Source of the DNA: Acidobacteriota bacterium
Lineage (GTDB): Bacteria > Acidobacteriota > Vicinamibacteria > Vicinamibacterales > CAVVIG01
DNA length: 64,000 nt
Assembly: GCA_003222395.1 (NCBI GenBank)
Contig: QHWB01000041.1
Span: forward strand, 62,001 to 126,000
Reading direction: 5' to 3'
Each line of letters starts with the position of its first letter. Positions within the stretch are counted from its first letter, which is position 1. The position numbers and the translations under genes were made by a program. Below the pieces are notes generated by a model. The model did not search any database. It was given only the letters and a program-made list of their open reading frames with translations, and was not told the DNA's origin. Positions 1 to 64,000 of the stretch are shown here, piece by piece.

Positions 1-2
1 CC

Positions 3-1499
3 ACGCTCGTCTTCTTCGGGCCGGACGCGATCCATGCGCTCGCGCTGCCCTTCACACGGTTGAACCTGTCGCTCCCGGAGGCCAAGACGCTCATCGGCCT
101 GCTGACGGCGCTGACGGGCGGCGCGGCGGCGAGGGCACTGGGTCCCGGCGCCGGCAGGCATCCGTCGTTCGCGCGCAAAGTGGTGTTCGCGCTTGCGGCG
201 CCGACGTTCGTCGTGCTGCTGCTGACCGTCCTCAGCTGGGCGAATTTTTCACTGCTGACGCACATGCAGGCGACGTGGCTGCACTTCTATGAGCATTCGC
301 CCGCCGGCGGCTTCGACGAGATCGTCGCGCTGTGGAGCGTTCTCGTGCTCCTCGGCCTCTCGATGAGCTATTTCGTCAACGTCAACAAGTTCTCGCTGCA
401 CGGGATGTATCGCACGCGGCTCATTCGCACGTTCCTCGGCGCGTCGCGCACGCGCGCGGAGCGCAAGCCGAATCCGTTCACCGGCTTCGATTCGACCGAC
501 AACATCAGCATGTCGGATCTGCGGGCGATTCAACGGCCGCTCCACATCGTCAATACGGCGCTCAACCTCGTGTCGACGAACAAGCTCGCGTGGCAGGATC
601 GGCAGGCGGAGTCGTTCACGATCTCGGCGCTGCACTGCGGGTCGCATCTGGTCGGCTACCGCCCGTCGGACGAGTACGGCAAGCAGATCTCGCTCGGCAC
701 CGCGATGACGCTCTCGGGCGCGGCGGTCGCGCCCAATCAGGGTTCGCAATCGTCGCCGGCGCTCACGTTCCTCCTGACGCTGTTCAACGCGCGTCTGGGC
801 GCGTGGCTCGGCAATCCGGGTCCGGCCGGCGCGTACACATGGCGGCTGCGCGATCCGCGCTGGGGTCCGGCGCCGCTGTTCAGCGAGATGTTCGGCCGCA
901 CGACCGACACCAACCCGTACGTGTATCTCTCGGATGGCGGACACTTCGACAACCTCGGCGTGTACGAGATGGTGCTCCGCCGCTGCCACTACATCGTCGT
1001 CAGCGATGCCGGCTGCGACGGCGGGTACACGTTCGAGGATCTCGGCAACGCGATTCGCAAGATCCGCATCGACCTCGGCGTGCCGATCACGTTCGCGGCG
1101 CCGCCGAAGATGACGAAGGACGGACAGGGGAAGACGAACCTGCACGCGGCCGTGGCGACGATCGACTACCGCGCGGTCGACGGCGCGCAGGCCAAGCAGG
1201 GATTCCTCGTCTACGTGAAGGCGACGCGGTCGGGAGACGAGCCGATCGACGTCGACAACTACGCGCGCGCCTGTCCGGAATTCCCCCACGAATCGACGGC
1301 AGATCAGTGGTTCGACGAAGCGCAGTTCGAGAGCTATCGCGCGCTCGGCGTCCATTCCATCGACACGATTGCACGACACCTGAACACGTTGAACAACGCG
1401 CCACCGACCATCCGCGACCTCTATCTCGCTGCCGAGACGTATGTCGCGGGCCGCAGTGCGCGCCCACCCGAGGTGACCGATGGCGCTCTACGCGTTTGA
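3..1499 (+). CDS. Patatin-like phospholipase, C-terminal part (5' end outside window)
   Basis: The reading frame is open from the first bases of the window, so the N-terminus is missing and the TTG at 60 is probably not the true start. The visible part has about three hydrophobic segments in its first 130 residues, so the protein is membrane anchored. It then shows the patatin-type catalytic Asp motif (SDGGHFDNLG, near base 933) followed by a conserved VVSDAG stretch. The catalytic Ser (GxSxG) should lie upstream of the window. Patatins are Ser-Asp acyl hydrolases acting on phospholipids. The stop overlaps the start of the DUF2235 lipase by 20 bases, so the two are probably co-translated. The substrate is unknown. 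The family assignment is secure from the Asp motif and the flanking sequence. Confidence 0.8.
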   Translation, partial: TLVFFGPDAIHALALPFTRLNLSLPEAKTLIGLLTALTGGAAARALGPGAGRHPSFARKVVFALAAPTFVVLLLTVLSWANFSLLTHMQATWLHFYEHSPAGGFDEIVALWSVLVLLGLSMSYFVNVNKFSLHGMYRTRLIRTFLGASRTRAERKPNPFTGFDSTDNISMSDLRAIQRPLHIVNTALNLVSTNKLAWQDRQAESFTISALHCGSHLVGYRPSDEYGKQISLGTAMTLSGAAVAPNQGSQSSPALTFLLTLFNARLGAWLGNPGPAGAYTWRLRDPRWGPAPLFSEMFGRTTDTNPYVYLSDGGHFDNLGVYEMVLRRCHYIVVSDAGCDGGYTFEDLGNAIRKIRIDLGVPITFAAPPKMTKDGQGKTNLHAAVATIDYRAVDGAQAKQGFLVYVKATRSGDEPIDVDNYARACPEFPHESTADQWFDEAQFESYRALGVHSIDTIARHLNTLNNAPPTIRDLYLAAETYVAGRSARPPEVTDGALRV

Positions 1500-2409
1500 C
1501 GGAACGAACGACGACGATCGCAACACCGGCAGCACGGCCGCGGCCGTCGCCGCCGACACGAACGTGTTCCGCTTTTACAGCGCGTACACGGGCTACGCAC
1601 AGTCGCTCGGGATCAAAACCGAATACGTGCCTGGCGTCGGCACGCGCTTCGGCCTGCCGGGCAAGATCGTCGGCGGCGCGTGGGGCGTCGGATGGCTCGA
1701 TCGGATCAACGAGACCTACGAGACGCTCTGCCAGGCGTACGTCGGCGGCGATCGCGTCATCGACGTCATCGGCTTCAGCCGCGGGTCGGCCGTCGCGCTC
1801 GATTTCGTCAACAAGGTGTATGGCGACGGCATCCAGCAGAACGGACGCGTCGTCGTCGAGGAGCCGTCGATCCGCTTCGTCGGCCTGTTCGACACCGTCG
1901 CCGCGTTCGGCGTCGCCAATCTCGGGTTCGTCTTCTCGTCGCTGAACGCGTTTCATCGCCTGACGCTGCCGCCCAACGTCGAGCATTGCTTCCACGCGAT
2001 GTCTCTCGACGAGCGGCGTCCTTCGTTCGTGAACCAGCGGATCGAGGGCGCCTACGAGGCGTGGTTCCGCGGCGTGCATTCAGACATCGGCGGCGGCAAC
2101 AACAATCCGGGTCTCGAGTACGTGACGCTGCGCTGGCTGTTCCGCAAAGCCATCGCGTGCGGCCTGCCGATCACCGACGCGAACATCACCGATTCGGCGG
2201 TACACCCCGAGTACCGCATCAAGCCGAACTTCTTCAGTCAGGCGAACAAGCTGACGTGGCGCGACGTGCGGCCGACCGACTGGGTCCACTACGCGGTGCA
2301 GCAGCATCCGGTCCTGCCGGGCGAGCCGTGCAACGACGTGCCGCCGGCGTGTCCGATCGAAACGGTCGAATTCGAGCGCGACCGCGTGACGCTGCCCATC
2401 GCGGTCTGA
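1480..2409 (+). CDS. DUF2235 / Tle1-like alpha/beta-hydrolase (phospholipase)
   Basis: A 309-residue protein with the hallmarks of the DUF2235 family. These are FDGT near residues 6-9, the nucleophile elbow GFSRG (98-102, Ser100), FDTV near 137-140 and HSDIGGG (200-206), which carries the likely catalytic Asp. The family includes type VI secretion phospholipase effectors of the Tle1 group and uncharacterised cytosolic lipases. No signal peptide or membrane segment is visible. Its 20-base overlap with the upstream patatin suggests a two-lipase unit. No VgrG, PAAR or other type VI gene is in view, so an effector role is not supported here. Other roles, such as lipid remodelling or conflict with phage, are possible but unproven. 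Confidence 0.85.
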   Translation: MALYAFDGTNDDDRNTGSTAAAVAADTNVFRFYSAYTGYAQSLGIKTEYVPGVGTRFGLPGKIVGGAWGVGWLDRINETYETLCQAYVGGDRVIDVIGFSRGSAVALDFVNKVYGDGIQQNGRVVVEEPSIRFVGLFDTVAAFGVANLGFVFSSLNAFHRLTLPPNVEHCFHAMSLDERRPSFVNQRIEGAYEAWFRGVHSDIGGGNNNPGLEYVTLRWLFRKAIACGLPITDANITDSAVHPEYRIKPNFFSQANKLTWRDVRPTDWVHYAVQQHPVLPGEPCNDVPPACPIETVEFERDRVTLPIAV

Positions 2410-2430
2410 TAGCGTATGCGTTTTTGGGTT

Positions 2431-2460
2431 CAGGGTTCCGGATTCCGAACCCGGAACCTG
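2431..2460. repeat. Intergenic inverted repeat
   Basis: CAGGGTTCCGG (2431-2441) pairs with CCGGAACCTG (2451-2460) around a 9-base loop, with one bulged G. The surrounding 60 bases are a run of GGGTTC/GAACCC-like words. No T-tract follows on either strand in the right orientation, so it looks like a REP-type palindrome rather than a terminator. It lies in the leader of the VOC gene. Confidence 0.5.
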
Positions 2461-2485
2461 GAACACCGAACCCGGAGGCATGCCA

Positions 2486-2800
2486 ATGTTCCGACTGTCT
2501 CGCCGGAAAGACAAATTCGGCGGCGAGTCCGGCAAGCTGAAGGATCGCATCGACGGCATCAAGTACGGCGGCTTGTGGATGCTCGTCCGGCGCGGCGACG
2601 CCGAGCCGAGCCGGGGACACGCGGTCGATCACATCGGGTTCCGCACGCCGAACCTGGCCTCGAAGACGACCGAGCTCAAGGCGCAGGGCGTGAAGTTCAC
2701 GACGGAACCGACGCCGCTGAAGCTGGCAGGCGGCGCCACCGTCAACTTCGCGTGCCTCGAAGGCCCCGCGGGAGCGAAGATCGAGCTCGTTCAGCGATAG
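2486..2800 (+). CDS. Short VOC (glyoxalase/bleomycin-resistance) family protein
   Basis: About 104 residues. The second half matches a VOC beta-alpha-beta-beta unit: HAVDHIGFRT, a helix with a TTELKAQGVKF pattern, and a closing strand PAGAKIELVQ. The first half is basic and unlike the usual first VOC repeat, so the protein carries roughly one module and may act as a dimer. I prefer the ATG at 2486 over the in-frame ATG at 2480, because GGAGG at 2474-2478 is 7 bases from 2486 but only 1 from 2480. Its stop codon overlaps the GTG of the next gene (TAGTG), which indicates translational coupling. No substrate can be inferred. Confidence 0.65.
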   Translation: MFRLSRRKDKFGGESGKLKDRIDGIKYGGLWMLVRRGDAEPSRGHAVDHIGFRTPNLASKTTELKAQGVKFTTEPTPLKLAGGATVNFACLEGPAGAKIELVQR

Positions 2801-5607
2801 TGATCGGGTTCGTCGTCCTCTTCTCAGGAGCGGCGGGGCTGATCTTCGAGCTCGCCTGGTTCCATCGCGCCGGCCTCGTCTTCGGCAACAGCGTCGTTGC
2901 CGCGACAGTCGTGCTCTCCAGCTTCATGGGCGGTCTGGCGATCGGCAACGCGATCGCCGGCTGGCTCGGTCCCCGAGTTCGCCGACGGCTGCAGGTCTAC
3001 GCGGCGCTCGAAGCGACGACGGCGCTTGCCGGTCTTGCGCTGACGTACATCCTCCCCGGACTCGCTCGCGTCGACCTTCCGCTGGCGACAGCATTTCTGC
3101 TGCTCCTCGTGCCGGCGAGCGCGATGGGCGCGACGCTGCCCATTCTGGTCGCGGCCGCCCGGACTGCGGAAGTTCGCCGGACTCCAGCTGTTTCATTCGG
3201 AACGGCACTCGGCTTGTTGTACGGATGCAACACGCTCGGCGCGGTCGCTGGCGTGCTGATCGCGGAGGTCGTCCTCATCGCTCGCGTCGGCGTCGCGGGC
3301 AGCGCGTGGATCGCTGCGGCGCTCGATCTGATGGCCGGTTCGATTGCGCTGTTGTTGTCCCGGCGCATCGAAACCGGGGTGTCTGCCGCGGGCCGGTCTG
3401 AAGACCGGCCCCTACCTGTAGGTACTCGGAATCGGTCCCGGCCGATTGTCGTCGCATCGATCGTCGTATGTGCCTTTCTTGCGGGGTTCACGCTGCTCGC
3501 CCTCGAAGTGATCTGGTTTCGCTTCCTCTCGATGTTCGTGCTGACGACGACGCTGGTCATGAGCGTGATGCTGGCGGTGGTGCTGGCCGGCATCGCGCTC
3601 GGCGCCCTGAGCGCGGCTGCGTGGCTGAAGCGTCGGTCGTTCGCGGCTGAATCGATCGCCACGATCGCGTTGACGGCAGGCCTCGCGTGCGTCGTGTCGT
3701 ACGGCGGTTTTGGCGTGTTGACGAGTGGCGCCCAGGTCGGTCGATGGACGCGAGTCGTCTGGTTCGCGTCGGTGATGACGCTTCCCGTGTCGTATCTCTC
3801 GGGCGCGCTGTTCACGCTGCTCGGCGAAGCGCTGCGGCGAGAGCGGAGCGATGACGTCCGCGCTGCAGCGTCGCTGACGCTCGCCAATACCGTCGGGGCG
3901 ACATGCGGGCCGCCGTTTGCCGCCTTCGTGCTTCTGCCGACACTGGGCACCGAGCGCGCGCTGTTCGCGCTCGCTCTCGCGTACGCCGTCGTCGGGGCGG
4001 CGGCGCTGGCGGCATCCGGTCGTCCGCTGCCACGAACGTTATCCGTGGGGATCGCTGCGGCGCTCGTCGCGGTCGCACTTGTGCGATTTCCGTTCGGCCT
4101 CATGGCGGCGAGCTATCTGCCGCGCGTGACGCACCCGTACGCCGACGATGGATCGCAGATCGTTGCCGCGCGCGAAGGCCCGAGCGAGTCGATCGTGCTG
4201 ATGCAGCAGCAGTGGATGGGGAAGCCGGTCTACGACCGGCTCGTCACCAACGGGTTCTCGATGTCGGGCACGGCGATTCCCGGTCAGCGGTACATGCGCT
4301 ACTTCGTCTACTGGCCGATGCTGCTGCATCGGGCGCCGCTCGCGCGCATCCTCGTCATCTGCTATGGCGTCGGCGTCACCGCCGGCGCAGCCGTCGACGT
4401 CCCTTCAGCCGCTTCGATCGACATCGTCGAGATCTCGCGCGACGTCGCGGCGATGAGCGACGTCATCTACACGCCGGATCGTAATCCGCTGCACGACGGC
4501 CGCGTCAAGCTGCACATCGACGATGGCCGACACTTCCTGCGCACGACGACCGGGCGCTTCGATCTGATCACCGGCGAACCGCCGCCGCCACGCACGCCCG
4601 GCGCGGTCAACATCTACACGCGCGAGTACTTCGAGCTGATCCGCGATCGCCTCGCTGACGGTGGGATGACGACGTACTGGTTGCCTGTCGCCCGGCCGAA
4701 CCCGGGGACCGACGTCGACACGATCGTTCGCGCGTTCTGCGACGTCTTCGACGACTGTTCGCTCTGGAACGCCACGCCGTTCGACCTGATGCTCGTCGGG
4801 ACGCGCGACGCGCGCGGCCCCATCGACAGCGCCCGTTTCGCCGCGCCTTTCAGATGCGGCGCGGCGCCTCAGTCGTGCGTGCTCCGCGATCGCCTGCGCG
4901 AAATCGGCTTCGAGGCGCCGGAACAGATCGGCGCGACCTTTCTCGGCGACGCCGCGTCGCTCCGCGAGCTGATCGCCGATACGCCGCCGCTGACGGACGA
5001 TTTCCCGCAACGCCTTCGTCCGGTCGACACACGGCGTTCCCTGTCCGATCCGCGGTACCCTGGCGATCTGACCGTCGTCGCACGCTATCAGCGGCTGCTG
5101 AATCCGACGCGCGCGCGCGAATCGTTCACGACGTCCGCGTTCATCAGACGCCTGTGGCCTCCAGGGCTCATCGATGCGTCGCGTCCCTGGTTCGACGAGC
5201 AGGGGATGATCAACCGCGTGTTGTGGGAAGGCGGAAAGCCGCTGCGGCTGATCGACGACCTCGACACAGTGCTCACGCGCACGCCGCTGCGCACGCTGCC
5301 GCTGTGGATCCTCGGCAGCGACGACGTCAAACAGCAGATCGCGTCGACGGGAAACGACGGCACCGGCACGGTCGAGTACGTACGTGGAGTGCAGCTGATG
5401 GCCGCGCGCGACTACGAGAGCGCCGCCTCGTACTTCGGCCTCGCCGAGCGCCACGGCCTGAGAACCCCGTCGCCGCGGCCCCTCATCGCGTACGCGTTGT
5501 GTCGGGCAGGAAAGGCGGAGCTGTCGAAGAAGATTGTTGACAGCATCCTGCCGCAGGACGGCGACGAGCGGACTTTCGTCGGGTGGATGCGGATGCATTG
5601 CGAGTAG
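2800..5607 (+). CDS. Fused MFS-type membrane domain / spermidine synthase-like protein
   Basis: I place the start at GTG 2800, one base into the TAG of the VOC gene, giving about 935 residues. Residues 1 to roughly 440 contain many hydrophobic helices. Residues about 450-700 resemble a spermidine-synthase Rossmann fold, with GVGVTAG (near 523), the acidic DIVEIS strand end (near 541), DDGRHFL (near 574) and DLITGEPP. The last 200 residues look helical and repeat-like. This matches bacterial fused MFS/spermidine synthases, whose reaction is mostly untested; aminopropyl transfer or a SAM-dependent methyltransferase activity are both possible. A palindromic element is inserted in frame at 3390-3424 in a hydrophilic loop. 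Part of its 3' end is duplicated in decayed form at 6612-6690. Confidence 0.8.
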   Translation: MIGFVVLFSGAAGLIFELAWFHRAGLVFGNSVVAATVVLSSFMGGLAIGNAIAGWLGPRVRRRLQVYAALEATTALAGLALTYILPGLARVDLPLATAFLLLLVPASAMGATLPILVAAARTAEVRRTPAVSFGTALGLLYGCNTLGAVAGVLIAEVVLIARVGVAGSAWIAAALDLMAGSIALLLSRRIETGVSAAGRSEDRPLPVGTRNRSRPIVVASIVVCAFLAGFTLLALEVIWFRFLSMFVLTTTLVMSVMLAVVLAGIALGALSAAAWLKRRSFAAESIATIALTAGLACVVSYGGFGVLTSGAQVGRWTRVVWFASVMTLPVSYLSGALFTLLGEALRRERSDDVRAAASLTLANTVGATCGPPFAAFVLLPTLGTERALFALALAYAVVGAAALAASGRPLPRTLSVGIAAALVAVALVRFPFGLMAASYLPRVTHPYADDGSQIVAAREGPSESIVLMQQQWMGKPVYDRLVTNGFSMSGTAIPGQRYMRYFVYWPMLLHRAPLARILVICYGVGVTAGAAVDVPSAASIDIVEISRDVAAMSDVIYTPDRNPLHDGRVKLHIDDGRHFLRTTTGRFDLITGEPPPPRTPGAVNIYTREYFELIRDRLADGGMTTYWLPVARPNPGTDVDTIVRAFCDVFDDCSLWNATPFDLMLVGTRDARGPIDSARFAAPFRCGAAPQSCVLRDRLREIGFEAPEQIGATFLGDAASLRELIADTPPLTDDFPQRLRPVDTRRSLSDPRYPGDLTVVARYQRLLNPTRARESFTTSAFIRRLWPPGLIDASRPWFDEQGMINRVLWEGGKPLRLIDDLDTVLTRTPLRTLPLWILGSDDVKQQIASTGNDGTGTVEYVRGVQLMAARDYESAASYFGLAERHGLRTPSPRPLIAYALCRAGKAELSKKIVDSILPQDGDERTFVGWMRMHCE
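3390..3424. repeat. Palindromic element inside coding sequence
   Basis: GGGCCGGTCT (3390-3399) and AGACCGGCCC (3402-3411) form perfect 10-base arms around GA. A second small palindrome, TACCT-GT-AGGTA (3413-3424), follows at once. The unit is translated in frame within the membrane half of the spermidine-synthase fusion, in a polar stretch between helices (residues about 197-208). It resembles other dispersed palindromes in this window. Confidence 0.75.
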
Positions 5608-5762
5608 GCGTGACCGGCAGGACCGATCGTCTTCTCACAAGCGGAAGGCGAGTGCTAGTTCTGCACCACGATCGTCCCTCGCTTCCCTCAACGTATAAAA
5701 AGTTCGGGAGCGCACTTTGCTGTCGCCGATGCGTGCATCTCCAGCACAGTCGGGAGGATCGG

Positions 5763-6529
5763 ATGAGGCGTGGTCGTTGGACAGTCATTGCGGGCGCGAT
5801 ACTCCTCGTCGGAGCCGCGGCAGCGTCGGCCGACCCCATCACTATCATCAGCGACGGGCGGATTACGGCGGCGTTGCCGAGCACAAGCGACGCCAACGGC
5901 GCAAGTCGGCAGAATGTTGCCGACCGACAGCGCGATACGCTCAAAGCCACCGCTTCGGCATCAACTGGCACGAGCGCGGGCGTGTCGGTCGCGACATTGG
6001 TGAGCAGCTTCTCGGATCCGATGCACTGGTCTGCAACCGGGACCGCAGACGCGACCTGGTTCACGCTAGACACGGCCGACTACTTTCTGGAGTCGGTATT
6101 CAATGTCGCTTTCGTGGTGACGTCGCCGGTCAACTATCGTTTCAACGGTACCTTCCAGTCGTCGTCTTCGAACACGGGGTCGCCTTTTCAGGGCGGCAGC
6201 CAGATCGGGGCAGGCGGTGGTTTGTTTCGGGAAACGCCACAGCCGGACGACCCCGAACACCCGTCAGTGGTGTTCGCCGGCGGCGGACTGCACGCCGGGC
6301 TACTTGTACCTGATAAGTACTTCTTCGACTTCGGTGCGTCTGGGTCCGGATTAACACGCCACGGTGGTTGAACGGGTGCGTTACATTCCGCATTCGACTT
6401 CACGTTTGATCTCACGCCAGCTGATTCATCGCCGTCGCCGACGCCCGAGCCCGCGTCGCTGCTGCTCTTGGGAACCGGGATTGCCGCGTGTTCGGGTACC
6501 GCCGTCGCTCAGAGAATTCCCGCGAGTAG
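5763..6529 (+). pseudogene. PEP-CTERM sorted secreted protein, disrupted
   Basis: ATG 5763 follows GGAGG at 5753-5757 and begins a clear signal peptide ending ASA-DP. The body is a low-complexity Ser/Thr/Gly-rich secreted domain. In-frame TGA at 6369-6371 stops it. The same frame then continues through FDFTFDLTPAD and the sorting motif PEPASLLLLGTGIAA. Just after that, the expected VFGYRRRS basic tail lies one frame away (bases 6488-6529, ending TAG), so one base appears lost near 6484-6488. Two lesions in the last quarter make a pseudogene most likely, though sequencing error cannot be excluded. PEP-CTERM proteins are exported and processed by exosortase and linked to exopolysaccharide; no exosortase is in the window. 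Confidence 0.7.
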
Positions 6530-6611
6530 ATCGCCGCGGCGATGCTGCGCGACAATGCTCGTCGCGCAACGCTGTTCCTGCGCATCCTGCCACGTCGACC
6601 GCATTCTCGGT

Positions 6612-6690
6612 ACCGGCATTGGTCGAGTACGTACGTGGGGTGCAGCTGCGGCCGCGTTGCCGTGGTCGCTCCTCGCGTACGCGTTGTGGC
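6612..6690 (+). pseudogene. Decayed duplicate of spermidine-synthase fusion 3' end
   Basis: Bases 6612-6657 closely match 5361-5407, near the end of the MFS/spermidine-synthase gene. The shared core is GTCGAGTACGTACGTGG followed by a one-base difference and GTGCAGCTG. A second match, TCGCGTACGCGTTGTG, links 6672-6687 to 5491-5506. The roughly 85 bases between the two blocks in the intact gene are reduced to about 14 here. The fragment is not translated in a sensible frame. It is best read as the relic of a paralogue lost by deletion. Confidence 0.6.
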
Positions 6691-6699
6691 GCTTGGATC

Positions 6700-6817
6700 T
6701 CCCGAACGCCTATCACCATTCGATCGAATCCTGATCGCCCAGGCGGTGGCCGAAGGTCTCGACTTCGTGACGAACGATGAATCAATCAGCGAGTACTCGA
6801 TGCGGACAATCTGGTGA
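6700..6817 (+). pseudogene. C-terminal remnant of a VapC-like PIN-domain toxin
   Basis: The frame ending at TGA 6815-6817 encodes a tail reading PFDRILIAQAVAEGLDFVTN followed by a DES-x-SEYSMRTIW ending. This is the typical end of VapC-type PIN ribonucleases (PFDR, IAQA, L-x-x-V-T-x-D). The first two thirds of a PIN domain and any antitoxin are absent. It directly follows the other debris in this 300-base stretch. Confidence 0.6.
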
Positions 6818-6958
6818 GACCTGTGTTCTGTCGGAATTCCTCGAGTTGACGCAACCATACGACTAGTTGGTTCGAGGCGGCCCGCCTGGTCGACCACCTG
6901 TCCTCCCTCCTGCAAGAAAACGGCGCGTGATCGTTCTATGGCCAGAGGAGCTTCTGGC

Positions 6959-7786
6959 ATGGCCGATCCACGGCTGTATCAAATTGGCACGCTCGCGTCG
7001 CTGCTCGTCTACGGGATGGGGTGGCTCGACTTCGACATCACCGCTTCCAGGGTCGTCCTCCTCCTGACCACGGTCCTCGCGACACAATGGGTTTGCGATC
7101 GGCTGGTCGGCGGAGGCGCGCGATTCGGAATGACCGCGCGCAGCGCCCTCATCTCCGGTCTCTCGCTGTGCCTGCTCCTCCGCACCAACCGCGCCGACCT
7201 CGCGGCGCTCGCCGCGATTGTGGCGATCGCAAGCAAGTTCCTGATTCGCGTCCACGGAAAGCATGTCTTCAACCCGACCAACGGCGGCATCGTCGCCATG
7301 CTGCTGCTGACCAATCAGGTCTGGGTGTCGCCCGGCCAATGGGGCGCGGCGGCTTTCTTCGCGTTCCTCATGGCATGCGCCGGCTCGCTGGTCGTCAACC
7401 GCGCGGCGAGATCCGACGTCACCTGTGCATTCATCGCCTGCTACTGCGCGCTCCTCCTCGGCCGCTCGTTCTACCTCGGTGAGCCGCTGACCATTCCGCT
7501 GCATCGGCTCGAGAGCGGCGCGCTGCTGCTGTTCACCTTTTTCATGATTTCCGATCCGAAGACGACGCCCGATTCGCCGATGGGGCGCCTGCTGTTCGCA
7601 GCGCTCGTGGCCTTCGGCGCGTGGTACGTGCAGTTCCGGCTGTTCAGAACGAACGGCCTCCTCTGGTCGCTGGCCGCATGCTCGACGATTGTGCCGCTCA
7701 TCGATCGAATTGCACCGGGCTCACGGTACGCGTGGAATGCGCCGCGGTCGACATCAACCCCAGCCCCCGCGTTGCGGGCCGCGTAA
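6959..7786 (+). CDS. Orphan RnfD/NqrB-like membrane protein
   Basis: The start at 6959 is chosen because GAGGAG at 6945-6950 is spaced 8 bases from it; the in-frame ATG at 6938 lacks a site. About 275 residues, nearly all hydrophobic helices. It carries NQR2/RnfD/RnfE-family signatures: VHGKHVFNPTNGG in the middle and FFMISDPKTTP near residue 195. True RnfD/NqrB proteins bind a covalent flavin and act in an ion-pumping complex, but no RnfABCEG or Nqr genes are present. The stop is 11 bases before the DUF2330 start, so the two form an operon. From my memory of genome contexts, this pairing recurs in other bacteria, suggesting a separate two-protein membrane system of unknown function. Confidence 0.75.
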   Translation: MADPRLYQIGTLASLLVYGMGWLDFDITASRVVLLLTTVLATQWVCDRLVGGGARFGMTARSALISGLSLCLLLRTNRADLAALAAIVAIASKFLIRVHGKHVFNPTNGGIVAMLLLTNQVWVSPGQWGAAAFFAFLMACAGSLVVNRAARSDVTCAFIACYCALLLGRSFYLGEPLTIPLHRLESGALLLFTFFMISDPKTTPDSPMGRLLFAALVAFGAWYVQFRLFRTNGLLWSLAACSTIVPLIDRIAPGSRYAWNAPRSTSTPAPALRAA

Positions 7787-7797
7787 AGGAGCACTTC

Positions 7798-9123
7798 ATG
7801 AGACGGACGCTGTTCGCTGCCACGCTCGCGTCGATCGCTGCGTGGTCGACGCCGACAATCGGCGGCTTCTGCGGCTTCTACGTCGCCAAGGCCGATACGA
7901 AGCTGTTCAACAGGGCATCGCAGGTCGTGCTCGTCCGCGACGGCGACCGCACCGTGATGACCATGGCGAACGACTTCGAGGGTGAGCCGAAGGAATTCGC
8001 CGTCGTGATTCCCGTGCCGACGTTCCTCACACGCGAGCAGATCCACGTCGGCGAGAAGGCGCTGGTCGATCACCTCGACGCGTATTCGGCGCCGCGCCTC
8101 GTCGAGTACTTCGATCAGAACCCGTGCGAGCGCCGCGAGTACCGCCTCGCGCTGCCCATGTCGGCAGCGAGAGCGTCCGGAGCCGCGCAGGATTCGGCAA
8201 GCCTCGCCAAGGCGTTAGGCGTCACGATCGAGGCGCAGTACACCGTCGGCGAGTACGACATTCTCATCCTGTCGGCGCAGCAAAGCTCGGGGCTCGAAAC
8301 GTGGCTGCGACAGAACGGCTACCGCATCCCGCCGGGCGCGTCGGAAGTGATCGGGAGTTATCTGAAGCAGAACATGCGGTTCTTCGTGGCGAAGGTGAAC
8401 CTCGCCGAGCAGAGCCGGCTCGGGTTCTCGTATCTCCGGCCGCTGCAGGTCGCGTACGAGTCGCCGAAGTTCATGCTGCCGATCCGTCTCGGCATGGTCA
8501 ACGCGAAGGGGCCGCAGGAGCTGTTCGTCTATGCGCTCACGCGGAACGGCCGCGTCGAGACGACGAATTACCGTACCGCGAAATTGCCGGCGGATATGGA
8601 TCTCCCCGTCTACCTGAAACAGCCGAACGAGTTCGCCGCCTTCTACAAGGCGATGTTCACGCGGCAGGTCGAGAACCAGGATGGGAGCGCCGTGTTCCTC
8701 GAGTACGCGTGGGACATGAAGTGGTGCGACCCGTGCGCCGCCGATCCGCTGTCGAACGACGAGCTGCGCCGGCTCGGCGTCTTCTGGATCGACGGCCGCG
8801 ACGGCCAGCCACCGGGCGTGTTCCTGTCGCGGCTGCACGTCCGTTACGACAACGCGCACTTTCCCGAAGATCTCGTGTTCCAGGAGACGGGCGATCGCGC
8901 GAATTTCCAGGGACGCTACGTGCTCCGTCATCCGTGGACCGGCGCCGAGACCTGCGGCGCGGCCACCGAGTACCGTCAAGCGCTTCTCGACCGGCGCGGA
9001 CGCGAGGCTGAGCAGCTGGCGCGGCTCACCGGTTGGACCATCGCGGACATCCGAAAGAAGATGGGTACGGATCTTCCTGTTCGAGCCGAACCGGCGTGGT
9101 GGGAAAGACTATGGAAGAAGTGA
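7798..9123 (+). CDS. DUF2330 domain-containing secreted protein
   Basis: ATG 7798 follows an AAAGGAG site (7785-7791) and gives 441 residues with a signal peptide of about 20 residues. The mature N-terminus CGFYVAKADTKLFN and the stretch EFAVVIPVPTF are typical of DUF2330. Cysteines occur at several places (CGFY, NPCERRE, WCDPCAADP, ETCGAA), suggesting disulfides in the periplasm or on the cell surface. The function of the family is unknown. It is co-transcribed with the RnfD-like protein just upstream, so an envelope redox partnership is a reasonable but untested guess. Confidence 0.85.
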   Translation: MRRTLFAATLASIAAWSTPTIGGFCGFYVAKADTKLFNRASQVVLVRDGDRTVMTMANDFEGEPKEFAVVIPVPTFLTREQIHVGEKALVDHLDAYSAPRLVEYFDQNPCERREYRLALPMSAARASGAAQDSASLAKALGVTIEAQYTVGEYDILILSAQQSSGLETWLRQNGYRIPPGASEVIGSYLKQNMRFFVAKVNLAEQSRLGFSYLRPLQVAYESPKFMLPIRLGMVNAKGPQELFVYALTRNGRVETTNYRTAKLPADMDLPVYLKQPNEFAAFYKAMFTRQVENQDGSAVFLEYAWDMKWCDPCAADPLSNDELRRLGVFWIDGRDGQPPGVFLSRLHVRYDNAHFPEDLVFQETGDRANFQGRYVLRHPWTGAETCGAATEYRQALLDRRGREAEQLARLTGWTIADIRKKMGTDLPVRAEPAWWERLWKK

Positions 9124-9156
9124 TAAAGAAGCGGTGACGGATCTGGCCGGCTGAAC

Positions 9157-9840
9157 GTGGGCGCCCATTCCGCCGATCTCGAGCTCGCACGGTTGTGTGC
9201 CGAAGGCGACGAGCACGCGTGGGAGAGATTCGTCCGCGAGTACCGGCCGCTCCTGTATCGCGCCGCCGACGCGCTCGATCGCACACAGGGCGCGCGCGAG
9301 ATCGCCGATTCGCTGTACGCGGAGTTGTACGGCATCAGGACCACCGCGGGTGAGCGGCAGTCGCTCTTTCGCTACTACCAGGGGCGCAGCAGCCTGGCCA
9401 CGTGGCTGCGCGCCGTTCTCGCTCAGCGTTACGTCGATCGCGTCCGCGTCCAGCGCCGAGTGGAACCGCTGTCCGACCAGGAAGAGGCGCCGGCCCGCCC
9501 CGGTAGTCATGACGAGCCGGATCCGGATCGCGCGCGCTACGTCGCGCTCGTGCGGCAGGCGCTCGGGCGCGCGGTCGCGGCGATGACGCCGCGCGATCGA
9601 CTCCGTCTCGGCTGCTACTACGTGCAGGAACTGACGCTCGCCGAAACCGGACGCGTCATGAAGGAGAGCGAAGCGACCTCGTCGCGCCGGCTGGCGCGTT
9701 CGCGCCTCGCGATCCGACGCGACGTCGAACGGCAGCTGCGCGTCGAAGCGCGGTTGAGCGATGAACAGATCGCGGCGTGTTTCGCGTCGGTGGCCGACGA
9801 TCCCGGTTCGCTCGATCTGAAGCAGGTCATCTATGAGTGA
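9157..9840 (+). CDS. RNA polymerase sigma-70 family factor (ECF-like)
   Basis: A 227-residue protein with region 2-like sequence early (ERFVREYRPLLYRAADAL, then a WLRAVLAQRYVDRVR segment) and a region 4-like helix-turn-helix near residues 140-185 (MTPRDRLRLGCYYVQELTLA, then R-x-x-SEATSSRRL). The GTG start has no obvious ribosome binding site. The stop overlaps the start of the anti-sigma gene by 8 bases, the usual layout for an ECF sigma factor and its regulator. The promoters it controls cannot be told from the sequence. Confidence 0.8.
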   Translation: MGAHSADLELARLCAEGDEHAWERFVREYRPLLYRAADALDRTQGAREIADSLYAELYGIRTTAGERQSLFRYYQGRSSLATWLRAVLAQRYVDRVRVQRRVEPLSDQEEAPARPGSHDEPDPDRARYVALVRQALGRAVAAMTPRDRLRLGCYYVQELTLAETGRVMKESEATSSRRLARSRLAIRRDVERQLRVEARLSDEQIAACFASVADDPGSLDLKQVIYE

Positions 9841-10936
9841 CGTGCCCACGCGATTGCTGCGAGAGACGCTGCGCGGCCGGATGACGCCGGCCTCGTCCTC
9901 CGGCTGCATCGACACCGAAACGCTGGCGGCGTGGTCCGACGGCGCGCTGAGCGCGCGCGAGCGCGCGGCGGCGGAATCGCACGCGTCGATCTGCCTGCGG
10001 TGTCAGGCGCTGCTGGCCGCGATGGCCCAGTTGGAAACGTCGGAAACGTCGTCGCCGCCGACGCCGGCGCGCGGTTGGTGGCGCGGGTCGACGATCGGCT
10101 GGCTCGTGCCGGTCGCCGTCGCCGCAGCCGCCGTTCTGTTGTGGATCAACGTTCCAGGCGGGCGGCTCGCGCGATCCGCTGCGCCGCCGCGCGCACCTTC
10201 AAGCGTGCGCGCGCCTTCTACGCGCCCCGCCGAGCGTCCTGCCGAGTCGAAGGATGAAGCCCTCGAGCCGCAGCGTCTGGCGCGGGCCGACGAGCAGCGC
10301 GCACGTCCCGCAAGGGGCGCGGCACAGTCCGTTGTTCCGCGACCGGAGCAGGCCAACACCGTGCCCGGCGGCGCGCGCAGCGCAGCGGTCGCTCCGCCAC
10401 CGGCCACACCGGCGTCACCTGTCGCCGATCCGTCTTCGCGGATCACCGCAGCAGAAGCGCAGCCGACTGCGGCCGCCGAAGTGCCGCAGGCTGCGGGGCC
10501 GAAGCCGCTGTCGCGCCCGCGCGCGATGGCCGATCAAGCGATGTTCGGCGCGCGCGCTCAGGTGATGGCAAAAGGGATCGCAGTGCCGACGATCATCTTC
10601 TCGCCGGATGCAAACGTCCGTTGGCGGATCGTGACAGCCGGCAGCGTCGAGCGCTCGATCGATGGCGGAGTGACCTGGGAGACTCAATCGACCGGTGTTC
10701 CGGCGACGCTGACGGCGGGCGTCGCGCCGTCGGCGACGATCTGCTGGCTCGTCGGGCCGGGCGGCCTCGTCGTGTTGTCGATCGACGGCAAAACGTGGCA
10801 GCGCATCTCGTTTCCCGAAACGATCGATCTCGCATCGATCGTCGCGTCCGACGCTGCGAACGCAACCGTCACCGCAGCCGACGGGCGGACTTTCACGACC
10901 GTTGACGGCGGGAAGACGTGGCGGGCCAATCCCTAG
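9833..10936 (+). CDS. Anti-sigma factor with zinc finger and YCF48-like periplasmic domain
   Basis: 367 residues. The cytosolic N-terminus has an H-x3-C-x2-C zinc-binding anti-sigma motif (HASICLRCQ, near residues 50-58). One membrane helix follows (GWLVPVAVAAAAVLLWI, near 90-106). A long Ala/Pro-rich linker leads to a C-terminal beta domain with SIDGGVTWE and TVDGGKTW repeats, which resemble YCF48/BNR-type propeller blades. The arrangement suggests that a periplasmic signal sensed by the blades releases the sigma factor encoded just upstream. The zinc-finger assignment is strong. The sensor role is inferred. Confidence 0.8.
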   Translation: MSDVPTRLLRETLRGRMTPASSSGCIDTETLAAWSDGALSARERAAAESHASICLRCQALLAAMAQLETSETSSPPTPARGWWRGSTIGWLVPVAVAAAAVLLWINVPGGRLARSAAPPRAPSSVRAPSTRPAERPAESKDEALEPQRLARADEQRARPARGAAQSVVPRPEQANTVPGGARSAAVAPPPATPASPVADPSSRITAAEAQPTAAAEVPQAAGPKPLSRPRAMADQAMFGARAQVMAKGIAVPTIIFSPDANVRWRIVTAGSVERSIDGGVTWETQSTGVPATLTAGVAPSATICWLVGPGGLVVLSIDGKTWQRISFPETIDLASIVASDAANATVTAADGRTFTTVDGGKTWRANP

Positions 10937-11048
10937 TGGCACGTCCTGGTGGAGTCAAGACAAGCGCCGCGCCACGAAAACCACGAAAACACGACGATCC
11001 CGCAGTCGTACTAATCCGGCGTAGACAACGCCCGAGTCGCTACACGGA

Positions 11049-14000
11049 TCAGAAATCGATCTGCGCTCCAACCTTCACGAGCCGTCCCTGGAGAATCTGC
11101 GTCGGCGACAGCCAGCTCGTGCCGTACGTCGTATTCAGCGAGAGGATCGCGCTCGAGTTCACGACGTTGAAGATGTCGACCGACGCCAGCACGCGGCCGC
11201 GCGCGGTGTGGAACAGCTTCCCGAACCGCACGTCCATCTGCGTCACCCGATCGCCGTACATCGTGGCCGGCGCGATCAGCTGCGTCGCCGCCGTGCCGAC
11301 GCCCAGCGGCCGGTTCAGGTTCTGCACCTGCGCGCTCGTCACCGTGTAGCGTGCGAGGATCTGCGGGCCGGGGCGGTTCTGCAGCGTCGCGCTGGCCGTC
11401 AGCCCCCACCATGGCAGCGGATAACTCGCCAGACCCTTGACGTCGGCCTGGAACGGCGGTTCGACGCGGCAGTAGAGCGTGCTCGGCGTCGCGGCGGCAC
11501 CGGCGGTCGCCGTACTGGTGAAAGGCAGCAGCGTTCCGGCCGTCGACGCGAGGACGCCGGCCACAGGCGCGTAGCTGACGCTCGCCGCTCCCGCGACGGC
11601 GCAGATGTCGGTTATCTCGTGGCCGATGCTCGTGCCGCCCGACACGAAGCCGCCGCGCGGCAGCCGCGCGTTCGCGTTGAAGTCGTAGCCGGTGTAGACG
11701 TCGCTCACGTCGCCGAAGTTGCTCGCGCGCTGCACCAGATAGAACGGCGAGGTGGTGAACGTCGACGGATTCTGATCCATGAAGCCGCAGATCTGGTTGC
11801 CGCCGCCGTTCGGCAGACGCGGATCGGCCGGCGCCATGACACAGAACGAGCTGTAGCTCGTCGCCGGCGGCTGCGCCGTGTTCTGGCTCGCGAAGAAGTT
11901 GCCGAACGCGTGGCGCGTGAACTGGAAATCGACGGCGAGGCGCGGCAGCAGCTGATGCTGCATGCCCGCCGACACCTCGTGATCGTTCGGACGCACGCCC
12001 CAGCCGTTCGTGATCGACGCGTCGTACTTCGCCGCAATGTTCAGCGAGCCGAGCGGGGCATTCAGTTGTCCGCACTCGCCGTTCAGCGACGGATCGGTGA
12101 GCACGCAGTCGGCCACGAAATTGCCGTTGCGATCGGTCCACTGCCGCGAGGCGGAGTTGATGGACGTGTTGACGCGATTGTTCAGCGTCGCCATGTTCGT
12201 CGACTCGCTCGCGATGTACTTCGCGTAGTTGGCGCGCACGACCGTGCGGCCGTCGCCGAACACGTCGTAGGTCGCGCCGGCGCGCGGCGACAGATCCTTC
12301 CAGTTCGGCACGCCGTCGATCTCGTCGTAGTGGCGCGCGGCCACGAACGGGATCGCGGGCAGGTCCTGAACCGGCACGTACGCGTTGTGATAGTCGAAGC
12401 GGAGGCCGATGTTCAGCGTCAGACGGGTGATCGTCCACCGATCCTGCGCGTACACGCCGAGCGCCGATCTCAGGTGCTCGGTATCGATCAGCGGCCGCGC
12501 GTACTCGGTGATCGTCGTCGGAATGCCGCGCAGGAACGTCCACGCCTGTGCCTGGTTCGTGTCGTACCGGTAGTTGCGCGTGCCCCACATGTCCTGCATG
12601 CCGAACTTGAACGCGTGGCTGCCGGTCACGTAGTTCGCCGCGAATCGCATGTTGTATTGGTGATTGCCGGCGGTGGTGAACACGTTGCCGGCGCCGTAGG
12701 TGATGCCGAGCCCCGACTCGGTCTTGGAGATGACGGCGTCGGCTCCGTAGCCGTTGATGTTGTACGGCTCGGGACCGAAAATCCACGTCTCGTTGTAGAA
12801 GGTGAAGCCGCCTTCGAACAGCAGCTTGTTCGTGTGCGGGTTGGTCCACGTCGCCTGCAGCAGGTACTCCGGTTTGTGCGTGAAGTACACACCCGCTTCG
12901 GGCGAGGTCGTCGCGCTGCACTGGTTGCAGTCGACGAGCCGCTGGTTGACGTGGCTGAAGAACGTCACCTTGTTCCGCTCCGTCGCCTGCCACGTGAGAT
13001 TCAGCGTCTCGCCGCGCGACCACGTGTCGCCGCTGACCGTCTGGTGGCTCAGATCCTGCGAATTGGGCACGAGCGTGGTCGGATGGAACGCGTCGCCGTA
13101 CGAACAGCCGGCGGCCGACGCGCAGTACTGCGGGGCGCCCGGCCGCACGTTCGTGAACATGCCGGCGACGTAGTTCTGCGCGCCGTTGTAGCGGAATCCG
13201 CCGAGGAACCAGAGCTTGTCGCGGACGATCGGGCCGCCGACCACCGGGTTGAAATCCCACAGCTTCTTCACGCTGTTCACAGCCTTCAGTCCGCGGTCGA
13301 TCAGATCCTGGGACAGATTGCCGCTCTGCAGGTTCGAGTCGGTGAAGTTGCCGAAGAGGTAGCCGCGATACGCGTTGCCACCTTCTTTCGGGATGACGTT
13401 GGTGAGGACGCCGCTCGATCGCGCTTCGGCCGACAACCCGCTCGTCGTCACCGTCATCTCCTGCACCGTGCCGGTGTTGACGACGAGCGTCGTGTTGTAG
13501 CCGCCGCCGGTGTTGTTCATGTTGTTGTAGGGCATGCCGTTCATGACGAGCGGCATCTGATCGGAGCGGCTGCCGTGGACGGCAAGCGTCTGGTAGCGAT
13601 CGCCGCCGGTGCCGCCGACGTCCTGCGATCCGAGCGCGATCGTGACGCCCGGCACGAGCACGCTGAGATTCTGAAAGCTGCGACCCGTCGGCAGCGCGTC
13701 GATGACGTCGTGCGTGAGCGACTTTCGCTGCGTGACGCTTTGCGTGTCGATGAGCGGGCTCTCGCCGGTGACGGTGACCGTCTCCTCGACGGCGCCGACG
13801 CGCAGCTCCACGTTGACGGCCGCCGTGAAATCGTTGGTGAGCTCGATCCCGTCACGCTTCACCGTGTTGAATCCCGGCAGCGTGAACGTCACCGTGTATG
13901 TGCCCGGACGCAGGTCGATGATCTTGTACTGTCCGTCGCCGTCGGTGACCGCGACGCGCGTCTTCTCGATGAGCGCGGGGCTCGACGCTTCGACCGTCAC

Positions 14001-14132
14001 GCCCGGCATCACGCCGCCGGTCGTGTCGCGCACGACTCCGGCAATCGCGCTCGTCTGCGCGAACGCCGCCGTCGCCGGCAGCAGCAGCGCGCAGGCGGCG
14101 AAAACCGACGCGAAACCACGTCCTCGTGCCAT
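11049..14132 (-). CDS. TonB-dependent receptor (Oar/carboxypeptidase-regulatory type)
   Basis: 1027 residues with a signal peptide, then a carboxypeptidase-regulatory-like domain (IAGVVRDTTGGVMPGVTVEA, PGTYTVTFTLPGF). A plug region follows (VTVTGESPLIDT, a typical energised-receptor box, and later NVIPKEGGN). The rest is a long aromatic-rich beta barrel ending in VKVGAQIDF, with the terminal Phe needed for outer-membrane insertion. These receptors import large substrates with TonB energy. No SusD partner is adjacent, so this is the Acidobacteria-style lone receptor. It is divergent from the HD-GYP regulator across a 169-base gap that should hold both promoters. Confidence 0.9.
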   Translation of the reverse strand: MARGRGFASVFAACALLLPATAAFAQTSAIAGVVRDTTGGVMPGVTVEASSPALIEKTRVAVTDGDGQYKIIDLRPGTYTVTFTLPGFNTVKRDGIELTNDFTAAVNVELRVGAVEETVTVTGESPLIDTQSVTQRKSLTHDVIDALPTGRSFQNLSVLVPGVTIALGSQDVGGTGGDRYQTLAVHGSRSDQMPLVMNGMPYNNMNNTGGGYNTTLVVNTGTVQEMTVTTSGLSAEARSSGVLTNVIPKEGGNAYRGYLFGNFTDSNLQSGNLSQDLIDRGLKAVNSVKKLWDFNPVVGGPIVRDKLWFLGGFRYNGAQNYVAGMFTNVRPGAPQYCASAAGCSYGDAFHPTTLVPNSQDLSHQTVSGDTWSRGETLNLTWQATERNKVTFFSHVNQRLVDCNQCSATTSPEAGVYFTHKPEYLLQATWTNPHTNKLLFEGGFTFYNETWIFGPEPYNINGYGADAVISKTESGLGITYGAGNVFTTAGNHQYNMRFAANYVTGSHAFKFGMQDMWGTRNYRYDTNQAQAWTFLRGIPTTITEYARPLIDTEHLRSALGVYAQDRWTITRLTLNIGLRFDYHNAYVPVQDLPAIPFVAARHYDEIDGVPNWKDLSPRAGATYDVFGDGRTVVRANYAKYIASESTNMATLNNRVNTSINSASRQWTDRNGNFVADCVLTDPSLNGECGQLNAPLGSLNIAAKYDASITNGWGVRPNDHEVSAGMQHQLLPRLAVDFQFTRHAFGNFFASQNTAQPPATSYSSFCVMAPADPRLPNGGGNQICGFMDQNPSTFTTSPFYLVQRASNFGDVSDVYTGYDFNANARLPRGGFVSGGTSIGHEITDICAVAGAASVSYAPVAGVLASTAGTLLPFTSTATAGAAATPSTLYCRVEPPFQADVKGLASYPLPWWGLTASATLQNRPGPQILARYTVTSAQVQNLNRPLGVGTAATQLIAPATMYGDRVTQMDVRFGKLFHTARGRVLASVDIFNVVNSSAILSLNTTYGTSWLSPTQILQGRLVKVGAQIDF

Positions 14133-14301
14133 GTATCCTCCCGCGGCGCGAGTATACGGATTTTTCAGCGGCGATGCCGCGTTTGTCAGGCCGGTGCCAA
14201 TTCTGATCCCCGCGTCCGACGAGACAGCCGCCGAACCGCTTCATGGGGCGTCATTTACCCGTTCATCGCTGACGGTCTCCGGCTTGCAGTTTCGCGTCCG
14301 C

Positions 14302-15333
14302 ATGGGGACCAGCGGACGCGTCCTCGTGGTCGATGACTACGAGCCGAACCTGTCGGCGATGCGGCGGCTGCTCGAGCGCGCAGGCTACTCCGTCATCACC
14401 GCGATGAACGGACACGAGGCGCTCGAAACGATCAACCGCGAGCGTCCGGATCTCGTGCTGCTCGACGTCGTGATGCCGGAGATCTCCGGCGTCGACGTCT
14501 GCGCGGCGGTGAAAGGGACGGCCGACACGTGCCTCACGCCCGTCGTGCTCGTGAGCGGCGTGCAGGAGCGCGCGACGCGCATCGACGCCATCGGCGCCGG
14601 CGCCGACGATTTCCTCAACAAGCCGATCGACACCGAGGAGCTGTACGCGCGCGTGCGCTCGCTGATTCGCATCAAGCGCCTGACCGACGACCTCGAGTCG
14701 GCCGAATCGCTGTTCCTCACGCTCGGACGCATCATCGAGGCGCGCGATGCCAACACGGAAGGGCACTGCGAGCGGCTGGCGGCCTACGCGACGTCGCTCG
14801 GCGCGAAGCTGAACCTCGATCGCGGCGATCTCGATGCGCTGTACCGCGGCGCGTTCCTGCACGACATCGGCAAGATCGGCATCGCCGATCGCGTGCTGCT
14901 CAAGAAAGGGAAGCTGACGACTGCCGAACGCGCGCTGATGCAGCGGCATCCGGCCGTCGGCGACGATCTGTGCAGCACCGTCCGCTCGCTCGACGTCGTC
15001 CGGCCGATCGTCCGCCATCATCACGAGCGCATCGACGGCCGCGGCTATCCCGATCATCTCAGGGGTGGACAGATTCCGTTGCTCGCGCAGATCGTGAGCG
15101 TCGTCGACGTCTTCGACGCGCTGACGACGGATCGTCCGTATCGCAAAGCGCTGTCGACCGACGTCGCCTATCAGATGATGCGCGACGACGCCGCCAGCGG
15201 CTGGTGCGCGACGGCGCTGGTGGACGCATTCATCGATCTGCACCAGGCGGACAAGAACGTCGGCACCAAACCCGACCGGATGTACTCGAACAGCACCGTA
15301 TCGGGTAACAGCAACAGCGGCGTCCGCCTCTAG
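14302..15333 (+). CDS. Response regulator with HD-GYP domain (c-di-GMP phosphodiesterase)
   Basis: I start at ATG 14302, just before the receiver domain; earlier in-frame sequence is antisense to the receptor gene. 343 residues. The receiver domain has DD at 11-12, phospho-acceptor Asp55 (LLDVVMP) and Lys107 (LNKP). The HD-GYP domain has FLHDIGKIGIAD (HD at 187-188), HHHERIDGRGYP (GYP at 248-250) and DVFDALTTDRPY. All expected metal ligands appear present, so it is probably an active phosphodiesterase lowering c-di-GMP. No cognate histidine kinase is nearby. Confidence 0.9.
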   Translation: MGTSGRVLVVDDYEPNLSAMRRLLERAGYSVITAMNGHEALETINRERPDLVLLDVVMPEISGVDVCAAVKGTADTCLTPVVLVSGVQERATRIDAIGAGADDFLNKPIDTEELYARVRSLIRIKRLTDDLESAESLFLTLGRIIEARDANTEGHCERLAAYATSLGAKLNLDRGDLDALYRGAFLHDIGKIGIADRVLLKKGKLTTAERALMQRHPAVGDDLCSTVRSLDVVRPIVRHHHERIDGRGYPDHLRGGQIPLLAQIVSVVDVFDALTTDRPYRKALSTDVAYQMMRDDAASGWCATALVDAFIDLHQADKNVGTKPDRMYSNSTVSGNSNSGVRL

Positions 15334-15399
15334 CGCGCCTCTAGCGCAGGCCTTCAGGCCCGCCTCGTGATAACGTAGCTTCCAATTCGGAGGTTACGC

Positions 15400-16398
15400 A
15401 TGAATCGGTCGATCGTTTCCACACTCATCGGTTTCTGTCTGCTCGCCGCTGCAGCGCTGGCACAGACACCCGCACCATCAAACCTGCCGTACACGGCTGT
15501 TCACGATCCGCAGTTCATCAGCGCGGCGGAAGCGACCTTCATGCACGACGACGATCGCGTGATTGGTCTGATGGTCGGGAAAACGGCGAAGGCGTATCCG
15601 GCAGGCATTCTCTCGCAGCACGGGCTCGTCGAAGATCAATCGCCCAAAGGACCGATTGCGATCACCTGGTGATCGTATTGCAACACGGCCCTCGTGTTCA
15701 GGGCCGAGGCCAGGGGCAAGGCGCTGATACTCGACAACGCCGGCGTCGTCGGGGGCAATGAAGTATTCAAGGACCGCGAGACGGGCAGCCGATGGCAGCA
15801 ATCGAGCCTCGAAGCGATCTCCGGTCCGATGCAGGGCGAGCATCTGAAGCTGTATCCGTTTCTCCTCACCAGCTGGCAGGAATGGCGCCGGCTGCATCCG
15901 GACACGCGCGTGTTGAAGCCGCTGGCCGGATACGCCGATCGCATCGCGGAGAAGAACGCGATGATCCGGCAGGGTCTGTCGGGCGAAGGCGCCGCGCCGT
16001 CGGACGTGACGTATCGTGACGATCGTCTCAAGCCGAAAACGATGATCCTCGGCGTCGACGTCGACGGCGCGAGCAAGGCGTTTCCGCTCGAGGCGCTGCG
16101 GCGAGAGCGCGTCGTCAACGACAGGCTCGGCGGCAAGCCGATCCTCATCGCTCATCAGCCCGCATCCGACACGACGACGGCGTTCGTGGCGCGGGCGGGC
16201 GGCAGGACGCTGACCTTTGCGGCAGCGAACGAAGGCGCGACCGAGCTGACGGATCGAGAAACGAAGTCGCGCTGGACCGCCTACGGAGAGTGCATCTCCG
16301 GACCGCTGAAGGGATCGGCGCTCGAAGCGATCATCCTCGAACCAGAGTACTGGTTCGCATGGTCGGAGTTTCACCGGGACACGGAAATCTATCCCTGA
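15400..16398 (+). CDS. DUF3179 protein, probable selenoprotein (Sec encoded by TGA 15670-15672)
   Basis: ATG 15400 follows GGAGG at 15390-15394 and starts a signal peptide (LLAAAALAQ). Codon 91 is TGA, and the frame stays open for 241 more codons. The local reading is ITW-U-SYCNTALVF. DUF3179 proteins normally have a C-x-x-C motif here (TWC-x-x-CNTA), so the TGA stands exactly where the first Cys is expected, giving U-x-x-C. A SECIS-like hairpin begins 13 bases after the TGA. The protein holds two DUF3179 halves (about 35-165 and 205-332); the second lacks the motif (HQPASD). A redox role in the periplasm is inferred. I recall that this family is sometimes annotated as a (seleno)protein, but could not check. 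A TGC-to-TGA null mutation is the alternative. The end overlaps the convergent cupin gene by 10 bases. Confidence 0.75.
15673..15706 (+). promoter_or_regulatory. Candidate bacterial SECIS element
   Basis: Immediately after the TGA at 15670-15672 there is a 13-base spacer, then CGGCCCT (15686-15692), loop CGTGTTC (15693-15699) and AGGGCCG (15700-15706). The stem is a perfect 7 base pairs. The loop begins 20 bases after the TGA and has G at its second position. Both features fit the published bacterial SECIS consensus as I know it. The hairpin lies within the coding sequence, as bacterial SECIS elements do. Confidence 0.65.
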
Positions 16399-16835
16399 AC
16401 CGGCGTCGTCAGCGTCGCGCCTTTCTTCGCGAAGATCATCGCGAGCAGCTTTGCGGGCTGCGTCTGGCTCGCGTTCTTCGAGACCTCGTGCGTCGCGCCC
16501 GGCTGCTCGTAGAACATCTGGCCGACGTTGTAGACCTTGTCCTCGCCCTGCCCCGTGATTTTCGCGACGACCGATCCCTCCAGCACGTAGGCGAGGACGA
16601 AGCCCGCGTGCTTATGCGGCGCGCCGACGCGCCCGGGCGGGTAGTCGACGTGGCTGACCGTCACCTCCCAGTCGTCCATCGTCAGATTCGGCAGATCGTG
16701 CTTGAACACCGGCGGGCGCGGAGCCTGCGGTGTCGACGGAGGTGTTTGACTCTGCGCATCGGCGCGCGCGGCCGACGCGAGCAGTTCTGCGAAGACGGCG
16801 AGCGAGCAAACGGCATCTCGGCGATTCATCATCAT
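16389..16835 (-). CDS. Secreted cupin-domain protein
   Basis: 148 residues with a Tat-like or Sec signal (RRDAVCSLAVFAELLASAARA) and a single cupin barrel. PHKHAGF and the later GATHEVSKN supply the usual histidine ligands of cupin motifs 1 and 2. The VLEGSVVAKI strand pattern is typical. The substrate is unknown. It is convergent with the DUF3179 gene and overlaps its last 10 bases. Confidence 0.8.
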   Translation of the reverse strand: MMMNRRDAVCSLAVFAELLASAARADAQSQTPPSTPQAPRPPVFKHDLPNLTMDDWEVTVSHVDYPPGRVGAPHKHAGFVLAYVLEGSVVAKITGQGEDKVYNVGQMFYEQPGATHEVSKNASQTQPAKLLAMIFAKKGATLTTPVQG

Positions 16836-16885
16836 AGAGGCCGATTATAGCGTTGCAGGAATCCAGCCCCCCAGCCCCCAGCCTG

Positions 16886-18253
16886 CTAGGAAATTCTCGT
16901 CGCCAAGTACCACTCGTTGCCGAACACGTCTTTGACGCCGCCCATACGATCGCCGAACGGCTGATCGCGGGGCTCGTGGATCGACGTGGCGCCGGCTTCG
17001 AGCGCGCGGCGGTAGGAGGCGTCGGCGTTCGGCCCGTACAGATAGAAGCGCGTCGGCATCGGCTGGTACGGACCGTTCGCTTCGCCCATCTCGATCGTCG
17101 AATCGCCGATGCGCACGCTCGCGTGATGGATCACGCCTTGGGGCGATGCGTACTTCTGCACGTCGGTCCCATCGAACGCGCGCTTCATGAACGCGATGAC
17201 CGGTTCGGCGCGCAGCGGGAACAGATAGACGATGAGCGTCTGCAGCCCCTTCGGAACGAAGTGCTCGCCCTTCGCGGTGGCGATATACCAGGCGTTGCCG
17301 GACCGGTCCTTCACCCCGGCGCTCCGCTCGCCGTATTCTTGATCCTTCGGCTCGCCAATCGACTCGGCGCCGGCCTGCAGCGCGCGCGCGTACGTCGCGT
17401 CGGTGTCGGCGACGTAGACGTGGAACGCCGTGACGATCGGCGTAATCCGAATCGGTCGATCCGGGTGGCCGCCGCCAATCATCAGCATCGAGTCGCCGAT
17501 TCGCACTTCCGCGTGCACGCCGCCGCCAGGCCCCGTCGTGCGAAGCGTCTCCTCGGCGCCGAAGGTCGCCCTCACGAATTCGATGAGCGCCGGCGCATCG
17601 GCGACGACCACGTACGGCGTGACCGTGCGGAATCCTTCGCGGATGAACGTGGGCGCCGTCCGTCCGGCGCTCTGCTGCGCCTCGAGCGCCGCCATCCGGC
17701 GGTGCATCTCCTCGACCGACAGATCCTCCTTGCGCTCGGTAATGTCCCACCCGTATCCGAACGGATCGGCGACATGTCCGACGCGATCGCCGTAGAACTG
17801 ATCGGTCGGCGGCGTCACGAGCCGCGCACCGGCGGCGACGGCGCGCTCCATCCATCGATCCGCATCGTCGACCTGGAGGTGCATCGCCACCGGCGATCCG
17901 CCGAGCGCTTCAGGACCCGGGAATCCGTACTCCGGCGCCTCCTCGCCCAACATGAAGATCGCGTTGCCGATCTCGAGCTCCGCGTGCGCGATGCGCCCGT
18001 GGCCCTCGAAGCGCATCAGCTCGCGCGCGCCGAAGGCGCGCGTGTAGAAGTCGATGGCCGCCGCCGCGTTCTTGACGCGAAGGCGCGGCGCCGCCGTCTG
18101 CCGTCCTGCCACTGCCCGTTGACTCTCGATCACAGTCGTCATTGGTGCGGTCCTTTCCATTAACGCCGCTTTCAGCCGCTTCCGGAACGACGGACGCGGC
18201 AGGTCGCGGAGCGCGGCGGCGATTTGCTCGACCGTCATCGTCGGCTCAGGCAT
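16886..18253 (-). CDS. Three-domain VOC (PhnB/glyoxalase-like) protein
   Basis: 455 residues. A basic N-terminal helix of about 45 residues (TVEQIAAALRDLPRPSFRKR) is followed by three VOC modules near 55-170, 205-320 and 330-450. Each has the pattern of a helix, A-x-F-G-A-x-E, an IGD/IGN-S/A-I/M-x-M strand and a DPFG/DRSG/DVFGN-x-W/G-W end. Acidic metal-binding residues are only partly kept. The start overlaps the ECF sigma stop by 8 bases (ATGCCTGA), so the pair is one operon. The short basic helix may be what links this protein to the sigma factor; this is inference. The usual VOC roles (glyoxalase, resistance, dioxygenase) cannot be told apart here. Confidence 0.8.
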   Translation of the reverse strand: MPEPTMTVEQIAAALRDLPRPSFRKRLKAALMERTAPMTTVIESQRAVAGRQTAAPRLRVKNAAAAIDFYTRAFGARELMRFEGHGRIAHAELEIGNAIFMLGEEAPEYGFPGPEALGGSPVAMHLQVDDADRWMERAVAAGARLVTPPTDQFYGDRVGHVADPFGYGWDITERKEDLSVEEMHRRMAALEAQQSAGRTAPTFIREGFRTVTPYVVVADAPALIEFVRATFGAEETLRTTGPGGGVHAEVRIGDSMLMIGGGHPDRPIRITPIVTAFHVYVADTDATYARALQAGAESIGEPKDQEYGERSAGVKDRSGNAWYIATAKGEHFVPKGLQTLIVYLFPLRAEPVIAFMKRAFDGTDVQKYASPQGVIHHASVRIGDSTIEMGEANGPYQPMPTRFYLYGPNADASYRRALEAGATSIHEPRDQPFGDRMGGVKDVFGNEWYLATRIS

Positions 18254-18782
18254 CGCCGCCTCCCATACGCGCGCGCAGCGTTTCGAGCGCGCGAAGCTGG
18301 AGCTGCTTGATGGCGCCCTCGGTCCTGTTCATGCGCTGCGCGACGTCGCGGATGCTCCGCTCGTCGACGAACCGGTGGATGATGACCGATCGCTGGTCGG
18401 CCGGCAGCGTGTCGACGAGGCGGAACAATCGCGCCACCTGGTCGATGTGATCCACGTCGAGGAACACCGACGCGTCGGGCACATCGACGGGCGCCGCAGC
18501 CTCGCGTGCAGACCGCTTGAAACGATCCGCGATCGCGTTGGACGCGATCCGAAACAACCACGCGCCGAACGGCGCCCCGCGCCATTCATACTTCGGCAGG
18601 CTGGCGAGCGCCCGATGGAACACCTCGGCCGTCACGTCCTCGGCCACGTCGCGGTCGCGCACGCGCCGTACAACGAATGCGTAAACGCGCTCGAAGTGCC
18701 GCTCGTACAAATCCGCGAAGCGCGACGGGTCGCGCTGGGCCGCCTCGACGAGCACGCGATCGTCAGCGTCTGGCTCGGGCAT
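18246..18782 (-). CDS. ECF RNA polymerase sigma factor
   Basis: 178 residues. Region 2 is clear (FADLYERHFERVYAFVVRRV, then a DVAEDVTAEVFHRAL helix and WLFRIASNAIADRFKR). Region 4 follows (LPADQRSVIIHRFVDERSIR, MNRTEGAIKQLQLRALETLR). The overlap with the three-domain VOC gene downstream places that protein where an anti-sigma factor would usually be. No zinc-finger anti-sigma gene is adjacent. No clear ribosome binding site precedes the ATG. Confidence 0.9.
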   Translation of the reverse strand: MPEPDADDRVLVEAAQRDPSRFADLYERHFERVYAFVVRRVRDRDVAEDVTAEVFHRALASLPKYEWRGAPFGAWLFRIASNAIADRFKRSAREAAAPVDVPDASVFLDVDHIDQVARLFRLVDTLPADQRSVIIHRFVDERSIRDVAQRMNRTEGAIKQLQLRALETLRARMGGGDA

Positions 18783-18996
18783 CGATCCGCTGTGTATATA
18801 AACCGCCGCCGCCGGAAAAAGTTACGCACGCCCGGGAGAGGGTCCAAGCGAAAACGCTCCAATTCAGCCGGAAAACGTCGTGGCGGCCTCCTTCATTACA
18901 GCCTGCTGCGAACGATCGAGGCGGCGTGGCACATGCCGGCGCTCGGCAAGTCATCGACGGCAATGACGCTCGGTGAATTCTTCCGATGACACAAAG

Positions 18997-19020
18997 GACG
19001 GCCTTTCAGGCCGGCGTCCG
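18997..19020. repeat. REP-like palindrome
   Basis: GGCCTTTCAGGCC lies at 19000-19012, within the imperfect inverted repeat GGACGGCC-TTTCA-GGCCGGCGTCC. It belongs to the same loose family as other palindromes here and marks the edge of a gene remnant on the minus strand. Confidence 0.55.
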
Positions 19021-19115
19021 GCGCGACCGACACCTCGACGACCATCGCGATGTAACTGCCCGTCGGCGTCGACGTCGCGGCCCACGCCGTTGACGATCAG
19101 CGAGAACGTCGGCAT
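19003..19115 (-). pseudogene. Junction of two aldehyde/xanthine dehydrogenase-type gene fragments
   Basis: On the minus strand from 19115, after an ATG, the peptide MPTFSLIVNGVGRDVDADG resembles the start of a [2Fe-2S] small subunit of molybdopterin hydroxylases (F-S-L-x-V-N-G). After the DADG point the sensible reading moves frame and gives GSYIAMVVEVSVAPDAG, which resembles an internal piece of the large subunit. The Fe-S cysteines and everything between are absent. The fragment ends in the REP-like palindrome. The similarity is short, so this is a tentative call. Confidence 0.4.
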
Positions 19116-19147
19116 CGGGGCTTCAGACGTGCGGTACGATGATCTGG

Positions 19148-20371
19148 ATGCCATTCTCGCAGCTGAAGATCCACGCGAGTCTCCTGCAGGGGTTGCGCGA
19201 TCTCGGGTTTCATCAACCGACGCCGATCCAGAGCGACGCCATTCCGCCGGCGCTCGAAGGACGCGATTTGCTTGCGTGCGCGATGACCGGAAGTGGGAAA
19301 ACCGTCGCGTTTCTGCTTCCGATCCTGCATCACCTCGTCGGGAAGCCGCGCGGCACCACGCGCGCGCTCGTGCTGACGCCGACGCGCGAGCTCGCCGCGC
19401 AGATTCTCGAAGACCTCACCGACCTGGCCGTGCACACGCCAATCACCGGGGCGGCCGTGTTCGGCGGCGTCGGAATGGGACCGCAGGAGCACGCCTTTCG
19501 CAGCGGCGTCGACGTGATCGTCGGCACGCCGGGTCGCCTGCTCGATCATTTCCGCGCGCCGTACGCGAAGCTCGCGGGCCTCGAGTACCTCGTGCTCGAC
19601 GAAGCCGACCGGATGCTCGACATGGGATTCCTGCCCGACATCCGGCGTGTACTGAAGCATCTGCCGCGGCGGCGGCAAACGTTGTTCTTCAGCGCCACAA
19701 TGCCGCCAGCGATCGCCGAGCTGGCGCGGGATATGCTGCGAGACCCCATCATTATTAATAGGGAGCGGCGGTCGCAGCCGGCTGCGGGAATCACTCAGGC
19801 CGTGTATCCGGTTCCGCAGCATCACAAGACGGACCTGCTGCTCGCGCTGCTGCACGGCGGCGAAATCGACGATGCCCTCGTCTTCACACGGACGAAGCAT
19901 CGCGCCGATCGTCTTGCGAAGCAGCTTGGCCGCGAACGCGTCAGGGTGCAGCGCATTCACGGCAACCGCTCGCAGGCGCAGCGAACCGAAGCGCTGGCCG
20001 GCTTCAAGAGCGGGAAGTATCAGGTGCTCGTCGCGACCGACATCGCCGCGCGCGGCATCGACGTCACGGCGCTCGGCCACGTGATCAACTATGACGTGCC
20101 GGCGCAGCCGGACGACTACGTCCACCGCGTCGGCCGCACGGCGCGCGCGGAGCTGACCGGCTCGGCGTTCACGCTCGTGTCGCCGGAGGAAGAAGGCAGC
20201 ATGCGCGCGATCGAGCGCGCGATCGGCAAGGCACTGCCGCGCGTCACGCTCCCGGATTTCGATTATCAGAAAACGCCGGCGCCACGGTCCGATGCCGGAC
20301 CGCCGCGACAGAATCGCTTCCGGCCGCAGCGATCGTCGTGGGGAAAACAGCCGCGACGACGCAGTCGGTGA
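19148..20371 (+). CDS. DEAD-box RNA helicase, RhlE-like
   Basis: About 407 residues. Motifs appear in order: Q motif (FHQPTPIQSDAIP), Walker A AMTGSGKT (45-52), PTRELAAQ, TPGRLLDHF, DEAD (151-154), SAT (182-184), and the C-terminal domain with VFTRTKHRAD, ATDIAARGIDV and HRVGRTAR. The C-terminal tail of about 35 residues is basic and unstructured, as in RhlE-type helicases. I chose ATG 19148 (MPFSQL) because family members start this way; ATG 19139 is in frame and also possible. Expected function is ATP-dependent RNA unwinding in ribosome assembly or mRNA decay. Confidence 0.9.
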   Translation: MPFSQLKIHASLLQGLRDLGFHQPTPIQSDAIPPALEGRDLLACAMTGSGKTVAFLLPILHHLVGKPRGTTRALVLTPTRELAAQILEDLTDLAVHTPITGAAVFGGVGMGPQEHAFRSGVDVIVGTPGRLLDHFRAPYAKLAGLEYLVLDEADRMLDMGFLPDIRRVLKHLPRRRQTLFFSATMPPAIAELARDMLRDPIIINRERRSQPAAGITQAVYPVPQHHKTDLLLALLHGGEIDDALVFTRTKHRADRLAKQLGRERVRVQRIHGNRSQAQRTEALAGFKSGKYQVLVATDIAARGIDVTALGHVINYDVPAQPDDYVHRVGRTARAELTGSAFTLVSPEEEGSMRAIERAIGKALPRVTLPDFDYQKTPAPRSDAGPPRQNRFRPQRSSWGKQPRRRSR

Positions 20372-20453
20372 CATGCCAATGGCAGCGCCGTGGGGACTGA
20401 CGAATTGATCCCATCGGAAGACGCCGTCGGTCGAGAGCCGGATGCCGCAATAG

Positions 20454-21500
20454 TCACTCCTGCGATCGCGCCGGTTCGTCGATCACCACCTTGTCGAAGC
20501 GGTAGCTGAACTCGTTCGCGATGTAGACGGTCTTTTCGTCCGGGCACGCGATCGCGTGGATTGAGTCGAACCATCCCGGCAGGCGACCGAGCTTGCCGAA
20601 CGTGCCGAGCACCGTGCCGTCGAGCGCCATCTTGTACACCTTGCCGACGCTGCCGACGAAGATGACCTGCGGCGTTCCGGGTGTGATGCACATCGACCAC
20701 GTCAGGCCGTCGAGATTCCACTGCGTCTTGAAATTTCCGTCGGTGTCGAACAGCTGCACGCGGCTGTTCTGCCGATCCGCGACGTAGAGGTTCGCGTTGC
20801 GATCGATCACGATGCTGTGGGGCGTGTTGAACTGACCGGGCCGCGCGCCGCGATCGCCCCAGTACTTCACGAGGTTGCCTTCGCGCGTGAACTTCGCCAC
20901 GCGCGAGTTGCCGTAGCCGTCGGTCACGTACGTGCTGCCGTCGGGCCCGACCGCGGTGTCGGTCGGCTGATAAAAGCTGGCGGGCGCCGGAATCGCGCGC
21001 TCGATGCCATGGGTCATGTACACCCACGGCTCGAGCCGCCGGCCGAGCGCCTGGACGATGCGCCCCTTGTTGTTGAATTTCACGACGACGTTGTTGCCGG
21101 CGTCGACGAGCCACATGTTGTCCTCCGCGTCGAAGCGCACGCTGTGCGCCGCGTGGAAGATGGTCGACCCCTCGCCCATCGATCGGATGAACGCGCCGTC
21201 GGGCGCGAACTCGAGCAGCGGCACGTTGCCGCGATTCAGGAGGAAGATGTGCTTCTGCGAGTTCAACGCGACGCCGACCGCCTCGGAGGGCCACACGTTG
21301 GTCGGCCACTTGAAAAATTCTTCCTCGACGTGAAATTTCAGCTGCGGCGCTGACGCCGCCGCCGGCGCGCGGCCGCCGCCGCCGGACTGTTCCGACGCGC
21401 TCACGTCCGGCTGAAGCCGGACTCCGCGCGGAGCACGACCGGACACGGTGACAGTGAACGCCATCGGGACGACAACCGCCAGAGCCAGGTACCGCTTCAC
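20454..21500 (-). CDS. Secreted NHL-repeat beta-propeller protein
   Basis: The GTG start at 21500 is fixed by a consensus AAGGAGG (minus strand, 21513-21507) 6 bases upstream; longer in-frame versions are not needed. 348 residues with a signal peptide (ALAVVVPMAFTVTVS) and about six NHL-type blades, seen as repeated VDAGNNVVVKFN, VTDGYGNSRVAKF and VADRQNSRVQLFD units. This resembles bacterial peptidyl-alpha-hydroxyglycine amidating-lyase-like propellers, but no catalytic role can be claimed. A palindrome is inserted just after the signal peptide (21405-21422). A paralogue lies at 36473-37552. Confidence 0.85.
   Translation of the reverse strand: MKRYLALAVVVPMAFTVTVSGRAPRGVRLQPDVSASEQSGGGGRAPAAASAPQLKFHVEEEFFKWPTNVWPSEAVGVALNSQKHIFLLNRGNVPLLEFAPDGAFIRSMGEGSTIFHAAHSVRFDAEDNMWLVDAGNNVVVKFNNKGRIVQALGRRLEPWVYMTHGIERAIPAPASFYQPTDTAVGPDGSTYVTDGYGNSRVAKFTREGNLVKYWGDRGARPGQFNTPHSIVIDRNANLYVADRQNSRVQLFDTDGNFKTQWNLDGLTWSMCITPGTPQVIFVGSVGKVYKMALDGTVLGTFGKLGRLPGWFDSIHAIACPDEKTVYIANEFSYRFDKVVIDEPARSQE
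21405..21422. repeat. Palindromic element inside NHL gene
   Basis: GTCCGGCT-GA-AGCCGGAC is a perfect 8-base inverted repeat. On the minus strand it encodes VRLQPDV immediately behind the signal peptide. The same arms recur at 25302-25319 between genes, so this is a mobile or amplified element that entered a coding sequence in frame. Confidence 0.75.
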
Positions 21501-21840
21501 GTCCCACCTCCTTGGAGTGCTGCGAAGCATCTCACAAGTGGCCCGCGCATGTTCGGATCCACGAGGAGGTTCGTTGAGGGCTGACTCTCGATCAGCGGAC
21601 GAACGCGTTTCGTGCCGGCGGATACGACGAACGGCCGCGGAGTGCAGCGAGATGACGGAGAGCACCGCGGGCGGGTTACAGATCCGCGTCTTCACGTACA
21701 AGAGGCACACCAGGTCAGAACTGTGATCCGGACGCATGACCTAAAGGGGTCCATAGAGTCCGTCTGCTGCTCGGAATGAACCGCGGCGCGGTGGCGGCAT
21801 ACCCGTTGCCCTTCGGCTGGCACCCCTTTCAGGAGGATTT
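21501..21840. promoter_or_regulatory. Divergent intergenic region
   Basis: A 340-base gap between the divergent NHL and TonB-receptor genes. It holds the AAGGAGG site of the NHL gene (21507-21513) and AGGAGG of the receptor (21831-21836). Both promoters should lie here, but I see no convincing -35/-10 pair and no reliable ORF. Confidence 0.5.
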
Positions 21841-24800
21841 ATGCGATCCCGCTGGTTTCTGGCGCTTCTTGCGCCGGTGTTGCTCATAGGCGTCGTCGCC
21901 CGCGACGTCGATGCGCAATCGTTTCAGGGCGGTCTGCGTGGAACCGCCAAGGATGCCGGCGGCGTGATCCCCGGCGTCGTCGTGATGCTCATCAACGAGC
22001 AGACCGAGGTTTCGCGCGACACCGTGTCGAACGCATCCGGCGAGTACGCGTTCCCCGCGGTCGATCCTGGAACGTACAAAATCATGGCAGTCATCGCCGG
22101 CTACCGCACGTTCGAGCGGACCGGCGTGCGCATCAATACGCAGCAGTTCCTCGCGCTCGACCTCAAGCTCGAGATCGGGACGATTGAAGAGACGATCACG
22201 GTCGTCGGCGAATCGCCATTCATCGACAACACGAACGCGTCGACCGGCAGCATCATCGACTCGAAGGCGCTCGAATCGATTCCGACGGCGGGACGCAGCC
22301 TGTTCCTGCTGGCGAACCTCGAGCCGACCGTGCAGGCCAGCGGCAACGCGCACTGGAACCGCATGCAGGATCAGGTCGGCAACTCCGCCGTCTCGATGGG
22401 CGGCGGCGCCGTGCGCGCGAACAACTACCTCGTGGACGGATTCCCGGTGACCGACCTGCAGAACCGTGCCTCGACGAATCCGAGCATGGAAGCCGTGCAG
22501 GAAATGAAAGTCCAGGTGCACACCTACGACGCGGAGATGGGACGCACCGGCGGCGGCGTGATCAACATGACGGCGAAAGCGGGCGCGAACGACTTTCACG
22601 GCTCGGCGTACGGCGTGCTGCGCCCGGAATCGCTCGTCGAGCAGCTCCTGATTCCGAAGCTGCAGAACCAGCCGAACGTCGCGGAGTACTGGCGCGACAA
22701 CGGCGGCGGCTTCGGCGGACCGATCGTGCGCAACAAGACGTTCTTCTGGTCGGCGGGCGAGACATACGTCGACAATCAGCCGCAGCAGAACAGCTTCCTC
22801 GTGCCGACGGCGGCCGAGCGCAACGGCGATTTCTCCGGACTGCGGCGCAACGGCAATGCGGTCGTGATCCGCGATCCTCTGACCGGTCAGCCGTTCGCGG
22901 GGAACATCATCCCTGCCGGCCGTATCAACCCGGTCGGCCAGAAGATCATGAACTACATGCCGACTCCGGACAGCGAAGCCGACAGCGGATCGGCGAACTT
23001 CAGCATGACCGACCTGCTGCCGAACAAGGCGTATCAGTACTCGACGAAGGCGGAACATCACTTCAACGACTCGGTCGCGCTCACCGGATTCTGGTTGAGC
23101 CAGGTGACGCACGAGGCGAACTCGAACTACAACCCGGTGAACCGGTTCGTCGGCCCCAGCTTCCAGCTCGATCGCAAGATCAAGACGTTCGTCGTCAACA
23201 ACCAGTACGTGCTCGGCGACTCGAGCGTGCTGACGATGCGCGGCGGCTGGAACCAGTTCGACGACAACTACAATCTGCCGTACGCGTTCGACGCGAGAAC
23301 GCTGTGGCCGAACAACACGACGTTCATCAACCAGATGTCGGACACGAACCGGTTCCCGTCGACGACGACGACGGGCTACGCCAGCACCGGGTTCAATCCG
23401 ACGCGGCAGGCGAACCAGTATTACCAGTACGGCCTGAACGGCACGTTGAGCAAGCTCTCAGGGTCGCACAGCATGAAAATGGGCGGCGACTTCCGCATCC
23501 TGGGCGTCGACTCGTTCAACTACGGCGCGTCGACGGGCACGTACACGTTCACCGGGACTTACAGCGGCAACGCGATCGCCGACATGCTGCTCGGCTACCC
23601 GCAGAGCGGCAACATCCCGCTGAACACGCGGGTGAACGGCTTCGTGAATTACTACAGCGGATATGCGCAGGACGACTGGCGGGTGAACGACCGCCTCACG
23701 TTCAACTACGGCCTGCGCGTCGAGCGCGAGACCGGATTGGCGGAGAAGAACAACCAGATCACGGTCAACTTCGACCAGACGGCCGTCAGCCCCCTGAACA
23801 ACCAGGTGAACGTGTTCGATCCGCTGACCGGCCAGCGGCGCCAGGTGCTCGGCGGACTCGTATTCGCCGGCGTCGACGGCGCGCCGATCGTGCAGGGCCA
23901 CCAGCCGAACTACAAGCTGGCGCCGCGCGGCGGCGTGGTCTTCAGCATCAACGACAAGACCGTGCTGCGCGGCGGCTACGGCGTGTTCTGGTCGCCGTGG
24001 AATTATCCGGCGGCCGGTACGACCGGCTGGGGCCAGATCGGCTACTCGGCGACGACGCTGCTGCAGCAGCCGCAGGGCGTGCCGACGATCAGCCTGAGCG
24101 ATCCGTTCCCGAACGGCCTCGTCAAGGCGACGGGCAACACGCGCGCGCTGTTGACGGGCACCGGCGGCGACATCTTCTTCGTCGATCCGAGCAAGGGTGC
24201 GCCGCGCGTCCAGCAGTTCTCCGCCGACCTGCAGCGCGAGCTGCCGGGCAACGCGAACCTGAGCGTCGGTTACACCGGCGCGCGCGGCGAGAATCTGAGC
24301 TGGGCCGGTTCGAACTCCGGTTCGACCAACGGCTTCATCAACATCAACCAGATCGATCCGAGGTATCAGGGTCTGGTGACGAACACGCTCGCGCTCGTGC
24401 CGAATCCGTTTTACGGCGTCGCCGACGCGGGACAGTTTGCGACGCGCCAGACGATCGAGCTCGGCCAGCTGCTGCGGCCGTTTCCGCAGTTCGGCAACGT
24501 CTACATGACGCAGGCGACCGGCGCGCACTCGATGTATCACGCCGCGATCGTCCAGCTGCGGAAGCGCGCCGTCGGACTGTGGGGCGGGCAGATCAGCTAC
24601 ACGTTCAGCCGTCTGAACGACAACCAGTTCGCGGAGAGCAACTACTATTCGAGCAATCCCGGACTGCAGAACAACTACACGGTGGTGCCCGGCTCGGCTT
24701 ACTACAATCCGGATCAGGAATACGGCCGCAGCCTGCTCGACTCGCCGCACAAGCTCGTGGTCGCGCCGACACTCAACGTGCCGGGCGACGGCGCCGTGCT

Positions 24801-25284
24801 CGGCGGCTGGTCGGTGACGACGGTCGTCACCGTGCAGAGCGGCTTCCCGATCGGCGTTACGCAGAATCAGACGACCACGCCGTTCCTGTTCGGCGGGACG
24901 CTGCGTCCCAACGTCGTGCCCGGGGAAGACTTCCTCGTGGACGGCAACGTCACCGATCGCATCAAGTCGAACGTCGGCGACAACCTGTTCCTCAACAGGA
25001 ACGCGTTCTCGGCGACGCCTTCCAACCAGTTCGGCAACGCGCCGCGCATGCTGCCCGGCGTGCTCTCGCCGTGGCGGAACAACGTCGACCTGTCGGTGAG
25101 CAAGCGCGTCAACACCGGCGGCGGCACGTATGCGCAGGCGCGAATCGAAGTGCTGAACCTGTTCGACACCGTCCAGTGGGCGGCGCCGGCGAGCACGGCC
25201 TTCGGCAATGCGTCGTTCGGACAAATCCGCAACCAGGCGAACAACATGCGGATGATGCAGTTCACTTTCCGTTTCGCGTTCTAG
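21841..25284 (+). CDS. TonB-dependent receptor (Oar/carboxypeptidase-regulatory type)
   Basis: 1147 residues; ATG 21841 has AGGAGG 4 bases upstream. The order is a signal peptide, a carboxypeptidase-regulatory domain (GLRGTAKDAGGVIPGVVVML, DPGTYKIMAVIAGY), the plug (ITVVGESPFIDNT, NYLVDGFPVTDL, GGVINMTAKAGAN) and a large beta barrel. The barrel ends MRMMQFTFRFAF with the terminal Phe. The length and plug motifs match intact Acidobacteria receptors. No SusD-like partner or degradative enzyme is adjacent, so the substrate is unknown. Confidence 0.92.
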   Translation: MRSRWFLALLAPVLLIGVVARDVDAQSFQGGLRGTAKDAGGVIPGVVVMLINEQTEVSRDTVSNASGEYAFPAVDPGTYKIMAVIAGYRTFERTGVRINTQQFLALDLKLEIGTIEETITVVGESPFIDNTNASTGSIIDSKALESIPTAGRSLFLLANLEPTVQASGNAHWNRMQDQVGNSAVSMGGGAVRANNYLVDGFPVTDLQNRASTNPSMEAVQEMKVQVHTYDAEMGRTGGGVINMTAKAGANDFHGSAYGVLRPESLVEQLLIPKLQNQPNVAEYWRDNGGGFGGPIVRNKTFFWSAGETYVDNQPQQNSFLVPTAAERNGDFSGLRRNGNAVVIRDPLTGQPFAGNIIPAGRINPVGQKIMNYMPTPDSEADSGSANFSMTDLLPNKAYQYSTKAEHHFNDSVALTGFWLSQVTHEANSNYNPVNRFVGPSFQLDRKIKTFVVNNQYVLGDSSVLTMRGGWNQFDDNYNLPYAFDARTLWPNNTTFINQMSDTNRFPSTTTTGYASTGFNPTRQANQYYQYGLNGTLSKLSGSHSMKMGGDFRILGVDSFNYGASTGTYTFTGTYSGNAIADMLLGYPQSGNIPLNTRVNGFVNYYSGYAQDDWRVNDRLTFNYGLRVERETGLAEKNNQITVNFDQTAVSPLNNQVNVFDPLTGQRRQVLGGLVFAGVDGAPIVQGHQPNYKLAPRGGVVFSINDKTVLRGGYGVFWSPWNYPAAGTTGWGQIGYSATTLLQQPQGVPTISLSDPFPNGLVKATGNTRALLTGTGGDIFFVDPSKGAPRVQQFSADLQRELPGNANLSVGYTGARGENLSWAGSNSGSTNGFININQIDPRYQGLVTNTLALVPNPFYGVADAGQFATRQTIELGQLLRPFPQFGNVYMTQATGAHSMYHAAIVQLRKRAVGLWGGQISYTFSRLNDNQFAESNYYSSNPGLQNNYTVVPGSAYYNPDQEYGRSLLDSPHKLVVAPTLNVPGDGAVLGGWSVTTVVTVQSGFPIGVTQNQTTTPFLFGGTLRPNVVPGEDFLVDGNVTDRIKSNVGDNLFLNRNAFSATPSNQFGNAPRMLPGVLSPWRNNVDLSVSKRVNTGGGTYAQARIEVLNLFDTVQWAAPASTAFGNASFGQIRNQANNMRMMQFTFRFAF

Positions 25285-25301
25285 GCGCTTGATTCGGTGG
25301 C

Positions 25302-25407
25302 GTCCGGCTTCAGCCGGACTTCTGCGGACGTGCAGAAGTCATCCGGCTGAAGTCGGGCCTCACTGATGATTGAAGTCGAGACGCCGGAAATCCGGCCGAA
25401 GCCGGAT
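25302..25407. repeat. Cluster of three palindromes (BIME-like)
   Basis: Three palindromes sit in 106 bases: GTCCGGCT-TC-AGCCGGAC (25302-25319), ACTTCTGC-GGACGT-GCAGAAGT (25318-25339) and ATCCGGC-CGAA-GCCGGAT (25390-25407). The alternating orientation and spacing are like bacterial interspersed mosaic elements built from REP units. The cluster lies just after the TonB-receptor stop and could also stop transcription, although no T-tract follows. It has cut into the receiver-like gene on the other strand. Confidence 0.75.
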
Positions 25408-25657
25408 GCGACATCGAGAGAACCTGAAAGCCGAGCGGGTCGTCGAATGACAGGCACACGACGACCAGGCCTGGCCTGACGCGCCTGACGGTCGAGTACG
25501 CGCCCGCCGCAGATTCCACGAACACCACGTCGACATCCCTCGCGTCCATGATCCCGTCGAGCAGCCGCTGGTGAGGGTTGCTGGTGACGACTACGGCTGC
25601 CCGGAGAGCGGGCGGTGTCGTCACCGAGGGGTTGACGCGTCCCGGATCGACGAACAT
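25310..25657 (-). pseudogene. Truncated receiver-like protein
   Basis: From ATG 25657 (GGAG 10 bases upstream) the first 80 or so residues look like a degenerate response-regulator receiver: ALRAAVVVTSNPHQRLLDGI, a V-D-V-V-F-V strand, and RPGLVVVCLSFDDPLGFQVL. After that the sequence is simply the translation of the palindrome cluster (PASAGFPASRLQ and so on). The C-terminal half of a receiver is therefore missing. The phospho-acceptor Asp is not obvious. Probably inactive. Confidence 0.5.
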
Positions 25658-25790
25658 CACTGGGGTTCTCCGTTGCTCATCGCAATTCATCCATGTGCGC
25701 GCATTCGCTCATCGCACCGGTCCGCGCCAGCCCCGCGAGGAGATATGGTTTAGGGAGTGGATGAGTTCAAATGGATCCGCGAGGTGACCG

Positions 25791-26621
25791 ATGGCGTGCG
25801 AGCCCGAGATTCTTCGAGAGGTTCCGCTGTTTGCACGGCTGGATGACGACGAGACCGCGGTGCTGGCCGCGCGGGTCGAGGTCAAGACGTTCGCGCCGCG
25901 CCAGCGGATCTACAGGATTGGCGATTCCGGTGGCCGCGCGTACGTGATGGTCTCGGGCGCCGTCCGGGTGACGACCGTTGACGAGGACCAGCAGGATGTC
26001 ATTGTCGACGAGCCGACCCCGGGGCAGTTCTTCGGCTTCGCGTCGATGCTCGACGGCACGCCTCATCAGACCAACGCCGTCGCGCTCGAGAGGACGACCT
26101 GTATTGAAATCGATCAGGACGACATCGCCGCGTTGGTTCGCGCGAAGCCGCACGCGGCCATGGACATGCTGAACGTCCTCGGCCGCCAGTTCCACGCGGC
26201 GCAGCAGCTCGTTCGCGTGCGCGCCGCCCGCAATCCCAACGAAATCATCGAGGCCGAGGCGACGGTCGGCGAGCGCGTCGCGGACGCGGTCGCCGGCTTC
26301 GGCGGGTCGTGGAAGTTCATCATCGCCTTCATGGTGACGCTCGCCATCTACACGACGGTCAACCTCGCGCTCGGCCGATCCGCGTGGGATCCCTATCCAT
26401 TCATCCTGCTGAATCTGTTTCTCTCGATGCTCGCGGCGCTTCAGGCGCCGGTCATCATGATGAGCCAGAACCGGCAGGACACGAAGGATCGGCTCCGTGG
26501 CGAGCTCGATTTCGAGGTGAATCGGCGCGCCGAGGCGGAGATTCAGGCGCTGGCCACGAAGATCAACGCCCTGGCCGATAAGGTCGACGACGTCGGCGAG
26601 CTCGTGCGACAGCGAACTTGA
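25791..26621 (+). CDS. Cyclic-nucleotide-binding domain fused to DUF1003 membrane domain
   Basis: 276 residues; GAGGTG precedes ATG 25791. Residues about 10-130 are a CAP-type nucleotide-binding beta roll (VPLFARLDDDETAVLAAR, PGQFFGFASML). The canonical R-x-A of the phosphate-binding cassette is not clear, so the ligand may differ. Residues about 160-250 match DUF1003: two helices, then DPYPFILLNLFLSMLAALQA and MMSQNRQ-x-x-KDR. The C-terminal tail is a short coiled coil. This looks like a membrane protein gated by a small ligand, but DUF1003 function is unknown. Confidence 0.88.
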   Translation: MACEPEILREVPLFARLDDDETAVLAARVEVKTFAPRQRIYRIGDSGGRAYVMVSGAVRVTTVDEDQQDVIVDEPTPGQFFGFASMLDGTPHQTNAVALERTTCIEIDQDDIAALVRAKPHAAMDMLNVLGRQFHAAQQLVRVRAARNPNEIIEAEATVGERVADAVAGFGGSWKFIIAFMVTLAIYTTVNLALGRSAWDPYPFILLNLFLSMLAALQAPVIMMSQNRQDTKDRLRGELDFEVNRRAEAEIQALATKINALADKVDDVGELVRQRT

Positions 26622-26695
26622 TCGCGGAAGTGAAAGCCGGCGCCGCTGTGTGAACCTCTGGTGCGGTCCTTTGAGGGGCGCATCCTCTCAGATAT

Positions 26696-26725
26696 GTGAA
26701 CGCGGCCCTTGAGGGCCGCGTTCAC
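26696..26725. terminator. Strong hairpin between convergent genes
   Basis: GTGAACGCGGCCCT-TG-AGGGCCGCGTTCAC has perfect 14-base arms. It lies between the CNB-DUF1003 gene (plus) and the DUF4097 gene (minus) and contains the stop of the latter. It may act as a bidirectional terminator, although the T-tract is missing. A REP origin is equally possible, since the core is the same as at 37577-37597. Confidence 0.6.
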
Positions 26726-27561
26726 TGCCTCCGAATCGAGATGCCCCCGTTGGTGGTGATCGCGCGGATCCGCGCGCCGCCGGCGCCGAGGATCGTCGTC
26801 AGCTGACGGCCGAGCGAGCCCTGCGCGGTGATTGGAAAATCGATGTTGATGCGGCCGTTGGTCGTCCCCGTCTCGAGCTGCGCCGAGTAGTTGGCCGGCA
26901 TCGTCATCCTGATGCCGCCGTTGTGCGTCTCGACGTCGAGGCCGGCGCCGTCCCAGTGATCGCCGCGCAGATCGATGGTGACGCCGCCGTTCGTCGTCTC
27001 GCCGCGCAGATCGCCGCCGACGTTGTTCAGCGTGACGCCTCCGTTGCGCGCCGTGAACTTCGCGGTGCCGCGGAAATCAGCGATCGAGATTCCGCCGTTC
27101 TGCGTCGTGAGGGTGAGCATCGCCGTGCGCGGCACCTGCAGCTCGAAGCTGACCGACCAGTGTTCGTCGCCGGACGTCGACGGCCCTTCGGCGCGGACGC
27201 TGCTGCCGGTGGTGTCCACACGGACAGCCGATGCGATCCGCCGTGCATCCGCGTCCGTATCGGCGGTCGTGTGGATGATCGAACGGACGAGCACGTCGCC
27301 CCGATCCCATCCGCGGACACGGATGCCGCCATTTCGGCCGGCGTCGATGTCGAGCGGGTTCGCGCCGCCGATCGTCGCCTCGCGCGCCTCGCAGTGCGAC
27401 GCACGGTCGCTGTTCCAGTTGCCGTCGCCACAGGGATTGTCGCGGAACTGGGCGCTTGCGACGACGGCGGTCAGTGCGACCGTTCCCAGTAGCGCGACGA
27501 CGTCGCGTAGCGCGAGGGCTTTAGTCGAGCGCAAGGTGAGCGGGTCATCCGAGCGGAGCAT
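26722..27561 (-). CDS. Secreted DUF4097-like beta-solenoid protein
   Basis: 279 residues; GGAGG is 8 bases before the ATG. An N-terminal hydrophobic segment (VVALLGTVALTAVVASA) serves as signal peptide or anchor. The rest is a run of short beta repeats with NGGI/NGGV turns (TTQNGGISI, ARNGGVTLNN, TTNGGVTI, THNGGIRM, TTNGRINI, TTNGGISI). This is the DUF4097/putative auto-transporter adhesin head signature. Function is unknown; related proteins are surface or periplasmic. Confidence 0.85.
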   Translation of the reverse strand: MLRSDDPLTLRSTKALALRDVVALLGTVALTAVVASAQFRDNPCGDGNWNSDRASHCEAREATIGGANPLDIDAGRNGGIRVRGWDRGDVLVRSIIHTTADTDADARRIASAVRVDTTGSSVRAEGPSTSGDEHWSVSFELQVPRTAMLTLTTQNGGISIADFRGTAKFTARNGGVTLNNVGGDLRGETTNGGVTIDLRGDHWDGAGLDVETHNGGIRMTMPANYSAQLETGTTNGRINIDFPITAQGSLGRQLTTILGAGGARIRAITTNGGISIRRQ

Positions 27562-27649
27562 ACGTAAATCCTCCGCCCGCTTAGACGGGATGCGCTCGTC
27601 GGCGGTTTATCGAGATCGAACGCTGAGCCGTTGGAGCAGCGCGCCGGCT

Positions 27650-28019
27650 TCTTTCTTCACCATCGTTTCTGTTTCTGACTGCGAAGCACGTGTGCCGTGC
27701 GGGCTCTCGCCGGCGGAGGCCCAGGTGAGCGGCTCGGACGAACACGTGGGCGGCATCTATCAACTGCAGGCCGCCTTCGATCGCGCGAAGACCACGCAGG
27801 ACACTGTCCTTCAAGATCCAGATAGACGCGCACGGCAACCGCGCGTGGCTCTACTTCGAATGCCACGACGTCGGGAATTTCGATCTCCCCGATCGGTCCA
27901 TCGCGGGGGACACGTTTCTGGCCGGCACGGTCGGCAGATTGCACGGGCGGTGGGTGTTCCTGGAGATGACGGCCGGCAGGGCATTCCCGCTGTCTGTCGA
28001 CACGTACTTCTTTTCTTGA
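27650..28019 (+). pseudogene. Hypothetical protein remnant with frameshift
   Basis: One frame gives SDEHVGGIYQLQAAFDRAKT up to about 27810. The frame ending at TGA 28017-28019 then continues sensibly as IQIDAHGNRAWLYFECHDVG and later HGRWVFLEMTAGRAFPLSVD. Both pieces look like real protein and together suggest one gene with a frameshift near 27800-27815. I do not recognise the family. No start with a ribosome binding site is visible. Confidence 0.4.
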
Positions 28020-28020
28020 A

Positions 28021-28097
28021 CGCGCGGGGCCCCACTTTTCTTATGAGCGGCGGGGGTGGGGCCCCGCCGTGTATAAGAAAAGCGGGCCCCACGCGTG
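28021..28097. repeat. Palindromic repeat cluster
   Basis: A dense set of inverted repeats: GGGGCCCCACTTTTCTTAT near 28028-28046 and ATAAGAAAAGCGGGCCCC near 28074-28091 face each other. The inner part has GGCGGGGGTGGGGCCCCGCC. It lies between the remnant above and the end of the PQQ dehydrogenase gene on the minus strand, and may end that transcript. A related GGGGNCCCC palindrome lies inside the PQQ gene at 60401. Confidence 0.65.
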
Positions 28098-28107
28098 TAA
28101 GAAATGC

Positions 28108-30477
28108 TTATTGCGACGGCGAACGGTTGCCTTCCGACAGTGCGAACGCCATGAGCGTGCCGCCCGACGGGATGACGACGAACTGGCGGCCATCGAGCAT
28201 GTAGGTCATCGCTGCCGCGCCCCAGATCGACGCGCCAGTCTGATAGCGCCAGAGGTTCTTGCCGGTGCGCCCCTCGAACGCCAGGAAGTTGCCTTCGTTG
28301 TCGCCCGCAAAGACGACGCCCGACGCCGTGGACGTCACTCCCGCCATCGACGGCGTGGGGAAACGGAACTCCCACCTGCGCTCGCCGGTCGCCGGATCGA
28401 TCGCGCGCAGCGCGCCGTACGGACGGTTGTCGCCCCGCTGCATGCCGCCTCCCGTGTACCGCTCGCCTTCCTTGTACTCGGGCTTCCAGTTGTAGTACGT
28501 CGCGCACGCTTCGCGCGCGGTGACGAAGAACAATCCCAGATCGGGATCGAACGACGGCGGCATGAAGTTCGTCCCCCCCGGAATGTCGGGACAGGTCGTC
28601 GCGCCGCGCTCGTCCGGGCGATTGTTCGGAAGGAGCAGCGGGCGTCCGTTCGACATGACCTCCTTGGCCCACGTGGTGGTGACGAACGGCTTTGCGACGA
28701 TCACTTTTCCAGTGAGCCGATCGATCGTGTAGAAGAACCCGTTGCGGTTCGCGAACATGACCACCTTGCGCCGCTGACCGCCGATCGTCACCTCGCCGAG
28801 CACCGGCACCTGCGTCGCGTCCCAGTCGTGGACGTCGCCCGGCGTGAACTGGTAATGCCACGCGAGCTTGCCGGTGCTCGCGTCGATCGCGACGAGCGAA
28901 TCGGTGTAGAGGTTGTCGCCCTCGCGATCGTCGCCGTAGTAGTCGGGGCTCGGGTTCCCGGTGCCGAAGAAAATCAGGTTCGACTCGGCGTCGTAGCTGC
29001 CGGTCACCCAAATCGAGCCGCCGCCGCGCTTCCACGCGTCGCCCGGCCACGTGTTGCCGCCCGGCTCGCCCGGCGCCGGCACGGTCCAGAACCTCCACGC
29101 CCGTTTGCCGGTCTGCGCGTCGTAGGCGTCGATGAAGCCGCGGATGCCGTACTCGGCGCCGGCCACGCCGACGATGACTTTGTCTTTCACCACGAGCGGC
29201 GCGAGCGTCGCGGCGTACCCGCGCTTGTAGTCTTCGAGCACCACGTCCCAGACGATGGCGCCGGTCTTCATGTCGAGCGCGAGCAGATGCGCGTCGAGCG
29301 TCACCATGAACAGCCGGTCGTCGAGCACGCCGAAGCCGCGGTTCACCGGGCCGCAGCAGTAGGTGAGGCCCGTCGGCGGCAGCTCGCGGCGGTAGCGCCA
29401 GATCTGACGGCCGGTGCGCGCGTCGAGCGCCCATGCGTTGTTGTTCGGGCCGGTCACGTACAACACGCCGTCGATGAGGATCGGCGTCGCTTCGAAGCGG
29501 CCGAGCGTCTCGGTCTGGAAGCTCCATTGCGGCACGAGACGGTGCACGTTCTCCGGCGTGATCTGCGTGAGCGGACTGTGGCGCTGGCTGCCGTAGTCGC
29601 CGCCGTACATCAGCCATCGCGACGAATCCTTCAGGCCGGCGACGAGCGCGTCGCCGGTAATCCGCTGCGGCGAATTCTGAGGCGGCGCCGACGCGACGGC
29701 GCCGACCGTCGCGCGCTGGCGGCTCAGGTACGCGAGCAGATCGGTGAAGTCGCCTGCGGGCAGCTTGTCGACGCCGTAATCGGGCATCAGCGAGCCTTTC
29801 TCCTCGATGATCTCGCGCAGCTCCGACTTCATGTGTCCCTGCAGCCGCTCGTTGACGTCCATGATCTGGATGGAGAAGGCGTCCTCGTTCTTCCTGACGC
29901 CGCGGATGCGCCGGCCGTCGCGCGTCACCAGCGTGACCGCGTCGTACCCCGGCTGGACGGACGCGCTCGCCGTCCGAATTTCCTTCGTCAGCGCCGCGCG
30001 CGATCGCGACGACCCGATCCGCGAGAGATCCGGACCGATCCGGCCGCCACGTCCGTTCACGCGGTGACAGCTGATACAGTTCGCCTGGAACAGCCGCTCA
30101 CCGTGATCGGCGTCGCCGCCGACGTTGGCCGCGGCTGCCGGCGCGCTGAGCGTGCGGAGGTACGCCAGCGTTTGCCAGATCTCGTCGTCGGGCGCGTTGG
30201 TCGGCGGCATTTCCGTTCCCGGCACGCCGCGCTTCACGTACTGAAAGAGCTGCTCATCGGTGATGCCCGACGACATGACGGACGTGAGATCCGGCCCGCG
30301 AAGGCCCGTCGCATCCATGCCGTGACAGCCGGAGCAGCGGATGCGGTACAGCGCGGTCCCGTTGCGAATCGCCTGCGGATCGCCTTCGCGCGGGTTCTTC
30401 GTCTGACGGTCCTGCGCAAATCCTCCGCTCGCGAAACAGAGAGCCGTGATCGCCGGCAGCGCCCAGGTCCACTTCAT
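28108..30477 (-). CDS. Quinohaemoprotein (PQQ) alcohol dehydrogenase with two cytochrome c domains
   Basis: 789 residues. After a signal peptide there are two c-type haem motifs, CSGCH (48-52) and CISCH (134-138), each with a later Met ligand candidate. From about residue 285 a PQQ eight-blade propeller follows. It has the vicinal Cys pair (TYCCG), repeated A-x-D-x-x-T-G-x-x-x-W tryptophan-docking motifs and GDVHDWDATQ, which holds the probable catalytic Asp. The position two after that Asp is not acidic, so a calcium-type site is more likely. It should oxidise alcohols in the periplasm and pass electrons through its haems. It is divergent from a second PQQ enzyme, 92 bases away. Confidence 0.9.
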   Translation of the reverse strand: MKWTWALPAITALCFASGGFAQDRQTKNPREGDPQAIRNGTALYRIRCSGCHGMDATGLRGPDLTSVMSSGITDEQLFQYVKRGVPGTEMPPTNAPDDEIWQTLAYLRTLSAPAAAANVGGDADHGERLFQANCISCHRVNGRGGRIGPDLSRIGSSRSRAALTKEIRTASASVQPGYDAVTLVTRDGRRIRGVRKNEDAFSIQIMDVNERLQGHMKSELREIIEEKGSLMPDYGVDKLPAGDFTDLLAYLSRQRATVGAVASAPPQNSPQRITGDALVAGLKDSSRWLMYGGDYGSQRHSPLTQITPENVHRLVPQWSFQTETLGRFEATPILIDGVLYVTGPNNNAWALDARTGRQIWRYRRELPPTGLTYCCGPVNRGFGVLDDRLFMVTLDAHLLALDMKTGAIVWDVVLEDYKRGYAATLAPLVVKDKVIVGVAGAEYGIRGFIDAYDAQTGKRAWRFWTVPAPGEPGGNTWPGDAWKRGGGSIWVTGSYDAESNLIFFGTGNPSPDYYGDDREGDNLYTDSLVAIDASTGKLAWHYQFTPGDVHDWDATQVPVLGEVTIGGQRRKVVMFANRNGFFYTIDRLTGKVIVAKPFVTTTWAKEVMSNGRPLLLPNNRPDERGATTCPDIPGGTNFMPPSFDPDLGLFFVTAREACATYYNWKPEYKEGERYTGGGMQRGDNRPYGALRAIDPATGERRWEFRFPTPSMAGVTSTASGVVFAGDNEGNFLAFEGRTGKNLWRYQTGASIWGAAAMTYMLDGRQFVVIPSGGTLMAFALSEGNRSPSQ

Positions 30478-30569
30478 GGTCGACTCCTGCCTTCAAAAAT
30501 CGACGCCGACGCCGAGTTGGAGATGCGGAGCATACACCGAACCCGATTCTTTGGTAGCATCCGCGCACT

Positions 30570-32528
30570 GTGTTCCTACTGTTTTTCGCGCTTCTCGCTG
30601 GTCCGCTCGCGTTTGCGCAACGCGCCGAGCCTGGTCGCCAGGTGTTCGTCAGCCGCTGCGCCGGATGCCATGGAAGCGACGGCAACGGCGGCGAGCTCGG
30701 TCCCGCGATCGCGACGCGCGTGCCATCGTTGACGAACGACGATCTGACGTCGCTGGTCAGACAGGGACGATCTGCCGCCGGCATGCCGGCGTTCCCCGGT
30801 CTGAACGATTCCGACGTCGGCGATCTGATCCGCTATCTGCGCACGCTGCGGCCGCGCAGCGGAGCGGCGCCGACACGGACGCGCGCCACGCTGGTTGACG
30901 GCCGCTCGATCGACGGGCTCGTGCTGAATCAAAGCGCATCGGACCTCCAGCTGCTCGGCGACGACCGCAAGATCCACCTGCTGCGCAAGAGCGGCGGCGA
31001 TCGCTATCGCGCCGTCACCTCGCAGGCCGACTGGCCCAGCTACAACGGCCAGACGAACGGAAGCCGCTACAGTCCGCTGACGCAAATCACGGCTGCCAAC
31101 GTGGGACGCATGGTGCCGCGGTGGATTTTCAGTATCCCCAACACGTCGCGCCTGCAGGTGACGCCGGTCGTCGCCGGCGGCGTCATGTACGTGACGAGCG
31201 CGAACGAGTGCTACGCGCTCGACGCGGGCGCGGGGCGTGAGATCTGGCATTACCAGCGGCAGCGAACGAAAGGTCTGGTCGGCAACGCGGCTGGAGGCAT
31301 CAACCGCGGCGTGGCAGTGGCCGGCGATCGCGTGTTCATGGTCACCGACCACGCGCACATCATCGCGCTCAACCGCTTCACCGGCTCGCTGCTGTGGGAA
31401 ACCGAGATGGCCGACTGGCACCAGAACTACAACGCCACTGGCGCGCCGCTCGCGGTCGGCAATCTCGTCGTCACCGGCACGTCGGGCGGCGATGAAGGCG
31501 TTCGCGGTTTCGTCGCGGCATTCGATCAGGCGACCGGCAGAGAAGTGTGGCGCTTCTGGACGGCGCCGCGGCGCGGCGAGCCGAAGGCGGACACGTGGCA
31601 GGGAGCGGGCATCGAGCATCCGGGCGCGACGACATGGCTCACCGGAACCTACGATCCGGAGCTCGACACGCTGTACTGGCCGACGGGCAACCCTTCTCCC
31701 GATCTGATTGGCGACGATCGCCCCGGCGACAATCTCTACTCGGATTCCGTCGTCGCGCTCGACGCGAAGCGCGGGACGCTGAAGTGGCACTTCCAGTTCA
31801 CGCCTCACGACGTGTGGGACTACGACGCGCAGGAAACGCCGGCGCTCGTCGACGCCACGTGGGAGAATCGGCCGCGCAGGCTGCTGGTGCAGGCGAACCG
31901 CAACGGGTTCTTCTACGTGCTCGATCGCACCGACGGCACGTTCCTGATGGGCAGGCAGTACGCCGCGAACCTGACGTGGGCGCGCGGCCTGACGCCCGAA
32001 GGGCGCCCGATCGTCGTGCCAGACATGGAGCCGTCGCTCGAAGGCAAGCGCGTGTGCCCGTCGCTCGAGGGCGCGTCGAACTGGTACTCCACGTCGTTCA
32101 ACCCGGCGACCGGTTTGTATTACGTGCAGACGAACGACAAGTGCGGCATCTTCACGAAGACGCCGATGACGTGGGAAGCGGGCAAGGGCTACATGGGCGG
32201 GTCGTTCAAACAGGCGCCTGACGAACCGGCGCGGCGCGTGCTGCGCGCGATCGACATCCACACCGGAAAAGCTGTCTGGGAGCTGCCGCAGACCGGCGCC
32301 GTCGAGTCGTGGGGCGGCACGCTCAGCACCGCGGGCGGCGTCGTGATCTTCGGCGAAGACAGCGGTGCGCTGATGGCGGCCGACGCGTCGAACGGAAAGC
32401 CGCTGTGGAGCTTTCAGACCAGTCAGACTTGGAAGGCGTCGCCGATGACGTTCATGTTCGACGACAAGCAGTACGTCGCGGTCGCCTCAGGGCCGAACAT
32501 CATCGCGTTCGGCTTGCCGGACGAGTAG
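30570..32528 (+). CDS. PQQ-dependent dehydrogenase with N-terminal cytochrome c domain
   Basis: 652 residues from GTG 30570, with a signal peptide (LLFFALLAGPLAFAQ). There is one c-type haem motif, CAGCH (30-34), then a PQQ propeller with repeated A-L-D-A-x-x-G-x-x-x-W motifs and TPHDVWDYDAQETPAL. Here the probable catalytic Asp is followed two residues later by a second Asp. In methanol-dehydrogenase-like proteins that pattern marks lanthanide use; applying it here is inference. The vicinal Cys pair of the neighbouring enzyme is not evident. The divergent arrangement suggests shared regulation. The start has no clear ribosome binding site. Confidence 0.85.
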   Translation: MFLLFFALLAGPLAFAQRAEPGRQVFVSRCAGCHGSDGNGGELGPAIATRVPSLTNDDLTSLVRQGRSAAGMPAFPGLNDSDVGDLIRYLRTLRPRSGAAPTRTRATLVDGRSIDGLVLNQSASDLQLLGDDRKIHLLRKSGGDRYRAVTSQADWPSYNGQTNGSRYSPLTQITAANVGRMVPRWIFSIPNTSRLQVTPVVAGGVMYVTSANECYALDAGAGREIWHYQRQRTKGLVGNAAGGINRGVAVAGDRVFMVTDHAHIIALNRFTGSLLWETEMADWHQNYNATGAPLAVGNLVVTGTSGGDEGVRGFVAAFDQATGREVWRFWTAPRRGEPKADTWQGAGIEHPGATTWLTGTYDPELDTLYWPTGNPSPDLIGDDRPGDNLYSDSVVALDAKRGTLKWHFQFTPHDVWDYDAQETPALVDATWENRPRRLLVQANRNGFFYVLDRTDGTFLMGRQYAANLTWARGLTPEGRPIVVPDMEPSLEGKRVCPSLEGASNWYSTSFNPATGLYYVQTNDKCGIFTKTPMTWEAGKGYMGGSFKQAPDEPARRVLRAIDIHTGKAVWELPQTGAVESWGGTLSTAGGVVIFGEDSGALMAADASNGKPLWSFQTSQTWKASPMTFMFDDKQYVAVASGPNIIAFGLPDE

Positions 32529-32668
32529 CCAAACGAACCAGCGAGCTCAGAATTGCCCTCGTATCCGCTGCCGACCACGATGCCGTTTTCCAGAAGAGTG
32601 CGTCGCACGCCCTGTGCAGGCGGCGCCTGAATCCGCGGTGTCGGGCGCCAGTTGGAGGCGCAGAGTCC

Positions 32669-33850
32669 ATGGATCGACGAACGCTGTTGAAGACCGGCGG
32701 CCTCGCGCTGGCCGGATTCGGATTGACCGGTTGCGGCGCGTCGCTGCGCAGCCGCGGCGCCTCCTCTGCGGGGCGGGCGCCGCTCCAGCTCGCCCCGCCG
32801 ACCGTGACGTGGGATCGCGTGCTCCGCACGACCGTCGGCCTGCGTCCCCACCGCGATTCCGGGTTCGTGCTGCGCGCGGAGAAGCTCGACGCGAAGACGA
32901 TCGTCCACGATTACGGGTTCGGCGGCTCGGGCATGTCGTTGTCGTGGGGATGCGGCGCGCTCGTCGCCGACCTCACGCGGCAGACGGGCGAGCATCGGGC
33001 GGCGGTCATTGGATGCGGCGCGCCGGGTGTGTGCGCGGCGCGACAGCTGCAGCGGCGCGGATGGGACGTGACGATCTACGCCGCGACGGTGCCGCCCGAC
33101 ACGACGTCGAACATGTCGATGGCCGGCTTCACGCCGACGACCGCGCTGATCGAAGCGACGCAGCGAACGCCCGAGTGGGACGCGCAGTTCCGCGAGGCCG
33201 CCGAGATCTCGTACCGTCAGCTGCAGCTGATGGTCGGGCCCAATTACGGCGTCTACTGGATCGATACCTACAACGCCACCGACGATCCGAATCGGCAGCC
33301 GGGACCACCGGCCGAAGGCGATCTGCTGCCGGACCAGCTCCGGCCCGGACGCTTCCGCGAAGTGATCGGGCCGGGCGATCATCCGTTTCCGTCGAAGTAC
33401 GCGATTCGCAGCACGGCGCTCGCCATCGAGCCGTCGATCTACATGGACGCGATCGTGCGCGATTTCCTGCTGTTCGGCGGGAAGATCGTCATCCGCAAGT
33501 TCGACACGCCGCGCGATCTGATGTCGCTGCCCGAGTCGGTGATCGTCAACTGCACGGGCCTCGGATCGTTCACGCTGTTCAACGACACGGAGCTCGTGCC
33601 GATCAAGGGTCAGCTGACCGTGCTCGTGCCGCAGCCCGAAGTGAGGTACCGCGCCAACGGACGAACGGCCAACGGCGGCAACGCGAGCATGAACCCGCGC
33701 GCCGACGGGATCGTCATCGGCAACCTGCAGGATCGCGGCAACTGGTCGCTCGAGCCGGACCCGGAAGTGCGCCAGCGCAACATGGAAGCTGCGATCGAGT
33801 TCTTTGGCGCAATGCGTCGCGACGGGCGCACGTCCGAGCGTTCTCGTTGA
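32669..33850 (+). CDS. FAD-dependent oxidoreductase (D-amino-acid oxidase-like), secreted or lipid-anchored
   Basis: 393 residues; GGAGG lies 11 bases upstream of ATG 32669. The N-terminus MDRRTLLKTGG with a later LTGC lipobox suggests a Tat or lipoprotein signal. A dinucleotide fold follows (AAVIGCGAPGVCAARQLQRR), then DAO-family stretches such as YAIRSTALAIEPSIYMDAI, VIVNCTGLGS and a final ADGIVIGNLQDRGNW. The substrate is unknown; D-amino acids or related amines are the family default. It follows the PQQ gene by 140 bases on the same strand. Confidence 0.8.
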   Translation: MDRRTLLKTGGLALAGFGLTGCGASLRSRGASSAGRAPLQLAPPTVTWDRVLRTTVGLRPHRDSGFVLRAEKLDAKTIVHDYGFGGSGMSLSWGCGALVADLTRQTGEHRAAVIGCGAPGVCAARQLQRRGWDVTIYAATVPPDTTSNMSMAGFTPTTALIEATQRTPEWDAQFREAAEISYRQLQLMVGPNYGVYWIDTYNATDDPNRQPGPPAEGDLLPDQLRPGRFREVIGPGDHPFPSKYAIRSTALAIEPSIYMDAIVRDFLLFGGKIVIRKFDTPRDLMSLPESVIVNCTGLGSFTLFNDTELVPIKGQLTVLVPQPEVRYRANGRTANGGNASMNPRADGIVIGNLQDRGNWSLEPDPEVRQRNMEAAIEFFGAMRRDGRTSERSR

Positions 33851-33898
33851 AGGGCTGGTTGCTGGTTGCCGCGGGCCGAAAAATGTGAAGGCGATCTC

Positions 33899-33921
33899 CG
33901 GTTCCGGACAGTCCGGAACCG
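33899..33921. terminator. Hairpin between convergent genes
   Basis: CGGTTCCGGA-CAG-TCCGGAACCG has perfect 10-base arms and lies between the FAD oxidoreductase (plus) and the TonB-receptor remnant (minus). It lacks a T-tract, so the terminator role is inferred from position; a REP-type origin is possible. Confidence 0.45.
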
Positions 33922-33981
33922 TAGTATTCCGCCGATGAATCTACGCAGCGAAGACACGAGGGACGACAATTCCGCAGAACT

Positions 33982-35824
33982 CTAAAAATGCACGACCGTC
34001 TGCAGCGTCATCGCGCGCGGCGTCTGCGGGTTCGTAAATGTGCCGAACGTCTGCGGGTTGTAGATCCGGTTCGCACCCTGGCGGCTGAACTCGGTGTAGC
34101 GCCCTCCGTTCAGCAGGTTGAACACCTCGGCGGAAATTTCCACGTTGCGGCCGCCTCCCATGTTGACGCGCTTGCCGAGCTTGACGCCGACGATGTGCAC
34201 GTCGGCCGCGCGTGGCTGTCCTTTTCCGCGAGTTGGATAGAAGAACCGGATGCGCGTCGCCAGCGGATTCGACTGCCGCACGCCGGTCGACGACACGACG
34301 GTCGACGGACCGAACGGCGCGAGCAGCGCGCTCGTCGACGGCAGCTGATCGATCACCGGACCGGTCCAGTTGCCCGCGACGATCGTGTAGCTGCCCGAGG
34401 CGACGACATCGAACGGTGCGTGCCACGTGCCGGCCATGCGCACCGAATACGGATTCCACATCGGGTTGTTGACGAGCGAATTTCCCGTCGCAAGGCTGTT
34501 CTGATCCTGCACGCCGTCGGTTCTCCAGATGTTCTTGTCGTTCGGGAACGCGTCGGGCTGGATGAACTTCGCCGGGTCGGAAGGGTTCCACGTCCCCTCG
34601 AGATGCTGCCACTGCCGCTGCGCCGTGAAGAGCATCTGGAAGTTGTGCGTCATGTTCTTCGTCAGCGTCGCCTGCAGCGCCTTGTAGCGGGTGGTGCTCC
34701 AGGTGTTGTTCGTCAGCCGGTAGAGCAGTCCCTGATTCGGATCGACTCTGCCGAATCCTCCGAACGGCCTGAACGGCGCGTCGGGATAGAAGCCGTTGAT
34801 GTCCACCTGCGCGTACTGATCGTGGTTCACCTTGACGATGACGCCGGTGTCGAGCGCGATCTGACCGGGGAATTGCCGGCGGTAGCCGAGCGACCATTCG
34901 TCGAAGTACGGCTGGTGCAGATCAGGATCGAACTGCAGGTTCGAGATGCCCGTCGCCACCGGCGGCGTCACGATCACCGTCTCGAACACGCCGTTCGAAT
35001 CGAGATCGTATTCGTTGCGCAGCCCCTGCGCGTCGTTGCCGCCGAAGGACGACACCGGATTGCGCGTGCCCATCAGCTGCTGATGGTATTTGCCGTACGA
35101 GCCGCGCAGCACCCATCGGCGACGCCGCGTCGACGCCGCCGGTCTTCACTTCCGTGTCCTGAATGGCTTCGGAGCTGAGGCCCGTGCGGTTGATGTTGAA
35201 GTCGTTGTAGTTGCCGGCATACAGCCCTTCCATCAGCGTGACGGCGTCGCGATGCTCGACCGCGTTGCCGAAATAATTCTGCCGGCCGCTCGCGTCGTTG
35301 TGCGGGCGCGAGATGACGCCCGGCGTCAGCATCAGGAAGTCGCTCCAGAATTTCCCTTCGACGACCGGCGCCTGCTTCTGGAACTCGCCGTCAATCGTCA
35401 GCACGCCGCTCGGCTTCGTCACTTCGAGCATCGGCGGATCGCCGGCGACGGTCACCGTTTCGGTGAGCGTTCCGATCTCCATCGTGATGTCGACCTGGAA
35501 GTTGCTGCCCGCCCGCAGCAGGATGTCGTCACGGCGGAAGATGGAGAAGCCGGAGAGCTCCGCGGTGATCTTGAACACGCCGGGAGGAAGATTGATGAGG
35601 CGATAGTTGCCGGCGCTGTCCGAGACGGTGACGCTCGGCGTGAGCATCGCCGGACTCGTGGCGGTGATCGTGACGCCCGGCAGCGCGCCGCCCTGGGCGT
35701 CCTTGACGGTTCCGCGGAGGCTGCCGTCGCCGCCCTGCGCCGCGACGCGCGCGGCGGCCGAAAGGCTCACGACGAGGACCAGTGGGACGATCGACCTTCT
35801 CGTCACGTGTCGCTCCTTTCGCAA
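33982..35824 (-). pseudogene. TonB-dependent receptor with internal deletion and frame change
   Basis: The minus-strand frame from 35824 encodes a signal peptide, a carboxypeptidase-regulatory domain (GSLRGTVKDAQGGALPGVTI) and a plug start (VTVAGDPPMLEVT), up to TEVKTGGVDAASPMG near 35117. The adjoining frame then gives VLRGSYGKYHQQLMG and runs through the last third of a beta barrel to TLQTVVHF. In intact receptors about 350 or more residues separate these two points. The middle of the gene is therefore missing and the ends are out of frame, so no working receptor is made. Both halves are otherwise free of stops, so the event looks recent, or it is an assembly error. Confidence 0.8.
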
Positions 35825-35827
35825 TGC

Positions 35828-36035
35828 ACGCTCGGCTGAAAGCGTAATGAACGCTCGGCTGAAAGCCTCGCGCTACAACGGTCACCGGTAGCGCTACAAC
35901 GGTGACCGGTAGCGCTACAACGGTGACCGGTAGCGCTACAACGGTGACCGGTAGCGCGAGCCTTTCAGGCGAGCGAACAATCCGCGAGCCTTTCAGGCGA
36001 GCGAACAATCCGCAAGCCTTTCAGGCGAGCGGACG
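35828..36035. repeat. Repeat-rich intergenic region with two tandem arrays
   Basis: Between the receptor remnant and the gene at 36070 lie two copies of ACGCTCGGCTGAAAGC (about 35828 and 35851). Four tandem 21-base units of GCGCTACAACGGTGACCGGTA follow at 35870-35953, the first with one base changed. Then come 28-base units beginning GCGAGCCTTTCAGGCGAGCG at 35956-35983 and 35984-36011, with a third diverged copy from 36012. The unit borders form the palindrome GTAGCGCTAC. There are no unique spacers, so this is not a CRISPR. Confidence 0.85.
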
Positions 36036-36069
36036 GCTCGCGGGCCTACGCTAACATCAGGAAGGCATA

Positions 36070-36459
36070 ATGGCCAGGTCGATGTGGCAGCCGAACAACG
36101 TTCAGTGGTGGATGCTTGCCGTCGTCACGCTGGTGATTGTGTGTGCATGGCCGCCGCAGGACGACAGAAGCCTCGCGATGAAGATCGTCAACTGGGCCGT
36201 CGATCCCGCCGGCACGCTGCCGGTGCTGCCCGATCCGCTGGCGCTCGGGCACGGCGACGATCCCGACGCGGTCGCCGAGCATGACGTGCAGGTGCAGCGC
36301 TACGACGAGATGTATTTGAAAGGCGGATGGACGCGGAAGCGGCTCGAGCTGAAGGTGGCGCGCGACCCGTTCACGCCGGCGACCGAGCGCCAGGTGCTCG
36401 CGTTGATTGCGGTCGTCACGGCGTTGCTGGTGTGGCGCACCGGAGCGCGCCACACCTGA
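36070..36459 (+). CDS. Hypothetical membrane protein
   Basis: 129 residues; AGGAAGG is 4 bases before the ATG. One hydrophobic helix lies near residues 13-27 (WWMLAVVTLVIVCAW) and one near the C-terminus (VLALIAVVTALLVW). Between them is a polar loop with DPDAVAEHDVQVQRYDEMY. I do not recognise the family. It is convergent with the NHL gene, whose stop is 13 bases away. Confidence 0.6.
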   Translation: MARSMWQPNNVQWWMLAVVTLVIVCAWPPQDDRSLAMKIVNWAVDPAGTLPVLPDPLALGHGDDPDAVAEHDVQVQRYDEMYLKGGWTRKRLELKVARDPFTPATERQVLALIAVVTALLVWRTGARHT

Positions 36460-36472
36460 GCGTGTTGCTTCA

Positions 36473-37552
36473 TTAGGGCGCGGACGATTTCGCGGTGCCC
36501 TTGATCGTGACTTTCTCCACCGTCCACGTCGAGCAGTCGCCCTTGTAGATCACGTTCTCCGATTCGCAGTGCAGCTCGTGGACGAGACAACCGGCCTGGC
36601 CGTGCCCCTCGCTCGTCTGCGCCCAACCGAGCAGATTGCCGTTCAGATCCACTTTGTAGATCTTGCCGTTGCCGTCGCCGCTGAACAGGTATTGATTCGG
36701 CGCCGGCGACGTGCAGACGCTCCACGGCGCGCCGACGGTCGAAATGATTCGTACGGGATTGAGATCGGGATCGAACACCTGAATGCGGCGGTTGCCGCGG
36801 TCGGCGACGTAGATGTTGCCCTTCGCGTCCGACGTAATTCCGTGCGGCGTGTTGAACTGGTTCGGGCCGGCGCCGCGCGTGCCGAGCGCCTTCACCCACT
36901 TGCCGTCCTTGCTGATCTTGGCGACGCGCGAGTTGTTGTACCCGTCGCTCACGAAGATGTTGTCCTGCGTGTCCCAGGTGACGTCGGTCGGGCGGTTGAA
37001 CGTGCCCGGATTGCCGGCGGGATACCGCTCCGTCTCCTTCTCGCCGCGCTCGAAGAACCGCTCCAGATAATCGATCGCTTCGGTCTTCCTTCCGAGCACC
37101 ATCGACACCATGCCCTGCGGGTTGAACTTGACGATCATGTTCGCGCCCTCGTCGGTCATCCACACGTTGTCGTACTTGTCGACGCGGACCGTGTGGGCGA
37201 ACGACGCGGCGTAGTTGTCCTGACCCCACTGCTTCACGAACTTCAGGTTCGGATCGAACTCGAAGAGCTGCGAGGCGGTCGCGCCCTTCGCGGGGCCCAG
37301 GTTCCCGCTGCGCGTGAAGACGAACAGGTGCCCCTTGGAATTCTTGGCGACGCCGACCGCTTCGCCGATGGTGTGGCCCGGCACGACGAGCGGCAGCACC
37401 TCTTCGGTGACCTGCAGGCGCGGCGTGTTCTTTTCGAGCTCCGCCTGCTTGGCGAGGGCCGCCTGCATTTCAGGGCTCGGACCCGCGCCTCGCTGGGCGA
37501 CGGCCGACGCGCCCAGCAGCATGACTGCGATAACGATTAACGAGCGCTTCAC
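36473..37552 (-). CDS. Secreted NHL-repeat beta-propeller protein
   Basis: 359 residues from GTG 37552 with AAGGAGG 5 bases upstream. A signal peptide (SLIVIAVMLLGASAVAQ) precedes at least five NHL-like blades such as VSDGYNNSRVAKIS, GPNQFNTPHGITSDA and VADRGNRRIQVFDP. It is a clear paralogue of the protein at 20454-21500 (same start context and blade order). The function is unknown; the family includes amidating-lyase-like and scaffold propellers. Confidence 0.85.
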   Translation of the reverse strand: MKRSLIVIAVMLLGASAVAQRGAGPSPEMQAALAKQAELEKNTPRLQVTEEVLPLVVPGHTIGEAVGVAKNSKGHLFVFTRSGNLGPAKGATASQLFEFDPNLKFVKQWGQDNYAASFAHTVRVDKYDNVWMTDEGANMIVKFNPQGMVSMVLGRKTEAIDYLERFFERGEKETERYPAGNPGTFNRPTDVTWDTQDNIFVSDGYNNSRVAKISKDGKWVKALGTRGAGPNQFNTPHGITSDAKGNIYVADRGNRRIQVFDPDLNPVRIISTVGAPWSVCTSPAPNQYLFSGDGNGKIYKVDLNGNLLGWAQTSEGHGQAGCLVHELHCESENVIYKGDCSTWTVEKVTIKGTAKSSAP

Positions 37553-37576
37553 GAGAACCTCCTTGGTAACCGGGTC

Positions 37577-37617
37577 CGCGGCCCTGAAAGGGCCGCGCCA
37601 CCCTGAAAGGGCCGCGC
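37577..37617. repeat. Two REP-like palindrome copies
   Basis: CGCGGCCCT-GAA-AGGGCCGCG (37577-37597) is perfect, and a second partial copy, CCCTGAAAGGGCCGCG, follows at 37601-37616. They sit in the leader of the NHL gene on the minus strand. The core equals the hairpin at 26696-26725. Confidence 0.75.
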
Positions 37618-37654
37618 GACATTGAAGACGACCGGCGAAGTATACGCTCGCCGG

Positions 37655-38071
37655 TCAATAGCCGAGCGGGTCGAGTAGATCGATGACGTGCGGTTTGGCC
37701 GGATCGCTGATGCAGATCTTCTGGCCGCCGGCGAGCTTCTGAGCGTTGAAGAACGCGGCGAGGCTCTGGTTGGCGGGTGACCAGTTCGGCCGCGGCGCCT
37801 TCTTCGACCCGGCGGCCTTCCGCTTCTGTTCCTTCACCTGCTCTTTCTTCCAGTCGGCCGCGCGCGCGACGTCGATTTCGTCGATCGGGTAGGTGAGGTG
37901 GATCTGGAACTTCGCCTTGCCGCGCGCCTTGAACAGCATCTCCAGCGATTCGCGCTCGGGATTGCCATGCTCGCCGTCGCCTGAAAACACGTAGTGATCG
38001 GCCGTGATGCGCTCGAAGAAATCGACCTCGAGATTGTTCGAGCTGCCGTGGTGCGGCACCTTCAGCACGTC
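37655..38071 (-). pseudogene. C-terminal part of an MBL-fold (ComEC/Rec2-like) hydrolase
   Basis: The reading VLKVPHHGSSNNL, a Y-V-F-S-G-D-G strand and HGNPERESLEML is typical of the second half of ComEC-like metallo-beta-lactamase proteins. A lysine-rich tail follows. The HxHxDH-bearing first half is absent. The fragment is joined directly to S8 peptidase sequence near 38072, in another frame. Confidence 0.65.
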
Positions 38072-38803
38072 GACTACGTGTGCGGCCAGAACCGATGCGT
38101 GGCGCCGACGGTGATGACGCCGTCAGCGTTGCCGGGATCGGTGACGCTGAACGCGGCGTATCCCTCGTAGAGACCTTCCTTCGTTTCGAAGTTCTGGTAC
38201 CCGCGGTTGCCTGCGGCCGCGACGACGACGCCGCCGCTGTTGACGAGGCGTTCGCATTCGTTGCACACGGGCGTGCGGCCGCACGCGTAGTTGCGCACGT
38301 CGTGCGGAATCGACAGGCTCAGGTTCGCGCCATGGATCGTGATGAAGCTGTTGCGCTCGTTGATGTCGAGCTGCTTCAGGGTTTTCTTCGCGCCGCTTCG
38401 AGGATCGTGGCGACGTCCGCGGCGAGCGCGGGATCGTCGAGGTACCGGGCGATCTCCGTGCCGTTGTTGCGATCGTTCCACCAGTAGGTCATCGGGACGA
38501 CGAAGCGGACGACTTCTTCGAATGTCAGACGGGCCGCGACGATCCCTGCAGGTACGCAATGTCCGCGTTGCGGATGTCGGAACAATTCGACAGCGCGCGC
38601 GCGACCGTGCCGGCCGCGTACTCCTTGTACGGCGTAATCAACAGCTCGAGCTTCCTGCCGGGGTTCCTCGCGAACTCCACCCAGACGTCGCCGAGGATCG
38701 GCGAGTCCTGGAGCTGACGCCGATCGTCTTCGGGGCAGGGCAGAATGAATTCGACGACCTTGCGGGGAATCTCGATGCCGCTCTGCGCCTTCGTTTTCGC
38801 CAT
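38072..38803 (-). pseudogene. S8 (subtilisin-like) peptidase remnant with several frameshifts
   Basis: The pieces read in order on the minus strand: MAKTKAQSGIEIPRKVVEFI from 38803, then a frame change near 38565 to RLTFEEVVRFVVPMTYWWND. A second change near 38405 leads to RNSFITIHGANLSLSIPHDV, VVVAAAGNRG and VITVGATHRFWPHT. The AAAGN and ITVGA stretches are subtilase core motifs (oxyanion Asn region). The catalytic Ser (GTSMA) part is missing because the gene is cut at 38072. Whether the MAKTK start belongs to the same gene is uncertain. It lies directly behind an intact patatin. Confidence 0.6.
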
Positions 38804-38807
38804 TCGC

Positions 38808-39944
38808 TCAGACTCCAAGCGCCGGATACGGAAACGCGTCCGCCCTGCGCAGCGCAGGATCGACGTGCGCGCGCAGCGCCGCATCGCATACCGCGTATCC
38901 CCAGTTGATCAACCGTTCCTGCAGCGCGTCGTCCATCCGCTTGAGACGCGTGGGCGTTTCCGCCAGCTCGGTGGTTCGGTCGAACGGGCAGGGCAGCGTG
39001 TCGGGCAGACCGTAATCGCCGACATTCGTCCGGATGCCCCAGTACGCTCCCTTCCGCGCGCCCGATTTGTACGAATCGATCAGCAGCCGTTTGCGCAGCG
39101 ATCGCACCTGGTTGTCGACGATATCGAGAATGCGGTAGGCGTGGCGCGCCCAGTCGGTCTTCGGTTCTTCCTGCGGCGGCATTTTTCCACCGCCGTCGCT
39201 CACGAGCACGGTGTCGTACCGCTTCCAGACCGTCTCGAGTCCGAGGTTGTCGTACACGGCGCCGTCGCTGAGCACGACCTTGCTGGTGAACGGCGCGCGC
39301 TGAAGGTCGTATCCCGATCCCGCGGTGAACTGACTCGGATCGAGGCGCAGCTCGAGCGGCGAGAGGAGCGGCGGAAACGCTGACGAAGCCGCAACGGCCT
39401 GCGCGAGAGGAATCGCCGGCGCGCTCACGAGGCCGACGCGATAGTCCCCCATGAACGGCTTCGAGAAGCGCCACAGCACGCCGGACTGCACGTTCGTCGC
39501 GTTGATGACGAACCGCGGCGCATCAGGCAGGTCCTGCAGCGTCGCGTCGCCGAACAGGTGCTGCTGGTACGCGGCGACGACGCGATCGCTGACGCGGCCT
39601 GGAAGCACGAGGCCCAGGATGATCGCGTCGGCGTCGATCGTCTCGCTCGCCAGCGCTCGCAGCGGTTCGACGACGAGGCGGACGAAATCGGCATCGAGCC
39701 GCGCCGGATCGAAACTGAGCTGCTTCCATTTGAGCGCAAGGAGACCCGCCGTAATCGATCCGCCCGAGACGCTCGAGATTCGACTGACGGATCGGAGCAC
39801 GCGCGCCTGGTAGAGCCGCCACAGAACGCCGACGTGAAAAATCATCGCGCGATAGCCTCCGCCCGAGAGGCACAGGCCGACGCCGCGCTGCGGACCGCGA
39901 CCGGGCTCGTCGGTCGGTATCGGCTGAACGGGATCCTGCGGCAT
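38808..39944 (-). CDS. Patatin-like phospholipase
   Basis: I start at ATG 39944 (MPQDPVQPIP), giving 378 residues; sequence before it is low-complexity. Patatin motifs are complete: the oxyanion loop LSGGGYRAMIFHVGVL, the nucleophile SSVSGGS and the catalytic Asp SDGAVYDN. No signal peptide or membrane segment is seen, so it is likely cytosolic. It ends just before the MAKTK start of a degraded S8 peptidase/MBL stretch, and may have been part of a patatin-peptidase-MBL operon. The substrate is unknown. Confidence 0.85.
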   Translation of the reverse strand: MPQDPVQPIPTDEPGRGPQRGVGLCLSGGGYRAMIFHVGVLWRLYQARVLRSVSRISSVSGGSITAGLLALKWKQLSFDPARLDADFVRLVVEPLRALASETIDADAIILGLVLPGRVSDRVVAAYQQHLFGDATLQDLPDAPRFVINATNVQSGVLWRFSKPFMGDYRVGLVSAPAIPLAQAVAASSAFPPLLSPLELRLDPSQFTAGSGYDLQRAPFTSKVVLSDGAVYDNLGLETVWKRYDTVLVSDGGGKMPPQEEPKTDWARHAYRILDIVDNQVRSLRKRLLIDSYKSGARKGAYWGIRTNVGDYGLPDTLPCPFDRTTELAETPTRLKRMDDALQERLINWGYAVCDAALRAHVDPALRRADAFPYPALGV

Positions 39945-40019
39945 GGCACATGATAGTGAAGTCTCGTTCTCTGCGTTTCGGCGCTCCGTCGATCGTCTTG
40001 ACATGTGGTCCCGACGTCG

Positions 40020-40200
40020 AGCACGATAACGCTCTGTGATGACCGTGACGAACTGCTGCGCGTGTTGTCGGGGCCGGGGCCCCGCCTCGTGCTGCGTCGG
40101 TGACGCCGGTCCACAGCGTTCGTAACCGGAAACAGTTCGCAGCCGATCGAAGGCCCTGGGAAGCATGCGATGCCTGCTTCTCAGGGCCTTTTCTTTTTCT
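40020..40200 (+). promoter_or_regulatory. Structured leader ending in a strong hairpin with T-tract (candidate attenuator or sRNA)
   Basis: Bases about 40030-40125 can fold into a long hairpin, with CGCTCTGTGATGACCG near one end and CGGTCCACAGCG near the other. An intrinsic terminator follows: AAGGCCCTGGGAAGCA (40150-40165) pairs with TGCTTCTCAGGGCCTT (40175-40190) over 16 positions with one G-T, then TTCTTTTTCT (40191-40200). The AGGAGG of a small ORF is 10 bases further on. TTGACA near 39999 is a possible -35 box. I recognise no known riboswitch class. It could be an attenuator for the transporter or a separate small RNA. Confidence 0.5.
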
Positions 40201-40223
40201 CGGCGCACGCAGGAGGAAGCGCT

Positions 40224-40316
40224 ATGCGTCTCTCGCTCGATTGGTGGGCCGTCGTCGCTGCAGGTCTCGCGGTCGTTCTCGTGAAGAGCGGGATCGTCTC
40301 CCGGATTCCATGGTGA
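40224..40316 (+). CDS. 30-residue membrane micro-protein upstream of transporter
   Basis: ATG 40224 follows AGGAGG (40211-40216) 7 bases upstream and encodes one hydrophobic helix ([20 protein letters not shown]) ending RIPW. The stop TGA (40314-40316) overlaps the first possible start of the transporter (40310). A DWWAV...G...IPW helix resembles the extra first helix that some YeiH-type transporters carry at their own N-terminus. It is too short for routine gene calling. Expression is likely from the site strength. Confidence 0.55.
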
Positions 40317-41491
40317 CGCAGATGAGCACGGTCACGACGCTTCCGGTCGTCGACGCGCGGCGCCCCTCGACCCTTCGAGAACCTCAGGGTCGCCCCGAGC
40401 ATCGTCGAGGGGCGACGGGCTCGGGGCGCCCTCAGCCGGTCGAAAGGGGCGCGCCGCCGTGGGTGCAGATCGTGCCCGGAACGATTCTGCTTGCGGCCGT
40501 CGGCTTCGCCGGAAAAATCGCCGAGCAATCGATCGGGGCCTACGGCCGCGCGCATCAGCTGACGCTGCCGAACATCGAATACGTCCTGTGGGCGATCGTG
40601 TTCGGCCTCATCGTGTCGAACACCGTCGGTGTTCCGGCGGTGTGCCGGAAGGGCGTCGACACCTACGAGTTCTGGCTGAAGGTCGGCATCGTGCTCCTCG
40701 GCGTCCGCTTCCTGCTCGGCGACGTCGTCAAGCTCGGGACGGTGAGCCTTGTCTGCGTCGCGCTGGAGCTCGCCGTCGCGATCCTCGTCATGACCGCGCT
40801 CGGCCGCGCGTTTCGGCTGCCGCCGAAGTTGATCAGCCTGCTGTCGATCGGATCGTCCATCTGCGGCGTGTCGGCGATCATCGCCGCCAAGGGCGCGATC
40901 GAAGCCGACGACGAGGACGCGTCGTACGCGATTGCGGCGATTCTCGCGCTCGGCGCGGTCAGCCTGTTCGTGTTTCCCGTCATCGGCCACGCGTTCGGCA
41001 TGAGCGATCAGGCGTACGGGCTGTGGGTCGGTCTCGCCGTCGACAACACCGCCGAAGCGACGGCGGCCGGCGCGCTGTTCTCGGACACGGCCGGCAGGTT
41101 CGCCGTGCTCGCGAAGACGACGCGGAACGCGACGATCGGCTTCGTCGTGCTCGGCTACGCGCTCCATTGGGCGCGGGCGCGCGCGCGCGACGCCGGCGTC
41201 GGCAACAAGGCGGCGTTTCTCTGGGAGAAGTTCCCGAAGTTCGTCCTGGGGTTCGTCATCGTCTCTGCGCTCGCGACCGCGGGACTGTTTACGCGCGGCG
41301 AAGTCGCCGACCTGGCGAACCTGTCGCGATGGGCGTTCCTGCTCACGTTTGCCGGGGTCGGTCTGCGGACCAACGTGTCGGAGCTGGCGAGACAGGGGTG
41401 GCGTCCGCTGATCGTCGGCGTCGTCGGCGAGTGCGTGATTGCCGTGATCACGCTGGTGATGGTGTTGGCGGCCGCGCGCGCGTTCTCCTAA
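40310..41491 (+). CDS. YeiH-family putative sulfate exporter
   Basis: 393 residues from ATG 40310, or 389 from ATG 40322; both may be reached by re-initiation after the micro-ORF. About nine to ten membrane helices. Family motifs include [48 protein letters not shown] and [15 protein letters not shown]. The N-terminal 45 residues are mostly the in-frame translation of a palindromic element (40369-40454). The family is named for sulfate export, but transport of sulfonates or related anions is not excluded. The end overlaps the convergent PHP/barrel gene by 4 bases. Confidence 0.85.
40369..40454. repeat. Large palindromic element in the 5' coding region of the transporter
   Basis: Outer arms GCGCCCCTCGA (about 40370-40380) and TCGAAAGGGGCGC (about 40440-40452) enclose inner arms with CGCCCCGAGC (40391-40400) and GCTCGGGGCG (40419-40428). 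It is translated in frame as an Arg/Pro/Gly-rich stretch before the first helix. It resembles widely scattered palindromes of high-GC genomes. Confidence 0.7.
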
Positions 41492-44400
41492 AACACCACG
41501 CGCGCGCCGACGCGAACCGATCGCGGAGGTTGAAAAGCTGTGGGCGTACGGAACGCCGGACCGGTGACGGCGCGCTCCTCGACTTCTTCGGCAAGATTCA
41601 GAAGGTTGTACGCGTCGGCGAACAGCGCCACCCGCCGAGCCGCCGCGGCGAATTCCTTCTGCACTCGCACGTCGAGCGTGGCTGTAAAGGTGAACCGCGA
41701 GCCGCCGTTCGCGTACGCCCGCACGATGTCGGGTCCCTGATTCAGGCCCGGCACGACGACGAGGCGCGCGAACGGCTGACCGTCCTGATAGCGCGCGATG
41801 GCGCCGACACTCACGTTGGACGGGAACCGGTAGACCGTCGTCACCTTGCCCGTGAACGCGCGATCGCCGAAGAGGCGTCCGCGCGCATAGATGGCTGCGT
41901 TCGGATCCAAGCCGAAGTCGCCGACGATGCCCTGATCGTTCTCGCGGCTTTCGAACCCGCGGCTTGCGGCGACGCCTTCGGCCGCGAGTGCCGTAGCGCC
42001 GAAGAGCAGGTACAGGCGATCGTTGATCACCTCCGCGGTGAGCTCCGCGCCCAGGCGGCGAGCGGATCGATCGGACGCATTGGTCAGCAGATCGTCCACC
42101 CGGTACGGGGATGTCGGCACGATGAGCGAGGCGACGTGCAGCGTCTGATCGTCTGTCGTGTGCTCGAGATCCAGGCCGGGATCGCTGACGTTCACGATCG
42201 AATACGCGGCCGCCGGATTGCCCGTGTCGACGACGCCGAAGAGCCGGCGTTCCCACTTGCACAACCCGGCGATCTGGAGCGTGACGCCCGGGCGCGGCCG
42301 CGCGTCGACGCCGAAGATCAAGTCGTTCGCGTACGGTCGACTGAGATTCGGATCGATGCGGCCGACGCGGCCGGGCCCGACGGTGAGCAGCGGAGCGAAG
42401 AGCGCCAGCTCATTCGGTATTCCGCGCCACCGAAACACATTCGCCGACGGCGCGGCGGGATCGCCCCATGCGACGACGTCGAGCGGAACGTCGTAGGCCG
42501 ACTGCGCCGCGCCGACGAACAGCTGCACGGCGCGCGCATCCGAAAGCGTCCAGTGAAACGCCGCCCGCGGCAGAAACGTCGACCACGCGATGTCCTGCGC
42601 CGCTCCGTCAGCGGATGCGGTGAGCCACTCGTACCGCGCCCCGACGTCGAGCGAGCCGCGACTCGCGACGGCAAATCGATCGCTGACAAATGCGGATGCT
42701 TTCGTTGAGCGTCGCTCGGACGTCAGCGACGGAGCGGTCACTTGCCACAGGCGGCTTTGCATCGAGTCGACGAGCTCGGCGATGACGCCGTTGAATCCTG
42801 GCCGAGAGGACGAACGCGCGGCGTCGACATCGACGCCACCTTCCAGACGATGCGTCTTCGTCCGACCGACGGCGCGCGCAGCACGCGCCCCGGCAGACAG
42901 ACGCGCGTCCGCGCGCGCTCCCGTATCGCCGAGTTGCTGAAGCGGCGGCCCGTCGAGGAGCCGCTCGATCGTCACCGTACCTCCGAGCGCCGACTGTGGC
43001 GTCCTCGAGCGACGCGTGTAGCCGGCGAACACGCGCCACGGGTTGCTTGCGGCGTCGCCGTGCGCCCACGTCGACTGCACGTGCACGGACGTATCGTCCA
43101 TCGCCGGTTGGCGATCGACGAAAACGTTCGGGTTCGCGGCGGGGACGGTTGCGCGCTGCAGCGCGCCGACGGCGCGAAATTCATCGGTCGGTGATGCCGG
43201 CACGACGAGGTGAGCGAACGCGGACCCGACGTCGCTGTCCGCTGCCTGGACGCGGCCCCGATTGGTCTGCGACGCCTGCGTCCATGCGCCCGCGAGCACG
43301 AGTCCGGCGCCGCGCGGCCCGATCGGTCCGCCGGCGAGCAGGCTGCCGCGGTTCCAGCCGGTCAGCCGCGCAATCGGCGGCACGGACGAAGTGGCGGTCA
43401 GCGCATCGCCGAACGACGAAGAGGCTTCAGCGGTCGTTGTCCATGCCGCACTGGCGCGTTTCGGCTCGAGCGCGATCGTCATGCCAGGCGTGCTGAGCTC
43501 CGTCGACGCGAGCCCGGCCGCGACCGACACGCGCTGCCAGAGGAACAGCTCGGGTGTGATGAGCGGCACGCCGCCGATTGCCGGATCGGTGACGTTGACG
43601 TCGCCGATACGGTACTCGGTCTGCGTGATAGAGCTGCCGAAGAAGGTCAGTCGCGGCGCAGCGCCGAAGCCGAGACCGCCGCCCGAAATTCGCGTCGAGA
43701 TGGTCTCGGCCTGCGCGGTCTCGAGGAAAGAGAACACACTGTCGGCGGCCGGCAGCGCCGCGACGAGCGCCGCGTCGAACGACGACTGGTAGGCGACCCC
43801 CTCGCGAAGCGCGGTCGGCAACGGCCTGGGCGCGTCCTGAGCGTCGGCCCGGCCCGTCGTTGCGGCGGCGATCGGAATGACGAACGCTGCGACGCGCGGG
43901 AGCTTTCGCGCCTGCCGCCCGCGCCGCTGCCACATCGGGGTCCGGCGGACGAGCGAGAGCGTCAGCAGAGTGCAGACGGCGAGGATGCCGGCGCGCTGAA
44001 AGGAGGTGAGCCACCGGTCGATGGTGGCGGACGGCCATGGCAACGTGGCGCCGTCGTACCGAACGACTGGGTTGAGGTAGAGCGTCCGCGCCGGCGTCTC
44101 GACGACGGTGCGGATGTACGAGTCGCCATCAATAAAAGCGTACGACGCGCGCTTCGTATCGCGGACCACTTTCTTCACTTCGCCGTTCTGCCCCACGAAC
44201 GAGAACCGGGCCTCCGGTCCGGCTGTCGTCACCGTCAGCTCGTCGTCGTGCATGTCGACGCTCGAAATCGTGACGTCTTCCGTTCCGTCGGTGTCGCCGA
44301 TTCGCAGCGTCGCATAGGAACGGCCGGCCTGAAGCGCCGCGACGATGTCGGCGGGCGCCTTCGACGGCGCGTCGATCGTGTTCCAGGCGATCGCGAAGCG

Positions 44401-45048
44401 ATTCGGATCGGAGATGTCGTGCGTGTCGTCGTTGCCGATCGCCCACACCGGATGACCAGCCGACAGCGCCGCGTCCCACAGGTTCTCGGCGGTGAAGCGG
44501 CCGTTGATCACCTCGATCAGCTGATAGCCCGTGAGCCGACGCAAGTCGTCTTCGGAGTAGCTGTAGCCAGACATCGAGGACGGATGCGCGATGGCGACGA
44601 GCGCCGCGCTCTTCCTGACCCGATCGATCACGTACTGCTTCTGATCGACGCCCTGCCACACCGGAAAATCGAACCACGAGACGCGCGTTGCGCCGAGCGC
44701 GAGCTGGTGATGCTTGCCGGCGTTGAAGCCGTGCTCGTACGCCGGCAGCGCATCGGTTCCAGCTTCCGTGGCGATCTTCTGGTAATCGGAAATCGCCGCG
44801 ACCGCGTATCCGCGGCGGCGGTACGCGTCGGCGACCTCGGCGTCGGTTTGCGATGCCGATGTGAGCCCGAGCCACGATCGCCCGTGCGCGTGCAGGTTCG
44901 CGCGATGCCACGTATGAGACGACGAAGCGTATGGATTGTAGAAATGCGATCCGGTGAAGGCGCGCGGCGCGTCGAACCGATACGCCGGGGCACACGCGTA
45001 CGGCAGAGCAAGAACGATCGTCAGCGCTATGAGGGTGGATTTGAACAA
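41488..45048 (-). CDS. Fusion of PHP-domain metallohydrolase with TonB-receptor-like beta barrel
   Basis: 1186 residues. Residues 1-330 follow a lipoprotein-like signal (LALPYAC) and form a PHP/CehA-type domain with NLHAH (51-55), ISDYQK (86-91), AHPSS (154-158) and NDDTHD (206-211), i.e. the metal ligands. A membrane helix lies near 352-366. At 372, Met is followed by a second signal-like stretch ([18 protein letters not shown]). The remainder is an outer-membrane barrel with plug-like start and a final VRVGARVVF. The internal Met (base 43935) has no ribosome binding site. Two secreted proteins joined in one frame are unusual: either a real fusion or an in-frame deletion that removed a stop. 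The PHP part should hydrolyse phosphoesters or related bonds; the barrel substrate is unknown. Confidence 0.75.
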
Positions 45049-45086
45049 GAAGTTCTCAAGTTATACACCAGGCGTCAGGCTTCGTA

Positions 45087-45653
45087 CTAACGATAAGAAT
45101 CGAGCAGCGCCTGGCCGCCGAGCAGAAGAATCCACAGCACGACGCTGATCCAATGGATGAGGATGGACGGCCAGATCGATCCGGAGATGAGATAGGCGGC
45201 CGAGCAGGCGAGTCCGAGCAGCGCAGCGAGGGCGAGGTAGTACGGATTCGCGAAGAGCCCGAGCGACGCCGGCCAGAACAGCCGCGCGTTGAGCGGATGC
45301 GCGGCGACGAACGCGATCAGCGCAATCGCCGCCCGCGCGCAGAGCGTTCCGCGCGGCAGCCGGTCGATGCGACGCGGCAGCATCATCACGCGGAAGATCA
45401 ACTCCTCGGTGCACGCGGGATGCGCGAGCAGCGTGATCGTCGTCAGGATCGCCGCCGCGGGCGCCAGCGGAGCGAGACCTGGATGCAGAAGGCCGGAGAC
45501 CAGTCCGATCGGCAGCGAGCAGACGAGGAAGAGCGCGTAGACGAGCGCACAGCGCCGCCACGCCTGTCGATTGGGAATCGTCACAATCGCAGCGCCGACG
45601 TTGTCGGCGATCGTTCGCCATGTGATTCCTGTGCTCCGCGTGATTTGGCGCAT
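45087..45653 (-). CDS. CPBP family intramembrane metalloprotease
   Basis: 188 residues, almost entirely membrane helices. Motif 1 is EELIFRVMMLPRR (the EE-x-x-x-R of CPBP/CAAX proteases), with later His-containing helices AHPLNARLF and SILIHWISVVLW. These provide the expected Glu/His metal site. CPBP proteins cleave prenylated or other small peptides or act in bacteriocin immunity; no substrate is suggested by the neighbours. It is transcribed ahead of the PHP/barrel gene on the same strand, 38 bases away. Confidence 0.8.
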   Translation of the reverse strand: MRQITRSTGITWRTIADNVGAAIVTIPNRQAWRRCALVYALFLVCSLPIGLVSGLLHPGLAPLAPAAAILTTITLLAHPACTEELIFRVMMLPRRIDRLPRGTLCARAAIALIAFVAAHPLNARLFWPASLGLFANPYYLALAALLGLACSAAYLISGSIWPSILIHWISVVLWILLLGGQALLDSYR

Positions 45654-46050
45654 CGGACTACGTTCGACTCTATCGCAGCAGATCGACGCCCGGCCCGCCG
45701 CGCGCTCCAGGCGGAGCGACGCGATCCTACAATCGCGGTCCGCGCACGAAGCGTTGCAAGAATCAGCGGTTCGGCTTCGCTCCTCGGATGGCGCACGAAG
45801 ACAAGCTCACGGACACGGACCGACATCAGCGGACGTTTAAGGTCGAATGCTCGAATGCGATCCGAGGAAGTACCCTTGATTCCGTACGCGTATCGGCACT
45901 AAAGTTTGGGTTACCGCCCTCGCGATTGCATCCACAACGACGAGCGTTTTCTCGCCAGATGGAAGCTACTTTTTGGGCGGTAGACCCCGCGTCGTGATTC
46001 CCTCGGCGAACGGCGTCTCAAGACTCGCGTTATTGCCTGGAGGCGTTCTT
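45654..46050. other. Intergenic region, nothing recognised
   Basis: Nearly 400 bases between the CPBP gene (minus) and the small gene at 46051 (plus). Several open stretches exist, but none has a convincing start or protein-like composition. AT content rises near 45835-45910, which may hold promoters. The GGAGG for the next gene is at 46039-46043. Confidence 0.4.
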
Positions 46051-46341
46051 ATGCCGCACGACCCTGCCGTCACACGTATCCGTTCCGAATATCTCGAGAT
46101 GCCCGGTCTGCGGCTGACCGTCGAACAGGCGCAGCGTCTGTGCGGCGTCGAGCGGACGCTGTGCAAGTCGGTCCTCGATGCGCTGGTGGAAGAGAAGTTC
46201 CTGTGCGTGAAGGTCAACGGCGCCTACGCGCGCGCGACGGACGGCGAGATACCGCATCCGTTTCCGGCAAAGGCAGACCTGAGGCCGCGCGACGGCGGCG
46301 CTCCATTCACTCGCGCCGATTTCGCGATCGCGAAGCGATAG
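46051..46341 (+). CDS. Small helix-turn-helix-like protein
   Basis: 96 residues from ATG 46051, with GGAGG 7 bases upstream. The core RSEYLEMPGLRLTVEQAQRL, CGVERTLCKSVLDALVEEKF and LCVKVNGAYAR looks like a winged helix: helix, turn, recognition helix and wing. Similar short proteins are common in Acidobacteria as I recall. DNA binding is inferred, and the target is unknown. A 46-residue membrane ORF follows 28 bases downstream. Confidence 0.7.
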   Translation: MPHDPAVTRIRSEYLEMPGLRLTVEQAQRLCGVERTLCKSVLDALVEEKFLCVKVNGAYARATDGEIPHPFPAKADLRPRDGGAPFTRADFAIAKR

Positions 46342-46369
46342 CCGTGGTCGGATTTCGGGAGATGCCGCA

Positions 46370-46510
46370 ATGGGTTGGTTAGGACTAGCCGCGGCGTTCG
46401 TCGTGATGCTCATCACGCTGGCGGCTCTTCTGCGCGTCAAGCGACCGTCGAACGACCTCGGCGCCGTCAGCGACCAATGGATCGCTCAGCACCGGTCGCA
46501 GTCCCGCTGA
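46370..46510 (+). CDS. 46-residue single-helix membrane protein
   Basis: ATG 46370 has GGGAG about 9 bases upstream and ends at TGA 46508-46510. It encodes a hydrophobic helix (WLGLAAAFVVMLITLAALL), then a basic/polar tail with RVKRPSNDLGAV. Codon use and the membrane pattern look genuine. Function is unknown. It may be co-transcribed with the small regulator-like gene before it. Confidence 0.5.
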   Translation: MGWLGLAAAFVVMLITLAALLRVKRPSNDLGAVSDQWIAQHRSQSR

Positions 46511-46681
46511 GGCCAGGGCCTTGCTCTGAAGCCGATCAGCACCTCCACCCCTCTCCTCTCGATCGAAGCTGACATTGCTGGCGCCTGGTTCGCGGCCCCG
46601 CATGATCTCCTCACTCCCGGTGTTCGTGAACATGATGGGAAGACATTGCGACGTGCTGCTCGAGTACAACCTCTAGCATGA

Positions 46682-48043
<1,362 letters not shown>

Positions 48044-48252
48044 GGACCCTGCGTGTCGCGCGGGCCTGGCTCCGCGGGGCCGGCCCGCCATAGTTCACGA
48101 CGGCCGCGCCGCAGTCGCTGTCGGCGCCACCGGACTACGAAACGTGGATACCCGATGCTCCGGCCGGCCGGGCCGGCGTTCGGATCGCTCCGACTCGCCG
48201 AGTCAATATCTGCCGCCGCTGCAAGCGCGCGCGCCCAGTCCGGAGAAACGGC

Positions 48253-48627
48253 GTGCCTGATCCGAAACTCGCACAGTTCGGCGGCCAGAAGTACATGTCG
48301 CTGGAAACTTTCAAGAAGAACGGCCAGGGCGTAAAGACGCCGGTCTGGTTCGTGGTGCACAACGACGCGTTGTACGTGTATACCGAAGCCGATTCGTGGA
48401 AGGTCAAGCGAATTCGAAACAACCCGCGGGTGCGGGTGGCGGTCTGCAACATTCGCGGCGATGTGAAGGGCGCGTGGTTCGACGCGACGGCGTCGATAGT
48501 CGAAGGCGATGAGCGGCTCGCCGCGGACAAACTGCTCGATCGAAAGTATTTTCTGAAGGTGATCTTCAACTTTCTCTCGAGGATCAACCGGCACAAGCGG
48601 GCGATGATTAAAATCGAGGCCGCGTGA
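48253..48627 (+). CDS. PPOX-class (pyridoxamine-oxidase-like/F420-dependent) protein
   Basis: 124 residues from GTG 48253, with GGAG 8 bases upstream. The split-barrel pattern is clear: KTPVWFVVHNDALYVYTEAD, SWKVKRIRNNPRVRVAVCN and a GAWFDATASIVEGDE strand. This resembles the small PPOX-class probable F420-dependent enzymes. Cofactor choice (FMN, F420, haem) cannot be read from sequence alone. It stands alone between the esterase and a gene-free stretch. Confidence 0.75.
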   Translation: MPDPKLAQFGGQKYMSLETFKKNGQGVKTPVWFVVHNDALYVYTEADSWKVKRIRNNPRVRVAVCNIRGDVKGAWFDATASIVEGDERLAADKLLDRKYFLKVIFNFLSRINRHKRAMIKIEAA

Positions 48628-48922
48628 TCGGAGCTCCTCCGGCGGGCGACTCGATTCATGCCGTTCCCGCGACCGGTTTCGGTAGCAGGGCTCCCGGGGA
48701 ACTCGCTGAGTGGATCCGACAACACAGTACCAAACGCAGATGATCTCGCGTGCTTGTATCGCGCTCGAGTTGAGTCTTCCGGTTCGACGCGTTGGTGACA
48801 CACAATCGCCGAGACTTCGAGCCGGCGACCCGACTGTTCGGTCCTGCGATGTCGCGTGGTTCGAGCTCCGTCTGGGCGAACCCGCCCTTCAACGTGCGGC
48901 CGGCCGCGTGACCTGATTGACG
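48628..48922. other. Intergenic region, nothing recognised
   Basis: About 295 bases between the PPOX gene and the end of a convergent TonB receptor gene. No ORF with a plausible start or protein-like composition and no clear terminator hairpin with T-tract was found. Confidence 0.4.
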
Positions 48923-51900
48923 CTAGAAATCCCAACGGGCGCTGAGTTTCACGAATCGCGGCTGAATGACGGTGATTGGCCTCTGCCAGGCGGCGCCGAA
49001 CGTGTTGTTCTGGACGAGAATCGCATCCGAATTGAACGCGTTGTACAGGTCGACGTTCAGGTCCACGCGGCCGCGACCGACGCTGACGATCTTCGTGAAG
49101 CGGAGGTCGAATTGATTCAGTCTGTCTCCAAACAGCGTACCCGGCTTGACCAGATTGATGTTGGCCTGCGCCAGCGTGAACGGCCGGCCAAGCGAGGGTA
49201 CGCTGCCGACGTAGACGGCGTTCGCAGCAATCTGCGGCCCCGGAATGCTTTGGAAGGTGCCACTGAGGCGAACGCCGTACGGCAGCGTGTACGCGGCGAG
49301 ACCTTTGTATTGCGCAAGAAACGGCGTCTCTTGATGACAGTATCCCTTCGGCGTCCAGGCACCATTGGCGGCAGCGGTCACAAGCGGCTGAATGCCGGCC
49401 GGCGCGGGAACCGCCGCCTGCAGAGCCTCCGGTACGTCGTCGATGATGTCGCAGTTGTCCGTCATCGACTTGCCACTGCTGACCCCACCCTGCACCAAGA
49501 ATCCGCCCTGCAACCGCGCGTCGACGCTGACATCAAAGCCATCCCAGTGTGCGAGCTGCTTACCAAACTGGGATGCGGCTTTGATCACGTTTCGCGGAGC
49601 AACGATGGCGTTGGGATCGAAGATCCCTCCGAGCGTCTGCCCGGCGTTTGGCAGGCGAGTATCCGTTGACGGATAGACGACGCTGTACTCGGTAAAGTCC
49701 CCGCGACCGAGCGTCTCATTGTCGACGACTGAGAAGTTGCCGCCGATGCGCCGGAAATATCCGGCACTGGCCGACACGCGCGGCAAAAGCTCGTGCTGCA
49801 CCCCGACGGAGAACTCCCAGTTCGACGGACGCACGCCCCACCCGTTCAGAATCGCGCGGTCGTACACCGTACCTGGCACGCTGCTGCCGAAGCTTGGCGT
49901 CTGCCACGGCCCGCATTCTCCGTTGGCGGCGCTGACGATTAAGTCGCAATCGGGGACGAAGTTGTTACGTCGCGGATCGCCCACGGGATATGTCGTGTCG
50001 TTCCACGTCCGCTGCGTCTGTGTCTGCAGCGTGGTCGCGGGATTGCTCGCCGAGGCGTAGCGGATCGAGTCTTGTTCGACACTGCGGCTGACGCTCGCCT
50101 TCAGCGCGGTCTTGCCGTTTCCAAACAGGTCGTAGGCGGCCGACACTCGCGGATCGATATCTTTCCAGTTCGGGACGTTCTCGACAGCAGCCAGTTGGTC
50201 CCGACGGTTGGGCAGCCAGCGGTGAGGTGCCGCCGTAAACGGTTCGGTGCTCTCTTTCTGGAGATCGAGGCGCAACCCGCCGCTCACGGTCATTCGATTC
50301 ACCGTCCATCGATCCTGAGCGAAGATGCCCAGGTTGTAGTTCAATTTGTTCTGCCATCCCTGGAGCGGCGCCTGGATCGTCACGAACTGGGGCACATAGT
50401 CCCGCGTCGTGTACCAGATTCCGCCGGTCGAATCGTTGTTATCGTTCCGCTCGAAGTGGCCGCGTTGCACCTCGAATCCGAATTTCGCGTTGTGGGATCC
50501 CGTGACATAGCTCGTCGACACCTTGAACGTCTGCGAGGGAAGCCGGTCGTCGAAATCGAATCCGGTCGGGCTGCGATAGGTGAGAGGCGCGGCAAGAGCA
50601 CCCCCTTGCTCCACGATGGCGATACCGCCGATGCGGCTGGGGTCCACTTTGATCGTGTCGGGACTTGCCCCTGCAGCGACCCCAACTTCGAAGAGGAGTC
50701 GGTCGGTCGCGGTGTACGTCCATTTTGTCGTCGAAAGCTGGGTATGCCACGTGGTAATGCGTGACGCCTCGGGCGCCTGGACGAACGTTTGTATCAGCCA
50801 ATTCGGATCCACCTTGTACTGATACGCGTACCAGCTCGACAGCTTTTGTTTGCTGGACAGCGCCCACGTGACCCGGCCGTTGTTGTCATACGTATAGGTG
50901 CCGCCAAAGGCTTGTCGTGATCGATCGTCCTCACGACGCACGGCGCCGACATCGACGGGGAAGAAGCGGCCGGCGACGTAGAACTCGTTCGTGAAGTACC
51001 GGGATGTCGCGAAGAACCACAATCGATTGCGCTTGATGGGCCCGCCGACGGCGACGTTCAGGTCGTACAGCGTTTTCAGCGTTGTCGATGCGCCGCTGAG
51101 CCCCCGTGCCTGCAACCGGTCCGTCACGTTGTTGCCCTGAAGACTCGGCGCGGAACCGTTGGCGAGCGCGCTGCCGCTGAATGTGTTGCCGCCGGACTTC
51201 GGGATGGCGTTCATGATCACGCCGTTGGTGCCGGTTTCACCCGACTGCCCCGCCAGCTGCACGTCGACCTGCTCGAACAGGAGCGGCGACAGGCTCATGT
51301 TCGTCAGATTCGAGCTCTGATACATGTTGCCGATGCGCAGACCGTCGAGCATCGACACGCCGTCTTCGGCGCGGCTGCCATGCGCGGACACCTGCGCGCC
51401 GGTCTGGTCGCCCAGTATGCCGCCGACGTCCTGAATCGAGGCGCGCACTGCGGGCATGAGCGCCGCCATCTGCAGCCAGGATCCACTCGACGGCAACTGC
51501 TTGAAAATCTCCGCCGATACTGATCGCGTCTGTGCCGCTGATTGCAGGTCGACGATCGGACTCTCGCCGGTGACCGTGACCGTTTCCTCGACGGCACCGA
51601 CACGCATGTCCGCGTCGATCGTGGCGGTGAAGCCCGCCGCTACCTGCACGCCCTCCCGCCGCACCTGGTTGAAGCCGGGCAGCGTGAACGTGACGGTGTA
51701 GAGCCCCGGCGGGAGATTCACGATGCGGTACAGGCCTGTACCGTCGGTGGCTGCCGTCCGCACCCGTTCGATGAGCGCAGGGCTGGCCGCTTCCACGGTC
51801 ACTCCTGGGAGAACGGCGGCGGACGGGTCCTTCACCACACCCGCGATCGTGCCGAGCGTCTGAGCTCCGGCTGGCAGCCCCACAGCCGCGAGGGCAACGG

Positions 51901-51931
51901 CAAGGAAAACGGCTCGAGCAATGTGTCGCAT
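48923..51931 (-). CDS. TonB-dependent receptor (Oar/carboxypeptidase-regulatory type)
   Basis: 1002 residues: a signal peptide, regulatory domain (IAGVVKDPSAAVLPGVTVEA, PPGLYTVTFTLPGF), plug (VTVTGESPIVDLQ, NAIPKSGGNTF) and long barrel ending KLSARWDF. It is similar in layout and wording to the receptor at 11049-14132, so the two are paralogues. The 273-base gap upstream (51932-52204) should hold its promoter; nothing else is visible there. Confidence 0.9.
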   Translation of the reverse strand: MRHIARAVFLAVALAAVGLPAGAQTLGTIAGVVKDPSAAVLPGVTVEAASPALIERVRTAATDGTGLYRIVNLPPGLYTVTFTLPGFNQVRREGVQVAAGFTATIDADMRVGAVEETVTVTGESPIVDLQSAAQTRSVSAEIFKQLPSSGSWLQMAALMPAVRASIQDVGGILGDQTGAQVSAHGSRAEDGVSMLDGLRIGNMYQSSNLTNMSLSPLLFEQVDVQLAGQSGETGTNGVIMNAIPKSGGNTFSGSALANGSAPSLQGNNVTDRLQARGLSGASTTLKTLYDLNVAVGGPIKRNRLWFFATSRYFTNEFYVAGRFFPVDVGAVRREDDRSRQAFGGTYTYDNNGRVTWALSSKQKLSSWYAYQYKVDPNWLIQTFVQAPEASRITTWHTQLSTTKWTYTATDRLLFEVGVAAGASPDTIKVDPSRIGGIAIVEQGGALAAPLTYRSPTGFDFDDRLPSQTFKVSTSYVTGSHNAKFGFEVQRGHFERNDNNDSTGGIWYTTRDYVPQFVTIQAPLQGWQNKLNYNLGIFAQDRWTVNRMTVSGGLRLDLQKESTEPFTAAPHRWLPNRRDQLAAVENVPNWKDIDPRVSAAYDLFGNGKTALKASVSRSVEQDSIRYASASNPATTLQTQTQRTWNDTTYPVGDPRRNNFVPDCDLIVSAANGECGPWQTPSFGSSVPGTVYDRAILNGWGVRPSNWEFSVGVQHELLPRVSASAGYFRRIGGNFSVVDNETLGRGDFTEYSVVYPSTDTRLPNAGQTLGGIFDPNAIVAPRNVIKAASQFGKQLAHWDGFDVSVDARLQGGFLVQGGVSSGKSMTDNCDIIDDVPEALQAAVPAPAGIQPLVTAAANGAWTPKGYCHQETPFLAQYKGLAAYTLPYGVRLSGTFQSIPGPQIAANAVYVGSVPSLGRPFTLAQANINLVKPGTLFGDRLNQFDLRFTKIVSVGRGRVDLNVDLYNAFNSDAILVQNNTFGAAWQRPITVIQPRFVKLSARWDF

Positions 51932-52204
51932 GGCTGTGCCTCCAACACCGCGTGTTTATTTCGGTCGCCCTTTGAATCCTTCCGCCCGCATCCGAATCGT
52001 GTAGATGCTCATCGCCGTATTCCGCACGCCCTGCGGTGTTTTTCCACGGTTCTCCGTCCGGACCGACGGCGCCGAGCTGCCGGATCCGTGCACGCGCGTT
52101 GCACCGCGAACAACCGTTCCCGGGCGTCGAGCGACACCGCGCCGGCGTCACGCGTGTCTGTGAAGTACACGAACTCGCGACGTGTGATGTCTAGCTTCCG
52201 GATG

Positions 52205-53290
52205 CTACGTTGTCTGCTTATCCGCGTCGAACGTGGCCTTGTAACGAGACAAAGGAACGGTGGGCTCGTTTCCCGGAGTGGTGTGTGCGGCGACGACCGG
52301 CCTCGGTGCCGACGTCGTTTCCTGCCTCGGCCGGTTTTCTTCCGGGACCGTGATGGGCTCCAACTGCGAGACGATCGCATTGCGCTGGTCCTCGAACCAT
52401 GGCGGCAGGAGCAACTTCGTCCCGAGTTCGTCCGGCGCCTCGTCCTTGAAAAAACCACCCGGGACATTCGCCGTGCACTCGACGAGGATGCCACCCGGCG
52501 AGCGGACGTACATGGAGTGGAAGTAAAACCGATCCTTGATCTCCGATGCGTCGGTGAAACCCATTTCCTCGTAGACGGCCTTCTGCTTCACCAGGGCGTC
52601 GTCTGTTTCGACATTGAACGCGATGTGATGCGCCGTGCCGGCGCCAAAGCCCCAGCTCCCGGGCGCACGTTCCGGCTCGACGTGCAAGTCGACGATCCGT
52701 CCGGGACCGGTTCCCGGCACTTCGAATCGATGGTAGGGACCATCGACGCCGACCTTGCGGAACCCCAGCGCGTCGACGAAGAACGATTCCTGGTCGCGCA
52801 CGTCACGAACCGACAGTACCGCACCAAAGAAGCCGCGCGTCCCGGCGTCTCGTGGGATCTGCGTCGTTGTCCACGGATTCCGGTTGTCCCCGCTCTCCTC
52901 GATCATTTCGAAGAGCAACCCGACGGGATGCCGCACCCGCAGGTACTTCGTGCCGAATCGTTCCTGCACGCCGCTGTGTTCGGCCCGGTGCCGATCGAAG
53001 TGCTCTTTCCAAAACGCGATCGCTCCGTTCGGAACGGTGTAGCTGGTGCAGGACAGCTGGCCAGACCCGGCGCGTCCCGGCTTCCGCGAGTACGGAAAAC
53101 ACGTAGCGATCGAACCGACGTCGGCGTCGGCGTTGCCGTAGTAGAAGTGATAGATGGGGATGTTTCCATCCATCAGGACGGTCTGCTTGACCAGCCGCTG
53201 CCCGAGTATTTGGGTAAAGAAGTCGATATCCTGCTGCGCGCCGCCGGGGCACAGCGTGATGTGGTGCACGCCCTGCACGAGGCTTGTCAT
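52205..53290 (-). CDS. Ring-cleaving dioxygenase-like VOC protein (MhqO/LinE type)
   Basis: 361 residues with AAGGAGG before the ATG. Two VOC halves: the first starts VQGVHHITLCPGGAQQDIDF and has RHPVGLLFEMIEE; the second has AHHIAFNVETDD and SPGGILVECTANVPG. The H-H-I...H-H-I...V-E pattern gives the two His and one Glu expected for an Fe(II) extradiol site. Such proteins open hydroquinone or catechol-like rings. A proline/threonine-rich tail follows the catalytic part. The MetE-like protein 107 bases upstream may belong to the same transcript. Confidence 0.82.
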   Translation of the reverse strand: MTSLVQGVHHITLCPGGAQQDIDFFTQILGQRLVKQTVLMDGNIPIYHFYYGNADADVGSIATCFPYSRKPGRAGSGQLSCTSYTVPNGAIAFWKEHFDRHRAEHSGVQERFGTKYLRVRHPVGLLFEMIEESGDNRNPWTTTQIPRDAGTRGFFGAVLSVRDVRDQESFFVDALGFRKVGVDGPYHRFEVPGTGPGRIVDLHVEPERAPGSWGFGAGTAHHIAFNVETDDALVKQKAVYEEMGFTDASEIKDRFYFHSMYVRSPGGILVECTANVPGGFFKDEAPDELGTKLLLPPWFEDQRNAIVSQLEPITVPEENRPRQETTSAPRPVVAAHTTPGNEPTVPLSRYKATFDADKQTT

Positions 53291-53397
53291 GGGCTCCTCC
53301 TTCTTCCTTCATGTGGGCTCCGTCCCCACACTCCGGCTCGGTCGCTCGCGGGGACCCCTCCGCCCCGCTCCGCTCCCTCGCAGGCGCGCCGTGCGCC

Positions 53398-54486
53398 TCA
53401 AATCTGCTGCGCCGTCGCCGCGACACTCGACTGCAGCTCGGCGCGCACCAATCCAGCACCTAGGACCATGGCGGAAAGTTTCGCGAAGGCGACCTCCCGC
53501 GTGAGGTACTTCATGCCACAATCCGGGGCCACAATCAGCCGCTCGGCCGGGACGTACGGCAGCGCGCGGCGAATTCGATCGGCAACCACCTCGGGCGACT
53601 CGACGTCGCTCGTCGACAGATCAAGAACCCCGAGCAGAACGGTCCTGCCGCCGAGGTCAGCGAGCACGGAACAATCCAGCGCGGACTGCGCCGTTTCGAC
53701 TGATACCTGCTGCACGGTGGTTGCAGCCAGTTCGGAAAGAAAGTCGTACCGCGCGGGCTTCCCCTTGACCATCGCGCCGTAGCCAAAGCAGATGTGAACG
53801 ACGGTTGTCCCGGTGATCCCATCGAGCGCTCGCTGGAGCGCCGCGATTCCGTACGACCGCGCTTCCACGGGATGCACTTGCATGTACGGCTCATCGATCT
53901 GCACGACGTCGGCGCCGGCGGCGAAGAGGTCACGGATTTCCACGTGCACAGCGGCGGCGTAGTCCATCGCCAGTTCCGCGTCGGACGCGTAGTACTCGTT
54001 CTGCGCCAGCCTGGTCATCGTGAACGGGCCGGGAACCGTGATCTTGATCTGACGATCCGTGTTAGCTCGCAGGAACTGCACATCCCGCACGTTGACCGGG
54101 CGCAGCCGCCGAACGCGCCCGATGACCCTCGGCACGAGCGCCGGCTTGCCGGTGCGGCTGATCACGGTACCCGGATCATCGAGGTCGATGCCGTCGAGCG
54201 CGGTCGCAAATCGGTTGAAGTAGCTCTCGCGCCGCATCTCGCCGTCCGACACGATATCGATGCCGGCGCGCTCCTGATCGCGAACGGCAATCAGCGTGGC
54301 ATCGTCCTGTGCCTGCTCCAGAAAATCGGAGGCGACGCGCCAGAGTTGCCGCATCCGCACGCGTGGCGGAGTATTCGCGGCGAGCAGCGATCGGTCGATC
54401 AACCACTCCGGCTGCGGATACGAGCCGACGACCGTTGTTGGAAACAGTTTTCTCTGCATCGCTGATCTGGCGGACCCGGTGTTCAC
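53398..54486 (-). CDS. MetE-like (cobalamin-independent methionine synthase II family) methyltransferase
   Basis: 362 residues. It matches the C-terminal catalytic half of MetE: PTTVVGSYPQP at the start, DIVSDGEMRRESYF, QIDEPYMQ, HICFGYGA and APDCGMKYLTREVAFAKL. His/Cys in HICFG and Cys in PDCGMK fit the zinc site. Such short MetE-like proteins are often not methionine synthases but move methyl or alkyl groups between thiols and other acceptors. The GTG start (54486) overlaps the stop of the broken carboxyltransferase by 4 bases (GTGA), which supports this start and past co-translation. Substrate unknown. Confidence 0.82.
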   Translation of the reverse strand: MNTGSARSAMQRKLFPTTVVGSYPQPEWLIDRSLLAANTPPRVRMRQLWRVASDFLEQAQDDATLIAVRDQERAGIDIVSDGEMRRESYFNRFATALDGIDLDDPGTVISRTGKPALVPRVIGRVRRLRPVNVRDVQFLRANTDRQIKITVPGPFTMTRLAQNEYYASDAELAMDYAAAVHVEIRDLFAAGADVVQIDEPYMQVHPVEARSYGIAALQRALDGITGTTVVHICFGYGAMVKGKPARYDFLSELAATTVQQVSVETAQSALDCSVLADLGGRTVLLGVLDLSTSDVESPEVVADRIRRALPYVPAERLIVAPDCGMKYLTREVAFAKLSAMVLGAGLVRAELQSSVAATAQQI

Positions 54487-55103
54487 GCCGAGTGTGCCGC
54501 GCCCGCGAGCACACGCTCCGCAATCTCGCGAAATTCCTCGAGGGTGACGAGCGCCCGTTTGGCGATACTCCGCTCCTTTACGATGCGCAGCATTTCGCCC
54601 ACGGCTTCATCGCTTACGCCTGCGACACCCAGTTGCTCCAGGCTGTAGGTGATCGAGGCCTTGCCGCTCTTCTTTCCAAGGACTACGTCACCGGACCGGC
54701 CCGTGAGCGCCGGGTGCGTGCCGAACATGGCAAGCGGCTTCTTCACCGCCAGGTCGACGCCGATGCCGGATTCACGCGTGAAGTTGTGCGCGCCGAGAAT
54801 GGGCTTGTTCATCGCGATCGGGCGGTTGCTGAGACGACTGACCAGCGCTCCAAGCTCCGGCAGCATGTCGAGGCGGTAGGGCGTCTCGTACCCGTAGAGG
54901 ATGTGAAGAGCGACGATGAGCTCCTCGAGGGCGGCATTGCCTGTACGTTCGCCGACCCGTTGGCGCAGCTGTGCACGACTTCGGCGCCGGCTTCGACGCC
55001 GGCGAGTTCCGTCGCGAGCGCCATCCCGAAGTCATTGTGCGTGTGCACTTCGACCGGAAGCCCGTTGGTCAGGCGCTTCACCAGCCTCACGAGATATTTC
55101 ATC
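54483..55103 (-). pseudogene. Pyruvate-carboxyltransferase family (isopropylmalate/homocitrate-synthase-like) fragment with frameshift
   Basis: Minus-strand sequence near 55102 begins mid-gene with LVRLVKRLTNGLPVEVHTHN and DFGMALATELAGVEAGAEVV. After HSCANG the frame breaks near 54957. The expected GERTGNAALEELIVALHILYGY resumes one frame over and runs to LEEFREIAERVLAGAAHSA. One lost base explains this. The N-terminal half (catalytic Asp and first metal ligands) is missing and replaced by a DoxX-like start. HTHNDFG is the family metal-binding motif. The gene is dead. It was once followed by the MetE-like gene. Confidence 0.75.
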
Positions 55104-55154
55104 GCGCAGCGCGCCGAAGAGCAGGCGGCCGGCCAGGAAGAGGATCTCGGTCAC
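55104..55154 (-). pseudogene. N-terminal scrap of a DoxX-like membrane protein
   Basis: GTG 55154 with AGGAAC about 9 bases upstream begins VTEILFLAGRLLFGALR, the usual first helix of DoxX-family proteins. It breaks after 17 codons where the carboxyltransferase fragment begins out of frame. Short, so tentative. Confidence 0.4.
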
Positions 55155-55421
55155 GTGCCCGTTCCTGAGAGTGATCTGCCGTCAGATGAAACACCCGATC
55201 GCCGGGGCAAATGGCGAGAGTCTCACGTATGCACGCTCGGTTGTCAACGCCCGTCGGCGGTCCACGACCAGTTGGTCTCGCGAGCAGCCCCTAAATGACC
55301 TCGAGTGAGATGGAGGGCGTCACCGACGATTGATGTCGTCCACGAAAACGGTGTCGATCGAGTAATCTGGCTTCGAACAGCGCGCGGTTTTTTCCACGGT
55401 TCGAACACACGAGGGACACCG

Positions 55422-56564
55422 ATGGCGACCAACGGCCGCTTTCTCACCACGCACGTCGGCAGCCTCCCGCGCCCCGACGATCTGATTGCCATGATGTGGG
55501 CGCGGGAAGACGGCATTCCCGTGGACAGGGCCGCGATGGAAGAGCGCGTGTGCCGGGCGGTGGACGAAGCCGTCGCGCGACAGATCCAGGCGGGGATCGA
55601 CATCGTCAACGACGGCGAGTGGGGAAAGCCGAGCTACGCGACGTACATCAAGGATCGGCTGAACGGTTTTGGCGGCACGGGCAACACCTACGTGTTTCAG
55701 GATATCGAGGCTTTTCCGCAGACGAAGGCCCGTGTGATGGCTGACCCGGGACGGAAGCACCGCAAGGCGCCCGCCTGCGACGCGCCGATCAGCGTGCGCG
55801 ACCTGGAGGCGCCGCTCAGGGATGCCGAGCGGCTGAAGACCGCTCTGAAGGCGCACGTCGCAGCGGGTGCGTTCCTGACCGCGGCGTCACCCGGAGTGAC
55901 CGCCTTCTTCTTCCGCAACGAGTATTACCGGACGCATGAGGACTACGTCTTCGCGATTGCCGAGGCGATGCGCGACGAGTACGAGACGATCGCCGCCGCA
56001 GGTGTGACGCTGCAGGTCGACTGCCCCGACCTGGCGATGGGACGGCACACGCAGTTCAAGGACCTTGACCTCGCCGGTTTTCGCGAGCGCATGGAACTGA
56101 ACGTCGAGGCACTCAACCGCGCGCTCGTGAACATCCCGGCTGGACAGGTCCGGATGCATTTATGCTGGGGCAACTATCCCGGTCCGCACCACTGCGACGT
56201 GCCGCTTCAGGACATCGTTGATGTCGTGTGGAAGGCGAAGCCGCATGCAATCCAATTCGAGGCGGCGAACCCGCGCCACGCCCATGAGTGGGCCGTGTTC
56301 GAAACGGTCAAGGTGCCGGAAGGCAAAGTGCTGATACCGGGCGTCATCGAATGCCAGTCCAACTACATCGAGCATCCGGAGCTCGTCGCGCAGCGGCTCG
56401 AGCGGTATGCCAACCTCGTCGGCCGTGACAACGTCATGGCCGGCGTCGACTGCGGCTTCAGCATTCATGTCGGATCGGGGGGTGTGGATCCGGATGTCGT
56501 CTGGGCCAAACTCGGCTCGCTCGCACAAGGCGCCGCCATCGCGAGCCGAAGGTTTTGGCCCTGA
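55422..56564 (+). CDS. MetE-like (cobalamin-independent methionine synthase II family) protein
   Basis: 380 residues from ATG 55422 (GAGGG about 6 bases upstream). It shares the MetE C-terminal fold: THVGSLPRP, GIDIVNDGEWGKPSY, QVDCPDLAMG, HLCWGNYPGPHH and GVDCGFSI. The His, Cys and later Cys fit the zinc site. It differs from the neighbour at 53398 in the H-x-C-W-G-N and VECQSN stretches, which recall epoxyalkane:thiol transferase and related enzymes. A role in transferring methyl or alkyl groups from an organic substrate is inferred. It is followed 19 bases later by an MBL hydrolase on the same strand. Confidence 0.82.
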   Translation: MATNGRFLTTHVGSLPRPDDLIAMMWAREDGIPVDRAAMEERVCRAVDEAVARQIQAGIDIVNDGEWGKPSYATYIKDRLNGFGGTGNTYVFQDIEAFPQTKARVMADPGRKHRKAPACDAPISVRDLEAPLRDAERLKTALKAHVAAGAFLTAASPGVTAFFFRNEYYRTHEDYVFAIAEAMRDEYETIAAAGVTLQVDCPDLAMGRHTQFKDLDLAGFRERMELNVEALNRALVNIPAGQVRMHLCWGNYPGPHHCDVPLQDIVDVVWKAKPHAIQFEAANPRHAHEWAVFETVKVPEGKVLIPGVIECQSNYIEHPELVAQRLERYANLVGRDNVMAGVDCGFSIHVGSGGVDPDVVWAKLGSLAQGAAIASRRFWP

Positions 56565-56583
56565 CGGCCACGAGGGCGTTCAT

Positions 56584-57507
56584 ATGTCCTGTCGTCTGGT
56601 GGCACGCAGAAGACTTCTTCCGGCGATCGTCGTGGTGGGTCTTGCGGTGGCTGGCGCGGCGGCGCAGCAACAGCGCCCGCGCATTCCGCCGACCGGCACG
56701 ATCAAGAAGATCCGCGACGACTTGTACGTAATTCCCGGTGCTGGCGGAAACACGACGGTGTTCGTGACGCAAGGCGGCGTCGTGCTCGTCGACACGAAGC
56801 TCCCAAACAACGGCGAGGCGATCCTGAACCAGGTGCGCAGCGTCACCGACAAGCCCGTGTCGACAATCGTCAACACGCATTCGCACCCGGATCACGTCGG
56901 CAGCAACGAGTACTTCCCGGCGTCGGTCGACGTGGTCACGCACGAGAACACACGGAAGTGGATGGCCGCCAACCCGCGTGTCGCGTCGAACCCGGCGGCG
57001 ATGCCGGACCGGACGTTCACCGACCGGATGACGCTGGGGAGCGGCGACGATCGGATCGACCTCTATTACTTCGGGGCCGGCCACACCAATGGCGACGCGT
57101 TCGTGGTCTTTCCAGTCCCTCGCGCGATGGCCGCCGGAGACATGTTCGCGTGGAAGATGGCGCCGCTCATCGATCCCATGGCGGGCGGCAGCGTGTTGGC
57201 GCTGCCCGACTCGCTCGAGAAGGCCTTGAACGTAATCCCGGACGTCGACACTGTGATCGAAGGCCACGGCGACCTCAACACCTGGGAGGGATTCCGCGAC
57301 TACGTGCAGTTCAATCGGGCGCTCGTCGACGCCGCGAAAGCCGGTATGGGAAAGAAGACCGCGGAGGAGATCGCGGCCGGACTGAAGCCGAAATTCCCCG
57401 TCTTCACGAAGGAGGAACTGCTGACGGACATGGAATACGGCGGCACGCCGTTGTCGCGCGCGGTGATCAACGTGAACGTCGCGTTCCAGGAATTGGGGAA
57501 GCGGTGA
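56584..57507 (+). CDS. Secreted MBL-fold metallo-hydrolase
   Basis: 307 residues from ATG 56584 (GAGGG 8 bases upstream). A signal peptide precedes a metallo-beta-lactamase fold: VVLVDTKLPNNG, the metal motif THSHPDHVGSN (HxHxDH), a later AAGDMFAW strand and VIEGHGDL (final His). All zinc ligands appear present. Close homologues occur as SoxH- or quinoprotein-associated hydrolases, but the substrate is unknown. Probably one transcript with the MetE-like gene before it. Confidence 0.85.
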   Translation: MSCRLVARRRLLPAIVVVGLAVAGAAAQQQRPRIPPTGTIKKIRDDLYVIPGAGGNTTVFVTQGGVVLVDTKLPNNGEAILNQVRSVTDKPVSTIVNTHSHPDHVGSNEYFPASVDVVTHENTRKWMAANPRVASNPAAMPDRTFTDRMTLGSGDDRIDLYYFGAGHTNGDAFVVFPVPRAMAAGDMFAWKMAPLIDPMAGGSVLALPDSLEKALNVIPDVDTVIEGHGDLNTWEGFRDYVQFNRALVDAAKAGMGKKTAEEIAAGLKPKFPVFTKEELLTDMEYGGTPLSRAVINVNVAFQELGKR

Positions 57508-57522
57508 GGGCCTTCTCGTCTT

Positions 57523-58959
57523 CTACCGCTTCCTGAACTCCAGCGGTATGCCGCCCTGGATGCTGCTCGTCACACCGGTGATGGTAGTGCCGTCGGCGGA
57601 GAGCTCCCCTGCAAAGTTCCACGACTGCGTGTTGGGGAATTCCCAGTTCATCCGACGGTCTTTGATCGTGAAGCGTCTGAGCGGCTTGTCGATCTTCACT
57701 TCCTTCGGAAGCGTCGTGCCGATCAGCTTGCCGACGAGAGCGCCATCCGCGGTTCTCGTGAACTCCAGTTCGATGTCGTAGTCGATCGTGGCGATGCGCG
57801 GCCGCCCGACCCAGCGTCCGGCCAGCGCGTTGGCAATGTCAGCCTCCACCTGTATCGGCGTCGCCGATTCCGCCTGCATGTTCGCACGCTCGAAGCGCGA
57901 CGTCGTGACGTAGTTCGGCACGATCTCGTTCCCCTCATGGCAGGCATACTCCCACCACTCGTACTTCGGATCGTGGCGCATCGGATAGCGGACGGTGAAC
58001 GGACGCGTGAGGATGACCGGATCCTCGGTCTTGATCTCGTAGAGCCACATCTCGTCGTTCAGCCGTGTGATCCGCTCCGTCGTCTTCATCTGGTCGCTTT
58101 GCGGGAAGCGGTTGCCGGCCGGCGACCCGACGACGGCAAGATTGATCATCGCCGCGAGTCCTCCTTTGTAGTTGGTCGTCTCGACGACGAGGGTGTTGCC
58201 CTCCCAACGGCCGCGCGAATCGCCCATGTAGTGCTTGTGCGCCGACGGCAGCGGCGGCCGGCCGTCGGTGAAGATGACGCGCGTGTCGTGGATCATCTCG
58301 AGGTCGAACACGACGACGCCCGGCGCCTGCCAGATCCTGAACCCGCCGTTGTAGCGATACGGCATCATCGACGAGGGCATGCCGCGCGTGATGCAGCGGT
58401 CCCAGCTGTCGAAGTCCGTGGGCGAGTCGAAGGCCGGCGACTCGCCGGGCAGCGACCAGCCGCTGCGCATCTCGAGCGCGCGGCGCTTTCCTTCCGGCGT
58501 CAGAGCCGGCAGCAAGCCGTTCGGTGGATCGACGATGAGCGTGGTCTGCCGCTGCGGCGTGCTCGGGTCGGTCACACCCGAGAGAAGCGCCCGGCCGTAC
58601 TCACCCTTCTCGATCTGCTGCCGACTGAGGTCCCCGCGGCCTGACGCGGTGGCGATGCGCTGCTTGTACTCCTCTTCCGTCCACCACGCCTTGTTCATGT
58701 CGCAGGGCGGGCCGCCGAAGCGGGTGGCGTTCGCACACCGTTCCAGCGGGACGCCGGCGGCCTGCATCATGTTCAAGTTGGCCTGGATGTCGGGTTCACC
58801 CCACGGCGTCTTCGGGTGAACCCAGCCCTTCGGGGTTCCGATGAAGTGGTTGGCCTCGTTTGGCGGTCCGAGAATCGATTGGCCGTGCGCGGTCACGACG
58901 AGAATCGCACCCGCCGCGGCACGGAGCAGCGCAATGCGCATCGTCTGCATGATTCGCAT
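57523..58959 (-). CDS. Secreted protein of the W-x-G/D-N/D-T/A-L-V-V/I family
   Basis: 478 residues. A signal peptide is present whichever of the clustered Met codons (58959, 58947 or 58941) is used; 58941 gives the most typical length. The mature protein has GWVHPKTPWGEPDIQANLNM and RIWQAPGVVVFDLEMIHDTR, then the family hallmark WEGNTLVVETTNYKG, and a C-terminal beta domain with DIELEFTRTADGALVGKL. This family is frequent in Acidobacteria. The function is unknown. It is divergent from the PQQ gene with only 29 bases between, so promoters must overlap coding sequence. Confidence 0.75.
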   Translation of the reverse strand: MRIMQTMRIALLRAAAGAILVVTAHGQSILGPPNEANHFIGTPKGWVHPKTPWGEPDIQANLNMMQAAGVPLERCANATRFGGPPCDMNKAWWTEEEYKQRIATASGRGDLSRQQIEKGEYGRALLSGVTDPSTPQRQTTLIVDPPNGLLPALTPEGKRRALEMRSGWSLPGESPAFDSPTDFDSWDRCITRGMPSSMMPYRYNGGFRIWQAPGVVVFDLEMIHDTRVIFTDGRPPLPSAHKHYMGDSRGRWEGNTLVVETTNYKGGLAAMINLAVVGSPAGNRFPQSDQMKTTERITRLNDEMWLYEIKTEDPVILTRPFTVRYPMRHDPKYEWWEYACHEGNEIVPNYVTTSRFERANMQAESATPIQVEADIANALAGRWVGRPRIATIDYDIELEFTRTADGALVGKLIGTTLPKEVKIDKPLRRFTIKDRRMNWEFPNTQSWNFAGELSADGTTITGVTSSIQGGIPLEFRKR

Positions 58960-58988
58960 AGTCTACGTCACACGGTCCTCGGAGTAAG

Positions 58989-61004
58989 ATGCGCATCTTC
59001 ATGCGCAGATTAGGGCGATTCGTCGTGCTGACGGCGGGTCTGTTCGCCGCCGCGACCGCCGTGGGGGGCCAAGCGCGGCCCAGGCTCTACACGACATGGA
59101 GATCCTACGGCGGCGGCGCCCATTCATCGCAGTATTCGGCGCTCAAGCAGATCAACAAGTCGAACGTGTCCCAGCTGCAGGTGGCCTGGACGTTCCCCGT
59201 CAGCGGCACGGTCATCTTCAATCCGCTCGTCATTGACAGCGTGATGTATCTGCAGGCGTCGGGCAATACGCTGGCGGCTGTGGACGCCGCGACCGGCAAC
59301 GAGATCTGGCGCAGACAGACGCAGGGACCGATCGGCGCGCGCGGAATGAACTATTGGGAGAGTCCCGATCGCTCGGATCGCCGGCTGCTGTTCATTGCAG
59401 GCGGCTACCTCACGGCCATCAACGCGCAGACCGGCGATGCGATTGCTGGCTTCGGCGACAACGGCCGCGTGGATCTCCGGATCGCGCTCCATCGGCAGGC
59501 GGCGCAGCCGCTGCAGACTGGCAATCCGGGCCGCATCTTCGAGAACACGATGATCGTGTCGTTGCCTGCGCAGGGCGTGAGTTACGACGCCACGCCCGCC
59601 GACGTGCAGGCGTACGACGTGCGCACCGGCAGGATTCAATGGGTCTTCCACAGCATCCCGCATCCCGGCGAGTTCGGGTACGACACGTGGCCGCCTGAGG
59701 CCTACAAAAAGTCCGGCGGCGTCCACAACTGGAGCGAGTCCACCGTCGACGAGCAGCGTGGCATCGCGTTCATCAGCTTCGGCAGCCCGCGCTTCGATTT
59801 CTATGGCGGCGATCGTCCGGGCACAAATTTGTTCGGCAACTCGCTCGTGGCGCTCGACGCGCGCACCGGCAAACGCATCTGGCATTACCAGTTGGTGCAT
59901 CACGATCTGTGGGACTACGACCTGCCCCAGGCGCCGAAGCTGTTGACCATCCGCCAGAGCGGCCGCAATGTCGACGTCGTCGCGCAGGCGACGAAGCACG
60001 GCTTCCTGTTCGTCTTCGAGCGCGAGACCGGACGTCCGATCTGGCCGATCGAGGAACGGCCGGTGCCGCAGTCCGACGTGCCGGGAGAGCATGCGTCCCC
60101 GACGCAGCCCTTCCCGACGAGGCCGGCGCCGTTCGCGCGCCAGGCGTTCGCCGAGAAAGACCTCAACCCGTATCTGCCGGCGGCTGAGCGAGAGGCGCTC
60201 GTGCAGCGCGTCAAGTCTCTTCGCAACGACGGTCTGTTCACGCCGCCAAGCTTCGAGGGCAGCATCTCGATGCCGGGACACAACGGCGGCGCGAACTTCG
60301 CGACCTCCGCCGTCGATCCCACACGCGGTGAGATGTACGTAGTCGCCAAGGCGCTGCCGACGGTCGATCGACTGACGCTGCCAGGTGAGGGCGGACGTGG
60401 CGGGGTCCCCAACGCGGCAGCCGCGTTGGGGGCCCCGCGTGGTGGAAGAGCGGGCCCCATCGTCACGCCGGAGCAGAAGGCACAGCTGACGGCGCAGGCC
60501 AAGGAGCTGCTCGCGACCGGCGAACAACTGCGACTCGAGTCCCCGTACGAGTTCATGAATCAGAACAGCCGAAGCATGAGCGCCATCGGGCCGCCCTGGT
60601 CGGAGATGACCGCGTACGACCTGAACACGGGAGAGATCAGATGGCGGATTCCGACGGGCACGGTGCTCGCCCCGCCGGAGCTGGGGATTCCACCGAACAC
60701 CGGCTCTCACTTCCCGCGCGGTGGTCCGCTCGTAACGGCCGGCGGCCTCGTCTTCTTCGCCACAGGGTCAGACCGCCAGTTGCGCGCCTACGATCGCGAC
60801 AACGGTCACGAAGTGTGGTCGATGGAACTTTCAGCTGCGTCGGAGGGAATGCCTGCGACCTATGAGATCCGCGGCCGGCAGTTCATTGTCGTTCCTGCCG
60901 CCGCCGGCACCGGAATGTTCGCCGCGCGCTTTGGCGGGCCGGGCCCCGCCGGTCGTGGAGCCGGTGGACCTCCGGGGCAGTACATCGTGCTGGCGTTGAG
61001 ATGA
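58989..61004 (+). CDS. PQQ-binding beta-propeller protein (quinoprotein glucose-dehydrogenase-like)
   Basis: 671 residues; GGAG lies 5 bases before ATG 58989. A signal peptide, then a PQQ propeller: WRSYGGGAHSSQYSALKQIN, A-A-V-D-A-x-T-G-x-E-I-W, HHDLWDYDLPQAPKLL, TPPSFEGSISMPGHNGGANF and LRAYDRDNGHEVWSM. HHDLWDYDLP and GHNGGANF are characteristic of membrane-type sugar dehydrogenases. No membrane anchor or haem motif is present, so electrons must go to a separate acceptor. A palindrome is inserted in frame at 60401-60437. ATGA joins its stop to the next gene. Confidence 0.88.
   Translation: MRIFMRRLGRFVVLTAGLFAAATAVGGQARPRLYTTWRSYGGGAHSSQYSALKQINKSNVSQLQVAWTFPVSGTVIFNPLVIDSVMYLQASGNTLAAVDAATGNEIWRRQTQGPIGARGMNYWESPDRSDRRLLFIAGGYLTAINAQTGDAIAGFGDNGRVDLRIALHRQAAQPLQTGNPGRIFENTMIVSLPAQGVSYDATPADVQAYDVRTGRIQWVFHSIPHPGEFGYDTWPPEAYKKSGGVHNWSESTVDEQRGIAFISFGSPRFDFYGGDRPGTNLFGNSLVALDARTGKRIWHYQLVHHDLWDYDLPQAPKLLTIRQSGRNVDVVAQATKHGFLFVFERETGRPIWPIEERPVPQSDVPGEHASPTQPFPTRPAPFARQAFAEKDLNPYLPAAEREALVQRVKSLRNDGLFTPPSFEGSISMPGHNGGANFATSAVDPTRGEMYVVAKALPTVDRLTLPGEGGRGGVPNAAAALGAPRGGRAGPIVTPEQKAQLTAQAKELLATGEQLRLESPYEFMNQNSRSMSAIGPPWSEMTAYDLNTGEIRWRIPTGTVLAPPELGIPPNTGSHFPRGGPLVTAGGLVFFATGSDRQLRAYDRDNGHEVWSMELSAASEGMPATYEIRGRQFIVVPAAAGTGMFAARFGGPGPAGRGAGGPPGQYIVLALR
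60401..60437. repeat. Palindromic element inside PQQ gene
   Basis: CGGGGTCCCCAACGCGG (60401-60417) and CCGCGTTGGGGGCCCCG (60421-60437) form 17-base arms with one G-T mismatch around CAG. It is translated in frame as a Gly/Ala/Pro-rich loop within the propeller. Related GGGGCCCC palindromes occur at 28021-28097. Confidence 0.75.
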
Positions 61005-61021
61005 CAGTAGCGGAGACGCAC

Positions 61022-61885
61022 ATGCGTAACCGGTTTACGTACGCATTCATCGCGATCATGCTGGGAACTGCCGCGACGCTGACCGGCACTGCGCAACAGC
61101 CCGCTCGTCAAGGCGGCGCGGCAGCGCCGGGCCGCGGTCGCGGAGCGTCGCGAGCCGCGCGACCGGATCGAATCGCCGGCCATCCAAACCTGAATGGCAT
61201 CTGGCAGGCCATCAACACCGCCAACTGGAACCTCGAGGGTCACTCTGCCACGGTGACCGCGTTCTGGCAGCTCGGCGCCATGTTCGCGATTCCGGCGGGA
61301 CAGAGCGTGATCGTCGACAACAACGGCACGATCCCGTACACGCCGGAGGGCTTGAAGAAGCGGCAGGAGAACCAGGCCGGATGGCCCACGTCGGATCCGG
61401 AAGCCAAGTGCTACATGCCCGGGCTCCCGCGAGCGACCTACATGCCGTACCCGTTCCAGATCGTCCAGGGAACGAACGACATCCTCTTCATGTACGAGTA
61501 CGCCAGCGCCAATCGCGTCGTCCATATGACCAACCACACCGAGTCGCCGGTGGACAGCTGGATGGGGTGGTCGAACGGCAAATGGGATGGCGACGCGCTG
61601 GTCATCGACGTGAGGAGCTTCAACGATCTGTCCTGGTTCGACCGAGCCGGCAATCACCACAGCGATGCGCTCACGGTCACCGAGCGCTACGCGCTGGCGC
61701 CCGGCGGGACGCACCTCAACTACGAGGCGCGGATCGAGGACCCGAAGACGTTCACCCGGCCCTGGACGATCCGCATGCCGCTCTACCGCCGGCTGGATCC
61801 GAAGGTCCAGCTTCTCGAGTACAAGTGCGTCGAATTCTCAGAGGAGCTGCTCTACGGCGATCTGAAAAAGAAAACTCCTGGGTAG
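61022..61885 (+). CDS. Secreted protein of the W-x-G/D-D-A-L-V-I family
   Basis: I prefer ATG 61022 because GGAG (61012-61015) is 6 bases away; ATG 61001, which overlaps the previous stop, is in frame but less likely. 287 residues with a signal peptide and HPNLNGIWQAINTANWNLEG, then the hallmark WDGDALVIDVRSFNDLSWFD. Same family as the proteins at 57523 and 62551. Function unknown. The operon context with a PQQ enzyme suggests a periplasmic accessory or substrate-binding role. Confidence 0.75.
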   Translation: MRNRFTYAFIAIMLGTAATLTGTAQQPARQGGAAAPGRGRGASRAARPDRIAGHPNLNGIWQAINTANWNLEGHSATVTAFWQLGAMFAIPAGQSVIVDNNGTIPYTPEGLKKRQENQAGWPTSDPEAKCYMPGLPRATYMPYPFQIVQGTNDILFMYEYASANRVVHMTNHTESPVDSWMGWSNGKWDGDALVIDVRSFNDLSWFDRAGNHHSDALTVTERYALAPGGTHLNYEARIEDPKTFTRPWTIRMPLYRRLDPKVQLLEYKCVEFSEELLYGDLKKKTPG

Positions 61886-61921
61886 GCGCGACTGGCTATA
61901 CTCTCGCAGGAGAGAGATCCG

Positions 61922-62344
61922 GTGCATACGAAATTACTCCGCGTGATCGCCGGTGCCGCGCTGCTCGTTGCGTCTGCGGACCCGCTCATCGCGCACCACT
62001 CGTTCGCGGCCGAGTTCGACGTGAACAAGCCCGTCACGATAAAGGGCAAGGTCGTCAAGATGGAGTGGATCAACCCGCACTCCTGGATCTACATCGACGC
62101 GACGGATCCGGCCGGGAAGGTGGAGCATTGGAAGGTGGAAGGCGGAGCGCCGAACGCGCTGATCCGCCGCGGCTGGACCAAGAACTCGCTGCCCTCCGGC
62201 ATCGAGATTATCGTCGAGGGCTTCCAGGCGAAGGACGGTTCGAACCGCGCGAACGGCCGTGACATCACCTTCCCGGACGGGAAGAAGTTGTTTGTCGGCT
62301 CGACGGGCACCGGCGCGCCGGACGAGAAAAAGGAACGCCGGTAG
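61922..62344 (+). CDS. DUF6152 family secreted protein
   Basis: 140 residues from GTG 61922, with GGAGAGAG a few bases upstream. A signal peptide ends LIAHH. The mature start HHSFAAEFDVNKPVTIKGKV and KMEWINPHSWIYIDATD are the family signature, a small beta-barrel (OB-like) fold. Two adjacent His at the mature N-terminus could bind metal. Commonly found beside the W-x-D-x-L-V proteins, as here. Function unknown. Confidence 0.85.
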   Translation: MHTKLLRVIAGAALLVASADPLIAHHSFAAEFDVNKPVTIKGKVVKMEWINPHSWIYIDATDPAGKVEHWKVEGGAPNALIRRGWTKNSLPSGIEIIVEGFQAKDGSNRANGRDITFPDGKKLFVGSTGTGAPDEKKERR

Positions 62345-62550
62345 ATTTGAGCCCTCAACCCTTTCGATAGACCGAGCGCCACAACCAACCAACATCGTCG
62401 GCGATTCCAACCACAGCTTTCCCGTCAATTCGGCAGTGAACGGCTTCCCGCTCCACGATAGGGATCCGGCGCGGGATCTTATCTCCGACCAAATCGGATC
62501 GAGTAGGTTTACCATCTCGCACGGGATAACGATTTGACCGGAGGCCTCGT

Positions 62551-63387
62551 ATGCATCGACTCTTGGGCCGCTCTGCCGCCGCCGTCGTCGCCGCGTTCGG
62601 ACTGACGTGCGCATCGACTCTCAGCGCACAGTGGTTGAAGTATCCGACTGCCGGCGTACCGCGGAAGGCTGACGGAACGGTCGATCTGTCTGCGCCCGCG
62701 CCTCGCACGGCTGGCGGCAAGCCGGACTTCTCCGGAATCTGGCTGACTGGAAACCCGCAGTGCGCCCAGGGGGTCAATCCGGTGACGTACACGTGCGGTG
62801 TGGAGCTGCCGATGGGCAAAGAAGGCTTCAACATGGGGGCCAGCCTGCCCGGCGGGCTGCCGTACCAACCATGGCTGGCGGCGCTCGTGAAGGAACGAAC
62901 CGCCAACCACGCCAAGGATGATCCGCACGTTCGCTGCCTGCCCGACACCTTCCTGCGTGCCTACAGCCTTCCGCATTTCGTCAGGTTCGTGCAGACGCCA
63001 AGCCTGCTGGTCGCCCTGATCGAGATGAACGCCAATTATCGGATGGTGTTCTTGGATGCGCGGCCGCTGCCGGACGATCCCGTGCCCTCGTGGCAGGGTT
63101 ACTCATCCGCGAAATGGGAAAGCGACACGCTCGTCATCGATTCAAACGGTTTTCGCGACGACATCTGGATCGATTGGAATGGAAGCATGATCACGTCGGT
63201 CGCCAGAGTGCGGGAGCGCATCCGCCGGCCCGACTTCGGACACCTTGAGATAGAAGTCACGGTCGACGATTCCAAGGCGTACACGAAGCCGTGGACGGTG
63301 ACGTTGAAACAACAAATCGCGGTCGATACGGAACTCGTGGACGAGATCTGTCTGGAAAACGAGCAATCGTATCAACGCATGAAATGA
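62551..63387 (+). CDS. Secreted protein of the W-E-S-D-T-L-V-I family
   Basis: 278 residues from ATG 62551 with GGAGG 6 bases upstream. A signal peptide is followed by GGKPDFSGIWLTGNPQCAQG and the hallmark WESDTLVIDSNGFRDDIWID. Its stop overlaps the next start (ATGA), so the two are co-translated. No known enzyme motif. The 206 bases before it (62345-62550) contain no recognisable gene. Confidence 0.75.
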   Translation: MHRLLGRSAAAVVAAFGLTCASTLSAQWLKYPTAGVPRKADGTVDLSAPAPRTAGGKPDFSGIWLTGNPQCAQGVNPVTYTCGVELPMGKEGFNMGASLPGGLPYQPWLAALVKERTANHAKDDPHVRCLPDTFLRAYSLPHFVRFVQTPSLLVALIEMNANYRMVFLDARPLPDDPVPSWQGYSSAKWESDTLVIDSNGFRDDIWIDWNGSMITSVARVRERIRRPDFGHLEIEVTVDDSKAYTKPWTVTLKQQIAVDTELVDEICLENEQSYQRMK

Positions 63388-64000
63388 GAACACATCCTGC
63401 GGCGATCGCGGCAGGGCTGTGTGTGCTGACATCGGCGCTCCTGGTCGCGCAGACCATGGCGCCGCGGCTGCCGCCCGCGCCTCCCAATCTACCGGCGGCG
63501 TCGCTGCAGGCGCCGCTCGATCCCGGCTACGCGGCATTGATCGCGATGTGCAAGACGCCGCCGCCTGCTAGAGGCGGCCGTGGCCGCGCCGGAGCTCCGG
63601 GCGGCGCGCGCGGCGCGCCGCCGCCGCAACGCCTCAGGGAGTACACGGTCACGGAAATTCCTGGCGTGATCGCGGCCGGACGGAAATGGACGTTCGTCTG
63701 GCAGCAGGCGGGCAACAACGGCGACGGCATCGTCGGCACCGACGACGGCGGCGTGTTGCTGGCGCAAAACGACAGCAGCAGAGTCGTGAAGCTGGATAAG
63801 AACGGCAACCCGTCGGTTGCGTACTCCGAGACGCACACGGGCGGCGCCTTGTCGATGAGCTCGAGGGGCCGCCTGTTCATCGTCGAGCGCGGGCTGCGAA
63901 TGAAGATCGAGCAGCTCGCACCGCAGCGGAGACTGCTGACGGACAGTTTTCAGAGTGAGCCGCTCGACTGTATCGGGGGCGTCATCAACGACCTGACCGC
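63384..64000 (+). CDS. SMP-30/gluconolactonase-like protein (3' end outside window)
   Basis: ATG 63384 overlaps the TGA of the preceding gene. The frame is open to the end of the window, giving at least 205 residues. A signal peptide (AAIAAGLCVLTSALLVAQ), a Gly/Arg/Pro-rich linker and then propeller strands GIVGTDDGGVLLAQNDSSRV, VKLDKNGN, SSRGRLFIVERG and IGGVINDLT. The G-V-x-N-D-L end matches the metal-site strand of SMP-30/gluconolactonase proteins. It probably opens sugar lactones made by the upstream PQQ sugar dehydrogenase; this is inference from order. The C-terminal half is not visible. Confidence 0.75.
   Translation, partial: MRTHPAAIAAGLCVLTSALLVAQTMAPRLPPAPPNLPAASLQAPLDPGYAALIAMCKTPPPARGGRGRAGAPGGARGAPPPQRLREYTVTEIPGVIAAGRKWTFVWQQAGNNGDGIVGTDDGGVLLAQNDSSRVVKLDKNGNPSVAYSETHTGGALSMSSRGRLFIVERGLRMKIEQLAPQRRLLTDSFQSEPLDCIGGVINDLT

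Follow-up and report, generated by a model that had tools for sequence, protein, structure and literature searches.

A DUF3179 gene in the genome of a soil acidobacterium very probably encodes a selenoprotein in which a bacterial SECIS (bSECIS) element directs selenocysteine to position 91 (Sec91); the product is probably exported, and its sequence suggests selenol/thiol redox activity. The gene lies in a stretch of 64,000 nucleotides, referred to here as the window. Its in-frame UGA codon is almost certainly read as selenocysteine, judging from the sel genes of the organism, the exchange between Cys and Sec among homologues, a conserved hairpin and selection past the TGA, all of which support the selenoprotein reading of the original prediction. 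The hairpin past the UGA would recruit SelB together with Sec-tRNA-Sec, whereupon the ribosome would insert selenocysteine and continue for a further 241 codons; incorporation is suggested by this genomic signature.

The DUF3179 frame and its predicted U-x-x-C site

The frame opens with an ATG and closes at TGA 16396-16398, a true stop. As described originally, it is otherwise free of lesions: one in-frame TGA follows 90 codons and no other stop interrupts the frame (Table 1). The product belongs to Pfam family DUF3179 (PF11376), with an E-value of 1.1e-65 and a score of 222.4 bits against a curated cut-off of 27, and the match (residues 33-328) spans the TGA site. The protein had no match in NCBIfam, and a search of the gene against Rfam at a permissive threshold gave no family above its gathering score. 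Export is probable, judging by eye from the N-terminus.

Table 1. Features of the DUF3179 gene, in window coordinates
Feature	Position	Strand	Basis and remarks
GGAGG, Shine-Dalgarno-like	15389..15393	+	just 5' of the ATG; by eye
Predicted DUF3179 selenoprotein gene	15400..16398	+	frame translation and Pfam; 332 aa with TGA read through
Probable signal peptide, residues 1 to ~22	15400..15465	+	by eye; residues 1-20 of low pLDDT
Repeat 1, residues 34-176, Rieske-like predicted fold, carries Sec91	15499..15927	+	profile and structure comparison
Putative Sec91 codon UGA (W-U-S-Y-C)	15670..15672	+	translation, homologue alignment
Cys94 codon, second residue of U-x-x-C	15679..15681	+	translation, alignment
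Putative bSECIS hairpin, 7-bp stem, 7-nt loop CGUGUUC	15686..15706	+	folding, conservation, shuffles
Repeat 2, residues 210-332, Rieske-like predicted fold, without Sec	16027..16395	+	profile and structure comparison
Cys298 codon	16291..16293	+	invariant (20/20), in the branch of the window gene only

We compared the gene with loci sampled from relatives, from genomes of the phylum and from named genomes; the named relatives in public records belong to the Acidobacteria/Terriglobia. The TGA had been proposed to occupy the first Cys of the C-x-x-C motif of DUF3179 proteins. Indeed, this column holds Cys or Sec in 61/61 aligned sequences, being invariant once TGA is read as C. The proposed exchange between the two residues was also seen, with TGA in 49 and TGC or TGT in 29 of 78 aligned rows, three of which duplicate named records. 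Close homologues (45-82% identity) all carry TGA, and more distant clades carry either TGA (PLCGTGI, TLCHTGL) or Cys. In one genome, a second, divergent DUF3179 fragment with a TGA (L051, genome G024, contig C429) accompanies a close homologue and a Cys copy; Sec and non-Sec DUF3179 paralogues thus coexist.

The suggestion of a U-x-x-C redox site held in part. A Cys three residues past Sec is present in the window gene (Cys94) and throughout its branch, but it is not obligatory: four Sec members (L072, L082, L088 and L095) have U-x-x-A or U-x-x-V, so Sec is retained where the partner Cys has been lost. Cys298 is invariant in the branch of the window gene and replaced by Ala, Gly, Ser or Glu in nearly all other sequences. 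We infer that the nucleophile in catalysis is probably Sec91, that Cys94 usually serves to resolve it, and that Cys298 may be an additional partner in this branch. Together they would carry out extracytoplasmic selenol/thiol redox chemistry on a scaffold of tandem Rieske-like beta domains.

A different role for the same residues, which would leave selenocysteine in place and concern its chemistry only, is unlikely: Sec91 and Cys94 might bind a metal or act structurally. The resemblance of the predicted fold to Rieske metal-centre domains speaks for such a role. However, a partner Cys that is lost in some Sec members is unsuited to a two-ligand site, and Sec in place of Cys is typical of redox nucleophiles. 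The latter is also stated in a selenoprotein review.

Conservation of the UGA codon and of the downstream hairpin

The hairpin described in the original prediction was confirmed. A perfect stem, formed by CGGCCCT (15686-15692) and AGGGCCG (15700-15706), begins 13 nt past the TGA and encloses the loop CGTGTTC (15693-15699), which has G at its second position and starts 20 nt after the TGA. Published constraints for bSECIS elements comprise a loop of 3-9 nt, a stem of 4-16 bp, a spacing of 16-37 nt, an energy of at most -7.5 kcal/mol and a G within the first two loop positions. With its 7-nt loop, 7 bp, G2, 20-nt spacing and -11.9 kcal/mol, the window hairpin satisfies them all. An equally stable hairpin arose in 97 of 5000 codon-preserving shuffles of the window gene alone (p about 0.02).

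Among relatives, 21 homologues were scored codon by codon. The major synonymous codon reached a fraction of 0.94 within the hairpin versus 0.61 at 110 other scored codons, and the codon windows over the hairpin were the most conserved of the scored stretch. The hairpin codons CTC (Leu), GTG (Val) and AGG (Arg) were each found in 21/21 homologues. By this measure, nucleotide conservation of the hairpin across the 21 homologues is far in excess of what the protein needs. A second clade has a hairpin with a 5-nt loop, in which 7/7 pairs are kept in all five distinct sequences and two pairs have changed on both sides; sliding the partner strand destroyed the pairing in this control of few sequences. 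In a third clade the hairpin reads CACACC-GGUCU-GGUGUG, with a loop that also occurs in the fdhF SECIS of E. coli. The median energy of the best hairpin was -11.0 in TGA members versus 0 in Cys members, the sequences within this comparison being related, which inflates its significance, and TGC/TGT relatives mostly have no hairpin. The separation has exceptions on either side, namely a weaker hairpin (5 bp, -6.2) in L060 and L070 and a hairpin at -9.1 in the Cys member L092.

These data also bear on readings without selenocysteine. Were the UGA a real stop, the locus might encode two proteins or undergo programmed termination with re-initiation at GTG 15694, and table-11 ORFs do exist at 15400-15672 and 15694-16398. 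We consider this very improbable, as the Pfam match and the structure model run unbroken across the site, homologues have Cys where the window gene has TGA, and the GTG sits within the loop of the hairpin. Still less probable is a pseudogene or a sequencing error, with the TGA being a genuine nonsense change or a misread TGC or TGT. Seen in isolation, a lone in-frame stop in an intact frame would look alike. Nevertheless, TGA occupies the Sec codon in 21/21 of the closest acidobacterial homologues, which come from independent assemblies. This recurrence rules out a misread base and refutes the pseudogene or error reading. The conserved hairpin and the substitution pattern past the codon also speak against it: against the closest relatives, dN/dS was about 0.07-0.13 before the TGA and mostly 0.1-0.25 past it, where one value was 0.41 and some pairs were saturated. 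By these estimates, purifying selection is acting on the sequence 3' of the TGA, consistent with a UGA that is decoded as selenocysteine.

Selenocysteine decoding in the genome and in the phylum

The genes that selenocysteine decoding calls for, named in the original prediction as a check, were all found in the genome to which the window belongs (7.74 Mb in 118 contigs, 99% complete). selA was detected at E 1.8e-162, selD at E 1.7e-102, selB at E 3.0e-93 and above its family cut-off, and the tRNA-Sec has the anticodon TCA. A further match to the tRNA-Sec model (L004, 50.4 bits) was rejected, as it turned out to be tRNA-Ser. SelA, SelB, SelD and tRNA-Sec together with other genes that contain in-frame TGA codons indicate that the organism uses selenocysteine, with at least two further candidate selenoproteins. 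One of them is SelD itself (L020, genome G000, contig C26, 9514-10446), probably a selenoprotein, whose gene carries an in-frame TGA at the U of C-A-G-U, followed by a strong hairpin. The other is a formate-dehydrogenase alpha-like gene (L101, genome G000, contig C88, about 38134-38907, minus strand) with an in-frame TGA in R-V-U-H-G-P-T and a hairpin downstream.

That UGA is instead read as Trp or Cys, whether because the genetic code has changed or by natural suppression, has the open frame as its sole support and can be set aside almost entirely, given the sel genes and tRNA-Sec, a hairpin largely confined to TGA members, and the use of TGA as terminator by the window gene and several relatives.

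Association of the DUF3179 copies with decoding genes was assessed in 297 genomes of the phylum. A TGA-containing copy was found in 38/297 genomes, counting copies with an internal stop and with the codon position checked in the fetched loci. selA was present in 36/38 of these genomes versus 191/297 overall (Fisher p 4e-6, uncorrected for relatedness). The two TGA-copy genomes without a selA match, and one such relative, all have tRNA-Sec. Four homologues of one genus (L078, L080, L081 and L083) have Cys within an otherwise TGA-type motif, and this genus is not among the selA-bearing genomes of the phylum sample.

Predicted fold, known relatives and gene neighbourhood

The two halves of the protein are repeats of each other (BLASTP E 4e-12; hhalign E 3e-30). 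With Sec modelled as Cys, AlphaFold2 gave a full model of pLDDT 92.8 and pTM 0.88 that shows no break at the Sec site, and repeat 1 predicted alone reached pLDDT 94.5. In VIA-align comparisons, the matches listed were all Rieske-fold at moderate Z, both for the full model (best Z 10.3, mainly over repeat 2) and for repeat 1 alone (best Z 9.6, 8hn2, 2.9 A over 92). Thioredoxin folds were not among the matches listed for either, and almost all of the secondary structure in the models is beta. Foldseek hits to Rieske structures were weak (E 0.03-0.1). At the profile level, hhalign aligned repeat 2 with the Rieske profile at E 4.5e-5 and a score of 31, versus at most 16.4 in 100 column-shuffled controls; repeat 1 gave no signal above shuffles in comparison with the same profile. 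A sequence search of the PDB returned no solved relative, the best hit being a chance match to haemoglobin at E 0.47. The Rieske cluster ligands C-x-H and C-x-x-H are absent, and the only Cys or Sec residues of the protein are Cys13, Sec91, Cys94 and Cys298. The predicted fold thus resembles two tandem Rieske-like domains without the cluster ligands.

When repeat 2 is aligned by profile, the segment matching U-x-x-C precedes the first cluster box, which suggests that Sec does not occupy the old cluster site. We speculate, as a tentative and on balance doubtful scenario, that DUF3179 selenoproteins might be tandem Rieske folds that have lost the Fe-S cluster and carry instead a selenol/thiol redox site on an adjacent hairpin of repeat 1, with Cys298 of repeat 2 joining in the acidobacterial branch. 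Each repeat of the DUF3179 model matches Rieske structures, but unlike the Rieske [2Fe-2S] domain (PF00355) the protein is tandem and carries Sec-x-x-C instead of C-x-H and C-x-x-H.

DUF3179 (pfam11376, UxxC/T) is already listed as a predicted prokaryotic selenoprotein family (PMC9312934, PMC13188914), a listing credited to the Olavius symbiont study of Zhang and Gladyshev 2007 (PMC9312934). The window gene is therefore a well-supported further member and not a new type. It shares with the listed proteins the Pfam family, the U-x-x-C motif type and bacterial Sec decoding, and differs from the review entries in the W-U-S-Y-C-N motif of the acidobacterial branch, in the branch-specific Cys298 and in having U-x-x-A/V relatives. 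A Haladaptatus plasmid (NZ_CP085302.1) encodes the same domain under the NCBI name 'DUF3179 domain-containing (seleno)protein', which shows that annotators knew of Sec members, although this copy has Cys (TGT) at the Sec column. New here are the acidobacterial branch, the Sec members without the second Cys, the branch-specific Cys298 and the predicted tandem Rieske-like fold; going by the limited literature searched, the latter may be unreported for DUF3179. A selenoprotein known from tabulated prediction thereby becomes a case with strong comparative evidence, Sec-containing DUF3179 proteins appear widespread in a main soil phylum, and a family of unknown function receives a testable structural guess. 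Standard annotation ends such genes at the UGA, so that they are lost.

Comparison of gene neighbourhoods revealed no operon around the DUF3179 gene. A response regulator with an HD_5 (HD-GYP-like) domain (13702-15333, plus strand) lies on the same strand and ends 66 nt before the ATG. Downstream, a ChrR-like cupin gene (16389-16835, minus strand) is convergent with the DUF3179 gene. This cupin alone recurs, being found in the same convergent arrangement in two relatives (L052, 4403-4861, minus strand; L063, 3944-4360, minus strand).
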